NCBI RefSeq assembly: GCF_029633825.1 | Contig: NZ_CP090642.1 | Location: 868,001-932,000 of the forward strand | Length of the DNA: 64,000 nucleotides | Source of the DNA: Burkholderia contaminans | Lineage (GTDB): Bacteria > Pseudomonadota > Gammaproteobacteria > Burkholderiales > Burkholderiaceae | Direction of reading: 5' to 3' | In this document: positions 1 to 64,000 of the stretch, piece after piece | Layout of the letters: each line of letters begins with the position of its first letter | Position numbering within the stretch: the first letter of the stretch is position 1 | The notes under the pieces: model-generated | The model's database searches: none | The model's input: the letters and a program-made list of their open reading frames with translations, nothing else | Told to the model about the DNA's origin: nothing | Position numbers and translations under genes: made by a program

Positions 1-1964
1 TTCGCGGTCAAGCGCGTGATCGGCGAGACGCTCGTGGTCCACGCATCGATCTTCACCGACGGGCACGCGCATCTCGCGGCCGCGCTGCAGTGGCGTGCCG
101 CCGGCGACGACGACTGGCGCGAAATCCCTTTCGAAGCCGAACCGAACGACCGCTGGCGCGCGCGCGTCGCGCTCGATCGGCTCGGCCGCCATGAATTTCG
201 CGTGATTGCCTGGCGCGACGACTGGGCATCGCTCGTCCACGATGTCGAGAAGAAACACGCGGCCGGCCAGGACGTGGCGCTCGAACTGCGCGAAGCGCAG
301 CTGTTGCTCGCGACCGCGCTCAAGCTCGCCGATCCGCTCGATGCGCGCGCACTGACCCGGATGAAACGACTCGTCGCCGAATTCAAGGAAGCGCCGGCCG
401 ACGCGCGGCTCGCGCAGCTCGGCGCGGCACCGCTCGCCGAAGCGTTCGCGGCGCTGCGCTACCGGCCGTTCGTCACGCACGACACGACGACCTTCCCGGT
501 GGACGTCGAGCGCCGCGCGGCGCGCTTCTCCAGCTGGTACGAGATGTTTCCGCGCTCGGCGAGCGACGATCCGCACCGGCACGGCACGTTCGACGACGTG
601 ATCGCCCACCTGCCGCGCATCCGCGACATGGGCTTCGACGTGCTGTATTTCCCGCCGATCCACCCGATCGGCACGACCGCGCGCAAGGGGCGCAACAACA
701 GCCTGACGGCCGGCCCCGACGACGTCGGCAGCCCGTATGCGATCGGCTCGCCGGACGGCGGCCACACGGCCGTGCATCCGCAGCTCGGCACGCTCGACTC
801 GTTCCGCACGCTGGTCGATGCCGCGCGCGGCCACGGGCTCGAGATCGCGCTCGATTTCGCGATCCAGTGCTCGCCCGACCATCCGTGGCTCGCCGCGCAT
901 CCGGGCTGGTTCGCGTGGCGGCCCGACGGCTCGCTGCGCTTCGCGGAGAATCCGCCGAAGCGTTACCAGGACATCGTGAACCCCGATTTCTACGCGCCGG
1001 ACGCGCTGCCCGACCTGTGGCTCGCACTGCGCGACGCGGTGCTGTTCTGGGTCGACGCGGGCGTGCGGATCTTCCGCGTCGACAATCCGCACACGAAGCC
1101 GCTGCCGTTCTGGGCGTGGATGATCGACGACGTGCGCGGCCGGCACCCGGACGTCGTGTTCCTGTCCGAAGCATTCACGCGGCCGGGCATGATGTTCCGG
1201 CTCGCGAAAGTCGGGTTCTCGCAGTCGTACACGTACTTCACGTGGCGCGAGTCGAAACGCGACTTCATCGACTACCTGACCGAGCTGACGACCGGCCCCG
1301 CGCGCGACTTCTTCCGGCCGAACTTCTTCGTCAACACGCCCGACATCAATCCGCGCCACCTGCAGAACGCGCCGCGCACGCAGTTCGTGATCCGCGCGGC
1401 GCTCGCGGCGACGCTCTCCGGCTCGTGGGGCATGTATTCGGGCTTCGAGCTCGGCGAATCGGCCCCGCTGCCCGACAGCGAGGAATACGCGGACGCGGAG
1501 AAGTACGAGCTGCGGGCGCGCGACTGGAGCAAGGCCGCGCATATCGGCGCCGAGGTCGCGCGGCTGAACCGCGCGCGGCGCGCTAACCCGGCGCTGCAGA
1601 CCCATCTCGGCATCACGTTCGCCGACGCGGACAACGACACGGTGCTCGTGTTCGTGAAGGCGACGCCCGCGTTCGACAGCGTGGTCGTCGTCGCGATCAG
1701 CACCGATCCGTGGCATCCGCAGGTCGCGAATTTCACGCTCGATGCGTCGCTGTGGCGTGGCCTGGGGCTCGTTGACGGCGAACCGCTCGACGCGCTCGAA
1801 CAGGACGCCACGCATGCGGAAACCTGGCGAGGGCATCGCCAGTACGTCTCGCTCGATCCGCATGTGCGCCCGTATGCGATCTGGCGGCTCACGCCGTCTC
1901 CAGGCGCCGCGCGGGCGGCGGCGCGCGAACCGGGCGACGCCCGGCCCTCCTCGGGAGCCCATGG

Positions 1965-1968
<4 letters not shown>
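1..1968 (+). CDS. glgE: alpha-1,4-glucan:maltose-1-phosphate maltosyltransferase GlgE (5' partial)
   Basis: GlgE transfers maltose from maltose 1-phosphate to the non-reducing end of an alpha-1,4-glucan in the cytosol. The frame is open at base 1, so the true start lies upstream; a GTG at 16 is only an internal codon. Recognisable are the all-beta N-terminal part and the GH13_3 catalytic domain, with nucleophile segment [10 protein letters not shown], acid/base segment LSEAFTRP and the later NTPDINP segment. The stop overlaps the treS start (ATG at 1965), which ties it to the downstream operon. With the fused TreS-maltokinase and GlgB it forms the complete GlgE pathway. The family call is secure; only the missing N-terminus is unknown. 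Confidence 0.95.
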
Positions 1969-7588
<5,620 letters not shown>

Positions 7589-7617
7589 ATCGTGCCTTCG
7601 ACACGGAGATCCGCCCC

Positions 7618-9744
7618 ATGCCGACCGCCCTGCCCACCCGTCTCGAATCCGGCCGCAGCTATCCGCTCGGCGCGACCTGGGACGGCCTCGGGACCAACTT
7701 CGCGGTGTTTTCCGCGCACGCGCAGCGCATCCAGCTGTGCGTGTTCGATCCGACCGGCCGCAAGGAGCTTGCGCGCCTGGACCTGCCCGAATGCACCGAC
7801 GAGATCTGGCACGGCTACCTGCCCAACGCGCATCCGGGCACCGTGTACGGGTTTCGCGCGGACGGCCCGTACCAGCCGCAGCACGGCCATCGCTTCAACC
7901 CGACCAAGCTGCTGCTCGACCCGTATGCGCGCAAGCTGGTCGGCCAGTTCCGCTGGTCGGACGCGCTGTTCGGCTATCGCCTGCATTCGAACCGCGCGGA
8001 CCTGTCGATGGACCGACGCGACTCGGCGCCCGCGATGCCGAAGTGCGTGGTGGTCGACGAAGCGTTCGACTGGAGCACCGACCGGCGCCCGCGCGTGTCG
8101 TGGCGCAATACGGTGATCTACGAGACCCACGTGCGCGGCGCATCGATGCGGCGTGCCGGGTTGCGCCCGCCCGAGCGAGGCACGTTCGCGTCGTTCGCGC
8201 ATCCGGCGTTCATCGATCACCTGCTGTCGATCGGCGTGACGACGGTCGAGCTGCTGCCCGTCCACGCGTTCCTGCAGCAGCGCGCGCTCGTGAACCGCGG
8301 GCTGCGCAACTACTGGGGCTACGACACGGCCGCGTTCTTCGCGCCGGAGCCCGCGTATCTCGCGACGCGGCGGCTCGACGAGATGCGCATCGCGATCCGC
8401 CAGCTGCATGCGGCCGGCATCGAGGTCGTGCTCGACGTCGTCTACAACCATACGTGCGAGGGCAACGAGCTCGGCCCGACGCTGTCGTGGCGCGGCCTCG
8501 ACAACGCGAGCTACTACCGGCTGATGCCGGACAACCGCCGCTTTCATGTCGACGAAACGGGCTGCGGCAACACGCTGAACCTGTCGCATCCGCGCGTCGT
8601 GCAGATGGTGATGGATTCGCTGCGCTACTGGGCGACCGCGTTCAACATCGACGGCTTCCGCTTCGACCTCGGCGTGACGCTCGGCCGCGAGGAGCACGGT
8701 TTCGATCCCGGCGCGGGTTTTTTCGACGCGTTGCGGCAGGACCCGGTGCTCGCGCAGCGCAAGCTGATCACCGAGCCGTGGGATCTCGGCCCCGGCGGCT
8801 ATCAGCTCGGCCGCCACCCGCCCGGTTTCGCCGAGTGGAACGACCGCTTTCGCGACACCGTGCGGCGCTTCTGGCGCGGCGACCCGGGCCAGCGGCCGGA
8901 GCTCGCCGCGCGCCTTGCGGGCTCGGCCGACCTGTTCAACCACCAGCGCCGGCATACCTGGGCGTCGGTCAATTTCATCACCGCGCACGACGGCTTCACG
9001 CTCGCCGATCTCGCTTCGTATTCGACCAAACACAACGAAGCCAACGGCGAGGACAACCGCGACGGCCGCGACGACAACTGCAGCGCGAACTGGGGCGTCG
9101 AAGGGCCGAGCGACGACGCGGCGATCCGTGACGTGCGCGCACGCGTCGCGCGCTCGATGCTCGCGACGCTGTTCACCGCGCTCGGCACGCCGATGCTGGT
9201 GGCCGGCGACGAGTTCGGCCGCACGCAGCACGGCAACAACAACGCGTACTGCCAGGACAACGAGCTGTCATGGCTCGACTGGGATCTGGCGCGCAGCGAC
9301 GAAGCGGTAACGCTGATGCGCTTCGTGTCGCGGCTTGCCGCGCTGCGGCGCATGTATCCGGTGATGTCCACGCCGGGCTATCCGTCGGGCGACCGCGACG
9401 CGGCGCCGGGCATGGCCGAGATCGGCTGGTTCGACGAGCACGGCGACGCGATGACCGTGCCCGCGTGGCAGGACCACGAGCGCCGCGCGCTGACGATGCG
9501 GCGCGTCGGCACGGGCCGCACCGGGCGCACCGAGGCGCTGCTCGTGATGCTGAACGCGTCGTCCGAGACGGTGGTGTTCGCGCCGCCCGCGCCGGCGCTC
9601 GACTATCGCGTGCTGGTCGACACGGCGACGCCGGATGCCGGCCCGCGCGCGTGGCCGGCCGACGGCCTCGACGTCGCCGCGCACGCGGCCGCGATCGCGG
9701 TGGCCGCCGTGCCGCCCGACCTGTCTCCGGGAGACCCGACATGA
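7618..9744 (+). CDS. glgX: glycogen debranching enzyme GlgX
   Basis: An isoamylase-type enzyme hydrolysing alpha-1,6 branches of glycogen. The 708-residue product has an N-terminal CBM48 domain (SYPLGATWDGLGTNFAVFSAHAQ region) and a GH13_11 barrel with FNIDGFRFDLGVTLGR (Asp nucleophile), LITEPWDLGPGGYQ (Glu) and FITAHDGFTLADL (Asp). I chose the ATG at 7618 because GGAG at 7605-7608 sits nine bases upstream. An alternative ATG at 7585 overlaps the glgB stop, like other junctions of this operon, and would add 11 residues, but it has no visible ribosome binding site. Debranched chains are substrates for the TreY/TreZ pair encoded just downstream. Confidence 0.94.
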   Translation: MPTALPTRLESGRSYPLGATWDGLGTNFAVFSAHAQRIQLCVFDPTGRKELARLDLPECTDEIWHGYLPNAHPGTVYGFRADGPYQPQHGHRFNPTKLLLDPYARKLVGQFRWSDALFGYRLHSNRADLSMDRRDSAPAMPKCVVVDEAFDWSTDRRPRVSWRNTVIYETHVRGASMRRAGLRPPERGTFASFAHPAFIDHLLSIGVTTVELLPVHAFLQQRALVNRGLRNYWGYDTAAFFAPEPAYLATRRLDEMRIAIRQLHAAGIEVVLDVVYNHTCEGNELGPTLSWRGLDNASYYRLMPDNRRFHVDETGCGNTLNLSHPRVVQMVMDSLRYWATAFNIDGFRFDLGVTLGREEHGFDPGAGFFDALRQDPVLAQRKLITEPWDLGPGGYQLGRHPPGFAEWNDRFRDTVRRFWRGDPGQRPELAARLAGSADLFNHQRRHTWASVNFITAHDGFTLADLASYSTKHNEANGEDNRDGRDDNCSANWGVEGPSDDAAIRDVRARVARSMLATLFTALGTPMLVAGDEFGRTQHGNNNAYCQDNELSWLDWDLARSDEAVTLMRFVSRLAALRRMYPVMSTPGYPSGDRDAAPGMAEIGWFDEHGDAMTVPAWQDHERRALTMRRVGTGRTGRTEALLVMLNASSETVVFAPPAPALDYRVLVDTATPDAGPRAWPADGLDVAAHAAAIAVAAVPPDLSPGDPT

Positions 9745-11612
9745 GATCACGCCCCGCCCGTCCATCGGGTTCGCACGCGTTCGACACGTCGTTCGGCGCG
9801 ACCTGCGTCGAGCCCGACCGCACGCGCTTCCGGCTGTGGGCGCCCGCGAGCCGCACGGCCGCCGTCGAAATCGAAGGCGAAAACCTGCCCGCCGTCCCGA
9901 TGACCGCGATGGGCGACGGCTGGTTCGAGGCCGTCGTGCCGTGCGGCCCCGGTACGCTGTATCGCTACCGGCTCGACGGCGATCTCGCGGTGCCCGATCC
10001 CGCGTCGCGCTTCCAGCCTGGCGGCGTGGACGGCCCGAGCCAGGTCGTCGATCCGGCTGCGTACCGCTGGCGCCATGACGCATGGCGCGGCCGCCCGTGG
10101 CACGAGACCGTGCTGTACGAGCTGCACGTCGGCGCTTGCGGCGGCCATGCGAGCGTCGAGCGGCGGCTGCCGGACATCGCCGCGCTCGGCGTGACCGCGA
10201 TCGAGCTGATGCCCGTCAACACGTTTCCCGGCGCGCGCAACTGGGGTTACGACGGCGTGCTGCCGTTCGCGCCCGATCCGTCGTACGGACGGCCGGAGGA
10301 ACTGAAGGCGCTGATCGACGCCGCGCACGGGCTCGGGCTGCAGGTGTTTCTCGACGTCGTGTACAACCACTTCGGCCCGGAAGGCAACCTGCTGCCGCGC
10401 TACGCGCCCGCGTTCTTCCGCGCGGACCGGCAGACCGCGTGGGGGCCGGCCATCGACTTTTCGCGCGAGCAGACGAGCGCGTTCTTCATCGAGAACGCGC
10501 TGTACTGGCTCGACGAATTCCGTTTCGACGGGCTGCGCATCGATGCCGCGCACGCGATCGACGACGACGCATGGCTGCGCGAACTCGCGCGCCGCGTACG
10601 CGCGACCGCCGGCGACACGCGCCATGTGCACCTCGTGCTCGAGAACGAGCGCAACGCGGCGAGCCTGCTCGGGCCCGGCGGCTTCGACGCGCAATGGAAC
10701 GACGACTTCCACAACAGCGCGCACGTGCTGCTGACCGGCGAACGCGACGGCTACTACCGCGCGTATGCCGACGCGCCGCTGCGCCATCTCGCGCGCACGC
10801 TCGGCGAAGGCTTCGCGTACCAGGGCGAGCCGTCGCCGCTGCACGACGGCGCCCCGCGCGGCGAACCGAGCGCGCACCTGCCGCCGACCGCGTTCGTCGC
10901 ATTCCTGCAGAACCACGACCAGGTCGGCAACCGCGCGTTCGGCGAACGGCTGCGCACGCTCGCGAACGAAGACGCGGTGCGCGCGGCGACCGCGCTGCTG
11001 CTGCTTGCGCCGTCGATCCCGCTGCTGTTCATGGGCGAGGAAGACGGCAGCACGCAGCCGTTCCAGTTCTTCACCGACTATCGCGGCGCGCTCGCCGACG
11101 CGGTGCGCGAAGGCCGCCGCCGCGAGTTCGCGGCCTTTCCGGCGTTCACCGACGCCGCGCATCGCGACGCGATTCCCGATCCGAACGACATCGCGACGTT
11201 CGTGCGTTCGACGCTGCACGGCAGCAGCGACGAAACCACGCCCGACACCGACGCATGGCGGCGCTTCTACCGCAGCGCGCTGACGGTGCGTGCGGCGCTC
11301 GTGACACCGAACCTGCCCGGCGCGCGCGCACTCGGCGTCGACGTGCTTGCAGGCGACGGCGACCCGCAGGCGCTCGCCGCGCGCTGGCGCCTCGGCGACG
11401 GCAGCACGCTGACGATCGCGTTGAACCTCGGCTCCCACGACGCGGTGCTGCCCGCGCTGCCGGTCGGCAAGATCGTGTTCGAGACGCCGCCACGTGCACG
11501 CGACCGGTTGCGCGACCTGCGGCTGCCGCCCCGCGCGTGCATCGTGTGGCGCGACGGCGAGGTCAACCACGATGCACGGCAGCACCGCATGAATGGGCAG
11601 GGACGATCATGA
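9741..11612 (+). CDS. treZ: malto-oligosyltrehalose trehalohydrolase TreZ
   Basis: TreZ releases free trehalose from maltooligosyl-trehalose made by TreY. The 623-residue protein has an N-terminal CBM48-like domain (TRFRLWAPASRTAAVEIEG) and a GH13_10 barrel with FDGLRIDAAHAI (Asp), LVLENERN (Glu) and LQNHDQVGNRAFG (Asp). The ATG at 9741 overlaps the glgX stop, with GGGAG a few bases upstream. TreZ, MalQ and TreY follow each other; together with GlgX they convert glycogen-derived maltodextrin into trehalose without phosphorylated intermediates. It is intact, unlike the two genes that follow. Confidence 0.95.
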   Translation: MRSRPARPSGSHAFDTSFGATCVEPDRTRFRLWAPASRTAAVEIEGENLPAVPMTAMGDGWFEAVVPCGPGTLYRYRLDGDLAVPDPASRFQPGGVDGPSQVVDPAAYRWRHDAWRGRPWHETVLYELHVGACGGHASVERRLPDIAALGVTAIELMPVNTFPGARNWGYDGVLPFAPDPSYGRPEELKALIDAAHGLGLQVFLDVVYNHFGPEGNLLPRYAPAFFRADRQTAWGPAIDFSREQTSAFFIENALYWLDEFRFDGLRIDAAHAIDDDAWLRELARRVRATAGDTRHVHLVLENERNAASLLGPGGFDAQWNDDFHNSAHVLLTGERDGYYRAYADAPLRHLARTLGEGFAYQGEPSPLHDGAPRGEPSAHLPPTAFVAFLQNHDQVGNRAFGERLRTLANEDAVRAATALLLLAPSIPLLFMGEEDGSTQPFQFFTDYRGALADAVREGRRREFAAFPAFTDAAHRDAIPDPNDIATFVRSTLHGSSDETTPDTDAWRRFYRSALTVRAALVTPNLPGARALGVDVLAGDGDPQALAARWRLGDGSTLTIALNLGSHDAVLPALPVGKIVFETPPRARDRLRDLRLPPRACIVWRDGEVNHDARQHRMNGQGRS

Positions 11613-13824
11613 CTTCCGACGTGTCGATCGACGAACTCGCGCGCGCGGCCGGCCTGGAAACCGACTGGACCGATGCGGGCGGCAACGCGCGGCGGGTGGA
11701 CGATGAGGCCCTCGTCGCGCTCGTCGACGCGCTCGGCTGGCCGTGCGGCACGGCGGCCCAGCGAGTGGAAAGCGCCGCCGCGCTCGCCGACTCGAACGCG
11801 GCGCCCCGCGCATCGTCACCGGCGACGCCGGCCTGCCGCTGCCCATGCCGGCCGCGATCGCCCCGCCCGGCGCGCGCTTCCGGATCACCTTCGAAGCAGG
11901 CGGCCATGTGGACGGCCGTGTGGGCGGCGAAGGCGAACACGGCACGCTGCCGCCGCTCGCGATCCCCGGTTATCACGCGCTCGACGTCGGCGACCAGCGC
12001 ATCGGACTCACGATCGCGCCGCCGCGCCCGCAACCGGTCGACCCGCGCGCAACGGATGCGGGCGGCCGCTGGGGCATCGCGGCACAGCTCTACAGCCTGC
12101 GCCGCGCCGGCGACGACGGCGCGGGCGACTACACCGCGCTCGCGCGGCTGGCCGCGCATGCGGCACGGCACGGTGCACAGGCGGTGGCGATCAGCCCGAC
12201 GCACGCCGGCTTTCCGGCGCTGCCCACGCATGACAGCCCGTATTCGCCGTCGTCGCGGCGCTGGCACAACGTCGCGTATCTCGACTGCGATGCTGTGCCG
12301 GGCGCCGCTGCCGTGCATCACGCAAACGGTGCCGCGGCCGACGCACCGCTGATCGACTGGCCGCACGTGCTGCCGCTGAAACTGCGGCGCCTGCGTGCGT
12401 GCTTCGACGCATGGCGCGCCAGCGACGACCCGTCACGTGACGCATTCGAGCGGTTTCGCGCCACGGGCGGGGCGGAGCTCGATGCGCATGCGCGCTTCGA
12501 CGCATTGCAGGCGTTCTGCCTCGAGCACGGGGCCGGCGTTGACTGGCGGAAATGGCCGGCGCCGTGGCGCGAGCCGGGATCGGCTGAAGTCGATGCGTTC
12601 GCGCACGCCCATGCCGACACGGTCGCGTTCCACACGTACCTGCAATGGTGCGCGTCGCGCGCGCTCGGCGACGCGCAGCACGCGGCACGCGGTGCGGGCA
12701 TGGCCACCGGGCTGATCGCCGATCTCGCGGTCGGCTCGGATCGCGCGGGCAGCGACGCGTGGGCGCACGGCGCGACGCTGCTGCGCGGGGTGTCGCTCGG
12801 GGCGCCGCCCGACCTGTTCAACGCGGCCGGCCAGGCGTGGGGGGTGACGACCTGGACGCCCGCCGCGCTGCGTGAGGAAGGCTTCGTGCCGTTCGTCGAG
12901 CTGTTGCGCTCGGCGTTCGCACATGCGGGCGGCATCCGCGTCGATCACGTGCTCGGCTTCGCGCGGATGTGGATCGTGCCGGACGGCGGCTCGCCGCGCG
13001 ACGGCGCCTACCTGCGCTATCCGGTCGACGATCTCGTGCGGCTCGTCGCGCTCGAGGCGGCCCGTCATCGCGCGCTGGCGATCGGCGAGGATCTCGGCAC
13101 GGTGCCGGCCGGCTTCCGCGAACGGCTCGGCGCGCAGGGCATCGCCGGGATGCGCGTGCTGTGGTTCGAACGGGACACCGACGGCGCCTTCCGGCCGCCG
13201 TCGGCATGGGACCGCGACGCGATCGCGATGACGTCGACCCACGATCTGCCGACCGTGGCCGGCTGGTGGCGCGGGATCGATCTGGCCTGGCGGCGGATCG
13301 CGGCCGAGGCGGCGCAGCAGTCCGACGACACGGATGCGCGCAACGTGGCGCCGCCTGCGCGGGCGGACGAGATGACCGGGCACGAGCACGACGACACCGT
13401 GCCGCGCGCGGCCCTCGGCCGACACCACGCCGCCCCGGAAGCCGGCCCTGCCGCTCCGCCGCCCGCCGTCGACCCCGACGTCGTCGCGGCGCATGCCGCG
13501 CGCGCCACCGAACGCGCGGCGCTGTGGCAAGCGTTGCAGGAAGCAGGCTGCGCGCCGGCCGGTGACGCCGCCCCGCCGGCCGCTTCGCCGCCCGTCGCCG
13601 AGATACTCGCGTACGTCGCGCGCAGCCCGTCGCCGCTCGCGATCCTGCCGCTCGAGGATCTCCTTGCGCTCGACATGCAGCCGAACCTGCCGGGGCCGCC
13701 CTGCGGGCACCCGAACTGGCGGCAGCGCCTGCCACGCGCGATCGACGCGCTGTTCGACGCCGACGTGCGCGACCGCATCGCGGCCGTGGTGCGCGCACGC
13801 GGTTCGCGGGAGCCCGGCCCATGA
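11609..13824 (+). pseudogene. malQ: 4-alpha-glucanotransferase MalQ, frameshifted
   Basis: Amylomaltase (GH77) disproportionates maltodextrins and would prepare chains for TreY. The N-terminus starts at the ATG at 11609, overlapping the treZ stop, with MTSDVSIDELARAAGLETDW in one frame; the rest, including GIRVDHVLGFARMW, IGEDLGTVP and TSTHDLPTVAGWW, lies in another frame up to 13824. The switch falls at the CCCC run 11804-11807: one extra C would join ADSNAAP to PRIVTGDAG and give about 738 residues, a normal length. As written, the reading frame is broken after about 65 residues. Either a sequencing/assembly error or a real recent mutation; all catalytic segments are otherwise intact. The stop overlaps the treY start. 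Confidence 0.88.
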
Positions 13825-16594
13825 CGCCACGCGCGACGCTGCGACTGCAGCTGCATGCGGGCTTCACGTTCGACGACGCGGCCGCGCACGCCGGCTATTT
13901 CGCGCGGCTCGGCGTGAGCCACCTGTACCTGTCGCCGGTCGCGACGGCCGAACCCGGTTCGCGGCACGGCTACGACACTGTGGATTACGGCACGCTCAAC
14001 CCCGAACTCGGCGGCGAAGCCGGCTTCGTCCGGCTCGTCGATGCGCTGCGCGCCCACGGGCTGGGCGTGATCGTCGACATCGTGCCGAACCACATGGGCG
14101 TAGGCGGTTCGTTGAACGGCTGGTGGAACGACGTGCTCGAATGGGGCCCCGCGAGCCCGTACGCGCACCACTTCGACATCGACTGGCACTCGCCCGACGC
14201 GGCGCTCGACGGCAAGGTGCTGCTGCCCTGCCTCGGCACGCCGTACGGTGAAGCGCTCGCGGCGGGCGACATCACGCTAGAAGTCGACCCGGCTACGGGA
14301 CGCTTCTTCGTGTCGTGCCCCGGGCGACGGCTGCCGGTGGCCGCCGCCACCTACGCGGAGCTCCTGCGCATCGCGAACCGTGCGGACCTGAACGCGCTCG
14401 CCGAACGCTTCGACGCCGCGCCGCCGCGCGACAGCACACGCCCGCCGCCGCGCATGCGGCGCTGCGCGATCACGCGGCCACGCACGGCCCGCATGCGCTC
14501 GACGCGGTGCTGCGCGGCGCCGATCCGCGCCGCGCGCGCTCCCGCGCCTGCCTGCATCGGCTGCTCGAACGCCAGCACTACCGGCTCGCGTGGTGGCGCA
14601 CGGCCGCCGACGAGCTGAACTGGCGGCGCTTCTTCGACATCGCGACGCTCGCGGCCATCCGCGTCGACGACGATGCGGTGTTCGATGCCGTCCATGCGCT
14701 GCCGCTGCGGCTTCATGCGGCCGGCTACATCGATGGCCTGCGCGTCGATCACGTGGACGGCCTCGCCGATCCGCGCGCGTATTGCCGGCGGCTGCGTGAG
14801 CGGCTTGCCGCACAACGCGACGCGCGGCCGTACATCGTCGTCGAGAAGATCCTCGCCCCCGGCGAAACGCTGCGCGCCGACTGGGCCGTCGACGGCACGA
14901 CCGGCTACGACTTCATGAACGACGTCGGCGCACTGCTGCACGACCCGGCCGGCGCCGCGCCGCTCGCCGCGCACTGGGCGCACGTGTCGGGTTCGTCGCT
15001 CACGTTCACGCAGGAAGCGCTCGACGGCAAGCGGCGCGTGCTGATGCGCCAGCTCGCCGTCGAGCATGCGCGCGCCGCGCGGGCGTTGCACGGCGTCGCG
15101 CGTGCGGCACCCGCGACGCGCGACGTCAGCCTGATCGCGATTCGACGCGTACTCGGTGAACTCGCGGTGCAGCTACCCGTGTACCGGATGTATCCGGTGC
15201 AGGACGAAGAACCCGCCGACGCCGACCGTCATGTGCTCGCGCAGGCGTACGAACGGGCGTATGCGGCCGTCGATCCTGCCGACCGGTTCGCACTCGATCA
15301 CGTCGCGACCTGGCTCGGGTGGCCGGTCGCACGCGTGCCGCGCGCGGACGCCGCCGCACTGCACGCGGCGCGCGTCGCGTTCGCGCAGCTCACCGCGCCG
15401 CTGGCTGCGAAGGGCGTCGAGGATACGGCCCACTACCGTTACGGCCGGCTCCTGTCGCGCAACGAGGTCGGCGCCGACGCCGGCGACTTCAGCCTGTCGC
15501 GCGGCGCGTTCCATGCGCGCAACCGGCGCCGCGCGCGCACCGTGCCGCACGGGCTCGTCGCCACCGCCACGCACGACCACAAGCGCGGCGAGGATGCCCG
15601 CGCGCGGCTGGCCGTGCTCAGCGAGATCCCCGACGCGTGGCGCGCGGTGTCGCTCGACTGGTCCGCGCTCAACCGGCCGCATCGCGGCGGCGCGCATCGC
15701 GACCTCGCATGGGCGCCGGGGCCGGCCGCCGAGGCGATGCTGTACCAGACGCTCGCGGGCTGCTGGCCGCCTGGTCTCGTGCCCGACGACGCGGTGGGGC
15801 TCGCGGCGCTCACCGAACGCGTCGTGCAGTGGCAGACGAAAGCGCTGCGCGAGGCGAAGCGGCACACCGACTGGCTCGCGCCCGATATGCGCTACGAGCG
15901 CGATTGCGAGGCGTTCGTCCGCGCGATCCTGAGGCCCCGAGGCGCCGGCGACTTCGCGCACCGGCTCCATGCGTTCGTCGCGCGGATCGCGCCGGCGGGC
16001 GTCGTCAACAGCCTGACGCAGGCCGTGCTGCGGATGGCATCGCCCGGCGTGCCCGACCTGTATCAAGGATCTGAATCATGGGATTACTCGCTCGTCGATC
16101 CGGACAACCGCCGTGACGTGCCGTTCGCGGCGCTCGCGGCCGAACGGGTCGACGGGCCGGTCGCATCGTATCTGGCGGCGTGGCCCGACGGGCGCGTGAA
16201 GCGGGCACTGGTCGAGCGCATGCTGGCGCTGCGCGCGCGATGGCCGGCGACGTTCGCGAGCGGCGCGTACGTGCCGCTGCGCGTACGCGGCCCGCTCGGG
16301 CGTCATGTGGTGGCGTTTGCGCGGTGCAGCGACGAGGCCACCGTGGTGGTGGTCGCGACACGGCTTGCGGGCCCATTGCTCGGCGACGCACCGGAATTGC
16401 CGCGCGTGGAGCCCGCGCAATGGGGCGATACGGCGGTCGTGCTGCCGCGCGATATCGACGGGCCATGGATGGACGGGCTGGAGGCGCGGGGCACGATTGA
16501 CGTGCGGGGACGCATTTTGCCGCTCGAGCGCTGCTTGCCCGCCTTGCCCGTCGCGGTGCTCGTCGCCGCGCGTCCGCCCGTCACGCGTCAGTAA
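13821..16594 (+). pseudogene. treY: malto-oligosyltrehalose synthase TreY, frameshifted
   Basis: TreY turns the reducing end of a maltodextrin into an alpha,alpha-1,1 linkage, giving maltooligosyl-trehalose for TreZ. The first about 205 residues (from ATG 13821: LRLQLHAGFTFDDAAAHAGY, LGVSHLYLSPV, DIVPNHMG) are in one frame; the remainder, with GLRVDHVDGLADP (Asp), IVVEKIL (Glu) and ATHDHKRGEDAR (Asp), is in another frame to 16594. The switch is at CCC 14441-14443; one extra C restores the path DSTRPAAAHAALRDH and a 924-residue protein, the normal size. This is the same type of lesion as in malQ, 2.6 kb away. It ends the operon and overlaps the convergent small gene at 16581-16808 by 14 bases. 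Confidence 0.88.
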
Positions 16595-16808
16595 GATCGG
16601 GCTCGCTCGCGTCGTTGCGCTGCACGCACTGCACGACCGACAGTCCGTCGGGCGTCAACGCAGGCCGGCGCTCGCTGGACACGTTGTCGTGCTGCATCAC
16701 GATCAGGCGCTGTTCGACCAGCGCAAAGACATCCTCTCGATCGATCTGGATCTGCTCCGGTGCGCGATGCACCAGGAGCAGCGTGGCGAATTCATGTGCG
16801 GTCAGCAT
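16581..16808 (-). CDS. small protein of unknown function, possibly winged-helix-like
   Basis: A 75-residue protein starting at an ATG preceded by GGGGGAACGAGC (complement of 16809-16821), convergent with treY and overlapping its last 14 bases. The pattern ALVEQRLIV ... PALTPDGLSVV resembles the last helix and wing of small winged-helix proteins (a basic or hydrophobic helix, then LTxxG), but there is no firm family match that I can name. No signal peptide or membrane segment. The ORF is open further upstream, but the good ribosome site favours the short form. Function unknown. Confidence 0.6.
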   Translation of the reverse strand: MLTAHEFATLLLVHRAPEQIQIDREDVFALVEQRLIVMQHDNVSSERRPALTPDGLSVVQCVQRNDASEPDLTDA

Positions 16809-17039
16809 GCTCGTTCCCCCGTTGGCGGCTGCGCGAGATACGCGGCCGCGAGCAGCTGTGCATGCACGGACCATGCCGGTTTGCGTGGTGCCTCCGTCGT
16901 CCATGCCGCGTGCGCGCGGCGCGATGTGGCACCACACGGGCGGCCCATGCGCGGTGCAAAGTTTTCAACGGTGTGTAATGCGGGAGGAAAAACGGAAGGG
17001 GTGAAACCGGCGCACGACACGCCGGGAACGCCGGCCGGG

Positions 17040-17393
17040 TCAGGATCGCCGGGACCGGAACAGGCCCGCTCGCGCACGGCCGGCCGGCGCACGGAAATAG
17101 CCGCTGTGCAGCACCACGCCGCCGTTACCGTTGCCGTTGCTGCCCCCGTCGTCGCCGCCCAGCACGTCGGCGCATGCGGCTTCGATGCGCGCGCGGCCCT
17201 GTTCGAACGCGTCGCGCAAGTCGTCCTCTAGCGCGGAGCGTGCGCCGAAATGATCTTCCAGCGCCTCGACCGTGATTGCGCCGGTTTGCAGTTCGCCATC
17301 GACATCGACGACGAAACGCAACTGCAGCGCCGCCCCGTCGAACACGGGCGGCTCGTCGACCAGCGTCACGCGGCGTGCGGAATCGGTGGCCAT
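17040..17393 (-). CDS. DUF1488 family protein
   Basis: A 117-residue protein whose core (residues about 15-80, with FDGAALQLRFVV, ITVEALEDHFGA and FEQGRARIEAACADVL) matches the DUF1488 pattern, a family of short cytosolic proteins without known function. The C-terminus after about residue 83 is low-complexity (GGSNGNGNGG) and then basic (RARAGLFRSRRS), unlike the short tail usual in the family. It lies in a run of small stress-type genes on the minus strand. Confidence 0.7.
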   Translation of the reverse strand: MATDSARRVTLVDEPPVFDGAALQLRFVVDVDGELQTGAITVEALEDHFGARSALEDDLRDAFEQGRARIEAACADVLGGDDGGSNGNGNGGVVLHSGYFRAPAGRARAGLFRSRRS

Positions 17394-17600
17394 GGTCTCA
17401 GGCGCCCCGCGCCGAAAGGCGATCGGCCGGCGCGTTCCCGACCGTGAGAATGGCTGCCCTGCAATGCCCCGACCTGCTGCTCATGAAACCCTCCGTTAGC
17501 GTGGCGGCACGCGTCGTGCCATGCGTGTCGCGTCGCAAGCGGCGTGCCTGCGAGCCTGTCCGCTCGCGCAAATCGCGTATCGAAAGGCTGATCAGCGCGG

Positions 17601-17972
17601 CTACTGCAGACGGCTCGCGGCATCGAGCATTGCATCGGTCAGCTCGATCGTCAGCGTCGCGTGTTCGTCCGGCAGGCGGTCGACCAGATCCTCCACGGTG
17701 GCGTGCAGGATCGCGTGCACGCGCATCCGCGTGCTTTCGTCGAGATCCGCATAGCGCTCCATCGTGTCGCAGTCGAGCACGAGCTCGACCGAATGCCGTG
17801 CGGTCTCGGGCGGCGGATCGGCCGCCTCCGCCCACGCCGCCTGAAACGTGATCCTGCCCGTTTCGACGTCGACATGGACCGTCGTATCGAGATCGTCCGC
17901 GTCGATCGTGTCGCCATCGGCATCGTTGTCGATCTCGTCGTTTTCCAGCCAGATCCGGGAATGCGATTGCAT
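17601..17972 (-). CDS. DUF3022-like small protein
   Basis: A 123-residue acidic protein. The ATG at 17972 has an excellent AGGAGG five bases upstream (complement of 17978-17983), which decides it over longer readings. The N-terminus is very acidic (LENDEIDNDADGDTIDADDLD). The second part, from VDVETGRITFQAAW through VELVLDCDTMERYADLDEST to AILHATVEDLVD, lines up with the protein at 19984-20370, so the two are paralogues. I assign both to DUF3022, a Burkholderia-enriched family of unknown function; the family name is from memory and less sure than the paralogy. No membrane segments. Confidence 0.65.
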   Translation of the reverse strand: MQSHSRIWLENDEIDNDADGDTIDADDLDTTVHVDVETGRITFQAAWAEAADPPPETARHSVELVLDCDTMERYADLDESTRMRVHAILHATVEDLVDRLPDEHATLTIELTDAMLDAASRLQ

Positions 17973-18140
17973 GGTGTCCTCCTGCGTGATGGCGGGATCG
18001 CATGTCCTGCCGGTCCTTTCCAGCAACACCCGTGCCGCCCCGCACGGGTTCGTCGTACGGATGACGCGCGCCGCGCGGCACGGGGCTTGCGCCGCCAACA
18101 CGCGTCACTACACCCCTGTCCCCCAAATGGAGCCCACGTA

Positions 18141-18497
18141 ATGCCTTCCGCTACCGCCACCCACGCGCACGGCAAGCGCCTGACTCGGCGCCCGGGCCGC
18201 GCCCGCGGCACCGATCCGCACCACCGCAAGCGCTGGTCCGCCGACGTGATGCAAAAAAGCGATGCGCTCGACATCGAACCCGACATCTTCAAGTCCGATG
18301 ACCCGGCCGCGATCGCCGCGTCGCTCAAGCATTCGGCCGAACGCAGCCGCCGCCGCAAGGCGTCGCCGTTCCAGTCGGCGATGTCGATGCTGAACTTCTA
18401 CGTGAACCGCGCGGGCCGCAACCTGCCGAAAGCGCGCCGCGCAACGCTCGAGCGCGCGAAGCGGAAGCTGCGCGAGGCGTTCGGCCGCAAGCCGTGA
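18141..18497 (+). CDS. DUF3175 family protein
   Basis: A 118-residue, strongly basic protein. After a low-complexity basic N-terminus the domain RWSADVMQKSDALDIEPDIF ... PAAIAASLKHSAERSRRRK ... SPFQSAMSMLNFYVNRAGRN matches the DUF3175 signature (SDALDLE, AxSLKxSAExS, SAMSMLNFYINRAGKNL). The function is unknown; the composition suggests nucleic-acid binding, which is only an inference. GGAG at 18129-18132 precedes the ATG at 18141. It is divergent from the DUF3022-like gene and is followed 37 bases later by the antiporter gene. Confidence 0.78.
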   Translation: MPSATATHAHGKRLTRRPGRARGTDPHHRKRWSADVMQKSDALDIEPDIFKSDDPAAIAASLKHSAERSRRRKASPFQSAMSMLNFYVNRAGRNLPKARRATLERAKRKLREAFGRKP

Positions 18498-18534
18498 CGG
18501 CACGCGGCCACGTGATCGATCTGTTACCGCACAC

Positions 18535-19854
18535 ATGCACGAAACCCTCTGGTACCTGATCGTCGGCACGGTGCTGCTGGGCATGGGCGTCGCGACGTCC
18601 GCGCTGCGCCACCTGCCCGTCAGCACTGCGATGATCTATCTCGCGGTGGGCATCGCGCTCGGCCCGGCCGGCGCCGGCCTGCTGAACCTCGACCTCGAAC
18701 GCGACGCGCGGCTGCTGCGTGAAATCGTCGAGATCGCGCTGCTCGTCTCGCTGTTCGCGATCGGGCTGCGGCTGCGCGTACCGCTTACCGACCGGCTGTG
18801 GCTCGTGCCGTGCCGCCTCGGGCTGCTCGCGATGATCGTCACGGTGCCGCTGCTCGCCGCCTGCGCCGTGCTGGCACTCGGGCTCGGCTGGGGCCCGGCG
18901 TTGCTGCTCGCGGCGATCCTCGCGCCGACCGACCCCGTGCTCGCGCACGACGTACAGGTGCACGATCCGGGCGACCGCGATCTCGTGCGCTTCGCGTTGT
19001 CCGGCGAAGGCGGCATGAACGACGGCATCGCGCTGCCGTTCGCGCTCGCGGGGCTCGCGCTGTGCGGCGCGCGCGACGCGACGGACGGACTGCCGCCCCT
19101 GTCCGGCACGTTCGCGCTCGTCACGCTGTGGGGCATCGCCGGCGCCGCCGCGATCGGCGGCGGGCTCGGCTGGATGACGACGATGACGATCGGGTGGCTG
19201 CGCACGCGTCACGCCCAGGCGCTCGGCCTCGAAGGCTTCTTCGCGCTCGCGCTGATCGTGCTGTCGTTCGGCGCCGCGCAGCTCGCGCATACGTTCGGCT
19301 TCATCGCGACGTTCGCGGCCGGGGTCGCGATGCGCCGGGTCGAGCATCGCGCGAGCGGCGACCGCAGGCCGCGCGAAGCGATCGGCCAGATCGACTCGGA
19401 AGACGTCGTCGCGACCGAGAAGCATCCGGAGAAAGCACATGCGTTCATGGCCGAATCGGTGCTCGGCTTCACGATCGAACTCGAACGGATCGCGGAAGCC
19501 ATCGTGATGACGATGATCGGCAGCCTGCTCGCGACCCTGCCCGGCCCGCTGCTCACGTGGGGCGCGGCCGCGCTGGCCGTCGTGCTGTTCGTCGCCGTAC
19601 GCCCGCTCGCGGTGCTGGCCACGCTCACCGGGTCGCGCGCGACGCATGCGCAGCGACGGCTGATGGCGTGGTTCGGCATCCGCGGCATCGGCTCGTTCTA
19701 CTACCTGCTGTTCGCGCTCGAACACGGGCCCGCCGAAACGGTGCGCCCGCTCGCGGCCCCCGTGCTCGCCGTCGTGTCGGCATCGGTGATCGCGCACGGG
19801 ATCACGGCGACGCCGCTGATGAACTGGTATCACCGGCTGCAGCAGCGGCGCTGA
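18535..19854 (+). CDS. CPA1-type cation:proton antiporter
   Basis: A 439-residue inner-membrane protein with about a dozen hydrophobic helices, starting directly with a membrane segment (LWYLIVGTVLLGMGVATSAL). The CPA1 exchanger motifs are visible: APTDPVLAHDVQV (the ATDPV-like ion-binding segment on helix 5) and GEGGMNDGIALPFA (the ESLxNDG-like segment on helix 6). It probably exchanges Na+ or K+ for H+. There is no large C-terminal cytosolic domain. The substrate cannot be read from sequence. It lies among small stress-type genes, which fits a role in ion or pH homeostasis. Confidence 0.88.
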   Translation: MHETLWYLIVGTVLLGMGVATSALRHLPVSTAMIYLAVGIALGPAGAGLLNLDLERDARLLREIVEIALLVSLFAIGLRLRVPLTDRLWLVPCRLGLLAMIVTVPLLAACAVLALGLGWGPALLLAAILAPTDPVLAHDVQVHDPGDRDLVRFALSGEGGMNDGIALPFALAGLALCGARDATDGLPPLSGTFALVTLWGIAGAAAIGGGLGWMTTMTIGWLRTRHAQALGLEGFFALALIVLSFGAAQLAHTFGFIATFAAGVAMRRVEHRASGDRRPREAIGQIDSEDVVATEKHPEKAHAFMAESVLGFTIELERIAEAIVMTMIGSLLATLPGPLLTWGAAALAVVLFVAVRPLAVLATLTGSRATHAQRRLMAWFGIRGIGSFYYLLFALEHGPAETVRPLAAPVLAVVSASVIAHGITATPLMNWYHRLQQRR

Positions 19855-19983
19855 GGCATGCATGCCCGCCACGGGGGGGGCGGCGCCGGGGTATGCGAGG
19901 GAAGCATCCCCGTGCGCTCGCCGCGTTCGGGATGCAGCGGCCACGCGGATCGCCGTGTCGGCAACCCGCGAGCGGCAGCAGTG

Positions 19984-20370
19984 TCAGGGCGCGCGCAGCG
20001 CAGCGTCGAGTTCGGCGCGCGTCACGTCGAGCGCGACGTTGCATTCGATCGCCGCCTCCTCGACGCGCGGCTTGCGCTCGTCCACCGCGCGCCGCGCGTG
20101 GTCGCACAGAACCGTGCGCACGCGCAGCCGGTCGGCCGCGCCGAGCGACGCATAGCGCGTGATCACGTCCGGCTCGAACCGCAGGTCGACCGTGCAACGC
20201 CATTCGCGCGCGTCCTCGTCGGACGGCACACGCACCCACGACACCTGGATCGTCAGCCGCCCGGACGTGTCGTCCGCGTGCACGACGATGGTCGATTCCG
20301 AGGGAAAGCCGTTCGCGAGCGCGTGTTCGAGCTCCGCGATGCGCTGCGACCGGTCGGTTGCGCCGCTCAT
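19984..20370 (-). CDS. DUF3022 family protein
   Basis: A 128-residue cytosolic protein with the core [41 protein letters not shown] and [15 protein letters not shown]. It is a paralogue of the protein encoded at 17601-17972, with the same order of beta-rich and helical segments. DUF3022 has no known function. Its ATG at 20370 overlaps the stop of the DUF1328 gene (20367-20369), so the two are translationally coupled, DUF1328 first. Confidence 0.7.
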
Positions 20371-20528
20371 CGTCGCACGACGCCCAACAGCAGCGTGACG
20401 AGGAAGATCACGACGAAGATGTAGAACAGGATCTTCGCGATCTCGGCCGCGCCGGCCGCGATCCCGCCGAAGCCGAACACGGCCGCGACGATCGCGATGA
20501 TGAAGAAGATGACGGCGTATCGCAGCAT
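20367..20528 (-). CDS. DUF1328/UPF0391 small membrane protein
   Basis: A 53-residue protein made of two membrane helices ([19 protein letters not shown] and [20 protein letters not shown]) separated by a Gly/Ala-rich turn ([10 protein letters not shown]), the classic DUF1328 (YtjA/UPF0391) layout. The ATG at 20528 has AGGAGG seven bases upstream. Such proteins are small inner-membrane stress-associated proteins of unknown mechanism. It overlaps the downstream DUF3022 gene by four bases. Confidence 0.88.
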
Positions 20529-20574
20529 GGATACCTCCTGGATGGCAGCAGTGGTCAATACACGTCGTCGCCGG

Positions 20575-20844
20575 TCACGCATCGTACTTGTGCTCCGGTT
20601 TGCCGCGCTTCGGCGTGGACGCCGTTTTTACGCGTTTCCTTGTACTCATCGACCCAGCCGTCGACTTCGCCGGCGGCATGAGGTCCTGAATTTTCGTCTT
20701 GCCTCGTCCGGCCGGCAGCGCGGCGCCCGCCGTCCGCCGTCGAGCCGGTGCCTTTGCCGGCATGGTTGCGCGCCTGTCGTGCGCGCACGCGTCGACGCGA
20801 CGGTCGGCACGCGCATGCAATGCGCTCTTCCGGGCCGCCATCAT
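20575..20844 (-). CDS. small basic protein, unknown
   Basis: An 89-residue reading frame whose ATG (20844) overlaps the rpoN stop codon (TGA at 20841-20843), which argues for translational coupling. The product is strongly basic and Lys/Arg/Ala-rich, with a conserved-looking C-terminal stretch ([12 protein letters not shown] ... [20 protein letters not shown]). No family recognised. The composition resembles nucleic-acid-binding tails. Overlapping readings on both strands are also open because of the GC content, so the existence of this gene is moderately supported only. Confidence 0.45.
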
Positions 20845-22301
20845 GCGGCGTCGCGGCGCCGCAGGTCGGCCGGCGGAATCTTCATCGCCTGGCGATACTT
20901 CGTGACCGTGCGACGTGCAAGCAGGATGCCGCGGCCCGCGAGGTTCTGCGCGAGCGTGACGTCGGACAGCGGATCGGTGTGCCGCTCGGCCGCGATCATG
21001 TCGCGGATCAGCACCTTCGCGGCTGCTGCCGAGCACACGCCCTTGCCGGCCGCCTCGAGCTTGCGCGGGAAGAAATGCTTGAACTCGAACGTGCCGTGCG
21101 GCGTGGCCATGTATTTGTTGCCCGTTGCGCGCGACACGGTCGATTCGTGCAGGTCGAGTTCCTCGGCGATGTCGCGCAGCACGAGCGGCTTCATCGCGAT
21201 TTCGCCGTAGCGGAAGAAATCGCGCTGGCGCGCGACGATGCATTCGCCGACGCGCTGGATCGTCTCGAAGCGCTTCTGCACGTTGCGGATCAGCCAGCGC
21301 GCTTCCTGCAGCTGCTGGCCGAGCGGCGAATCGCGTTCGCCGCTCGACTGCGCGAACAGCGTCGCATAGCGTTCATGCAGCCGCGCGCGCGGCAGTACGG
21401 CCGGGTTGATCGTCACGATCCACTCGTCGCGCACCTGGCGCACGATCACGTCGGGCACCACGTAGTCGCCGCGCGTGCTGCCGTAATGATTGCCGGGGCG
21501 CGGGTCGAGCCCGCGCACCAGCGCGCAGGCCGCCTGCAGCGTCGCCGCATTGCAGCCGATCCGCCGCTGGATCTCGGCCGTCTCGCGGCGGGCAAGACGC
21601 TCGAGGTGCTCGCGCGCGATTGCCTTCGCCTCCGCGAGCGCCGGCGTGCCGGCCGGCATCGCGTCGAGTTGCAGCACGAGACACTCCGACAGCGAGCGCG
21701 CGGCCAGGCCCGGGCGGTCGAGCATCTGCACGAGCCGCAGCGCGATCGCGAGATCCTGCTCCGACAGCAGCAGCGCGGGGTCGGCCGCGACCAGCAGTTC
21801 GGCCAGTTCCTGGCGCAGGTAGCCGTCGTCGTCGAGCGCGTCGATCACGATGCGCGCGGCTTCGCGGTCGCGCCGGTTCAACGGATAGAGCCGCAATGCA
21901 TCGTGCAACTGCTGATTCAGCGATGGCTCCGCGGCCAGCCATTCGCCGGGCGACTGGCCACCCGCATCGTCGCCCTGGCGGCTCGTGCCGTGCGACGCAG
22001 GCGCGGCCGTCAACGACACTTCGGACAACTCGGGCACTTCGGGGGCTTCGCCGTCGTGCGGGCGAGCGTCGTCGGGCTCGGATGCCGCTTCGGGCGCGGC
22101 GGCTTCGGCCGGCTGCACGGGTGCATCGGCTGCCGCCTCCTCCTCTGCCTGGCCATCCTCGAGGAACGGATTCTGATCGAGCGCCTGCCGCAACTCCTGT
22201 TGAAATTCGAGCGAGGACAACTGCAGCAACCGCAGCGACTGCTGAAGCCTCGGCGTAAGTGCCAGATGCTGTCGCATCTGCAGCGCAAGCGAGACGGACA
22301 T
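20841..22301 (-). CDS. rpoN: RNA polymerase sigma-54 factor (second rpoN)
   Basis: A 486-residue sigma-54 factor that directs core polymerase to -24/-12 promoters and needs an AAA+ activator. Region I is the Gln/Leu-rich N-terminus (LALQMRQHLALTPRLQQSLRLLQ), region II is acidic (residues about 50-95), the core-binding and HTH regions follow, and the RpoN box ARRTVTKYRQAMKIP lies near the C-terminus. The box has T in place of the usual A in ARRTVAKYR. AGGAGG precedes the ATG at 22301. Burkholderia also keep a housekeeping rpoN elsewhere, so this is most likely a second copy (inference). A -24/-12-like element lies upstream at 22354-22370, and an NtrC-type activator plus kinase are encoded close by. 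Confidence 0.95.
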   Translation of the reverse strand: MSVSLALQMRQHLALTPRLQQSLRLLQLSSLEFQQELRQALDQNPFLEDGQAEEEAAADAPVQPAEAAAPEAASEPDDARPHDGEAPEVPELSEVSLTAAPASHGTSRQGDDAGGQSPGEWLAAEPSLNQQLHDALRLYPLNRRDREAARIVIDALDDDGYLRQELAELLVAADPALLLSEQDLAIALRLVQMLDRPGLAARSLSECLVLQLDAMPAGTPALAEAKAIAREHLERLARRETAEIQRRIGCNAATLQAACALVRGLDPRPGNHYGSTRGDYVVPDVIVRQVRDEWIVTINPAVLPRARLHERYATLFAQSSGERDSPLGQQLQEARWLIRNVQKRFETIQRVGECIVARQRDFFRYGEIAMKPLVLRDIAEELDLHESTVSRATGNKYMATPHGTFEFKHFFPRKLEAAGKGVCSAAAAKVLIRDMIAAERHTDPLSDVTLAQNLAGRGILLARRTVTKYRQAMKIPPADLRRRDAA

Positions 22302-22353
22302 CGATGGTCCTCCTGACGTTTCGGGGTTTAGCTTCGTATTCGGTCAGGATTCA

Positions 22354-22370
22354 TGCAGTTTCCATGCCAA
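22354..22370 (-). promoter_or_regulatory. putative sigma-54 promoter of rpoN
   Basis: Read on the minus strand this is TTGGCATGGAAACTGCA. It has GG and GC separated by exactly ten bases and agrees with the consensus TGGCACG-N4-TTGCA at all but two positions. Transcription would start about 12 bases further, near 22343, giving a leader of about 40 bases to the rpoN ATG at 22301. This would make the second sigma-54 gene sigma-54 dependent. Confidence 0.55.
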
Positions 22371-22508
22371 GCGGGTCGATCGCTGCGCGCCGCGCGTCAC
22401 GCGGGTTCGTACCCCGCGTTGCCGACCAGCGGTGCCGCCTTTTTACAAGGTGTCGGCAAGTTTTGGGCACGCGTTTCGCGCACCGTCACACGCAGGCCGT
22501 CGAATGAA

Positions 22509-22817
22509 TCAGTACTGCATCGACGGCGGCGTGCCCGGCAGCGGCGGGTCGCCCGGCGTGCCGTTCGGGCCCGGTGGCGGCATCGTCGGCCGGGTCGCCG
22601 CCAACCGCGCCCGGCGGCATCGTGTTGCCCGGCGACGGACGCGTCTCGTAACGCGTATTGGCATCGGGCATCGTCACGCCAGGCGAAGGCGGGTGGGCGC
22701 CGGCGGCGCGGGCGGCGCGCCTCGCGCGCCGTAGGGAGCAGGTTGCGTGCATGCGGCCAGCGCGCACGCGGCCGCGATCAGGCATGCACCCGTGCGTATC
22801 GTGCGGGTCGGTTTCAT
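22509..22817 (-). pseudogene. small proline-rich lipoprotein with two compensating frameshifts
   Basis: The ATG at 22817 (AGGAGGTG upstream) begins a clear lipoprotein signal, MKPTRTIRTGACLIAAACAL with lipobox LAAC, followed by TQPAPYGARGAPPAPPAPT. This frame stops at 22674 (47 residues). A sensible continuation, SPGVTMPDANTRYETRPSPG then NTMPPGAVGGDPADDAATGP, lies in the next frame, and the ending NGTPGDPPLPGTPPSMQY, with stop at 22509, is back in the first frame. The whole span is 309 bases, divisible by three, as expected for one lost and one gained base. The product would be an outer-membrane-anchored small proline-rich lipoprotein of unknown function. It may alternatively be a genuine 47-residue lipoprotein. 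Confidence 0.5.
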
Positions 22818-22819
22818 CG

Positions 22820-23154
22820 AACACCTCCTGACATCCGCGGCAGCCGCGGAATCGGTTGGGCAGGTCCCGACCAATCCGCAATCCCCGTGCCGTCCGTTCA
22901 CGCGTCAAGCACGCCGTCCCGCAGTGCGCCGGGCGCAAGGACCACCGTCGTTCGCTGCGATGCGTGCCCGCTCGCCGCCATGCGTCGTACGCGGCCATCA
23001 CGAGCCACAGCTCGCGGGCATCGTCGCGCACGCGCGCCGCAAGCGCATATGCGTGGGCGGGCCCGCATGCACGCCGCAGCGCGAATCTCGCCGCCTCGGT
23101 CGCGCCGAACGTCTCTTCTCCGAGCGGCCGCACGTCGGCCTTGCCCTCGAACAT
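22820..23154 (-). other. possible small hypothetical coding region
   Basis: The minus-strand frame starting at ATG 23154 reads like protein for about 65 residues (TEAARFALRRACGPAHAYAL, ARVRDDARELWLVMAAYDAW) and then continues without a stop into the lipoprotein gene, which is implausible. No ribosome binding site precedes the ATG. It may be a small gene whose stop has been lost to an indel, or a chance open frame in GC-rich DNA. No family recognised. Confidence 0.25.
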
Positions 23155-23252
23155 CCCGTGCGCGCGATGCCGCCTGCCGGCCTTCGTTCAAGCTCGGCCC
23201 TGCCTCGCCGAAACAGGCCTTCGCGACAGCGAAACGATGAATGGCCGCCGCG

Positions 23253-25559
23253 TCAGCCGTCCTGCTTCGTCACGCGCACGATCTTGTCCGCCAGTTCGCG
23301 CACGTCGACCGGCTTGCACAGATAGCCGTCGAACCCGGCCTCGAGCGCACGGCGTTCGTCGGCCAGGCCCGCATGCGCGGTCACGGCGAGCACCCGCACG
23401 CCTGCCGGCCCGCCGCCGACGTTCATGCCGGCGCGCCGCAACGCGTCGAGCAGCCAGAAGCCGTCGCCATCGGGCATCGCGAGATCGGACAGCACGACGG
23501 TCGGCCGCAGGTCGGCGGCCACCGCGAGCGCTTCGCGCCCCGACGACGCGATCGCGACGGCGGCGCCGAACGTCGTCAGCGCCGCGGTGAGGCTCTCGCG
23601 CGTCGTCGGATCGTCATCGACGATCAGGATGCGATGCGTATCGAGCGTCAGCGGGGAGCGATGGCCGTCCAGGTGCGCACTCCCCCACGCCATCGCGCCG
23701 ACCGGCTGCCAGCCGGCCGGCAGCGTCACCGTAAACGTCGCGCCGCGATTGCGGCCCGCGCTTTCGACCGTCACGCTGCCGCCGTGCAGCTGGGCGATAT
23801 GCCGCACGATCGACAGGCCGAGGCCGAGCCCGCGCCGCGACGACGCCGGCGAATCCTCCGCGCGGCGGAACATGTCGAACACGTACGGCAGGAACGCCGG
23901 CACGATGCCCTGCCCCGTGTCGCTCACGGTCAGCACCACCCGCGCGTCGTTGCGTGCGAGCCCGACCGTCACGCTGCCGCCCGTCGGCGTGAACTTCAGC
24001 GCGTTCGACACGAGGTTCGACAGCATCTGCCGCAAGCGCTCGGCATCGCCCGACACCACGCAGGTCGACACCGCACAGTCGAATTCGAGCACGATGCCAG
24101 CCGACGACGCAGCCGTCTGGAACGCGCCGACCGAATCGGAGAACAGCCGCACGACGTCCACCGGCATCGCGTCGAGCTGCAGCTTGCCGGTGGCGAGCGA
24201 CGACGCGTCGAGGATGTCGCCGACCATCCGCGTGAGCGAGCGCGCGCTGCGGTCGATCGCGTCGATCGCCTGCTGCTGCAGCGCGCTGTCGCCCGAATTG
24301 CGCAGCACCTCGACCCAGCCGTAGATCACGTTCAGCGGCGTGCGCAACTCGTGCGACACCGTCGCGAGCAGTTCGTCCTTCAGGCGGTTCGACGTATCGG
24401 CCTGGTCACGCGCGTCGCGAGCGCCCTGCAGCGACCGTTGCGCGCGCAGGTCGCGGCGGCGCTGCGCGCCGGTTTCGCGCAGCGTCAGCGCCAGCGCGAC
24501 GGAAGCTCGCACGTCGCCGCGTACCGCGCCCGCCGACACGGTCGCACGAAAGCGCCGGCCATCGCGCCGCACGCACAGCAGGTCGATCGGGCCGACCGCT
24601 GCGTGCATGTCGTCGAACGACTCGACGAGCGGCTTGCGTTTCAGCCAGCGCATCGCCACCAGCGATTCGAACATGCGCCCGTGCGCATGGCTTTCGTCGT
24701 AGCCGAACATGCGTTGCGCGGCCGGGTTCCAGCTGACGATGCGGCCGTCGGTATCGATGCCGACGATCGCGTCGGGCGACGCGTCGACGACGGCGCGCTG
24801 CAACCGCGACGCATCGGCCCGCGAACGGTCCGGGCCGGCGTCGCGCAGCAGCAGCACGGCGCCGTCGACGTTGCCGTCCGCATCGCCGAGCGGCGCGGCC
24901 ACCTCGACGATCGGCACCGGCGCGCCACCCTCTACCTGCAGCCAGTGGCGATCCGACGCGACACCCTCGCCGCCGAGCGCGAGCTCGAGCGGTGTCGATT
25001 GAACGCGCCGGCCGTCGCGATCGACGATCCGCAGCACGTCGCGCGCGGCGCGACCTATCGCATCGTCCGGCCGGCAGCCGACGAGTGCGGCCGCGGCGGC
25101 GTTGATGCAGGTGAGCCGCCCGTTCGTATCGGTGGCGATCACGCCCTGCGGCAACGCCTGCAGCACGGCTTCGAGCCGCCGGCGCGCGGCGGCTTCGCGC
25201 CGTAGCGCCGCGTTGTTCGTGAAGCGGGCGTGGCGCAGCATCGACGCGATCGCGCAGACGAGCGCGCAGATCAGCACGAAGGTGCCGAGCCGCACGAGGC
25301 GGTCAGGCAGCGGCTGCGTATAGGCGGCGGGATCAGAGAGGAACAGCGTCCACACGAGCAGGCCGCTGACGACGGTCGCGACCATCCCGAACAGGAACGA
25401 CGTCGCCCACGCGGCGCCCGCGAGGAGCGGGTAGTAGAGGACGAGCGGCAGGTTCACGCCGCCGAAGCGGATCGCGAGCGCCTGCAGGACGGTGGCGATC
25501 GCAACCAGCATCACGGCCGTGACGTAGTTGCCGGCGCGTGTGCGCGAAATATCGATCAT
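23253..25559 (-). CDS. hybrid sensor histidine kinase with C-terminal receiver
   Basis: A 768-residue membrane-bound kinase. Residues 10-110 hold about four membrane helices (DUF4118-like layout), followed by two PAS domains (about 128-240 and 252-365), HisKA with phospho-acceptor H403 in TVSHELRTPLN, an HATPase domain with DTGQGIVPAF and GLGLGLSIV glycine boxes (about 510-620), and a receiver domain with HRILIVDDDP, phospho-acceptor D692 in LSDLAMP and conserved K in CKPV. It is encoded 37 bases downstream of the sigma-54 activator gene, in the same direction, so the two form a cognate pair. No periplasmic domain of size is seen, so the signal is probably membrane-sensed or cytosolic via PAS. 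Confidence 0.93.
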   Translation of the reverse strand: MIDISRTRAGNYVTAVMLVAIATVLQALAIRFGGVNLPLVLYYPLLAGAAWATSFLFGMVATVVSGLLVWTLFLSDPAAYTQPLPDRLVRLGTFVLICALVCAIASMLRHARFTNNAALRREAAARRRLEAVLQALPQGVIATDTNGRLTCINAAAAALVGCRPDDAIGRAARDVLRIVDRDGRRVQSTPLELALGGEGVASDRHWLQVEGGAPVPIVEVAAPLGDADGNVDGAVLLLRDAGPDRSRADASRLQRAVVDASPDAIVGIDTDGRIVSWNPAAQRMFGYDESHAHGRMFESLVAMRWLKRKPLVESFDDMHAAVGPIDLLCVRRDGRRFRATVSAGAVRGDVRASVALALTLRETGAQRRRDLRAQRSLQGARDARDQADTSNRLKDELLATVSHELRTPLNVIYGWVEVLRNSGDSALQQQAIDAIDRSARSLTRMVGDILDASSLATGKLQLDAMPVDVVRLFSDSVGAFQTAASSAGIVLEFDCAVSTCVVSGDAERLRQMLSNLVSNALKFTPTGGSVTVGLARNDARVVLTVSDTGQGIVPAFLPYVFDMFRRAEDSPASSRRGLGLGLSIVRHIAQLHGGSVTVESAGRNRGATFTVTLPAGWQPVGAMAWGSAHLDGHRSPLTLDTHRILIVDDDPTTRESLTAALTTFGAAVAIASSGREALAVAADLRPTVVLSDLAMPDGDGFWLLDALRRAGMNVGGGPAGVRVLAVTAHAGLADERRALEAGFDGYLCKPVDVRELADKIVRVTKQDG

Positions 25560-25596
25560 CGATCATGCTCCTGCCGGCGAGTCGGTCGCGGTGGCA

Positions 25597-26964
<1,368 letters not shown>

Positions 26965-27425
26965 CGTGGCTCCTTGTGAGGCGGCCCGGCGCGCTTGCCT
27001 GCCGGGACCGCGGCGGATGGTAGCGAGGTCCGGCCGTCGGTCGCACGACGATATGGCTTGATCGATGCACTCGTGCGGATGGGCGGTCCTCCCGTGAAAA
27101 GCGGTCCCTATCAGTATAGGAGAGGCATGTCGCGCATTCGCCGATCATCGAATAAATCTATCTGCGCACGTCACCTGCATTGCAAGATTCAATGCGCGGC
27201 AATCGGTAAGAACGTCATCGTTTCAAGGGGATCATGTGGCGCGAAGTCGCGTAGATCACGTCATTTGCACGCTTTGCCGCGCAATGCGGTCAAACTTTCC
27301 GGTCTGATTTTTCGCATGTCGAAATCCTCGCATGACGACAGTGACCGCGCGATCGCTTGCGTTCGATTCGGACCCTGCCGCGTGACTTGCCGCGCATCGC
27401 GCATTCCATCCGCTTCGTCGATCCG
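26965..27425. other. 461-base intergenic region with a tetO-like palindrome
   Basis: Lower GC than its surroundings and without a convincing gene. It must hold the promoter of the regulator/kinase operon. The notable element is a near-palindrome at 27105-27123 (described separately). No convincing -24/-12 sequence was found here. Confidence 0.6.
27105..27123. promoter_or_regulatory. tetO-like operator candidate
   Basis: TCCCTATCAGTATAGGAGA has perfect CCTAT/ATAGG arms (27107-27111 and 27116-27120) around CAGT and shares its first eleven bases with the classical Tn10 tet operator. It lies about 145 bases upstream of the response-regulator ATG. It could bind a TetR-family or other dimeric repressor; no such regulator gene is in the window. 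Confidence 0.3.
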
Positions 27426-27890
27426 TCAGTCGGTCGAGGCCTGACGGCCGCCGTCGCGCATTGTCGAAATCGCTTCGACGAGTTTCAGTTCGTCGTCGGT
27501 CGACAGCGTCGTGTCGATCACCTCTCCGCCGAACGGTGCGAGCGCCGTGCTCAGTGCGTAGATATCGAGTTGCGTCGCGGCCAGCCCGAGCGACACGGTG
27601 CCGGGGCGCGCCTTGCGCGCGACGCGGTCGATCAGCGTATCGTCCACCGGCTTCTCGCGCCATGCATCGAGCGACGATTCGATATGCTCGACCACGCTGT
27701 CGAGCAGCGATCCGGGCGGCGTGCGCCCCGGGTCGACTGCATGCGCGCGCAACTGTCCGTCGGCTGCGCACTCGACGATCGCCACGCCCGACAGCGCGAC
27801 GACGTGCCGGTCGCGCAACGTATCGAGTTCGGCGAGCGCGCGATGAGCGGCCGCGAGGTCGGGATAGGACAATACGATCAGCGTGTTCAT
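27426..27890 (-). CDS. DUF1269-like protein lacking the glycine zipper
   Basis: A 154-residue cytosolic protein. The start NTLIVLSYPDLAAAHRALAEL, the segment VALSGVAIVECAADGQLRAH and the end ALSTALAPFGGEVIDTTLS follow the DUF1269 pattern (compare 34461-34916), but the hydrophobic Gly-zipper between them is replaced by a short soluble stretch. Function unknown; DUF1269 proteins appear in stress-response clusters. It starts at 27890 and precedes no obvious partner, with marC upstream on the same strand. Confidence 0.65.
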   Translation of the reverse strand: MNTLIVLSYPDLAAAHRALAELDTLRDRHVVALSGVAIVECAADGQLRAHAVDPGRTPPGSLLDSVVEHIESSLDAWREKPVDDTLIDRVARKARPGTVSLGLAATQLDIYALSTALAPFGGEVIDTTLSTDDELKLVEAISTMRDGGRQASTD

Positions 27891-27935
27891 CAGCCACTCC
27901 GTGTGATCAGGCAGCCGGTTCGGGGTGCGCCGCGC

Positions 27936-28574
27936 TCAATGCGGCAACCCGAACGCGGCCTTCAGGCTCGCGACGATCATCTGCATCGCGATCGCCGCGA
28001 GAATCATGCCCATCAGCCGTTGCGTCACCGCCGTCACGCGCGGCGACAGGTAATGGCCGATCAGCGGTGCCGACAGCAGCGAGACGGCCAGCAACACGAG
28101 AAACGCGGCGAGCCCGAGTGCGAACGCAAATACCTGCCCGGTCGACAACGCGCCATGCCCGAGCACGATCATCGTCGCGATCGTGCCGGGGCCGACGAGC
28201 AGCGGGATCGTCAGCGGATAGATCGCGACGCTCTCGGCCGCGGCCGGAGCGGCGCCTTCGTCGTCGCCCGGCGAATGCTGGCGGCTCGGTGCGCCGTGCA
28301 GCATCGACAGCGCGATCAGCAGCACCAGCAGCCCGCCCGCGAGGCGGAAATCGTCGATCGTCAGGCCGAACACATGCAGGATCGCGCCGCCTGCGACCGC
28401 CGACACGATGCAGCCGACCGTCACGCCGATCGTGGCCGTCAGCGCGACCTTGCGGCGCACGCCGTCCGCCGCGCCTTCCGTCAGCGACAGGAACACGGGG
28501 ATGTTCGCGATCGGGTTCATGATCGCGAACAGCGCCGCGAACACCTTGATGGAGAAAGTCAGGTCGAAGGCCAC
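27936..28574 (-). CDS. MarC family integral membrane protein
   Basis: A 212-residue protein with six membrane helices. FSIKVFAALFAIMNPIANIP and FLSLTEGA near the N-terminus and YPLTIPLLVGPGTIATMIVL in the middle are the two MarC/SNARE-like repeats (NPIANIPxF and GPGTI motifs). The GTG at 28574 is chosen because GGGAG lies seven bases upstream; the frame is open to an ATG at 28658, which would add 28 hydrophilic residues. MarC proteins are inner-membrane proteins of uncertain function, not proven antibiotic exporters despite the name. Confidence 0.87.
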   Translation of the reverse strand: MAFDLTFSIKVFAALFAIMNPIANIPVFLSLTEGAADGVRRKVALTATIGVTVGCIVSAVAGGAILHVFGLTIDDFRLAGGLLVLLIALSMLHGAPSRQHSPGDDEGAAPAAAESVAIYPLTIPLLVGPGTIATMIVLGHGALSTGQVFAFALGLAAFLVLLAVSLLSAPLIGHYLSPRVTAVTQRLMGMILAAIAMQMIVASLKAAFGLPH

Positions 28575-28708
28575 TGGTTCGCTCCCGTCTCGCGTGTCGA
28601 CACGTGCGTCGAATCGCGCGAGGGTTCCGCTTGGTTTCGGATGCACGGCGCACGCCATGCTGCTACGATCGACGCACCGCGTTCACGCATGACGGAGGGC
28701 TCCGACCG

Positions 28709-28927
28709 ATGCAAGCCACCGATACCTTCATGGATCACGAGATTCGCGTCGATGCGACGCGCAACGCGAACGGCGCGTGGGTCGCGCAGGTGCCGATCTT
28801 CCGCGACGGCGCGCCGGTCGACCTGCCCGCGCCCGAGCTCGTCACACCCGAATGGCTCACGTGCGACGAAGCACTGCGCGGCGGCATCGACCAGGGCCGC
28901 GTGATCATCAGGACACGCGACCGGTAG
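28709..28927 (+). CDS. hypothetical small protein
   Basis: A 72-residue protein from the ATG at 28709, preceded by GGAGGG at 28694. It reads HEIRVDATRNANGAWVAQVP, then IFRDGAPVDLP and WLTCDEALRGGIDQGRVII, which looks like a small alpha/beta protein with a beta-hairpin and a C-terminal helix ending in IRTRDR. Such small proteins occur repeatedly in Burkholderia stress clusters. I do not recognise a characterised family. It is divergent from marC. Confidence 0.6.
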   Translation: MQATDTFMDHEIRVDATRNANGAWVAQVPIFRDGAPVDLPAPELVTPEWLTCDEALRGGIDQGRVIIRTRDR

Positions 28928-28965
28928 CGGCAACCGGCGCATCGGCACGCATCGCGCGACGCGAT

Positions 28966-29343
28966 TCACGCATCGAAATCCAGATCGCCGATCAGGATCT
29001 CGCGATCGCGCTGGGTGCGCGTGCTGAAATCGACCGGCAATTCCATCTGCCAGCGTTCGATCGTGACCGGCAGCGCCGCGAGATAGCGATCGAAGCGGCT
29101 GCGGTCGGGCTCGGCCAGCAACGCATCGATCGCATCGTCACGCCACGCGAGCCGCGCGTTCAGCCGGTTCGGCAATCCGACCGTCGACGTGAGCCCGATT
29201 ACGTCGACACGGGTCGGGCTACCTTGCCCGTCGTGCGGCACGACGTCCACCCTCACTTCGCCAGGCTGATACAGGCCGAGTAAGCGCGCCGCGATGCGCG
29301 GCGCAAACTCGGTTTCGAAACGTGCACGTACATCGGGATTCAT
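28966..29343 (-). CDS. hypothetical protein
   Basis: A 125-residue soluble protein with an N-terminal amphipathic helix (RARFETEFAPRIAARLLGLY), a beta region (EVRVDVVPHDG, RVDVIGLTS) and a C-terminus with IERWQMELPVDFSTRTQRDRE. No known family or motif recognised. It lies just downstream (37 bases) of the Rieske/FAD reductase gene on the same strand and could be co-transcribed with it. Confidence 0.55.
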   Translation of the reverse strand: MNPDVRARFETEFAPRIAARLLGLYQPGEVRVDVVPHDGQGSPTRVDVIGLTSTVGLPNRLNARLAWRDDAIDALLAEPDRSRFDRYLAALPVTIERWQMELPVDFSTRTQRDREILIGDLDFDA

Positions 29344-29380
29344 CTCGCCTCCGGGTTCGAATCATGTCGTCACACCGCTG

Positions 29381-30913
29381 TCACGCGGCTGCAATCTGCC
29401 GCTCGAATGCCGCTTCCGCCTTCAGGCTGTCGAGATCGCGGCCAACCGTCGCGACCGCGAGCCGTGTGTTGCCGCGCCAGTACGCGATCGAGCAATCGTG
29501 CGCGCCGAGGTCGCCATCGATCTCGACACGATCGAATTGCTCCGCATGCCCGACATAGTTGACCGTCAGGTCGTAATGCTGGCTCCAGAAGAACGGCACC
29601 GCGTCGAACGGCCGCTGCTGCCCGAGCATGTTGCGCGCGGCGACGCTGCCCTGCCGCTCGGCGACGACCCAGTGCTCGACGCGAATCCGCTCGCCCGTCA
29701 GCGGATCGGGCCAGCGCGCGATGTCGCCGGCCGCGTAGATGCCGGGCGCACTCGTCTGAAGGAAGCAGTCGACCGTCACGCCGCGCTCGACGGCCAGCCC
29801 CGCGTCCTGCGCGAGCGCCACGTTCGGATGCACGCCGATGCCGACCACCACGAGATCGGCCGGCAGCACGTCGCCGGTCGACAGCGTCACGCTGTCCGGC
29901 GTGATCCGCGCGGGTGTCGCGCCGAGATGGAACACGACGCCGTGCGATTCGTGCAGCGCCTGGATCGTGCTGCCGAGCGCTTCGCCGAGCACGCGTGCCA
30001 TCGGATGCGCATCGGGCGCGACGACCTGCACGTCGAGCCCGCGCGTGCGCAGCGCCGCGGCCGCTTCGAGCCCGATGAAGCTCGCGCCGACCACGACGCA
30101 GCGGCGCGCGGTTTTCAGCTTGCCGATCAGCGCGTCGCAATCGGCGCGCGAGCGCAGCACGCACACGTGCGGCAGATCCGCACCGGGCACGGTCAGCCGG
30201 TTCGGCTCGGCGCCCGTTGCAAGCAGCAGCGCGCCGTATCCGACGCGGCTGCCGTCGGCCAGCTCGACCGCCTGCTGCGCGGGGTCGATGCGTACGACGC
30301 GCGTGCCGCACCGCACGTCGATATGGTGGTCCGCATAGAACGACGGCGCACGCAACGGCAACCAGTCGGCATCCGCGGTGCCGGCGAGATAGTCTTTCGA
30401 CAGGTTCGGCCGGTCGTACGGTGGATCGGCATCGGCCGTGAGCAGCGTGACGGGATGCGGATAGCCTTCCTGCCGCAGCGTCACCGCGGCCGCGATGGCC
30501 GCCGCACCGCCGCCGACGATCACCACCGACGCGGGCAGTCCGGCCGCATTCAGCGCGGGCGGCACGGCGGCCGGCCGTGCATCGAGCACGACGGCGCGGC
30601 CGTCGCGGCGTTCGACGCGCCAGCACGGCAGCCCGTCGAGCGCCGGCGCGCGCAGCAACTCGCCGGTGCGCAGGCAGAACGCCGCGTGATGCCACGGGCA
30701 GTGAATCGTGTCGCCCTCCAGCAGGCCGTCGGCGAGCGGCGCGCCGTAGTGCGGGCACTGCGCGCCCACGGCAAACAGCTCATCGGCGCGGCGCACGAGC
30801 AGCACCGCCGTATCGCCGACATGGCCCTCGATCATTGCGCCGTCGGCGAGATCGTCGAGCGCAATGCCTTGCGTGAGATCGGGGCGTGACGACGAATCGT
30901 CGCGTTCAGTCAT
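29381..30913 (-). CDS. Rieske [2Fe-2S] / FAD-dependent pyridine nucleotide reductase fusion
   Basis: A 510-residue redox protein. Residues 15-115 form a Rieske ferredoxin domain with C53-x-H55 (QCPHYG) and C72-x2-H75 (HCPWHH). From about residue 128 follows a reductase with an FAD-binding VIVGGGAAAIAAA, a second nucleotide-binding GASFIGLEAAA and a later YAAGDIARW segment near the FAD, then a C-terminal reductase dimerisation domain. The layout is like AIFM3-type proteins and oxygenase reductases. It probably moves electrons from NAD(P)H via FAD to the iron-sulfur cluster; the acceptor is unknown. The NADP-type formate dehydrogenase gene is divergent from it 240 bases away, which could supply reductant (inference). 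Confidence 0.9.
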   Translation of the reverse strand: MTERDDSSSRPDLTQGIALDDLADGAMIEGHVGDTAVLLVRRADELFAVGAQCPHYGAPLADGLLEGDTIHCPWHHAAFCLRTGELLRAPALDGLPCWRVERRDGRAVVLDARPAAVPPALNAAGLPASVVIVGGGAAAIAAAVTLRQEGYPHPVTLLTADADPPYDRPNLSKDYLAGTADADWLPLRAPSFYADHHIDVRCGTRVVRIDPAQQAVELADGSRVGYGALLLATGAEPNRLTVPGADLPHVCVLRSRADCDALIGKLKTARRCVVVGASFIGLEAAAALRTRGLDVQVVAPDAHPMARVLGEALGSTIQALHESHGVVFHLGATPARITPDSVTLSTGDVLPADLVVVGIGVHPNVALAQDAGLAVERGVTVDCFLQTSAPGIYAAGDIARWPDPLTGERIRVEHWVVAERQGSVAARNMLGQQRPFDAVPFFWSQHYDLTVNYVGHAEQFDRVEIDGDLGAHDCSIAYWRGNTRLAVATVGRDLDSLKAEAAFERQIAAA

Positions 30914-31150
30914 GACGGGCTCCCGAAAAGTCAGGTAACGATCCCATTATCGACATCCCTCCTGAAAAGAACAGGTACAGACGTCCCCGCAGCGCACGCA
31001 AACACGCACTGTAGCTTGTACGAGATCCATGAGGGGCGTAGAACGTCATCAACGTTGCGGCGCAACACGGCAGCCGATCGCCGCGCACGTCGGGCATCCT
31101 GCGCAATCTGCGTGCCGCGCGCCTTCCCCCGTCACCAGGAGTACTACCCG

Positions 31151-32311
31151 ATGGCCACCGTCCTGTGCGTGCTCTACCCCGATCCCGTGGACGGCTACCC
31201 GCCGCGCTACGTGCGCGATGCGATTCCGGTCATCACGCACTACGCGGACGGACAAACCGCACCGACGCCGGCCGGCCCGCCCGGCTTTCGCCCCGGCGAA
31301 CTCGTCGGCTCGGTGTCCGGCGCGCTCGGCTTGCGCGCCTATATGGAAGCGCACGGCCACACGCTGATCGTCACGAGCGACAAGGACGGCCCCGACTCCG
31401 AATTCGAGCGCCGGCTGCCCGAAGCGGACGTGGTGATCTCGCAGCCGTTCTGGCCCGCGTACCTGACGGCCGAACGGATCGCCCGCGCGCCGAAGCTGAA
31501 GCTCGCGCTGACGGCCGGCATCGGCTCCGATCACGTCGATCTCGACGCCGCCGCGCGCGCACACATCACCGTCGCCGAAGTCACCGGCTCGAACAGCATC
31601 AGCGTGGCCGAGCACGTGGTGATGACGACACTCGCGCTGGTGCGCAACTACTTGCCGTCGCATGCGATCGCGCAGCAAGGCGGCTGGAACATCGCCGATT
31701 GCGTGTCGCGCAGCTACGACGTCGAAGGCATGCATTTCGGTACGGTCGGCGCGGGGCGCATCGGGCTCGCGGTGCTGCACCGGCTGAAACCGTTCGGGCT
31801 GCATCTGCACTACACACAGCGCCACCGGCTCGATGCGTCGATCGAACAGGCGCTCGGGCTCACGTATCACGCCGATGCCGCGTCGCTCGCGAGCGCCGTC
31901 GACATCGTCAACCTGCAGATTCCGCTGTACCCGTCGACCGAGCACCTGTTCGACGCGGCGATGATCGCGCGCATGAAGCGCGGCGCGTACCTGATCAACA
32001 CCGCGCGCGCCAAGCTGGTGGATCGCGACGCGGTCGTGCATGCCGTCACGTCCGGGCATCTCGCGGGCTACGGCGGCGACGTGTGGTTTCCGCAGCCGGC
32101 GCCGGCCGATCATCCGTGGCGCACGATGCCGTTCAACGGGATGACCCCGCACATCTCGGGCACGTCGCTGTCCGCGCAGGCACGCTACGCGGCCGGCACG
32201 CTGGAGATCCTGCAATGCTGGTTCGACGGCAAGCCGATCCGCAACGAATACCTGATCGTCGACGGCGGCACGCTCGCGGGAACCGGCGCGCAGTCGTACC
32301 GGCTGACGTGA
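31151..32311 (+). CDS. fdh: formate dehydrogenase, NADP-preferring type
   Basis: A 386-residue D-2-hydroxyacid-dehydrogenase-fold enzyme oxidising formate to CO2. The Rossmann motif GTVGAGRIG is at about 197-205, catalytic R286 is in INTARAK and H334 in TPHISG, and the formate/NAD contact SNSISVAEH is present. Position 223 is Gln (HYTQRHR), where NAD-specific enzymes such as that of Pseudomonas sp. 101 have Asp; Gln223 is the residue known from the NADP-using B. stabilis enzyme. AGGAG precedes the ATG at 31151; the frame is open upstream, but that part is not conserved-looking. Length is the usual 386. Preference for NADP+ is inferred from this residue. Confidence 0.94.
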   Translation: MATVLCVLYPDPVDGYPPRYVRDAIPVITHYADGQTAPTPAGPPGFRPGELVGSVSGALGLRAYMEAHGHTLIVTSDKDGPDSEFERRLPEADVVISQPFWPAYLTAERIARAPKLKLALTAGIGSDHVDLDAAARAHITVAEVTGSNSISVAEHVVMTTLALVRNYLPSHAIAQQGGWNIADCVSRSYDVEGMHFGTVGAGRIGLAVLHRLKPFGLHLHYTQRHRLDASIEQALGLTYHADAASLASAVDIVNLQIPLYPSTEHLFDAAMIARMKRGAYLINTARAKLVDRDAVVHAVTSGHLAGYGGDVWFPQPAPADHPWRTMPFNGMTPHISGTSLSAQARYAAGTLEILQCWFDGKPIRNEYLIVDGGTLAGTGAQSYRLT

Positions 32312-32354
32312 CGCCGCGCGCGCGGCGCACGCCGCACGACTCGCGGCGGCTCAC

Positions 32355-33779
32355 TCAATCGAGGCAGTAGGCGGCGAGCTTGCCGACCGCGATCACCGCC
32401 TGCTCGATCTCCGGCGACCACGGGCTGCTGTAGTTCAACCGGATGAAGTTCCGGTAGCTGTCCGTGATCGAGAACATGTAGCCGGGCCCGATCGTGATCC
32501 CCTGCTCCAGCGCGAGCTGGTACAGCCGCATCGCGTCGATCTGCGCAGGCAGCTCGGTCCACAGCACGTACCCGCCCGCCGGGCTCGAGATGCGCGTGCC
32601 TTCCGGAAAGAACCGCGACACCATCGTGCGCATCAGGTTCGCCTGCTGCGCGTAGGCCTTGCGAATCCGCCGCAGGTGATGCTCGTAGCCGTCGCGTTCG
32701 AGAAACTCCGCGATCGCGAGCTGCGGCAATGACGGCGTCGCGAGCGTGTTCAGGAATTTCAGCTTCTCGACCTGCTCGCGATAGCGGCCCGGCAGCGCCC
32801 AGCCGATCCGGTATGCGGCCGTCAGGCTTTTCGAGAACGACGAGCAATGCAGCACGATGTCGTGCCGGTCGAACGACTTCAGCGTGCTCGGATGCATGTT
32901 GCCGAAGTACAGTTCGTTATACACACCGTTCTCGATGATCGGCAGGTCGGCTTTCGCGGCGAACTCGACCAGCTCGCGCTTGCGTTCGTCCGGCATCTGG
33001 AAGCCGAGCGGGTTCTGGAAATTCGGCATCACCATGCATGCGGCGATCGGCTGCGACTTCGCGATCGCGGCCAGTGCCGCGATGTCGATCCCGTATTCCG
33101 GATGCGTGGCCACCTCGATCGCCTTCATTCCCATCCGTTCGATCGCATGCAGCATCGCGTAGAACGTCGGCGATTCCACTGCAATCGTGTCGCCCGGTTT
33201 CGCAACGGCCTGCAGGCACAGGTTGATCGCTTCCGTCGCGCCGACCGTCACGATGATTTCGTTCGGGTCCACCGACATCCCGTTTTCCAGGTAGCGGCGT
33301 GCGATCTGGCGGATCAGCCGCGGGTGGCCGGGCGGCAGCCCGTCCGTCACGCCCCACAACGACTTGTCACGGCCGGCCGCATACGCGTAGCGGTTCAGCT
33401 TCTCGAACGGAAACAGGCTCGGGTCCGGATACGGCGAGCCGAGCGGCACCGCGTCGTCGGTGCCGATCGAGCGCAGCGTCGACAGCACGAGCCGGCTCAC
33501 GTCCACCGACGACGAGATCGCGATCGGCTTCGACGGCCGCAGCTCGCGTACCGGCGCATGGCCGTCGTCGCGCCGCAGGTTCACGAAATAGCCCGACTGC
33601 GGGCGGCTTTCGAGCAGCCCGCGGCTTTCCAGCAGCAGATACGCGTGCAGCACGGTCGTGATGCTGATCCGGTGCTGCTGGCTCGCCTGCCGCACCGAAG
33701 GGACACGATCGCCGTGTCGATATACGCCCTGCCGGATGAGTCTCTCTATGTCGTTTGCAAATTTCTCGTAGAGCTTCAT
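32355..33779 (-). CDS. MocR-like PLP-dependent transcriptional regulator / aminotransferase
   Basis: A 474-residue protein. The N-terminus (1-75) is a GntR-type winged helix (GDRVPSVRQASQQHRISITT then VLHAYLLLESRGLLESRPQSG), followed by a linker and a fold-type I aminotransferase domain with PLP-lysine in CSSFSKSLTAAYRIGW (about residue 315) and the NPLGFQMPDE region. Such MocR proteins bind PLP and often an amino compound and regulate a neighbouring gene. It is convergent with the formate dehydrogenase gene, 43 bases apart, so it is not an obvious regulator of it. The target is unknown. Confidence 0.9.
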   Translation of the reverse strand: MKLYEKFANDIERLIRQGVYRHGDRVPSVRQASQQHRISITTVLHAYLLLESRGLLESRPQSGYFVNLRRDDGHAPVRELRPSKPIAISSSVDVSRLVLSTLRSIGTDDAVPLGSPYPDPSLFPFEKLNRYAYAAGRDKSLWGVTDGLPPGHPRLIRQIARRYLENGMSVDPNEIIVTVGATEAINLCLQAVAKPGDTIAVESPTFYAMLHAIERMGMKAIEVATHPEYGIDIAALAAIAKSQPIAACMVMPNFQNPLGFQMPDERKRELVEFAAKADLPIIENGVYNELYFGNMHPSTLKSFDRHDIVLHCSSFSKSLTAAYRIGWALPGRYREQVEKLKFLNTLATPSLPQLAIAEFLERDGYEHHLRRIRKAYAQQANLMRTMVSRFFPEGTRISSPAGGYVLWTELPAQIDAMRLYQLALEQGITIGPGYMFSITDSYRNFIRLNYSSPWSPEIEQAVIAVGKLAAYCLD

Positions 33780-34171
33780 CCGCCTCGCCCCGCCAGCGGT
33801 GAACCGGCGTGCGATGCACGGGCGGCATGGCCGCGCCAGTGCACGAAGCCGGATAGCCGTGCCCGGGCGCGGGCGTCCCGGTGCGAACCTCGTCCGTTAT
33901 CGAAATTGAAGGCGGATAGCAATGCGAATCTCATCTAGACAAGGTTCGGCATCCTACTGCGTCATTTCGACGAATGTAAGTGACAGTTTGGCGAGGAAAC
34001 GTGAAATCCGGCCGGCGTGGTGAACAGATTCGAACGCGACGGCAAACGGCCCCGCGCGATCGCTTGGCACGCATTCGCCGGGCGCGGTGTCGGCGCGCGT
34101 CGTCGCGGTTTGCCGATGGCCGTCAAGCGGCAATCACGCGAAGCCCGGCCATGCGCGGGCCCCGCGTGCAC
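33780..34171. other. 392-base intergenic region upstream of the MocR gene
   Basis: No credible gene: open frames here are arginine-rich shadows. It must contain the promoter of the MocR-like gene. At 33981-33992 the 12-mer TGACAGTTTGGC occurs, repeated exactly upstream of the dyp gene. Confidence 0.5.
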
Positions 34172-34426
34172 TCAAGCGTCGTCGACGTTGTCCGCGTAGT
34201 GATCGATCGCGACCTTGCACTCGTCGAACACCACCGTCAGCAATGCGATGTCGTTCGACTCGACCCACTTGCGGATCTGCAGGAATTGCCCGGTGCCGAG
34301 ATCGGCGATGCGGGCCGGATCGTCGGTCGTCACGTCGACGCTCGCGATCGCGCGGTTGCCGTGGCCGGGCAGCGGCGACAGCGTCGCCGCGATGTCGAAG
34401 CGCCGGTACGATTGTTCGATGCGCAT
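34172..34426 (-). CDS. hypothetical small protein
   Basis: An 84-residue soluble protein (FDIAATLSPLPGHGNRAIAS, VDVTTDDPARIADLG, NDIALLTVVFDECKVAIDHY). No family recognised. It lies downstream of the DUF1269 gene (gap 34 bases, same strand), so the two may be co-transcribed. GGGAG stands about nine bases before the ATG at 34426. Confidence 0.55.
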   Translation of the reverse strand: MRIEQSYRRFDIAATLSPLPGHGNRAIASVDVTTDDPARIADLGTGQFLQIRKWVESNDIALLTVVFDECKVAIDHYADNVDDA

Positions 34427-34460
34427 GCGGTGCTCCCTGTGCGGTTCGACAACGACACGC

Positions 34461-34916
34461 TCAATCGAGCGACTGGCGAAACACCTTGCCGCCGAATCCC
34501 GTCACGACGTTGTCGACCGAGAACGGCGTGTCTTCCTTCGCTTCCAGGATGATCGCGACGCTGCCGGGCACGAGCCGCGCCGCAACCGTCTCGACGAACG
34601 TGCCGTCGAGCAGCGCGTTGCCGGCCGCTTCCGCGAGAATGCCAGCCCCCGCACCGGCCGCCATGCCGGTGACCACGCCGAGCGGCCCGGCGAGCAGGCC
34701 GAGCAAGCCGCCCGCGATCGCGCCGATCACACCGCCCTTGAACGGCCGCGATTCGGCGTGGAGGACCGCAAGCTTGCCGGTCGCGTCCTTCTCGACGACG
34801 ACGCCGTTCTCGACGTGGAATCCTTCGTCCTTCTCCGACAGCGCCTCGAAATCGTTCGCGGCCTGGCGGGCCGTGTCGACGTTGCCGAACACGGCGACGA
34901 TCAGTTGCTTGGTCAT
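34461..34916 (-). CDS. DUF1269 family protein
   Basis: A 151-residue protein with the complete DUF1269 layout: N-terminal LIVAVFGNVDTARQAANDFE, a charged segment KDEGFHVENGVVVEKDATGK, a central glycine-zipper hairpin (about 60-97: GVIGAIAGGLLGLLAGPLG and VVTGMAAGAGAGILAE) and C-terminal FVETVAARLVPGSVAIILEA ... GGKVFRQSLD. The zipper probably inserts in a membrane. Function unknown. It is the glycine-zipper relative of the protein at 27426-27890. Confidence 0.82.
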   Translation of the reverse strand: MTKQLIVAVFGNVDTARQAANDFEALSEKDEGFHVENGVVVEKDATGKLAVLHAESRPFKGGVIGAIAGGLLGLLAGPLGVVTGMAAGAGAGILAEAAGNALLDGTFVETVAARLVPGSVAIILEAKEDTPFSVDNVVTGFGGKVFRQSLD

Positions 34917-34983
34917 GCGCTACCTCGCTCGGTTGGATGGTCGGTGGCGGCGCCGCACCGAATGCGGCACGCCGGGGTTCGAT

Positions 34984-35181
34984 TCAGATGCCGATGGCCG
35001 CCTCGCGTGCACGCACCGCATCGACATGGGCGTATGCAGCCTCCCGCTGCAAGCCGGCAACGGACAGCGCGCGTGCAAGCGCCGGATCGGCATCGCGCGT
35101 GTCGCGCGCCAGCCGGTAGGCGTCCGATGCCGCGTGCTGCAGCTCGACCGCCCGTTTCGTTTCGACGGAATGCGTGCTCAT
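34984..35181 (-). CDS. hypothetical small helical protein
   Basis: A 65-residue protein, almost wholly helical and alanine/arginine-rich (ETKRAVELQHAASDAYRLAR, LARALSVAGLQREAAYAHVD). The ATG at 35181 has AGGAGG about eight bases upstream, better than the ATG at 35205. No family recognised. Same strand as the DUF1269 gene. Confidence 0.55.
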   Translation of the reverse strand: MSTHSVETKRAVELQHAASDAYRLARDTRDADPALARALSVAGLQREAAYAHVDAVRAREAAIGI

Positions 35182-35235
35182 CCGGCACCCTCCTTGCAGG
35201 GACATCGGCCATGCATGCGGCTTGCCGCCCGCGCT

Positions 35236-35685
35236 TCACCTGCGCGCCTGCGCATCGTCCTCGACATCGGCGACGTCGGCCGGGAAGCGGTGCTGGCCGA
35301 AACTCAGGATCAGCACGCCGACGGCGAGCAGCACGATCCCGACGGTCGTCATCAGCATCCGCTCGGGGCTGTCGGTTGCCCCGCGCAGTATCAGGTCGCG
35401 CGCGAGCGACGTCATCGCAATGAACAGCGGAAACCGCACGGGCAAGCGGCCGAGCCGCAGGTAGCGCACGTCCATCGCGAGCACCTCCAGATACAGGAAC
35501 ATGAGCAACAGGTCGGTCAGCGACACCTCGCCCGCGAGCACGACCTTCCACGCTTCCTGCGCCATCGCGAACGCGGTCGCGAGCCCGATCACGATCAGGC
35601 CGGCCAGTTCGGCCGCGTGCAGGAAATGGCCGAAGCGGCGGCGTATGCGCTCGGCGGGCGAGCAGGGAATGGTGGTCGTATTCAA
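35236..35685 (-). CDS. psiE: PsiE family phosphate-starvation-inducible membrane protein
   Basis: A 149-residue protein with four membrane helices (AAELAGLIVIGLATAFAMAQ; SLTDLLLMFLYLEVLAMDVR; RFPLFIAMTSLARDLIL; MLMTTVGIVLLAVGVLILSF) and the typical PsiE segments. No ATG suits the length; I place the start at TTG 35685, which overlaps the stop of the upstream LysR-type gene as TTGA and would be read by translational coupling, because no ribosome site is seen. PsiE function is unknown beyond phosphate-regulated expression in E. coli. Confidence 0.75.
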   Translation of the reverse strand: MNTTTIPCSPAERIRRRFGHFLHAAELAGLIVIGLATAFAMAQEAWKVVLAGEVSLTDLLLMFLYLEVLAMDVRYLRLGRLPVRFPLFIAMTSLARDLILRGATDSPERMLMTTVGIVLLAVGVLILSFGQHRFPADVADVEDDAQARR

Positions 35686-36062
35686 GGTGACAGTCGCTGT
35701 GTTGAGGCGTGAGCGGCGCCGGGTGGCGGCGGGAACGTCGCATCGCGCGCGGCGGCATGCACGGTATCGTGCGCGTCGGGCCTGTCCGGCATGCCGGGCA
35801 TGTGCGCGCCGGCCGCACCGACCGCCTGCTCGACCGCGGACAGCGTCCGCCGGCAGCACACGTGGAACGCGTCGCCCGCATCGGTGCAGGCGACGTCGTC
35901 GTGGTCCCGGCACAGCAGCAGGCGGCAGCCGAGATACCGTTCGAGGCCGTCGATCCGTTCGCTCACCTGCGCTTCGTCGAGTTGCAACTCGGACGCCGCA
36001 CCGGACAGGCCGCCATGCTCGACCACCGCGACATACACACGCATCGCTTCCAGCAGGTTCAT
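35682..36062 (-). CDS. LysR-type HTH-only protein
   Basis: A 126-residue protein. The first about 65 residues are a LysR-type winged helix (MNLLEAMRVYVAVVEHGGLS, GAASELQLDEAQVSERIDGL, ERYLGCRLLL, then TDAGDAF). The usual 200-residue effector domain is missing: the rest is a short helix and a Pro/Ala-rich tail. GGAG lies eight bases before the ATG at 36062. It ends in a TTGA overlap with psiE. It may be a decayed regulator or a stand-alone DNA-binding protein. Its promoter region is shared with the divergent dyp gene. Confidence 0.7.
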   Translation of the reverse strand: MNLLEAMRVYVAVVEHGGLSGAASELQLDEAQVSERIDGLERYLGCRLLLCRDHDDVACTDAGDAFHVCCRRTLSAVEQAVGAAGAHMPGMPDRPDAHDTVHAAARDATFPPPPGAAHASTQRLSP

Positions 36063-36427
36063 GATGACGCTCCTCGTGGCTGGCGCAGCGGAACCTAATC
36101 TACTGCACGCGGCACGCACGCTCAAGAGCACAGCGCCGCATGCGCCAGGAGTACAGCTGAGCGGGCGCCGGGCAAAATCCGGCCCTGTTTGACGCATTCG
36201 CATGACAGTTTGGCAATTCGTGTTCCAAAGACCGGCCGAAGCTGCTAGATTGCTTGCTCGACGAGGTGACGCGGTGCGGGCAGGTCACGCGCCCCGTGCG
36301 GCCGCCACCGCTGCGGCCCGTTGCGCGATGCCCGCGCGGCGTCCTTCATCCGCATGACACAAAGAGAACCGTCGCATGACACAGTTCAACCGTTCGCCAG
36401 CGCGCGCCACGGCACTTCCGTCCCGAC
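36063..36427. other. 365-base divergent region before dyp
   Basis: Between the HTH-only gene and dyp. It contains TGACAGTTTGGC at 36203-36214 and a short upstream ORF (36376-36435). An extended -10-like TGCTAGATT occurs near 36240, but no matching -35 was seen, so I do not call a promoter. Confidence 0.4.
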
Positions 36428-36435
36428 ATGACTGA
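36376..36435 (+). CDS. possible upstream ORF overlapping the dyp start
   Basis: ATG at 36376 (AAAGAGA upstream) begins MTQFNRSPARATALPSRHD and stops at 36433-36435, inside the first codons of dyp (ATG at 36428). It could couple translation of dyp, whose own start has no clear ribosome site. Nineteen residues only, so this is tentative. Confidence 0.3.
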   Translation: MTQFNRSPARATALPSRHD

Positions 36436-37489
36436 CCGGCAGCCCACGATGCAGACACCTCCCCCGCTCTCCCAGAACGTTCACAGCACGACCACGCGCA
36501 GCGCGATCTTCCTCGTGGCGACGATCAATCCCGGCGCCGATCACGCCGACACGATCCGCTCATGGTGCGGCGACATCGCCGCGCTCGTGCGCTCGGTCGG
36601 CAAGCGCGTGCCGGGCGGCAACCTCACCTGCGTATGCGGCTTCGGCGCCGACGCGTGGGATGCGCTGTTCGGCAACCCGCGCCCTGCCGCGCTGCATCCG
36701 TTCCGTGAATTCGGCGCGGGTCAGCGCGTCGCGGTCGCGACGCCGGGCGACATCCTGCTGCACATTCGCGCGGAAGCGATGGACCTGTGCTTCGAACTCG
36801 CGACGCAGTTGCTCGGCGCGCTCGGCGATGCCGTCACGGTCGTCGACGAGGTGCACGGCTTCCGCAATTTCGACCAGCGCGCGATGATCGGCTTCGTCGA
36901 CGGCACCGAGAACCCGGAAGGCCGCGAGGCGGTCGACTTCACGGTGATCGGCGACGAAGACGCGGAATTCGCGGGCGGCAGCTACGTGATCGTGCAGAAG
37001 TACCTGCACGACATGGCCGGCTGGAACGCGCTCGCGGTCGAGACGCAGGAGCGCATCATCGGCCGCACCAAATTGTCCGACATCGAGCTTGCGCCGGACG
37101 TGAAGCCGTCGTGTTCGCACAGCTCGCTGACCACGCTCGACGAGGGCGGCCAGGAAGTGAAGATCCTGCGCGACAACATGCCGTTCGGGCGCCCGGGCGC
37201 GGGCGAATTCGGCACCTACTTCATCGGCTATGCACGCTCGCCGGCGCCGATCGAGCAGATGCTCGAGAACATGTTCGTGGGCCGCCCGCCCGGCAATTAC
37301 GACCGCCTGCTCGACTACAGCCGCGCGGTTACCGGTTCGCTGTTCTTCGTGCCGTCCGCCGACCTGCTCGAGGCGCTCGCCGATCGCCCGGCGCCGGCCA
37401 CCGATGCCGCGGCGCCGGAACCGGCGTCATCCGCGCCGCATCGCGACGGTTCGCTGAAAATCGGCTCGCTGAAAGGCGTGCCGTCGTAA
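36428..37489 (+). CDS. DyP-type peroxidase, encapsulin cargo
   Basis: A 353-residue dye-decolourising peroxidase (haem enzyme). The GxxDG motif is GFVDGTENP with D158; the proximal haem ligand is H231 (CSHSSL); the distal Arg is R248 in ILRDNMPFG. After residue 310 comes a Pro/Ala-rich linker ending in DGSLKIGSLKGVPS; SLKIGSLK (342-349) is the known encapsulin cargo-loading peptide of family 1 DyP systems. The enzyme should therefore be packed inside the shell encoded at 41698-42513. In most DyP systems the shell gene follows directly; here 4.2 kb, including an inserted island, separate them. An ATG at 36449 is an alternative start. Confidence 0.95.
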   Translation: MTDRQPTMQTPPPLSQNVHSTTTRSAIFLVATINPGADHADTIRSWCGDIAALVRSVGKRVPGGNLTCVCGFGADAWDALFGNPRPAALHPFREFGAGQRVAVATPGDILLHIRAEAMDLCFELATQLLGALGDAVTVVDEVHGFRNFDQRAMIGFVDGTENPEGREAVDFTVIGDEDAEFAGGSYVIVQKYLHDMAGWNALAVETQERIIGRTKLSDIELAPDVKPSCSHSSLTTLDEGGQEVKILRDNMPFGRPGAGEFGTYFIGYARSPAPIEQMLENMFVGRPPGNYDRLLDYSRAVTGSLFFVPSADLLEALADRPAPATDAAAPEPASSAPHRDGSLKIGSLKGVPS

Positions 37490-37495
37490 CGCCCA

Positions 37496-37991
37496 ATATT
37501 AATGAAGATCTTGTGCATAGATCCGTGTATTACGGCCCCTTGCACACGATAAATACATCCGTTTTAACGCACGCCATCAGATCATCATTGGCTCGCGAGA
37601 GGCGTAAACTAGCACCTTACCAATCCTTCTCTGGCAACGACGGCCTTGATAAGGTGCAATCGTGTCCGACCTCTATCTGCTTCTAGTTTTCAATCTACGC
37701 TACGAGTAGTTATGCGAATCACCAGATGGAATACGCGAAGCAGAGAACTACTAAGTACAACATGCAACTCGATTCGACAGATTCATGACGCGCTGCAGGT
37801 CTTCTCAAGAATCGCAGGTGCGATGTCAATGTAGATCGAGCCATCCGGGCACCTCATACCACCAAATCATCGGCTAATATACGGATACGACACACGGAGA
37901 CGGCCAGCCTCGCTTCGCAGCCTTGTACAGTTTGGCTTACGCGTGTGAGTTCATGACGAATGGCACCGGAAAACGGTATTACGGGGACTCA
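37496..37991. other. gene-free left part of the island
   Basis: About 500 AT-rich bases with no credible gene. ACAGTTTGGC at 37927-37936 repeats part of the 12-mer found before dyp and before the MocR gene. It probably contains the promoter of the DUF262 gene. Confidence 0.4.
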
Positions 37992-39671
37992 ATGTCACAA
38001 GTTCAAGAGATTAGCATCCAGCTCGACGGAATCAGCAACGTATTGAAAACAAGGCGGTTTCGGGTTCCGGCATATCAGCGATCGTACGCTTGGGAAGCAG
38101 AACACGTCGAAGCGTTGCTCACGGACGTAAACGATGCTATCAAATCCAAGGAAAAGGAGTACTTCCTCGGGTCGATAGTTGTAACCGGTCCCGTCGATCG
38201 TCGTTACGAGGTGGTTGACGGCCAACAACGTCTCACGACTGTCAGCTTACTGATTTCCGCTATTCGAGACCGTTTCCGGGAAGAGGGTGACCAGGAAGCT
38301 GAGAAATCCATTCGCGATGATTTTCTTGCCAACGTTGATCGAAAAACAAAGGAAAGAGAGCCAAAATTAGCTCTAAACGAAGTAGACAATGAGCTTTATC
38401 AAGAATTAATCGAGGACCACTCTTCCATAGACTCGTCGCGCTACCCACGGCAATCGCACAAGCGCCTTCTTGCCGCATCAAAATGTATGCGCGGATATAT
38501 TGATGATCTATGCGCACAATCAGCCGATTCAGAAGAAACATTGCACGAATGGCTCGATTACCTGGAAACCAATTTAAAAGTAATTTTGGTAACCGCACCA
38601 GACGACAGTAACGCGTTCGTGATATTCGAAACGCTAAATGATCGCGGCCTAGAACTTGCAATCTCCGATCTACTGAAAAATTACTTATTCCATCGATCAA
38701 GTGACAAAATAGAAGAAACAAAAAATCGATGGCTAACCATGGTCGCAACCCTTGAAAGCGCATCCGAAGACCCTCTAATTGTCACATATCTTCGCCATTT
38801 TGCCATGTCGAAGTATGGACTTGTCAGAGAAAAATAATTATTCGGAATCATTAAGCGAAAAGTAACCAGCAAGAAGCTCGCACTTCAATTTTCAACAGAG
38901 CTAAGCAATACAGCAAAAACTTATGCCGCTTTAATCAATACTGATCACGACCTTTGGCGAGAATATGACATTGCAACTCGAGAAGCGGTCTATGCAATGA
39001 ACCTTCTTGGAATGGTTCAAGTTCGCCCGCTTTTGCTTGCAATCCTAGATAAATTCGAGCCCAAAAAAGTATCAGCAGCATTTAAAAAGCTTGTTGCGGT
39101 CGCCGTAAGATTCCAAATCGTTGGTGGCGCAGGCGGTGGCACCTTAGAGCGAATCTACAGCGATGCAGCAAAAGGGGTTACAGAGGGAAAGCTCAATTCA
39201 ATCCAAGATATATTGAAAGGATTTACCACTCTACCGACTGACCCCACATTCATTGCAGCGTTTTCCGTAGCTACAGTATCGAAGCAGTCACTTGCCAGAT
39301 ACTACCTCCGGATGCTTGAGAGTGGTGTGCCTGGCGCCTCCGGCGAGCTTGTGCCAAGCACCGACGCTGGTCAAGTTAATTTAGAGCACATTCTCCCCAT
39401 CAATCCGTCTGAAAAATGGATGAAGACATGGTCACTTGACGATGTCAAAGCTTATCAAAAGCGGTTAGGCAACATGGCGATCATGGGAGCAAAAATCAAC
39501 AGCACCATTGGGAACGAGGAATTCTCAAAGAAAAAATCCAGTTTCTCAACTTCAGCATTTCATTTTACGAACGGGGTAAGCAAGCTTAGCACTTGGAACA
39601 CGGATGCGGTTGAAAAACGTCAAGCTGCGATGGCCGAAATTGCAGCCAAGGTTTGGTCAATCAAAGGGTAG
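37992..39671 (+). pseudogene. GmrSD-like DUF262/DUF1524 protein, interrupted by a stop codon
   Basis: The start ISIQLDGISNVLKTRRFRVP, then PAYQRSYAWE, EYFLGSIVV and VVDGQQRLTTVSL are the DUF262 (GmrS/ParB-like NTPase) motifs; the C-terminal half has VNLEHILPINPSEKW, RLGNMAIMGAKIN and GNEEFSKKK, the DUF1524 HNH (GmrD-like) nuclease. Such proteins are type IV-like restriction or anti-phage enzymes. In the same frame a TAA stands at 38835-38837, after LVREK, before LFGIIKRKV; a single G-to-T change of GAA would explain it. Read through, the protein is 559 residues, a normal length. The ATG at 37992 has GGGGA upstream. As written, only the DUF262 part (281 residues) would be made. Confidence 0.82.
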
Positions 39672-39948
39672 CCGGTGAAAGTTGCGCTTTTCGGCCGCCC
39701 CCGAAAATGTCGCATTGAATTCGAGAGACCGGGACTGCTTACTTGACTACGCAGTCCCGTCCCAATTCCCCGTCTGCTAGAAGACGTGAGCATCCTGCTC
39801 GGATCCGAAACGTACGAATGAGAATCCGCGCCGCTACGTCGGCTGGAGCGTAGTGACTTGGTTTTCCAATCGTTACGACCCAAAGATGTCACCACCTCAA
39901 GTATGAGATCGCGCTACGTACAAACACAGGCGGACAGAAGATAAGCCC
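39672..39948. other. intergenic region with a stem-loop inside the island
   Basis: No gene. CGGGACTGC (39730-39738) and GCAGTCCCG (39751-39759) form a perfect nine-base stem with a 12-base loop, 58 bases after the DUF262 gene stop. There is no T run after it, so it is a terminator only if the stem suffices. Confidence 0.5.
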
Positions 39949-40608
39949 ATGAATTACGACACCCTTCCAGAATGGGAAAGAAAAAGAAGAATCTCAATGC
40001 AACGAATCGGCCAACATGAAGCCGGGCACCACGTCGTTGCTCGAAGGCTGGGCTTCATGATGGGCCCGCTCGAACTTCGTTTCCAGGGCAGCGGGCATGA
40101 GACGGAAGATGTACCGCACGACGGAAGCGCCACAGTCATACTTCATCGTCCCGTCGGCACGACAGATGCAATTTCTGGATATCTCAGAGATCGGGTCCAA
40201 GTGCTATTCGCGGGGGTACTCGCAGAATCGCTCTCAAACGGTCAAGTTCAAATCGAGATCGCTCGGAAGGCTGAAATTGAAACCGCAGTATCAGATTTTG
40301 CTAAAGCAGCTGAGCATCTTGAGCTTCTGGTCAACCTGCAATGTGCATCAAATCCTGCATTATGTGAACCGGCAGCCCGCGATCGAGCGGTAAAATTACT
40401 ACGCTGCGAACTTTATGACACTACAAAACAACTTGTTATCGCAAACGCAGATGTGATAGAGAAGATCGGGAGCCATCTCTCCGACAAAGCACGGTCGAAC
40501 TTCGCAAGATGGGCCACAGTCGAAGCGTCCGAATTTGACGATCTCTTCGTTTCAACCCCTCAGATAATCAATGCCTCCGGGAACGACTTTCCAGAAGGCG
40601 CAGTCTGA
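39949..40608 (+). CDS. FtsH/M41-peptidase-like protein without AAA domain
   Basis: A 219-residue protein. Near the N-terminus is QHEAGHHVVARRLGF, with HEAGH matching the zinc-binding HExxH helix of M41 (FtsH) peptidases. Further on, DRVQVLFAGVLAESLSNGQV resembles the AGRxAExLxFG helix of that family, and a helical C-terminus follows. There is no ATPase domain and no membrane segment. It may be a stand-alone metalloprotease or a degenerate zinc-binding protein; similar free M41-like domains occur in mobile DNA. Codon use is AT-richer than the chromosome. Only a weak ribosome site is seen before ATG 39949. Activity is an inference from the motif. Confidence 0.6.
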   Translation: MNYDTLPEWERKRRISMQRIGQHEAGHHVVARRLGFMMGPLELRFQGSGHETEDVPHDGSATVILHRPVGTTDAISGYLRDRVQVLFAGVLAESLSNGQVQIEIARKAEIETAVSDFAKAAEHLELLVNLQCASNPALCEPAARDRAVKLLRCELYDTTKQLVIANADVIEKIGSHLSDKARSNFARWATVEASEFDDLFVSTPQIINASGNDFPEGAV

Positions 40609-40635
40609 GCAGATTTACTTTCTCAAGATATCACC

Positions 40636-40857
40636 ATGACGAAGTATCAGACCCAATCTGTCGGGCACGTCGACACCTACGGCGCAGATGCCGAACATCG
40701 ACGAATTCAAGTGCCGCTCGCTTCGGTACTGCACGTGTTCAGTGAAGGCTTCAATGTCGACGGGAACGAACTGCTGTCTTACGCTGCGACGGTGGATACC
40801 GAAACTGGCCAAGTCGTTTTTGATCTTAGGATGAAACGGAGAGGTCCGCTCGACTAA
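40636..40857 (+). CDS. hypothetical small island protein
   Basis: A 73-residue soluble protein (YGADAEHRRIQVPLASVLHV, NELLSYAATVDTETGQVVFD) with a basic end, RMKRRGPLD. No family recognised. It follows the HEAGH-type gene by 27 bases and is followed by a perfect hairpin terminator at 40889-40927, which supports plus-strand transcription. Confidence 0.5.
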   Translation: MTKYQTQSVGHVDTYGADAEHRRIQVPLASVLHVFSEGFNVDGNELLSYAATVDTETGQVVFDLRMKRRGPLD

Positions 40858-40888
40858 ATCACACAGCAATTTATTCGTTTCATCATCC

Positions 40889-40927
40889 GGTTGGCAGCCG
40901 GTGTTAGGCACAGGCTGCCAACCTTTT
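40889..40927 (+). terminator. rho-independent terminator in the island
   Basis: GGTTGGCAGCC (40889-40899) and GGCTGCCAACC (40913-40923) make a perfect 11-base stem around a 13-base loop, followed by TTTTC. It would end the island transcription unit just before the dyp scar. Confidence 0.75.
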
Positions 40928-40972
40928 CAACGGCAAAAAGAGTTGCTACGTTGGACCTACCGACGCAGGTGG

Positions 40973-41047
40973 CCACGAACACGTTCTCGAGTATCTGTTT
41001 GATCAGTGCCGGCGAGCGCGCATATCCAGTGATATAGCTGCCGAATT
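40973..41047 (-). repeat. inverted, diverged dyp fragment
   Basis: On the minus strand this reads EFGSYITGYARSPAL then IKQILENVFVA, homologous to EFGTYFIGYARSPAP, IEQMLENMFVG of the intact DyP (dyp bases about 37204-37281). It is clearly diverged in sequence, so it is not a simple copy of the neighbour. It meets the direct copy at the palindrome GCCGAATTCGGC (41040-41051). Confidence 0.75.
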
Positions 41048-41195
41048 CGGCAATTACGACCGCCTGCTCGACTACAGCCGCGCGGTTACCGGTTCGCTGT
41101 TCTTCGTGCCGGCCGCCGATGCCGCGGCGCCGGAACCGGCGTCATTCGCACCGCATCGCGACGGCTCGCTGAAAGGCGTGCCGTCGTAACGCCCA
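41048..41195 (+). repeat. direct, partly deleted copy of the dyp 3' end
   Basis: This segment corresponds to dyp bases 37291-37495, nearly identical but with two in-frame deletions: 42 bases in the Pro/Ala linker and 15 bases that remove IGSLK from the cargo-loading peptide (HRDGSLKGVPS remains). It includes the stop codon and CGCCCA after it. It has no start codon of its own and is a remnant. Confidence 0.85.
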
Positions 41196-41697
41196 TCGCC
41201 AAAGTCCGGCGCGCCCACCGCGCGCCGGGCGAGACGCGCGGCCATGCGATGAACGCCCCTCACTTGTCGTGAAGCTTCAATAGGCTGCGTCTATGATTCA
41301 TCCGGGCACGGTCCGTGCAACTGAATACCGCCGAGCCCCGGCGTCCGGGAACCCTGCCGGATGAATGTTCGCAAGAATGCACGACACGCGATGGGCCGTC
41401 GGCCGCCAACAGGTTCGGCGCGCCATCGGGCCCGGCCCGCGCGACGCGAGCGCCGGCGCGCCCCCGGGGTATCGTCATCCGGTCGCACCGTTCAGCGCAT
41501 ACGCTCCGTCGCCCCACACGCGAATTGCAGAACAGTTGCGCCGCCGCAGGATGTCGTCCGGATTTGTGCTGCAGCGGTGTCAATAGAGCCTGCTAATATT
41601 GATTTTCGTCCGCGATCGGCCCGCCGGGCTCAGCGCAGTCCGTCAGCCGATCGGCCCACCATGAAGTGTTTCCGCTGACGTGAGGCAACCCAAACCC
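41196..41697. other. region between the dyp remnant and the encapsulin gene
   Basis: About 500 bases without a credible gene. CCGGCGCGC (41206-41214) and GCGCGCCGG (41220-41228) form a perfect nine-base stem right after the dyp remnant, probably the ancestral dyp terminator (no T run). An extended -10-like TGCTAATAT lies at 41591-41599, about 100 bases before the encapsulin ATG, and may be its promoter. Confidence 0.45.
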
Positions 41698-42513
41698 ATG
41701 AATAACCTGCACCGCGAACTCGCCCCGATCTCGTCCTCCGCCTGGGAGCAAATCGAGGAGGAAGTGGCACGCACGTTCAAACGATCCGTGGCCGGCCGCC
41801 GCGTCGTCGATGTCGACGGCCCCGAGGGGCCCGAGCTGTCGGCCGTCGGCACCGGGCACCTCGTCGACGTCGCCGCCCCGCGCGAGCTGGTGAATGCGCG
41901 GCTGCGCGAAGTCCGCACGATCGTCGAGCTGACGGTGCCGTTCGAGTTGAGCCGCGATGCGATCGACAGCGTCGAGCGCGGCGCGCGCGACGCCGACTGG
42001 CAACCGGCGAAGGACGCCGCGCAGCGGCTCGCGTTCGCCGAGGACGGCGCGATTTTCGACGGCTACCCGGCCGCCGGCATCGTCGGTATCCGCGAAGGCA
42101 CGTCGAACCGCAAGCTCACGCTGCCGGCCGACGTCAGCGCATATCCCGACGCGATCAGCGACGCGCTCGAAGCGCTGCGGCTTGCCGGCGTCGACGGCCC
42201 GTACTCGGTCGTGCTCGGCTCGGATGCGTACACGGCACTCAGCGAAGCGCGCGACCAGGGCTATCCGGTCCTCGGCCACATCAAGCGGATCGTCAGCGGC
42301 GAGATCATCTGGGCGCCGGCGATCAGCGGCGGCTGCGTGCTGTCCACGCGCGGCGGCGATTACGAGCTGCACCTCGGGGAAGACGTATCGATCGGCTACA
42401 CGAGTCATACCGACAAGGTCGTCCGCCTGTACCTGCGCGAAACGTTCACGTTCCTGATGCTGACGAGCGAAGCATCGGTGGCCGTGGCGCCGCAGGGCAA
42501 CACGGCAGCCTGA
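41698..42513 (+). CDS. family 1 encapsulin shell protein
   Basis: A 271-residue HK97-fold shell protein. The start MNNLHRELAPISSSAWEQIE, then VARTFKRSVAGRRVVDVDGP and LSAVGTGHL are the family 1 encapsulin (linocin/CFP29) N-terminal signature; the E-loop region (VRTIVELTVPFELSRDAIDS) and the end ETFTFLMLTSEASVAV follow. Subunits assemble into an icosahedral compartment of about 25-30 nm that takes up cargo bearing the SLxIGSLK peptide, here the DyP peroxidase at 36428-37489. The gene is intact, but is now preceded by a dyp remnant and an inserted island and so must use its own promoter or read-through. Confidence 0.95.
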   Translation: MNNLHRELAPISSSAWEQIEEEVARTFKRSVAGRRVVDVDGPEGPELSAVGTGHLVDVAAPRELVNARLREVRTIVELTVPFELSRDAIDSVERGARDADWQPAKDAAQRLAFAEDGAIFDGYPAAGIVGIREGTSNRKLTLPADVSAYPDAISDALEALRLAGVDGPYSVVLGSDAYTALSEARDQGYPVLGHIKRIVSGEIIWAPAISGGCVLSTRGGDYELHLGEDVSIGYTSHTDKVVRLYLRETFTFLMLTSEASVAVAPQGNTAA

Positions 42514-42615
42514 TCGCGGTTGCCCGCGCGATGCCGGCCCGGCGTCGCGCGCGAGCGGCCGCACCGCCGGCCGCATGTTCGTCGCCGATCAAACCCATCT
42601 TGCATGGAGTGTGTG

Positions 42616-42885
42616 ATGAGCGAGTCGAATGAGGCATTGCAGGCGCTGCAGGCGTCGGTCGATCACCTGAGGCAGGCGGTCGATGCGAACGCGAGCAGCC
42701 ACGCCGGCGACACCGCCGTGCTGTTCACCGTCTTGTCGCTGGTCCTGGCGGAGTTGCCGCCCGACACGCGCAACCTGATCGAGGATTCGTTCTCCGTCTG
42801 GGCCAATGGCCTGCCGGATGCGGCACTGTCAACGGACGTGAAGCGGATCGCCCGGCAGCGGCTTGCGATGACGCTCCCGGACTGA
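42616..42885 (+). CDS. hypothetical small helical protein after encapsulin
   Basis: An 89-residue protein: ALQALQASVDHLRQAVDANA is a likely coiled coil, then VLFTVLSLVLAELPPDTRNL and a helical end. GGAG at 42606-42609 precedes the ATG at 42616. No characterised family and no cargo-loading peptide, so there is no evidence that it belongs to the nanocompartment. It may be co-transcribed with the shell gene (gap 102 bases). Confidence 0.6.
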   Translation: MSESNEALQALQASVDHLRQAVDANASSHAGDTAVLFTVLSLVLAELPPDTRNLIEDSFSVWANGLPDAALSTDVKRIARQRLAMTLPD

Positions 42886-43506
42886 CCGCGGCACGCCACG
42901 GTTGCGCCGCGTCCGGCCCGGACCGTGCAACCCGCCCTCGCCTTCGGCCACCCCACACGCATCGTCCGCGGTGCGTGCGTGGTCGACCCTGGCCGCTCGC
43001 GGCGCGCGAGCCCTGCGGCGCTGCCGTCGCGCCTCCCCACCCGCGGTGCCTGTCACCTCCCGGCAACGGGCGACCTGCGCGCCGATGTCGCACCGCGATC
43101 CGTTCGCGTTCCACCCGCTTCCGCTTCCTGCCATCACACGCTGCGTACGCCGCGCACGCCCGTGCCGCCGTGCGCGCACCCGTCTGTACTCCTTGCCGCC
43201 CGTGCGCGCGCGCATGCGAGGGTGCAATTCAGGGCCGGGCCGGTGCGGAACTGTGCCTTGGATAGCCTGCGCCGATTCGCTATTTTGAACGCAGTCGAAG
43301 CGATGCCGTGGGCTCCTCCCGGCACGCACGCTTGCCGCCCTGACCGCGACCGTGCACGACGCCGACGCGCGCTGCATGACAGCACCGGTGCCGCCCGCGG
43401 GCCGCCGTGCCGCGCGTCGTGCGTTCGTGGTCGGCATGCGCCAAGCGCCGCACCGCATCGGGACTTCACCCTTCGACCCACTTTCACCGACAGGAGCCAG
43501 ACCACC
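42886..43506. other. 621-base region upstream of the Clp gene
   Basis: No credible gene; the frame open into the clp gene is not protein-like here. A good promoter candidate is at 43258-43286. Confidence 0.5.
43258..43286 (+). promoter_or_regulatory. promoter candidate for the Clp disaggregase gene
   Basis: TTGGAT (43258-43263) and TATTTT (43281-43286) with a 17-base spacer fit sigma-70. The same stretch also reads CCTTGGA and CCGATTCG, near the heat-shock (sigma-32) layout. The leader to the ATG at 43507 would be about 215 bases. Confidence 0.4.
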
Positions 43507-46353
<2,847 letters not shown>

Positions 46354-46478
46354 AACCCGGCATGCCCCGCACGCACGGGGCACGCATGACCGGCTCCGTC
46401 CACCGGACGGAGCCGCCCCACGCCGCGACACGGCGCAAACCGAGCCGCCCACATCGGGCAAGGCTGATGGAGATTCAC

Positions 46479-48758
46479 ATGACAAATCGACGCGAAGTGC
46501 CAGGCATCAGGAAATACGACGGGCCCGCCGGCGGTTGGGGCGCGCTTCGCGCGACAGCCGATGCGGTGCGCACGCAAATGGAAACCATCGAGGCGCCGAT
46601 CGTGCTGATGCGGACCAACCAGCCCGACGGCTTCGACTGCCCCGGCTGCGCGTGGCCCGACAAGGAACACAAGTCGACGTTCCAGTTCTGCGAGAACGGC
46701 GCGAAGGCCGTCACATGGGAAGCGACGACCAAGCGCGTGACGCCCGAGTTCTTCGCGGCGAACACCGTGTCGTCGCTGCTGCGCATGTCGGACTACGAGC
46801 TGGAGAACATGGGCCGGCTCACGCATCCGCTCGTCTACGATCGCGCGACCGACACGTTCCGCGCGATCGAATGGGACGACGCGTTCGCGCGCATCGGCGA
46901 AGTGCTGCGCGCGCTGCCGCCCGACCAGGTCGAGTTCTATACGTCGGGCCGCGCGTCGAACGAAGCCGCGTACCTGTACCAGCTGTTCGCGCGCGAGCTC
47001 GGCACCAACAACTTCCCCGACTGCTCGAACATGTGCCACGAGCCGACCAGCGTCGGCCTGCCGCAATCGATCGGCATCGGCAAGGGCACCGTATCGCTGG
47101 AGGACTTCGACCACTGCGAGCTGATCATCTCGATCGGCCACAACCCCGGCACGAACCACCCGCGGATGATGGGCACGCTGCACGAGTGCGCGCGCCGCAA
47201 CGTGCCGATCATCGTGTTCAACCCGCTGCGCGAACGCGCGCTCGAACGCTTCGCCGACCCACAGGACATGATCGAGATGGCGTCGTTCGGCTCGACGCGG
47301 ATCGCATCGACGTACTACCAGGTCGACGCGGGCGGCGACGCGGCCGCGCTGAAGGGCATCATGAAGGCGCTGCTGCAGCTCGAAGCCGAGCGCGGCAACG
47401 TGCTCGACCGCGACTTCATCGCGCAGCACACCAACGGCTTCGACGCGTTCTCGGCCGACCTCGAAGCCACGTCGTGGGACGACATCGAGCGCGCGAGCGG
47501 GCTCAGCCAGGCGCAGCTCGAACAGGTCGCGCTCGCGTATGCGAAGTCGAACGCGACGATCGTCACGTACGGGATGGGCGTCACGCAGCACAACAAGGGC
47601 ACGGCAACCGTGCGCCTGATCGCCGACCTGCTGCTGATGCGCGGCAACATCGGCAAGCCCGGCGCCGGAGTGTGCCCGCTGCGCGGCCACTCGAACGTGC
47701 AGGGCAACCGCACGGTCGGCATCACCGAGAAGCCGTCGCCCGAGTTCCTGAAGAAGATCGAGGACGTGTGCGGCTTCACGCCGCCCGCCCATCACGGGCA
47801 TGACGCCGTGCAGGCGATGCAGGCGATGATCGACGGCACCGCGAAGGCGCTGCTGTGCCTCGGCGGCAACTTCGCGGTCGCGCTGCCCGATCCGGAACAG
47901 TCGTTCCCGGCGATGGCGAAGCTCGACCTGAGCGTGCATCTCGGCACCAAGCTGAACCGCTCGCACCTGCTGGTCGCGAAGGAAACCTTCGTGCTGCCGG
48001 TGCTCGGCCGCACCGAGCTCGACATGCAGGCCACCGGCCGGCAGTCGATCACCGTCGAGGATTCGATGTCGATGGTTCATGCGTCGGCCGGCAAGCTCAA
48101 GCCGGCGTCCGACCAGTTGCGCTCGGAGCCGGCGATCGTCGCGGGCATCGCGCATGCGACGCTGCCGGCCAGCAAGGTCGCGTGGCTCGACCTGATCGAC
48201 GACTACGACCGCATCCGCGACCTGATCGACCGCACGGTGTCCGGCTTCGAGGCGTTCAACGAGCGCATCCGCACGCCGGGCGGCTTCCGCCTGCCGCTGC
48301 CGCCCACCGAGCGCGTATGGCCGACGCCCACCGGCAAGGCGATGTTCTCGGTCTACAAGGGCGTGAAGGAAGATGCCGACGTGCTCGGCGCCGAGCAGGT
48401 GCTGCGGCTGATCACGCTGCGCAGCCACGACCAGTACAACACGACGATCTACGGGCTCGACGACCGCTATCGCGGCGTGTTCGGCCGGCGCGACGTGCTG
48501 TTCATGAACCCTGCCGATCTCGCCAGGTACGGGCTCGAACACGGCGACCTCGTCGACATCGAGACGGTCACCGCATCGGGCCGCACGCTGCGCCTCGAGA
48601 AGATCACCGCGATCGAGTACGACATCGCGCCGGGGTCGGTCGGCGCGTACTACCCGGAAGCGAACGTGCTCGTGCCGCTCGACTACATCGACAAGGAAAG
48701 CGGCACGCCGTCGTACAAGTCGGTGCCGGTGCGCGTCGCGCGCTCGGCGGTGGTCTGA
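46479..48758 (+). CDS. FdhF/YdeP family molybdopterin oxidoreductase
   Basis: A 759-residue protein, the same length as E. coli YdeP. It starts RREVPGIRKYDGPAGGWGAL, has GFDCPGCAWPDKEHKSTFQF (the family cysteine pair), FYTSGRASNEAAYLYQLFAR, NMCHEPTSVGLPQSIGIGKG, the molybdopterin-binding GHNPGTNHPRMMG and GNIGKPGAGVCPLRGHSNVQ, and a C-terminal MopB domain (TLRSHDQYNTTIYG). These are molybdenum bis-MGD enzymes; YdeP is linked to acid resistance, but its substrate is unknown. The ATG at 46479 has GGAG six bases upstream, better than ATG 46467. A strong hairpin follows the gene. Confidence 0.92.
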   Translation: MTNRREVPGIRKYDGPAGGWGALRATADAVRTQMETIEAPIVLMRTNQPDGFDCPGCAWPDKEHKSTFQFCENGAKAVTWEATTKRVTPEFFAANTVSSLLRMSDYELENMGRLTHPLVYDRATDTFRAIEWDDAFARIGEVLRALPPDQVEFYTSGRASNEAAYLYQLFARELGTNNFPDCSNMCHEPTSVGLPQSIGIGKGTVSLEDFDHCELIISIGHNPGTNHPRMMGTLHECARRNVPIIVFNPLRERALERFADPQDMIEMASFGSTRIASTYYQVDAGGDAAALKGIMKALLQLEAERGNVLDRDFIAQHTNGFDAFSADLEATSWDDIERASGLSQAQLEQVALAYAKSNATIVTYGMGVTQHNKGTATVRLIADLLLMRGNIGKPGAGVCPLRGHSNVQGNRTVGITEKPSPEFLKKIEDVCGFTPPAHHGHDAVQAMQAMIDGTAKALLCLGGNFAVALPDPEQSFPAMAKLDLSVHLGTKLNRSHLLVAKETFVLPVLGRTELDMQATGRQSITVEDSMSMVHASAGKLKPASDQLRSEPAIVAGIAHATLPASKVAWLDLIDDYDRIRDLIDRTVSGFEAFNERIRTPGGFRLPLPPTERVWPTPTGKAMFSVYKGVKEDADVLGAEQVLRLITLRSHDQYNTTIYGLDDRYRGVFGRRDVLFMNPADLARYGLEHGDLVDIETVTASGRTLRLEKITAIEYDIAPGSVGAYYPEANVLVPLDYIDKESGTPSYKSVPVRVARSAVV

Positions 48759-48767
48759 TTCACGGGC

Positions 48768-48797
48768 GGGCTCGCGGCGCACAACAACCGCGAGCCC
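48768..48797. terminator. bidirectional terminator candidate
   Basis: GGGCTCGCGG (48768-48777) and CCGCGAGCCC (48788-48797) form a perfect ten-base stem around a ten-base loop, between the convergent ydeP-like and permease genes. No T run, but the position suits termination of both. Confidence 0.6.
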
Positions 48798-48861
48798 GTC
48801 CGACTTCCTCCACGGGCCACCGTCTCGCCATCGACGCGGCGGCCCGCCCCCTTCCCCGTGT

Positions 48862-50283
48862 TTACCGCGCCGCCGTCGGCGGCATCGTCGCGCCCGTCTG
48901 CCGGCGCCGGTACGCGCTGTCGCGCGACGCGAGCCAGTAGTACAGCGGCGACGTCAGCGCGAGCCCCACGAGCCACGACAGGTCCGCGCCGCCGAGATGC
49001 GCGGGAATCGGGCCCGCATACATCGGCGTGTTCATGAACGGAATCTGCACGAGGATGCCGATCGCATACGCGAGCAGCGCCTGCGGGTTGAAGCGGCCGT
49101 AGATCCCGCCATCGACCATGAAGATCGACTTGATGTCGTACTTGCCCTTGTGGATCACGTAGAAGTCGATCAGGTTGATCGCCGTCCACGGCACCAGCAC
49201 GACGAGCAGCGCGAGCACGAGATCCACGAGGTTGCCGACGAAGTTCGTCGACGCGCCGATCGCCGCGTAGCAGCACGCGACGAAGATCACGACCGACACC
49301 ACCGCGCGCGTCTTCGCGGTCGGAATCCACTTGTAGGCGAACGTCTGCACCGACGTGATCACCGCGAGCACCGCGCCGTACAGGTTCAGCGCGTTGTGGC
49401 TGATCACGCTCAGCAGGAACAGCACGAGCATCAGCGGGCCGAGCGGGCCCGTCGCCTGCTTGACCGCATCCATCGCGTCCGCGCCGGCCGGCACCGCGAG
49501 CACCGCGACCGCGCCGAAGATGAACGCGAGCGTCGAGCCGATCGTGCAGCCGAGATAGGTCGCCCAGAACGTCGACGCCACACCGACGTCTTCCGGCAGA
49601 TAGCGCGAATAGTCCGACACGTACGGCGCGAACGCGATCTGCCACAACGCCGAAAGCGACACCGTCGCGAGCCATCCGGCGAAGTTGAAGCCGCCGCGCG
49701 TCAGGAAGTCGTCGGTCGTCACGTGCGTGAGGATCATCCAGAAGCCGACCAGGATGCCGATGCCGAGCACCCACGTGCCGATCCGGTTCAGGATGTGGAT
49801 GAACCGGTAGCCGACGATGCCGATCAGCCCGGAGCCCACCGCGCCGATCACGATGCCGACGGGCACCGGCACCGACGATGCGATGCCGTGCACCGACTTG
49901 CCGGCGAGCACGATGTTCGACGCGAAGAAGCCGACGTACATCACGGCCGCGATCACGGTCACGAGCAGCGCGCCCCACGAGCCGAACTGCGCGCGGCTCT
50001 GGATCATCTGCGGGATGCCCATCTGCGGCCCCTGCGCCGAATGCAGCGCCATCAGCACGCCGCCGACCGCCTGGCCGACGACGATCGCGACGATGCCCCA
50101 CATCAGGTTCAGGTGGAACAGCTGCACGCCGAGCGCGCCGGTCACGATCGGCAGCGGCGCGATGTTGCCGCCGAACCAGAGCGTGAACAGGTCGCGCACC
50201 TTGCCGTGGCGCTCCGCGGGCGGCACGTAGCCGATCGTGTGCTTCTCTATCATCGGGGACGCGTTGCGGTCCACGTTCGTCAT
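48862..50283 (-). CDS. NCS1 family purine/cytosine permease
   Basis: A 473-residue inner-membrane transporter with about 12 helices. The N-terminal IGYVPPAERHGKVRDLFTLW and FGGNIAPLPIVTGAL, and later FAPYVSDYSRYLPEDV and SVISHNALNLYGAVLA, are NCS1 nucleobase:cation symporter signatures (compare CodB). The substrate is probably a nucleobase, hydantoin or a similar N-heterocycle. GGAGA lies six bases upstream of the ATG at 50283. It is divergent from a LysR gene, and the catabolic operon 51675-55382 lies beyond. Confidence 0.9.
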   Translation of the reverse strand: MTNVDRNASPMIEKHTIGYVPPAERHGKVRDLFTLWFGGNIAPLPIVTGALGVQLFHLNLMWGIVAIVVGQAVGGVLMALHSAQGPQMGIPQMIQSRAQFGSWGALLVTVIAAVMYVGFFASNIVLAGKSVHGIASSVPVPVGIVIGAVGSGLIGIVGYRFIHILNRIGTWVLGIGILVGFWMILTHVTTDDFLTRGGFNFAGWLATVSLSALWQIAFAPYVSDYSRYLPEDVGVASTFWATYLGCTIGSTLAFIFGAVAVLAVPAGADAMDAVKQATGPLGPLMLVLFLLSVISHNALNLYGAVLAVITSVQTFAYKWIPTAKTRAVVSVVIFVACCYAAIGASTNFVGNLVDLVLALLVVLVPWTAINLIDFYVIHKGKYDIKSIFMVDGGIYGRFNPQALLAYAIGILVQIPFMNTPMYAGPIPAHLGGADLSWLVGLALTSPLYYWLASRDSAYRRRQTGATMPPTAAR

Positions 50284-50679
50284 GGTGATGTCTCCTTTCC
50301 TGCGCGACGATGCGCGCTTGCCGTGTCAGCCGGCGCGCGTTGGGGGGGCGCGCCGGCAATCGGGTCCGGATGCGCGAGCGACGACGCGCCGCGCGCACGC
50401 GCGGCGATGTCGGACGAAGCGGACGGCGCGCATGCGGAAACGGATGACATGCCCCGTTGCCGCGTGTGCAATCGCTTCGTGATCGTCGTGATCCAGGTTG
50501 GAGACGATGGTGCGCCACGACCCTCGCGACCGGAAAATACTAAAAATATTTCCGGGACATACGAAAAAGCTCTGCAGCGGCAATTTCGGCACCGGGAGGC
50601 TTTCAGGTAAGGTGCTACGCACAACCATGGACAGAGTGCGCCCGCGGCGGCACGCCGGGGCCGTGCATCAGAGGTGCTT
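50284..50679. other. divergent region between permease and LysR genes
   Basis: About 400 bases without a credible gene. It holds an AT-rich palindrome at 50530-50555 and must contain the promoters of both genes. Confidence 0.55.
50530..50555. promoter_or_regulatory. candidate LysR operator
   Basis: CCGGAAA (50530-50536) and TTTCCGG (50549-50555) form a perfect inverted repeat with an AT-rich centre of 12 bases, in the divergent region between permease and LysR genes. The layout suits a LysR-type dimer site. Confidence 0.55.
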
Positions 50680-51603
50680 GTGGCTCACTACACTTTGCGG
50701 CAACTGAAATACTTCGTGACGACGGTGGAATCCGGCAGCGTGGCCGAGGCGTCGCGCCAGCTCTTCATCGCGCAGCCGTCGATCTCCAGCGCGATCAAGG
50801 GTCTGGAGGAAAGCTTCGGCGTGAAGCTGTTCATCCGCCATCACGCGCAGGGCGTGTCGCTCACGCCGAGCGGCACGCGCTTCTACCGGAAAGCGCAGGA
50901 ACTGCTGCGCATCGCGCACGAATTCGAACAGAACGCGCTGGCCGACAACGACGTGATCACCGGGCAGATCGACATCGGCTGCTTCGAGACGGTCGCGCCG
51001 CTCTATCTGCCGCAACTGATCGCGGGCTTTCGCGAGCGCTACCCGGGCGTGAACATCCGGCTGCGCGACGGCGACCAGCAGGAACTCGTGCAGGGCCTCA
51101 CGTCCGGCACGTTCGATCTCGCGCTCATGTACGACCACGATCTCGACGGCACGATCGAGACCGAGCCGCTGATGCCGCCGCAGCAGCCGTACGTGCTGCT
51201 GCCGGAGCACCACCGGTTCGCGGGCCAGACGCACGTGTCGCTGCGCGACCTCTGCGTCGAGCCGATGATCCTGCTCGACGTGCAGCCGAGCCGCACGTAT
51301 TTCGTCAGCCTCTTTCACGAACTCGGGCTCACGCCGAACATCGTGTTCGGGTCGCCGTCGATCGAGATGGTGCGCGGGATGGTCGGCCAGGGGTTCGGTT
51401 TTTCGCTGCTCGTCACGCGCCCGCATTCCGAGTACACGTACGACGGCCAGCGCGTCGTGACGATCGGCCTCAGCGAAACGGTGAGCCCGTCGGGGCTCGT
51501 GAGCGCACGGCTGAAACGCGGGCAACTCACGAAGCAGGCGCAGTCGTTCGTCGATTTCTGCCGCGAGCGGCTCGCGCAGATCGTCGCGGAAACGGCGCGC
51601 TAA
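50680..51603 (+). CDS. LysR-type transcriptional regulator
   Basis: A 307-residue regulator with an N-terminal winged helix (YTLRQLKYFVTTVESGSVAE, ASRQLFIAQPSISSAIKGLE) and a full periplasmic-binding-like effector domain (TGQIDIGCFETVAPLYLPQL). I choose GTG 50680, with GAGG at 50671-50674 five bases upstream; GTG 50674 would add two residues. It probably controls the divergent permease and the downstream minus-strand catabolic operon, whose last gene ends 71 bases away. Confidence 0.92.
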   Translation: MAHYTLRQLKYFVTTVESGSVAEASRQLFIAQPSISSAIKGLEESFGVKLFIRHHAQGVSLTPSGTRFYRKAQELLRIAHEFEQNALADNDVITGQIDIGCFETVAPLYLPQLIAGFRERYPGVNIRLRDGDQQELVQGLTSGTFDLALMYDHDLDGTIETEPLMPPQQPYVLLPEHHRFAGQTHVSLRDLCVEPMILLDVQPSRTYFVSLFHELGLTPNIVFGSPSIEMVRGMVGQGFGFSLLVTRPHSEYTYDGQRVVTIGLSETVSPSGLVSARLKRGQLTKQAQSFVDFCRERLAQIVAETAR

Positions 51604-51674
51604 GGAACCGGAAGGAACGCGAACACGCACGCGCCGCGGGATGCGGTGCGTGCGTGTCGATCGGGCGTGCCGCG

Positions 51675-52838
51675 TCAGGCGGCCGCGCAGAGATGGGCGG
51701 CCAGCCGCCCGAGCATCGCGTCGCAGCCGTGGAGCTGGTCGAGCGTGACGAATTCGTCGGGCTTGTGCCCCTGGTCCATGCTGCCGGGCCCGCACACCAC
51801 GGTCGGAATGCCGGCCTGCCCGAACAGCCCGCCCTCGGTGCCGAACGCCACCGTGCCGAAGGCATCGGAGCCGCTCAGCATCGCGAGCAGGCGCGCGGCC
51901 TCGCTGTCGGGCGCGGTCGCAAGCCCCGGATACGCGCCCAGCGGCTGCAACCGAATGTCGGTATCGGGCTGCACCGCGCGCATCCTCGGCAGCAGTTCGG
52001 ATTCCGCATAGTCCTGCAGCGTCCTCGGCACGTCGTGCGCATCGAAATCCGGCAGCGCCCGTACCTCGAAATCGAACTCGCATTCGGCCGGCACGATGTT
52101 CAGCGCGCGGCCGCCCTTGATCAGGCCGGTCTGCACGGTCGAGAACGGCGGATCGAATCGTTCGTCGTGCCGTTCGGGCCGCGCGAGCGCCGCACCGATC
52201 TCGCCGAGCCGGCCGATCAGCTTCGCCGCATAGTCGATCGCGTTGACGCCCGACGGCGCGTACGCCGAGTGGCACGCGGCGCCCTTCACATGGCAGCGCA
52301 TCGCGAGCTTGCCTTTGTGACCGAGCACCGGCTTCAGTTCGGTCGGCTCGCCGATCAGGCACAGGCGCGGCCGGTGCGCGCGCGCGGCCAGTGCATCGAG
52401 CATCGGCCGCACGCCGAGGCAGCCGACTTCCTCGTCGTACGAGAACGCGAGATGCACCGGCACGCTCAGCGGCCGGGCAACGAACGCCGGCACGGCCGCG
52501 AGCACCGATGCGATGAAGCCTTTCATGTCGGCCGTGCCGCGCCCGTACAAGCGGCCGTCGCGCTCGGTCAGCCGGAACGGTTCGACCGTCCACGCCTGCC
52601 CGTCGACCGGCACCACGTCGGTATGGCCGGACAGCGCGATGCCGCCGCGATCGCGCGGCCCGATCGTCGCGTACAGGCTCGCCTTCGTGCGTTCCGCGTT
52701 GTAGAACAGTTCGCTCTCGACGCCGAAACCGGCGAGATAGTCGCCGATGAAACCGATCATCTCGAGGTTCGAATCGCGGCTGACCGTCGCGAAACCGATC
52801 AGCCGTTCCAGCAGTGCGCGGCTCGCCGTGTCATTCAT
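51675..52838 (-). CDS. argE: acetylornithine deacetylase-like M20 amidohydrolase
   Basis: A 387-residue zinc-dependent M20 hydrolase. SGHTDVVPVDGQAW has the first zinc His and catalytic Asp, GRGTADMKGF the bridging Asp, SYDEEVGCLG the catalytic Glu-Glu, and GEPTELKPVLGHKGK and CGPGSMDQGHKPDEF the later ligands. By sequence it is ArgE (N-acetylornithine to ornithine), but its place in a catabolic operon with DUF1028, RidA and a monooxygenase suggests another N-acyl substrate. Its start (52838) overlaps the DUF1028 gene end. Confidence 0.9.
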   Translation of the reverse strand: MNDTASRALLERLIGFATVSRDSNLEMIGFIGDYLAGFGVESELFYNAERTKASLYATIGPRDRGGIALSGHTDVVPVDGQAWTVEPFRLTERDGRLYGRGTADMKGFIASVLAAVPAFVARPLSVPVHLAFSYDEEVGCLGVRPMLDALAARAHRPRLCLIGEPTELKPVLGHKGKLAMRCHVKGAACHSAYAPSGVNAIDYAAKLIGRLGEIGAALARPERHDERFDPPFSTVQTGLIKGGRALNIVPAECEFDFEVRALPDFDAHDVPRTLQDYAESELLPRMRAVQPDTDIRLQPLGAYPGLATAPDSEAARLLAMLSGSDAFGTVAFGTEGGLFGQAGIPTVVCGPGSMDQGHKPDEFVTLDQLHGCDAMLGRLAAHLCAAA

Positions 52839-53508
52839 CGCCCGGCACTCCGTAGCTCGGCGCGGCGGTGGGGTTCAGCGCGCGCGTCTGGTAGTCCTGC
52901 ATCTGCGGCCGATATGCGTGCCACAGCGCATCGAGCTGCCCGATCGGGTCGGCCTCGGCCCAGTCGACGCGCAGGTCGACGATCGGCCAGGTCACGTCGC
53001 CGGCCACTTTCAGCGCGGCCGAATGCACCGGCCCCGCTTCGCCGCCGGCCGCCATCGCCGCATGCATCGCGGCCAGCAGCCGATCGGCGAGCAGGCCGGG
53101 CGCCTGTTCGAACGCACGCGCCATCGCATCGATCACGGCCGGTGCGGCCAGCAGGTTGCCCGCCGCCACGCATTGCTCGCCCTGCACCGCGTGATGCGTG
53201 CCGAGCGCTTCCTTGCCGGTGAAGCACGCCGTCTGCCCCTGCCCGTCGATCACCGTGACCTGCCGGTACTGGCTCCAGCCGTTCGCGCTCAGCGCGCGGT
53301 CGAGCGCCGCGGCGGGCGCGAGCTGCCCGTGCTCGATCAGGTCGAGGATCTGGGGCCCAAGCGCCGGCAGCGTGATGTTCTGCGTCGCGACGGCGCCGAC
53401 GCCCGCGCGCACCCACGGGCAGCGCGCACCCACCGCGATGCTCGACGAGCTGATCGCGATCCCGAGCTGGCCCGTCTCCGGGCAACGCCCGACGATGGAG
53501 AAAGTCAT
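52831..53508 (-). CDS. DUF1028 family Ntn-hydrolase-like protein
   Basis: A 225-residue protein beginning MTFSIVGRCPETGQLGIAIS and SSSIAVGARCPWVRAGVGAV, followed by ATQNITLPALGPQILDLI, the DUF1028 signature. The family is predicted to have an Ntn-hydrolase fold and often lies beside amide- or peptide-degrading genes. GGAGG stands four bases before ATG 53508, which overlaps the ridA stop as ATGA. The function is probably hydrolytic but unproven. Confidence 0.88.
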   Translation of the reverse strand: MTFSIVGRCPETGQLGIAISSSSIAVGARCPWVRAGVGAVATQNITLPALGPQILDLIEHGQLAPAAALDRALSANGWSQYRQVTVIDGQGQTACFTGKEALGTHHAVQGEQCVAAGNLLAAPAVIDAMARAFEQAPGLLADRLLAAMHAAMAAGGEAGPVHSAALKVAGDVTWPIVDLRVDWAEADPIGQLDALWHAYRPQMQDYQTRALNPTAAPSYGVPGDE

Positions 53509-53954
53509 GTCGCCTCCGGTGCGCGGTTCGGCTGCCAGTTGTCCGGGATCACGGCGATCACGTCGATTTCCATCAGCCATTGCGGCTGGCCGAGCGCGGA
53601 CACGACGAGCCCCGTCGAGATCGGATACACGCCCTTCAGCCACTTGCCGACTTCCTGGTAGACCGGCTCGCGATAGCGCGGATCGATCAGGTAGGTCGTC
53701 GTCTTCACGATGTGCGTGAGGTCGCTGCCGGCTTCCTCCAGCAGCTGCTTGACGTTCTTCATCGCCTGCTCGGCCTGCGCGCGCGCGTCGCCGAGGCCGA
53801 TCAGCCTGCCGTCGAAATCGGTGCCGACCTGGCCGCGCACGTACACGGTGTTGCCGGCCCGCACGGCCTGGCACAGGTCGTTGTCGAGCGTCTGGTTCGG
53901 GTACGTATCCTTCGTGTTGAACATGCGGATACGGGTATGGGTGGGTTGGCTCAT
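53505..53954 (-). CDS. RidA family (YjgF) deaminase
   Basis: A 149-residue protein with the RidA fold: VRAGNTVYVRGQVGTDFDGR, AQAEQAMKNVKQLLEEAGSD and HIVKTTTYLIDPRYREPVY. RidA proteins hydrolyse reactive enamine/imine intermediates to keto compounds and ammonia. The canonical C-terminal Arg/Glu (IEIEV-type) end is replaced by LMEIDVIAVIPD, so the exact substrate differs from RidA proper. It overlaps the DUF1028 gene by four bases. Confidence 0.9.
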   Translation of the reverse strand: MSQPTHTRIRMFNTKDTYPNQTLDNDLCQAVRAGNTVYVRGQVGTDFDGRLIGLGDARAQAEQAMKNVKQLLEEAGSDLTHIVKTTTYLIDPRYREPVYQEVGKWLKGVYPISTGLVVSALGQPQWLMEIDVIAVIPDNWQPNRAPEAT

Positions 53955-54029
53955 CGGGATCCTTCAGTCGTCAGGGGTCACGCCGCCGCACCGGAAGCAG
54001 ACGCGGTGCGGCAGGCGGCATGGGTTCGG

Positions 54030-55382
54030 TCAGTTCACCGCGTCGGCGAGCGGCTGCGTATCGGCGTGCGGCGCGGCGGGCGGCGCGGCGCCGTCCTGCT
54101 CCGCGTGCGCGGTCGAGCGGCGCCGCGATGCGTCGTGGTACTCGAGGTAGGTGCGCTGGATCGCGATGTGATCGGCGATGTGCCGCGCGTCGTGCCACAC
54201 GCCCCAGATGAAGCTGGAGCCGCGCCGCGACAGCCACGGCAGCCCGAGGAAATAGATGCCCGGCTCCTTCGACACGCCGCGCTGGTGCTGCGGCTTGCCG
54301 TTGTCGGCGAACGCGTCGACCTTCAGCCAGCCGTAGTCGACCGCGTAGCCGGTCGCCCAGATGATCGACGCGACGCCGGCGCCGGCCAGGTCGAGCGCGA
54401 GGATCGGATGCGCGACGCAATCGGGGTTCGGCAGGATGCGGCGGGCTTCCGGCTCTTCCGGCAGGTCGAGGCCGTTACGCGCCGCATAGGCGTCGGCCGC
54501 GTCGAGCAGCGACAGGTAGTTTTCGTCGCCGCGTGCGAGATTGATCGCCAGATCGCGTTCGAACATGGCCACGCCGCCGTCGAACGACTTCGTCAACCCG
54601 ACGAGCGTCACGCCCTGGTTCGCGAGCTTGCGGAAATCCACCGTATGGCCGCCGCGCGCGCCGCTCACCGCGATCGTCACGTGTTCGCGGCCGGGCGTCG
54701 CGACTTCCTTGTCCCATTCGCCGAGCACGCCGAGCCACCAGCAGAAATCGCGGCCGCGATACGCCCGCGGCGGCCGATCGTGCGGGCCGACCGACAGGTA
54801 CACCTGGCGGCCCGCGCGCTGCAGCTCGTCGGCGATCTGCACGCCCGACGACCCCGCGCCGACCACCAGCACCGCCCCTTCCGGAAGCTGCGCCGGGTTG
54901 CGATAGTCGGCGGAATGAATCTGCACGAGGCGCGCGTCGTCCGGTGCGATCGGCGGAATCACCGGGCGCTGGAACGGCCCGGTCGCGACGACCACGCGGT
55001 TCGCCTCGATCGTGCCGTCGGACGTCTCGACGATGAAACCCGGCTTGCCGGCATTGCGCACGACCTGCTTCACCTCGACGCCGGTGCGGATCGGCGCGTT
55101 GAACTTGCGCGCATACGCTTCGAAGTAGTCGGCGACCTGGTCTTTCGATGCGAACGCGTCCGGGTCGAGCCCGTCGAATTCGAGGCCCGGGAAGCGGTCG
55201 TGCCACGCGGGGCCGTTCGCGACCAGCGAATCCCAGCGGCCCGTGCGCCAGCGCTCGGCGATGCGGCTGCGCTCCAGCACGAGATGCGGTACGCCCAGCT
55301 TGCCCAGGTGCTCGCTCATGGCCACGCCGGCCTGTCCGGCGCCGACGACGAGCGTATCGATTGAGGTTGTTTCGACTGCCAC
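54030..55382 (-). CDS. flavin-dependent monooxygenase (CzcO/FMO-like)
   Basis: A 450-residue oxidoreductase. TLVVGAGQAGVAMSEHLGKL is the FAD GxGxxA site, VLVVGAGSSGVQIADELQRA the NAD(P) site, and RWDSLVANGPAWHDRFPG and ATGPFQRPVIPP (the ATG motif) complete the layout. It belongs with bacterial flavin-containing and Baeyer-Villiger-like monooxygenases. The C-terminus after about 420 is low-complexity. It begins the catabolic operon, with GGAG before the ATG at 55382, and is followed by ridA (75-base gap). It probably adds oxygen to an N-, S- or carbonyl-containing substrate. Confidence 0.88.
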   Translation of the reverse strand: MAVETTSIDTLVVGAGQAGVAMSEHLGKLGVPHLVLERSRIAERWRTGRWDSLVANGPAWHDRFPGLEFDGLDPDAFASKDQVADYFEAYARKFNAPIRTGVEVKQVVRNAGKPGFIVETSDGTIEANRVVVATGPFQRPVIPPIAPDDARLVQIHSADYRNPAQLPEGAVLVVGAGSSGVQIADELQRAGRQVYLSVGPHDRPPRAYRGRDFCWWLGVLGEWDKEVATPGREHVTIAVSGARGGHTVDFRKLANQGVTLVGLTKSFDGGVAMFERDLAINLARGDENYLSLLDAADAYAARNGLDLPEEPEARRILPNPDCVAHPILALDLAGAGVASIIWATGYAVDYGWLKVDAFADNGKPQHQRGVSKEPGIYFLGLPWLSRRGSSFIWGVWHDARHIADHIAIQRTYLEYHDASRRRSTAHAEQDGAAPPAAPHADTQPLADAVN

Positions 55383-55693
55383 GGGTGTCTCCTTCTGAAG
55401 TGCGGCTCGCTGCGAGGCTCGTTTGCTCGTGTCATCGCGCGAGTGGGAATGGAGACATTCTGCTGACAGCCAGGCGTGGGCGAAATGATGTTTTTTGTGG
55501 TTGTTGACGAGAAAAAAGCTGGGGGATCAGTGAAACCTCGAGACGGAGACATCATGCGTTCCGGCACCGGGTCGGCACCGGCTGCGACGTGACGCGGCGG
55601 CAGGGTCGAAATGGCGAGCGACGCATCTGCCGCTCCATACGGGAACGAATCGTGCGCGCGAGTCGTGGTCGGCATTCAATGGAGGACGGCTCG
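55383..55693. other. divergent region, monooxygenase to His-rich protein
   Basis: About 310 bases, no credible gene. A T-rich patch (TGATGTTTTTTGTGG, 55489-55503) occurs, but no clear promoter motif was resolved. Confidence 0.35.
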
Positions 55694-55981
55694 ATGAAAC
55701 CCCTGACAATTGCAACGCGTCGAATTCTGGCGACCCTCGTGGCAGGCGGCGCGCTCGCCGCGACCAGTACGGCCTTCGCGCAAGGCTACGGTTCACCGCA
55801 ACCGAGATACGAAGAGCGAGAGCCCGCCGCAGGGGCCGGTGTATCGGTCGAGATCGGCATGCACGGCGATCGCTACTGGGACGGCCATCGCTACTGGGAA
55901 CGCGACGAGTGGAGGCATCGTCATCCGCGCGATCGTGATCCGTGGCGCGAGCACGAGCACGAGCACGAGCATCGTGAATAG
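55694..55981 (+). CDS. small exported protein with His-rich C-terminus
   Basis: A 95-residue protein. GGAGG at 55681 precedes the ATG at 55694. A Sec signal (TIATRRILATLVAGGALAAT then STAFA|Q) ends near residue 29. The mature part has GDRYWDGHRYWERDEWRHRH and ends in EHEHEHEHRE. The His/Glu alternation could bind divalent metals such as copper or nickel. No family is firmly recognised. It is convergent with the tyrosinase operon. Confidence 0.65.
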   Translation: MKPLTIATRRILATLVAGGALAATSTAFAQGYGSPQPRYEEREPAAGAGVSVEIGMHGDRYWDGHRYWERDEWRHRHPRDRDPWREHEHEHEHRE

Positions 55982-56176
55982 TGACGAGCGCCGCCTGGAG
56001 TCCGTGCAGCGTCCGTGTGACGCGGGTTAAAACTCGGCTGCCGCTGCCAAAGCGCGCCGGCAGCCGAGCGCAAACCGCGTCATCACACTTTTCCAGAGCA
56101 GCTTGAACGCGGCCTCGTCTGACAACGGATGGCCGCGCCTCTTCAATATGGCCGTGTTTATTTCGCAATCGACCAT

Positions 56177-56902
56177 TCAACGCCCCCCTGCGCGTGCCGC
56201 CCGATCGCTCAATGCGTCGAACGCCAGCATGCTGGCGAGCATCGACACTGCCACGCCGCTCGTATCCCAACGCAGCCCGGCAGCGAACGCCGATGCCCTG
56301 ATCGCGGTCATGCCGAGCGCCATGACGAGCTGCATCCCCGCGAATTCGAGCGCGACGCGCACCGGCACCACAACGAGCATGCTTGCCGCGCCGCGTCGGC
56401 GACGGTCCTTGCGGTCGGCCTCGCGCAAGATCAGCAGCGCCAGCATGGCCAGCATCGACATCGGGAACCATTGGAGATGCAGCACGAGTGTGTTCCACAT
56501 GGCGCGGGCATCGAGCGTTCCGCCGCAGATGTCGAGAATGGCATCGACGGGGGACCGCATCGCATCGAGCGTCAATCCCGCGCCGATGGCCCCCGTGCAC
56601 AGGAGCATTGCCCTGCGCGCGCACCCGCCGGACAGGCCGCCTTGCATCGAATAGCCGGCGATGCCGCAAACCATTGCGCCGATGCCGTTCCATATCCAGC
56701 TGGAAGGAGCACCGTGCAGCCGGGTCGGCAAGTCGCAAGCCAGGTAGCCGAGGAGTGCGAATGCCATCGCGCCGCATATCCGTTCGGATAGCGAAATAAC
56801 AGCCATTCGAGCAGGCCCGATCCCAACGCCTGCGCGAATCGCGTCCGTCACCGTCGCCGGACGCCTGGCCGTGTCGGCCGGCGGTGCAGTCGGCGCAGTC
56901 AT
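56177..56902 (-). CDS. integral membrane protein, unknown
   Basis: A 241-residue protein with about five membrane segments (FALLGYLACDLPT, WIWNGIGAMVCGIAGYSM, WFPMSMLAMLALLIL, LVVVPVRVALEFAGMQLVMA, VAVSMLASMLAF) and a cytosolic basic segment READRKDRRRRG. No family recognised. It starts 6 bases after the upstream gene (56909-57340) ends and so is very likely the third gene of the tyrosinase operon; it may be needed for location or metal supply (inference). Confidence 0.65.
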   Translation of the reverse strand: MTAPTAPPADTARRPATVTDAIRAGVGIGPARMAVISLSERICGAMAFALLGYLACDLPTRLHGAPSSWIWNGIGAMVCGIAGYSMQGGLSGGCARRAMLLCTGAIGAGLTLDAMRSPVDAILDICGGTLDARAMWNTLVLHLQWFPMSMLAMLALLILREADRKDRRRRGAASMLVVVPVRVALEFAGMQLVMALGMTAIRASAFAAGLRWDTSGVAVSMLASMLAFDALSDRAARAGGR

Positions 56903-56908
56903 GGCCGC

Positions 56909-57340
56909 TCAGGCGGGATCTCGCATGACCGCATACCACGAGCACACCACCCCGGCCGGCGCGACGCCGCCGCTGCCGCTCGCATGCGGCACCGTACGGA
57001 CGATCGAACCGGTCAGCGCCGGGCGCTGGTCGATGCCGTTGGGCCAGGGCGCGCTCACGTACCCGACATAGTCGTATACCCATTCCTCACCGCTGACCAC
57101 ACCGCGCCCCTGGAATCGCACCGTCCCCGGATTCCCGTAGCTGATCCAGCCGTTGAGCTGCAGCTCCCATCCCGGACCGAAAATGCGACCCTTGAAAATG
57201 CCCGCCGGCGCCTGCGCGATTTCGATCGTGCCGAGGCCGAATTCAAGGTCGTTGAATGCGGTGGCCGGGTCGGGCTCGTTCAGGACACTGCGATAGGTCC
57301 ACAGCCCCACCAGGCTGCCGGTTTCGGGTGTGTAGCTCAT
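56909..57340 (-). CDS. hypothetical protein, tyrosinase operon
   Basis: A 143-residue protein rich in aromatic and Gly residues: LVGLWTYRSVLNEPDPATAF, IFKGRIFGPGWELQLNGWI, VYDYVGYVSAPWP. It looks like a small beta-barrel (lipocalin-like) soluble protein. No signal peptide or family recognised. It lies between tyrosinase (86-base gap) and the membrane protein gene (6 bases). A role in tyrosinase maturation is possible but not shown. Confidence 0.6.
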   Translation of the reverse strand: MSYTPETGSLVGLWTYRSVLNEPDPATAFNDLEFGLGTIEIAQAPAGIFKGRIFGPGWELQLNGWISYGNPGTVRFQGRGVVSGEEWVYDYVGYVSAPWPNGIDQRPALTGSIVRTVPHASGSGGVAPAGVVCSWYAVMRDPA

Positions 57341-57426
57341 GCCCGCGCCTCCCCGTCATGTCACGTTGTCGAAGTACCGAGGTGAACCGGCGCCGGGCGA
57401 CGGTGCCGGTTCGTCACGCGCCGCCG

Positions 57427-59055
57427 CTACCGGACCTCGAGGCGGAACAGTTTCCGTACGGGTTGCGGCGCCGCGCCGACGACGGCTTGCGAGTCGGGCG
57501 GCGACGCGGGTGGCGTCTGCAGGCGCACGCCGTCGCGCGTATGGATTTCGACGTCGTACTGCGCATCCTGCACCGCGCTTTCGGCGAAGTGATTCAGCGG
57601 GAAGAACGCCTTCACTTCGAGGTGCGTCTGGCAGTTCGCGCAGGACTGCACGCTCCAGCGGCTCAGCACGGCCTCCGTGCCGAGCAGTTGCCGTTCGCCG
57701 TCCACGTTGACGTACGCGGAAACGAGGAACGACCCGGCGATCGGCGCACGATTCAGCCCCGACACGCGCACGACCTTGCGGCTGTTGCCGGCCGGCACGG
57801 TCGGTGCCGCGAGCGACAACTTCGGCAGGTTTTCCAGCGAACCGGGGCCGTACGTGTAGCCGAGCTGTTCCTCGATGTTGATGCAGTCGAGCGACGTGTA
57901 GGCGCGCTCCTTGCCGTTCTCGCTCTTCTTGAACGGATCGAGCGGCGTTTCGAGCGTGAGCCACGAGTTGGGCACGACGCCCGGCGTCGGCCCCTGCGCA
58001 TCGACGGAGTTGGTGCCCGGATACTCGGCGATGACGTCGAGGTGCTGCGTGTAACCATGCCGCTTCTGCCACAGCCAGAACACGCGATCGATGAAGCAGT
58101 GGTGGAAATAGAAGATCGGGTCGAGGCCCGCCGTGTCGTTTTCGCCCATGTCGCCGTTGGCGCCCGGAATCGGCGCGAAATCGCCCTTGTTCGGTCCGTG
58201 CGGCACGTCGAATCCGCCGACGGCAAGGTGAATATCGTTGTGCGGCGACTCGAGCGGCACCACGGGGATCGCGCCGTCCGGAAGATTCTCGTTCCACTGG
58301 GCCGCGGACGACGTGTTCGAAAACACCGTGTAGTTGGGCGCGTCCAGGCACTGCTCGAACTTGCTCTTCACGTTGGTCGGCACCACGTCGCCCTTCACGA
58401 CGATGTACGACGTGAGCCAGTCCACGATGTTGCGGTTCAGTATGACGACGTTCTCCTTGGCGTCCTGGAACCTGGCGTTGTGCTTCTCGGTGGCGGCCTT
58501 GTCCTTGTCGGTCCCCACGAGCCCCGACAACGGGTAGCGAACCGTGACGTAAGGCAGCGGCTTGCTGTAGTTCGGATTGTCGCCATTGATGTTGTCGGTG
58601 ATCGCCCGGTTGAACGTGAAGGAGGCCAGCGGGTTCGGAATCTTTTCGCCGTCGAGCTCGAAATCCGGGGCGGTCAGCGCCCACGGAATGCCTTTCGTCA
58701 GCGACTCCTCGCTGGTTTCGTCCCAGAACGGCAGCATCACCTGCTCGCAACCGGGGATGCTCTGCAGCGCCTGTTCCAGCCGCAGCAGGTAAGCCCGGTG
58801 CCACGTGGGGAACAGCACGTTGCCGTGGTTGCAGTAGCCGCCCCAGTAGGACGCCGAACCCCAGCCGGCGCCGCGGAACGGCTCGCCGTGGAAACCGCCG
58901 ATCATGAAAAACGAGTTCGGATCGTCGGGCGGCAATGCCTTGATGCCTTTCCACGCGCGCATCACGTCTTCCAGCGGCTTTTTGTTGCCTTTCAGATATT
59001 CGGCTTGCAACGATTCGATCGACGGACGAACTCTGACTCCAGGTGCGTTATTCAT
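57427..59055 (-). CDS. tyrosinase family type-3 copper oxidase
   Basis: A 542-residue protein with both copper sites. CuA: GFHGEPFRGAGWGS and HGNVLFPTWHRAYLLRLEQA. CuB: HNDIHLAVGG and LDPIFYFHHCFIDRVFWLWQ. Oxidises phenols to o-quinones, leading to melanin-like products. After about residue 400 there is a C-terminal beta-rich domain, which in other large tyrosinases covers the active site; there is no signal peptide, so it is cytosolic unless helped out. Length and motifs match Burkholderia tyrosinase. It starts the operon, with a promoter candidate at 59124-59151. Confidence 0.92.
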   Translation of the reverse strand: MNNAPGVRVRPSIESLQAEYLKGNKKPLEDVMRAWKGIKALPPDDPNSFFMIGGFHGEPFRGAGWGSASYWGGYCNHGNVLFPTWHRAYLLRLEQALQSIPGCEQVMLPFWDETSEESLTKGIPWALTAPDFELDGEKIPNPLASFTFNRAITDNINGDNPNYSKPLPYVTVRYPLSGLVGTDKDKAATEKHNARFQDAKENVVILNRNIVDWLTSYIVVKGDVVPTNVKSKFEQCLDAPNYTVFSNTSSAAQWNENLPDGAIPVVPLESPHNDIHLAVGGFDVPHGPNKGDFAPIPGANGDMGENDTAGLDPIFYFHHCFIDRVFWLWQKRHGYTQHLDVIAEYPGTNSVDAQGPTPGVVPNSWLTLETPLDPFKKSENGKERAYTSLDCINIEEQLGYTYGPGSLENLPKLSLAAPTVPAGNSRKVVRVSGLNRAPIAGSFLVSAYVNVDGERQLLGTEAVLSRWSVQSCANCQTHLEVKAFFPLNHFAESAVQDAQYDVEIHTRDGVRLQTPPASPPDSQAVVGAAPQPVRKLFRLEVR

Positions 59056-59454
59056 GATGTGTCCAGTCCCCTTCGTGGGTAGCGTTACGGTTGGGCCGCC
59101 AGGTTTTGAACGTAAGCAGGTAATTCATAAACCAATCAAACTCACGCTCAATTGAATGCGCTTTATTAAAATGGCACGTGGTATTTTGAAAGCATTAATC
59201 GGCGGGCCATAGGCGGGCCCGCGTGGTCGCCTGATCGCCTCCATGGGGCGCGGACACGCGCAACAGGCGCAGCACGCCCTCTGGAAAAGGGGCTGCGCTT
59301 TCAGATCGTAGGGATGCCGTGGTGAATCGATGCCGATTCGCCAGGCACGAATGCCTGGCAAAGTAGCCGAGATACCCCGTAGCGTTTTATCGTGATTTGG
59401 TATGTGTAAATAAAGCAGATGGCGCTGGTTTTAGCAAGGATAAGGCAGCCTGAA
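59056..59454. other. AT-richer region upstream of tyrosinase
   Basis: About 400 bases, no credible gene. It contains the tyrosinase promoter candidate, and its low GC sets it apart from the flanks. Confidence 0.45.
59124..59151 (-). promoter_or_regulatory. promoter candidate for tyrosinase
   Basis: On the minus strand, TTGAGC (59151-59146) and TATGAA (59129-59124) are separated by 16 bases, about 70 bases before the tyrosinase ATG at 59055. Confidence 0.35.
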
Positions 59455-59667
59455 TTATTGAAAACAAGACGAGCGCGGAAGCGGCAATTGGTCCGTTTTA
59501 TTTTCATTAATAATCTCGTGCATTTGCGACGAGATCGTAAAAACCAGACGCCGGATAATCAAATGTGCGTAGCGGCGTTTACTGATGCGATCGGCCGGCG
59601 CGACGGGCCGCCCCAGTCGCTTCTCCGCGAACTGCCGCAGCAGCGGGTCGAGTGCTTCGTGGCTCAT
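59455..59667 (-). CDS. possible small protein with AT-rich 3' half
   Basis: A 70-residue ORF with a very good ribosome site, GGGGAGGT before the ATG at 59667. The start MSHEALDPLLRQFAEKRLGR looks coding; the second half, LIIRRLVFTISSQMHEIINE, lies in AT-rich DNA and may be foreign. No family recognised. It may be a gene truncated by replacement of its 3' part. Confidence 0.4.
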   Translation of the reverse strand: MSHEALDPLLRQFAEKRLGRPVAPADRISKRRYAHLIIRRLVFTISSQMHEIINENKTDQLPLPRSSCFQ

Positions 59668-59973
59668 GGCTTACCTCCCCTCGATGTCCGGCCGCTGTGC
59701 CGGTGCGTGCGGTCGGGGGCGGCCCCCGACAATTCTTGACTGTGCCCGCGCCCACGATTTGGTAGGATGCACGTCGCCTCGGAATCGACGGCAGCCGGAC
59801 ATTCAACCGTCCCTTTTTTTGATGCCGCGCGGCCGGCCAACCCCGCCCTCGCGCGCGGGTGCACTGAACCGCACCCCAGGCCCAGTCAAACCCGCAACAC
59901 CCCGGTGTCGCCCCACCCGACCCCGTTGCAGCAACCGTTGGAGCGGCGCTTTACGCGCCGGCAAGTCTGAAGC
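59668..59973. other. 306-base region before the small TM gene
   Basis: No credible gene. Nothing regulatory was resolved with confidence. Confidence 0.3.
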
Positions 59974-60129
59974 ATGAAGAACTCGAAGCAGCCCCCCCGC
60001 CCTCCGCGAGAGAAAGACCGCACGCCGCTGGCACGTGCCGGCGCGCTGCTGCTGATGGCCGGCCTGCTGTACCTGCTGTGGCCGTCGGCCGAAACCGCGT
60101 ACCTCGCGATGGAGTCGGTCATCCGCTGA
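59974..60129 (+). CDS. small single-pass membrane protein
   Basis: A 51-residue protein: a basic Pro-rich start (MKNSKQPPRPPREKDRTPLA) then one membrane helix (AGALLLMAGLLYLLWPSAET). No family recognised and no strong ribosome site. It ends 44 bases before the trp leader peptide. Confidence 0.45.
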   Translation: MKNSKQPPRPPREKDRTPLARAGALLLMAGLLYLLWPSAETAYLAMESVIR

Positions 60130-60161
60130 CGCGCACTCGCACGGTCTTCCGGCCACTACGC

Positions 60162-60167
60162 TATACT
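60162..60167 (+). promoter_or_regulatory. -10 element of the trpS leader
   Basis: TATACT at 60162-60167. Transcription from it would start near 60174, the first base of the leader-peptide ATG, so the leader mRNA would be leaderless. No good -35 was seen. Confidence 0.45.
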
Positions 60168-60173
60168 GCCGCG

Positions 60174-60224
60174 ATGAAAACGAAACCCGCCTCGCCGAAC
60201 GTGCATTGCTGGTGGCGCGCCTGA
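60174..60224 (+). CDS. trp-rich leader peptide upstream of trpS
   Basis: A 16-residue ORF, MKTKPASPNVHCWWRA, with two adjacent Trp codons (60210-60215) near its end, then TGA at 60222-60224. It sits in front of a hairpin set and trpS, the layout of a transcription-attenuation leader peptide. Confidence 0.75.
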   Translation: MKTKPASPNVHCWWRA

Positions 60225-60228
60225 CCCA

Positions 60229-60270
60229 GGCGGCCCGTTTCCTTTTGCATGTCCCAAACGTGATGCCGCC
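60229..60270 (+). promoter_or_regulatory. antiterminator of the trpS attenuator
   Basis: GGCGGC at 60229-60234 can pair with GCCGCC at 60265-60270, the left half of the terminator stem. When a ribosome stalls at the Trp codons, this pairing would block the terminator. GGCG here can otherwise pair with CGCC at the end of the leader ORF (60218-60221). Confidence 0.6.
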
Positions 60271-60293
60271 AGCGATGGCGGCATTTGCGTTTC
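60263..60293 (+). terminator. attenuator terminator before trpS
   Basis: ATGCCGCCA (60263-60271) and TGGCGGCAT (60276-60284) form a perfect nine-base stem with loop GCGA, followed by TTGCGTTTCT. It lies 51 bases before trpS. Confidence 0.75.
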
Positions 60294-60325
60294 TGCGCGG
60301 ACACCATGGCTGGCGGCTTCGATAA

Positions 60326-61357
<1,032 letters not shown>

Positions 61358-61704
61358 GTGACCTTCGCGGCGTGCATTGCACCTATCACGCACTGCACGC
61401 TGGACCGGACGTTGATATGGGACGTACCCGGCAACGATTCGAAAACCTTTCATCCCTGGCATCACATCGAAGATAAACATCGGCTGCGCGATGGTCCCGT
61501 GCCGCTCTTCCGCCACCACGCGACCGGAAACGGCGGTCGTGTGGTTTTCGCGTGAATCGCTCGTCAACGCCACCGCAGCCGCCGGCCTACCCCGACATTG
61601 CCCCGCAAAGAGCACTTCGCTAACGTAGCCCGCCATCAACCACGACGGCGAACGGGACGTACAACGCGTACGGCCTGCCTCGCCTGCATCCCGGCGGGCA
61701 CCAC
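61358..61704. other. 347-base region between trpS and the STM2901-like gene
   Basis: No credible gene. The frame of the downstream gene stays open back to 61624 (RSPPSTTTANGTYNAYGLPR) without a start codon, so a longer N-terminus cannot be fully excluded. Confidence 0.35.
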
Positions 61705-62133
61705 GTGAATACCTATAGCTATCAAAACGAACCTGACCTGACTCCGATCGAGTTGTTCTTCCTGATTGCCGCAGACGAAATCTGCAAGCAGATCGGCATC
61801 GACGATGTCGAAGCCGTTGTTCTGATACTGTCCGGTCTTCCTATTCTTCCAACCCGAGCCAAACCATCCGGCACGACCCGAGGCACGTCGGTCGCATCAG
61901 TCATGTCGAGGTCGCTGTTTCGGTATGAATTCAAGCGCAAGGTATTGCCGACCGTCACGCTGAACAGCATCAAGAGATTGCGGATAATCCTGACGCATCG
62001 GCTGGCTGTGTTTGTCGGACGAACCCTACCGGGTGTCGGCTGGGTGATGCTTGGAACGGATGTCTTCCATATTGTCCGGAGCACCATTTACCGGTACAAC
62101 CGGATTGTGAAACCAGAGGACAGGATTTTCTAA
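61705..62133 (+). CDS. STM2901-like protein
   Basis: A 142-residue protein: LTPIELFFLIAADEICKQIG, VLILSGLPILPTRAKPSGTT, RGTSVASVMSRSLFRYEFKR and VGWVMLGTDVFHIVRSTIYR. The pattern (PxELFFxIxADExxKQLGI ... GLPxLPTRxK ... GTSxAS) is that of the STM2901 family, known from Salmonella and often paired with DUF1493 genes. A hydrophobic segment near the end may associate with membranes. Start is GTG 61705. Function unproven; it overlaps the next gene by one base. Confidence 0.68.
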   Translation: MNTYSYQNEPDLTPIELFFLIAADEICKQIGIDDVEAVVLILSGLPILPTRAKPSGTTRGTSVASVMSRSLFRYEFKRKVLPTVTLNSIKRLRIILTHRLAVFVGRTLPGVGWVMLGTDVFHIVRSTIYRYNRIVKPEDRIF

Positions 62134-62483
62134 TGGGCGACCGACACAACTGGGAAGCGCTGGAAGCGTTCGTTCGCAAGGAAGCCGCTATCCCGGACAA
62201 GCGCCGTATTACAGAGCAAACCTCCCTCTCGGACGACCTTGGGCAGACCGGAGACGACGCCGACATCTTCATGGAACGCTTTTTCGCCCGATTCGACGTC
62301 GATCGCGGAGACTACGACTTTGGGCGTTACTTCCTGATGGAGGGCGAGGGGCTGCTCTATCACGCGTTGCGAAAATACCTGCTCGGAAAGCCTCATACGT
62401 TCCGGCGACATGCATTGACCGTCGGCATGCTGAACAAAGCGATATCGCTCGGGACGTGGGACTCCGAAGCGATCGAAAACTGA
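62133..62483 (+). CDS. DUF1493 family protein
   Basis: A 116-residue acidic protein: ALEAFVRKEAAIPDKRRITE, SLSDDLGQTGDDADIFMERF and FARFDVDRGDYDFGRYFLME. The core LxxDLGxxGDDAxxFxxxFxxxFxVDxxxFxFxxYF resembles DUF1493, a fold related to acyl-carrier-like proteins but without the phosphopantetheine serine motif that I can see. It is translationally coupled to the STM2901-like gene, and the pairing is conserved in enterobacteria; a two-component protein system of unknown role. Confidence 0.75.
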   Translation: MGDRHNWEALEAFVRKEAAIPDKRRITEQTSLSDDLGQTGDDADIFMERFFARFDVDRGDYDFGRYFLMEGEGLLYHALRKYLLGKPHTFRRHALTVGMLNKAISLGTWDSEAIEN

Positions 62484-62505
62484 CGACCGCGGGGGATCAC
62501 CACCG

Positions 62506-62919
62506 TCACGCCCCCTCGCGCACCGCCCCCGCCGAATGACACACGGCCTCGACCCGGTTGCCGGCCGGATCGATCAGAAAGGCCGCGTAGTAGTCGCCGT
62601 GGTAATGCGGCCGCAATCCGGGGTCGCCGTCGGACTGGCCGCCCGTAGACAGGCCCGCCTCGAAAAACGCATGCACCTGCTCGCGCGATGCGGCCTTGAA
62701 ACACCAGTGCCGCTTGCTCGTCCCAACTTCGGCGGGATCCAGATACACCGCTAGAAAAGTCGATTCCGGGTCATTCGCGCTGCAACGTTCTCCATAGCCG
62801 AGCGCACCGGCCCGGTCATAGACCTTCGCCGCGCCCAACGCGGACATGACAGCATCGTAGAAGGGGCGTGCCAGATCGATATCCGGAACGCCGATCGACA
62901 CGTGATCGAGCAATTGCAT
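62506..62919 (-). CDS. VOC family (glyoxalase-fold) protein
   Basis: A 137-residue protein, MQLLDHVSIGVPDIDLARPF, YDAVMSALGAAKVYDRAGAL, and HYHGDYYAAFLIDPAGNRVE, with the VOC metal-site residues (His near the start, Glu in NRVEAV). GGAG eight bases before ATG 62919 decides the start. It belongs to the dioxygenase/glyoxalase superfamily; substrate unknown. Confidence 0.85.
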   Translation of the reverse strand: MQLLDHVSIGVPDIDLARPFYDAVMSALGAAKVYDRAGALGYGERCSANDPESTFLAVYLDPAEVGTSKRHWCFKAASREQVHAFFEAGLSTGGQSDGDPGLRPHYHGDYYAAFLIDPAGNRVEAVCHSAGAVREGA

Positions 62920-63012
62920 GGTGTGGGCTCCATTGAACGAGCCCGAGTCTACACAACCGTTCCCGATCCGACCGATCAACCTTACCGACGACTACACTAC
63001 CGCCCCCGCCGC

Positions 63013-63933
63013 CTACGTGATCTGATACGTCGACGCCGGCACGAATTCCTCCGGCATCGGACGGTCGCCCAGTTCGAGCACCGACCGTTCGATCGTGCGC
63101 GTCATTGCATCGAGCGCCAGCGCATTCGGTGCGAGGCCGAACGGCTCGGCCACCTCGCTCGCGATTGCTTCGAGCGCGATCAGCGTGTATGAAATGAACA
63201 CGCAGATCAGCGGCGTGAAGAACTCCGTCGAATCGACGAGACCGAACGGCAGCAGCACGCAGTACGCATACACGGTGCGATGCAGCAGCACGCTGTACGA
63301 GAACGGAATCGGCGTCGACAGGATGCGTTCGCAACCACCGACCGATTTGCCGACCTCGTCGAGCTGCGTCTCGAACATCCAGCAGGTCGCGTCGCTACCG
63401 GGCGCACGGCCCAGCGCGCCGACGATGCCGCCGCGCAGCTCGTCGAGGATCGCGACCGGCTTGAAGCATTTGCCGCCAAGCTCGGCCGTGCGCTGCGTAC
63501 CGAGAATGCGCTGCAGGTCCGCGGTCGGATCGGTATGGCGAAGCTGATGCTTGAGCGCATACGTGAGCGCGATCAGCAGGTCGGCCAGCCGGTCGCGCTC
63601 GGCGTCGCTCACGCTGTCGGGCAGGTAGCGATTGAACTGCGACGTCAGTGTGCGCGCCGCGATCAGCAGGTTGCCCCACAGATGCCGCGCCTCCTTGAAG
63701 CGCTCGAAGCTCGCGTTGTTGCGGAACCCGAGGAAGATCGCGAGCGCGAGCCCGAACAGCGTGAACGGCGCAGTGTTGAGGGGAATCTTCTCGCCGAAGA
63801 TACGCCCGTTCGTGAAGACCGCCAGCGTGCTGACGATCGCCATGAACACGAGCTGCGGAATGATCGATTGCAGCACGGAGCCGTTCCAGACGAACAGCAT
63901 CCTGAGCCAGTTTTGTTGTGGTCGGACGATCAT
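63013..63933 (-). CDS. bestrophin-like (UPF0187) channel
   Basis: A 306-residue membrane protein: WNGSVLQSIIPQLVFMAIVS, the bestrophin-typical FTLFGLALAIFLGFRNNASF, ERFKEARHLWGNLL and later PFSYSVLLHRTVYAYCVLLP with LICVFISYTLIALEAI. Bacterial bestrophins form pentameric ion channels (cation-selective in characterised bacterial members, anion in animals). N-terminal MIVRPQQNWLRMLFVWNGSV is the usual start. The region after 63933 up to the window end is its upstream region. Confidence 0.9.
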   Translation of the reverse strand: MIVRPQQNWLRMLFVWNGSVLQSIIPQLVFMAIVSTLAVFTNGRIFGEKIPLNTAPFTLFGLALAIFLGFRNNASFERFKEARHLWGNLLIAARTLTSQFNRYLPDSVSDAERDRLADLLIALTYALKHQLRHTDPTADLQRILGTQRTAELGGKCFKPVAILDELRGGIVGALGRAPGSDATCWMFETQLDEVGKSVGGCERILSTPIPFSYSVLLHRTVYAYCVLLPFGLVDSTEFFTPLICVFISYTLIALEAIASEVAEPFGLAPNALALDAMTRTIERSVLELGDRPMPEEFVPASTYQIT

Positions 63934-64000
63934 GGTGTTTTCTCGACTGCCAGGAAATGCATCGAACGGCGCGCCGGCGCTTGATGCGCAACGGCCCGCG

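What the first reader, a model, noticed from the sequence alone, without database searches (positions are those of the whole stretch)
36428..42513. DyP-encapsulin nanocompartment operon split by an inserted island
The DyP peroxidase ends in the encapsulin cargo-loading peptide SLKIGSLK, and a family 1 encapsulin gene lies at 41698. In known DyP systems these genes are adjacent. Here about 3.5 kb of AT-richer foreign DNA with a restriction-like gene, an HEAGH protease-like gene and a small ORF with a terminator lies between them. Cargo and shell are both intact, but they are probably no longer on one transcript, so the stoichiometry of the compartment may have changed. A defence-type cargo inside a nanocompartment locus is unusual.
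Basis: partly seen in the sequence, partly recalled or inferred. Interest (0 to 1): 0.85.

Follow-up and report, generated by a model that had tools for sequence, protein, structure and literature searches.

The report
Nanocompartment gene pair split twice
In this Burkholderia the genes for a peroxidase and for the protein shell that encloses it, which overlap in most relatives, were first pushed apart by old mobile-element debris in a common ancestor and later by a 3.5-kb block of foreign DNA, so cargo and shell are probably now made from separate messages.

Summary
In detail: an intact DyP gene (36428-37489, ending GSLKIGSLKGVPS) and an intact family 1 encapsulin gene (ATG 41698-42513) flank an AT-rich island that none of 52 other encapsulin-bearing Burkholderia genomes has there. 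In 42 of those 52, dyp and enc overlap by 8 or 4 bases; in the other 10, one clade with the window, they already lie 443-1034 bp apart. The longer of these spacers carry a GIY-YIG gene and a truncated IS481-family end, and those aligned share a conserved block before enc. The 3469-bp island came later, on the window's branch, with a 205-bp duplication of the dyp 3' end; the enc-side copy is decaying. Island genes: a GmrSD-like restriction gene with an in-frame stop, a stand-alone FtsH-type protease domain, a small ORF, a terminator-like hairpin; none looks like capsule cargo. New result: in overlapping species the last loading-peptide glycine codon is GGA in 41 of 42 rows (about 1% elsewhere in dyp), giving AAAGGA ten bases before the shell ATG; none of the spacer rows keeps it. 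Loading-peptide codons probably double as the shell gene's Shine-Dalgarno site.

The parts
36428..37489 (+). dyp: DyP-type peroxidase, intact, C-terminal cargo-loading peptide GSLKIGSLKG
   Evidence: codon tables
37291..37495 (+). left copy of the dyp 3'-end repeat (205 bp), part of the intact dyp plus 6 bases after its stop
37496..40964 (.). inserted AT-rich island, 3469 bp, absent from this site in 52 relatives and single-copy in the own genome
37992..39671 (+). GmrSD-like (DUF262/DUF1524; PADLOC HEC-06/Orf5-like) gene, interrupted by an in-frame stop at 38835-38837; start inferred from the P. phymatum relative
39949..40608 (+). stand-alone FtsH-type (M41) metalloprotease domain, HEAGH motif, no AAA+ part
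40636..40857 (+). small ORF, 73 aa, unknown
   Evidence: only a DUF2460 match below the Pfam cut-off
40889..40923 (+). terminator-like hairpin followed by TTTT, near the island's right end
   Evidence: not listed by the stricter pattern scan
40965..41049 (-). inverted, diverged (83%) copy of dyp 37204-37289
41048..41195 (+). right copy of the dyp 3' end, decaying: 42-nt and 15-nt deletions, loading-peptide repeat reduced to one SLKG
41204..41230 (+). GC-rich hairpin that follows the dyp stop in island-free relatives such as L144 and L008, now on the enc side
41269..41385 (+). truncated left end of an IS481-family element (terminal repeat and first transposase codons)
41518..41697 (+). conserved block upstream of enc (mean pairwise identity 0.82-0.92 per 20 bases among 11 genomes; contains TGCTAATAT at 41591-41599 and GTGAGG), putative enc promoter/leader
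41683..41697 (+). relic of the original dyp 3' end just before the enc ATG
41698..42513 (+). enc: family 1 encapsulin shell protein, intact

Best explanation
This is a functional-looking DyP-encapsulin locus that was uncoupled in two steps. Ancestral state (shown by comparison): dyp and enc overlap (ATGAATAA is both enc start and dyp stop), and the loading-peptide codons CTG AAA GGA place an AAAGGA ten bases before the enc ATG; inferred: one mRNA serves both genes and shell translation is tied to the end of cargo translation. Step 1 (shown): in one Burkholderia clade a spacer of up to 1 kb, with a GIY-YIG gene and a truncated IS481-family end, came to lie between the loading-peptide codons and the enc start; dyp has a new short tail (V/I-P-S stop), enc keeps a relic of the old junction behind its own conserved upstream block, and the GGA codon is gone. 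Step 2 (shown): on the window's own branch a 3.5-kb island entered directly after the dyp stop, with a 205-bp duplication of the dyp 3' end, so dyp stayed whole and the displaced copy on the enc side decays. Most likely working state (inferred): dyp is transcribed without enc, perhaps into the island as far as the hairpin at 40923; enc is transcribed from its own leader at about 41518-41697; the loading peptide still directs DyP into the shell. The uncoupling of step 1 made step 2 tolerable.
For: Of 52 relatives with this encapsulin, 42 overlap (39 at -8, 3 at -4) and 10 have a 443-1034-bp spacer; the window has 4208. On a dyp+enc tree of 54 distinct rows all 11 spacer rows (window and the 10 relatives, L105 with partial dyp) are one side of a branch, one change, SH-aLRT 89, outgroup overlapping (10 spacer rows of 53). 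Nearest relatives L144 and L145 are empty sites: the window's left flank to 37495 and right flank from 41048 map contiguously and overlap by 211 bp on L144. The two repeat copies share alleles absent from eight aligned relatives, so the duplication is late. IS481 end. GIY-YIG. Block before enc more conserved than the rest of the spacer. Relic of the old dyp end before enc: 0 of 388 control positions match as well at 12 nt. GGA at the last loading-peptide Gly: 41 of 42 overlapping rows, 0 of 10 spacer rows; of 30 conserved Gly columns in dyp only two, both in the loading peptide, reach 20% GGA. Among 51 rows from L034-L085 (mostly other genera) 49 have GGA.
Against: No transcript data. The sigma-70 scan found one promoter-like site (39549-39521, minus strand) in 36100-42700, against 3.1 expected, and none before enc; its terminator scan listed 4 sites against 7.1 expected and not the 40889-40923 hairpin, whose tail has only four T. 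The enc promoter rests on conservation and an extended -10-like TGCTAATAT (motif recalled, no -35). Clade support is 89, below the tool's 95 mark. The loss of GGA is one event on one branch and cannot be tested statistically as a change. The other loading-peptide Gly is also GGA in 22 of 42 overlapping rows, which an exact SD position does not need. In spacer rows the loading-peptide end still pairs with the anti-SD (-3.2 to -5.1 kcal/mol, -10.2 in L009, against -5.0 to -8.2 in overlapping rows), and L020 has a weak enc ribosome site (-2.4). Gene conversion between the repeats could make an older duplication look late.
Confidence: 0.72

Rival explanations
1. One reading: the island itself split an otherwise joined dyp-enc operon.
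For: The island is unique to this genome at this site and lies between the genes.
Against: Ten clade members without the island already have a 443-1034-bp spacer; where aligned it is homologous with window 41196-41697.
Confidence: 0.05
2. dyp, island genes and enc still form one long operon driven from upstream of dyp.
For: The four island ORFs described lie on the same strand as dyp and enc. The hairpin that follows dyp in relatives is displaced to the enc side. The pattern scan does not list the 40889 hairpin as a terminator.
Against: A strong hairpin with T-run at 40889-40923 and a second GC-rich hairpin at 41204-41230, and a conserved enc leader that predates the island.
Confidence: 0.12
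3. The locus is decaying: step 2 silences one partner and the compartment is on its way to loss.
For: The GmrSD-like gene is interrupted, the right dyp copy is decaying, and 12 of 65 Burkholderia genomes have no match to this encapsulin.
Against: dyp and enc are intact and 97-99% identical in protein to those of the nearest relatives; the enc leader is conserved.
Confidence: 0.15
4. The repeats and the island are an assembly artefact.
For: Repeats of 150-205 bp can confuse short-read assembly.
Against: The window lies in contig C3 of a 7-contig, 9.4-Mb assembly; the island occurs once in the genome; the protease protein cluster has 7 member sequences on 5 contigs, context unknown; the two repeat copies differ by 3 substitutions and two deletions.
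Confidence: 0.03
5. GGA in the loading peptide is kept for a reason other than ribosome binding, such as a translational pause or mRNA structure.
For: The other loading-peptide Gly codon is also GGA in 22 of 42 overlapping rows.
Against: The last codon is GGA in 41 of 42 overlapping rows, lies at a usual SD distance, and is not GGA in any spacer row, where enc no longer follows.
Confidence: 0.25

Closest known systems
Family 1 DyP-encapsulin core operon (PMC8346489, passages read)
   Same: DyP cargo gene with C-terminal loading peptide, family 1 shell gene downstream on the same strand; the largest family 1 class (1,505 systems).
   Different: The genes are 4.2 kb apart with an island and older debris between. 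PMC7925596 (passages read) states that native systems are always cargo-then-shell operons under a single promoter; PMC8229669 (passages read) calls the operons tightly packed, which suggests strong translational coupling.
Secondary encapsulin cargos (M. xanthus EncC/EncD; M. tuberculosis BfrB, FolB; PMC8229669, passages read)
   Same: Cargo and shell can be produced from separate loci and still assemble.
   Different: There the extra cargos lie elsewhere while the core cargo stays in the core operon; here the core cargo itself has been uncoupled, in place.
IS481-family insertion sequences
   Same: Terminal repeat and first transposase codons match complete Burkholderia copies.
   Different: About 120 bp of the left end remain in the window; no transposase and no right end were found in the spacer.
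GmrSD / DUF262-DUF1524 restriction proteins (PADLOC HEC-06, Orf5)
   Same: GmrSD_N and GmrSD_C both match; an intact 559-aa relative lies on pBPHY01 of P. phymatum.
   Different: Interrupted by an in-frame stop.
FtsH (M41) protease domain
   Different: No AAA+ domain in the 219-aa ORF; no Pfam match at E 0.01.

Membership tests
Family 1 encapsulin | shell protein of the Linocin_M18/encap_f1 family | tested here: met
   PF04454 E 6e-95; NF041155 equivalog above cut-off
Family 1 DyP-encapsulin system | DyP cargo with C-terminal loading peptide | tested here: met
   TIGR01413 above cut-off; GSLKIGSLKG end, same motif in relatives
Family 1 DyP-encapsulin system | cargo gene directly upstream of shell gene in one operon | tested here: not met
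   4208 bp apart against overlap in 42 of 52 relatives; transcription itself not tested
Family 1 DyP-encapsulin system | DyP is physically loaded into shells | not testable with these tools
   needs purification of particles
IS481-family insertion sequence | terminal repeats at both ends and a DDE transposase | tested here: not met
   left end only in the spacer; a remnant, not an element
GmrSD-type restriction protein | DUF262 plus DUF1524 domains in one open frame | tested here: not met
   both domains match but a stop lies between them
M41 (FtsH) peptidase | HExxH zinc site in the FtsH protease fold | tested here: met
   [not shown]
M41 (FtsH) peptidase | AAA+ ATPase domain in the same chain | tested here: not met
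   219-aa ORF whose modelled part aligns to the protease domain alone; no Pfam match
Site-specific integrative island | integrase gene and short att direct repeats | tested here: inconclusive
   no integrase or transposase among the four plus-strand island ORFs tested; other ORFs not scanned; the flanking repeat is 205 bp of dyp with a decaying copy

The most novel reading that the evidence does not exclude
The cargo-loading peptide of DyP is written in codons that also form the ribosome-binding site of the shell gene, so the targeting signal of the cargo and the translation signal of the shell are one stretch of DNA. Insertions at this junction survive only if each gene keeps its own copy of its part. 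This clade is a natural experiment in which the lock was broken once (GIY-YIG/IS481 debris), the codon constraint was released, and a second, larger insertion with a duplicated loading-peptide end followed.
Probability: 0.5. Interest if true: 0.62.

Novelty: new variant of a known kind. Interest (0 to 1): 0.47.

Why it matters
Published descriptions (passages of PMC7925596 and PMC8229669) treat encapsulin core cargo and shell as one tightly packed operon. Here a whole Burkholderia clade has the two uncoupled, with dyp and enc open, beside close relatives that kept the overlap. That makes an open question directly testable: does cargo loading need synthesis from one message, or is the loading peptide enough? 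Double use of loading-peptide codons as a ribosome site would help to explain why the arrangement is so rarely broken, and would matter when loading peptides are recoded for engineering.

Tried and rejected
Island proteins as capsule cargo: the GmrSD-like C-terminus KVWSIKG resembles KIGSLKG, but the P. phymatum relative ends the same way, and a distant homologue (34%) from G007, a genome without a match to this encapsulin, ends LARRTWDVI (compared by eye), so it looks like the family's own end. Whether P. phymatum has an encapsulin was not checked. Phage origin of the island: no DNA match in 50,697 phage records; one plasmid record of 72,556, over the GmrSD gene only. A second copy of the island in the genome: none. 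Rfam, 36000-43000: nothing at gathering scores. Island genes in relatives: GmrSD N-terminal piece in 4 of 65 Burkholderia genomes at E 1e-20, own included, the other three at 31-34% identity; C-terminal piece at E 1e-30 only in the own genome of 398 of the family; protease gene at E 1e-3 in 8 of 398, own included, five of the others weaker than E 1e-4. Source of the inverted dyp piece: best match 85.5% to any fetched relative, so donor DNA and old decay cannot be told apart. enc leader as a copy of the dyp leader: nothing better than E 0.5. Promoter/terminator scan: no more sites than chance. The PDB sequence search for the protease listed mainly histocompatibility chains (30 sequences, best E 0.007), taken as spurious. 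Exact 34-nt dyp-end pattern in viral contigs: none. Literature: the listings, and passages of PMC8346489, PMC8229669 and PMC7925596, showed no split core DyP-encapsulin operon and no loading-peptide codons as ribosome site; the library lacks most subscription journals.

Rows dropped: one search used distinct dyp+enc rows with near-complete dyp (53 rows, 10 with spacer; L105 and other spacer loci with short flanks left out); one search added L105 with partial dyp (54 rows, 11 with spacer; one locus per spacer genome). One search deduplicated on the dyp end (41 overlapping, 11 spacer, 51 others from L034-L085, some of which are labelled Burkholderia in their records) and skipped eight loci without a usable dyp upstream. 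One search deduplicated on the matched dyp (42 and 10). L061 has encapsulin but no dyp match.
Full report
What is there. Between them the G+C content drops to 0.41-0.54 against mostly 0.65-0.70 outside.

Anatomy of the gap, left to right. After the dyp stop six further bases belong to the dyp-side repeat, and the island begins at 37496. It holds a GmrSD-like gene (37992-39671) with an in-frame stop at 38835 (the stretch after the stop continues in frame), an ORF with HEAGH (39949-40608), a 73-aa ORF (40636-40857) and a strong hairpin followed by TTTT (40889-40923). At 40965-41049 lies an inverted piece of dyp (37204-37289; 83% identity over 77 nt), directly followed by a second, direct copy of the dyp 3' end (41048-41195). 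Against the 205-bp left copy this right copy has 3 substitutions in 148 aligned bases and deletions of 42 and 15 bases; the latter removes one of the two SLK repeats of the loading peptide. Then come about 500 bp of resident spacer and enc.

The split is older than the island. Of 65 Burkholderia genomes 53, own included, hold this encapsulin. I measured the distance from dyp stop to enc ATG in the other 52: 39 overlap by 8 bases (ATGAATAA), 3 by 4 bases, and 10 have 443-1034 bp between the genes. A tree of dyp plus enc (54 distinct rows, loading-peptide end removed) puts the window and all 10 spacer relatives on one side of a branch (SH-aLRT 89, one change; Cupriavidus outgroup overlapping; likewise without L105). 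So one origin of the spacer is the simplest reading, and the overlap is ancestral.

What made the spacer. The 1-kb spacers (L008, aligned nearly throughout with L009, L010, L014, L105) hold a minus-strand GIY-YIG gene (Pfam just above cut-off in L008; 75% identical in G026) and, next to it, the left end of an IS481-family element: a 150-bp block that occurs in other Burkholderia genomes as the left end of copies with a 316-aa IS481 transposase. In the window the GIY-YIG gene is gone but the IS end remains at 41269-41385 (71% identity, E 2e-11). GIY-YIG genes next to a similar IS end without full transposase lie elsewhere in three other Burkholderia genomes (G021, G059, G062), so the pair may be a unit that has moved; how was not worked out. 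The last 180 bp before enc are more conserved than the rest of the spacer (0.82-0.92 per 20 bases against mostly 0.53-0.78) and contain TGCTAATAT and GTGAGG. The 10-15 bases just before the enc ATG still resemble the end of dyp of sister species: none of 388 control positions matches as well at 12 nt. I infer that the insert entered inside the last codons of dyp.

The island is later. On L144 and L145 the window's left flank (to 37495 and 37492) and right flank (from 41048) map contiguously, overlapping by 211 bp on L144. Both repeat copies share alleles that eight aligned relatives lack (for example GGTTACCGGTTCG and TAACGCCCA), so the duplication is late on the window's branch, unless gene conversion has kept the copies alike. 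The inverted piece is more diverged and closest to no particular relative; its origin is open. No integrase or transposase was found among the four island ORFs tested. Single-crossover integration of a circle carrying a dyp end, or a template switch during repair, would both leave this pattern; I cannot choose.

Loading-peptide codons and the ribosome site. In overlapping species the sequence before the shell start is, as a rule, a Leu codon (mostly CTG or CTC), AAA GGA, ten bases, ATG. The last Gly of the loading peptide is GGA in 41 of 42 overlapping Burkholderia rows (the other GGG) and in none of 10 spacer rows (nine GGC, one GGG) (with another deduplication 40 of 41 and 0 of 11). Elsewhere in dyp GGA makes up 0.9% and 0.6% of Gly codons, and of 30 conserved Gly columns only two reach 20% GGA, both in the loading peptide. 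Among 51 rows from L034-L085 (mostly other genera) 49 have GGA. Against this: the neighbouring loading-peptide Gly is GGA in 22 of 42 rows; the loss is one event; and residual pairing with the anti-SD remains in spacer rows. A phylum-wide sample of 398 genomes returned six non-Burkholderia encapsulin loci; all six were looked at: two overlap by 8 bases, one by 4, one by 1, and two lie 7 bases apart, so tight spacing is general but the exact device is not.

How it probably works. Shown: the gene order, the two insertions and their order, intact cargo and shell, the codon pattern. Inferred: dyp and enc now form separate transcription units, with the hairpin at 40923 limiting read-through and the conserved leader starting enc; DyP still loads through its own peptide. 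Two papers (passages read) state the norm: native systems are always cargo-shell operons under one promoter (PMC7925596) and tightly packed, which suggests translational coupling (PMC8229669).

Verdict. Observation confirmed; interpretation partly supported. The island is an ordinary kind of acquisition in an unusual place; the clade-wide uncoupling and the loading-peptide/ribosome-site overlap are the more interesting result.

Noticed in passing
L008:8182-8735; L169, L170, L171: A GIY-YIG gene next to a truncated IS481-family left end occurs both in dyp-enc spacers and elsewhere in three other Burkholderia genomes, as if the pair moves together.
   Followed up: partly
[not shown]
   Followed up: partly
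35682-36203 (minus): ORF with only a LysR-type helix-turn-helix match (PF00126) and no effector domain found, next to and divergent from dyp.
   Followed up: no
41280-41294: ATAG-N7-CTAT, resembling an OxyR/LysR-type site (motif recalled), lies inside the IS481 terminal region and is kept in several spacer genomes; probably part of the IS end.
   Followed up: no
41048-41195: Both deletions in the decaying dyp copy (42 and 15 nt) are in frame, so the fragment stays open; they lie between short direct repeats.
   Followed up: partly
L131, L133, L134: Three Burkholderia genomes use a 4-base ATGA overlap instead of the 8-base ATGAATAA.
   Followed up: no
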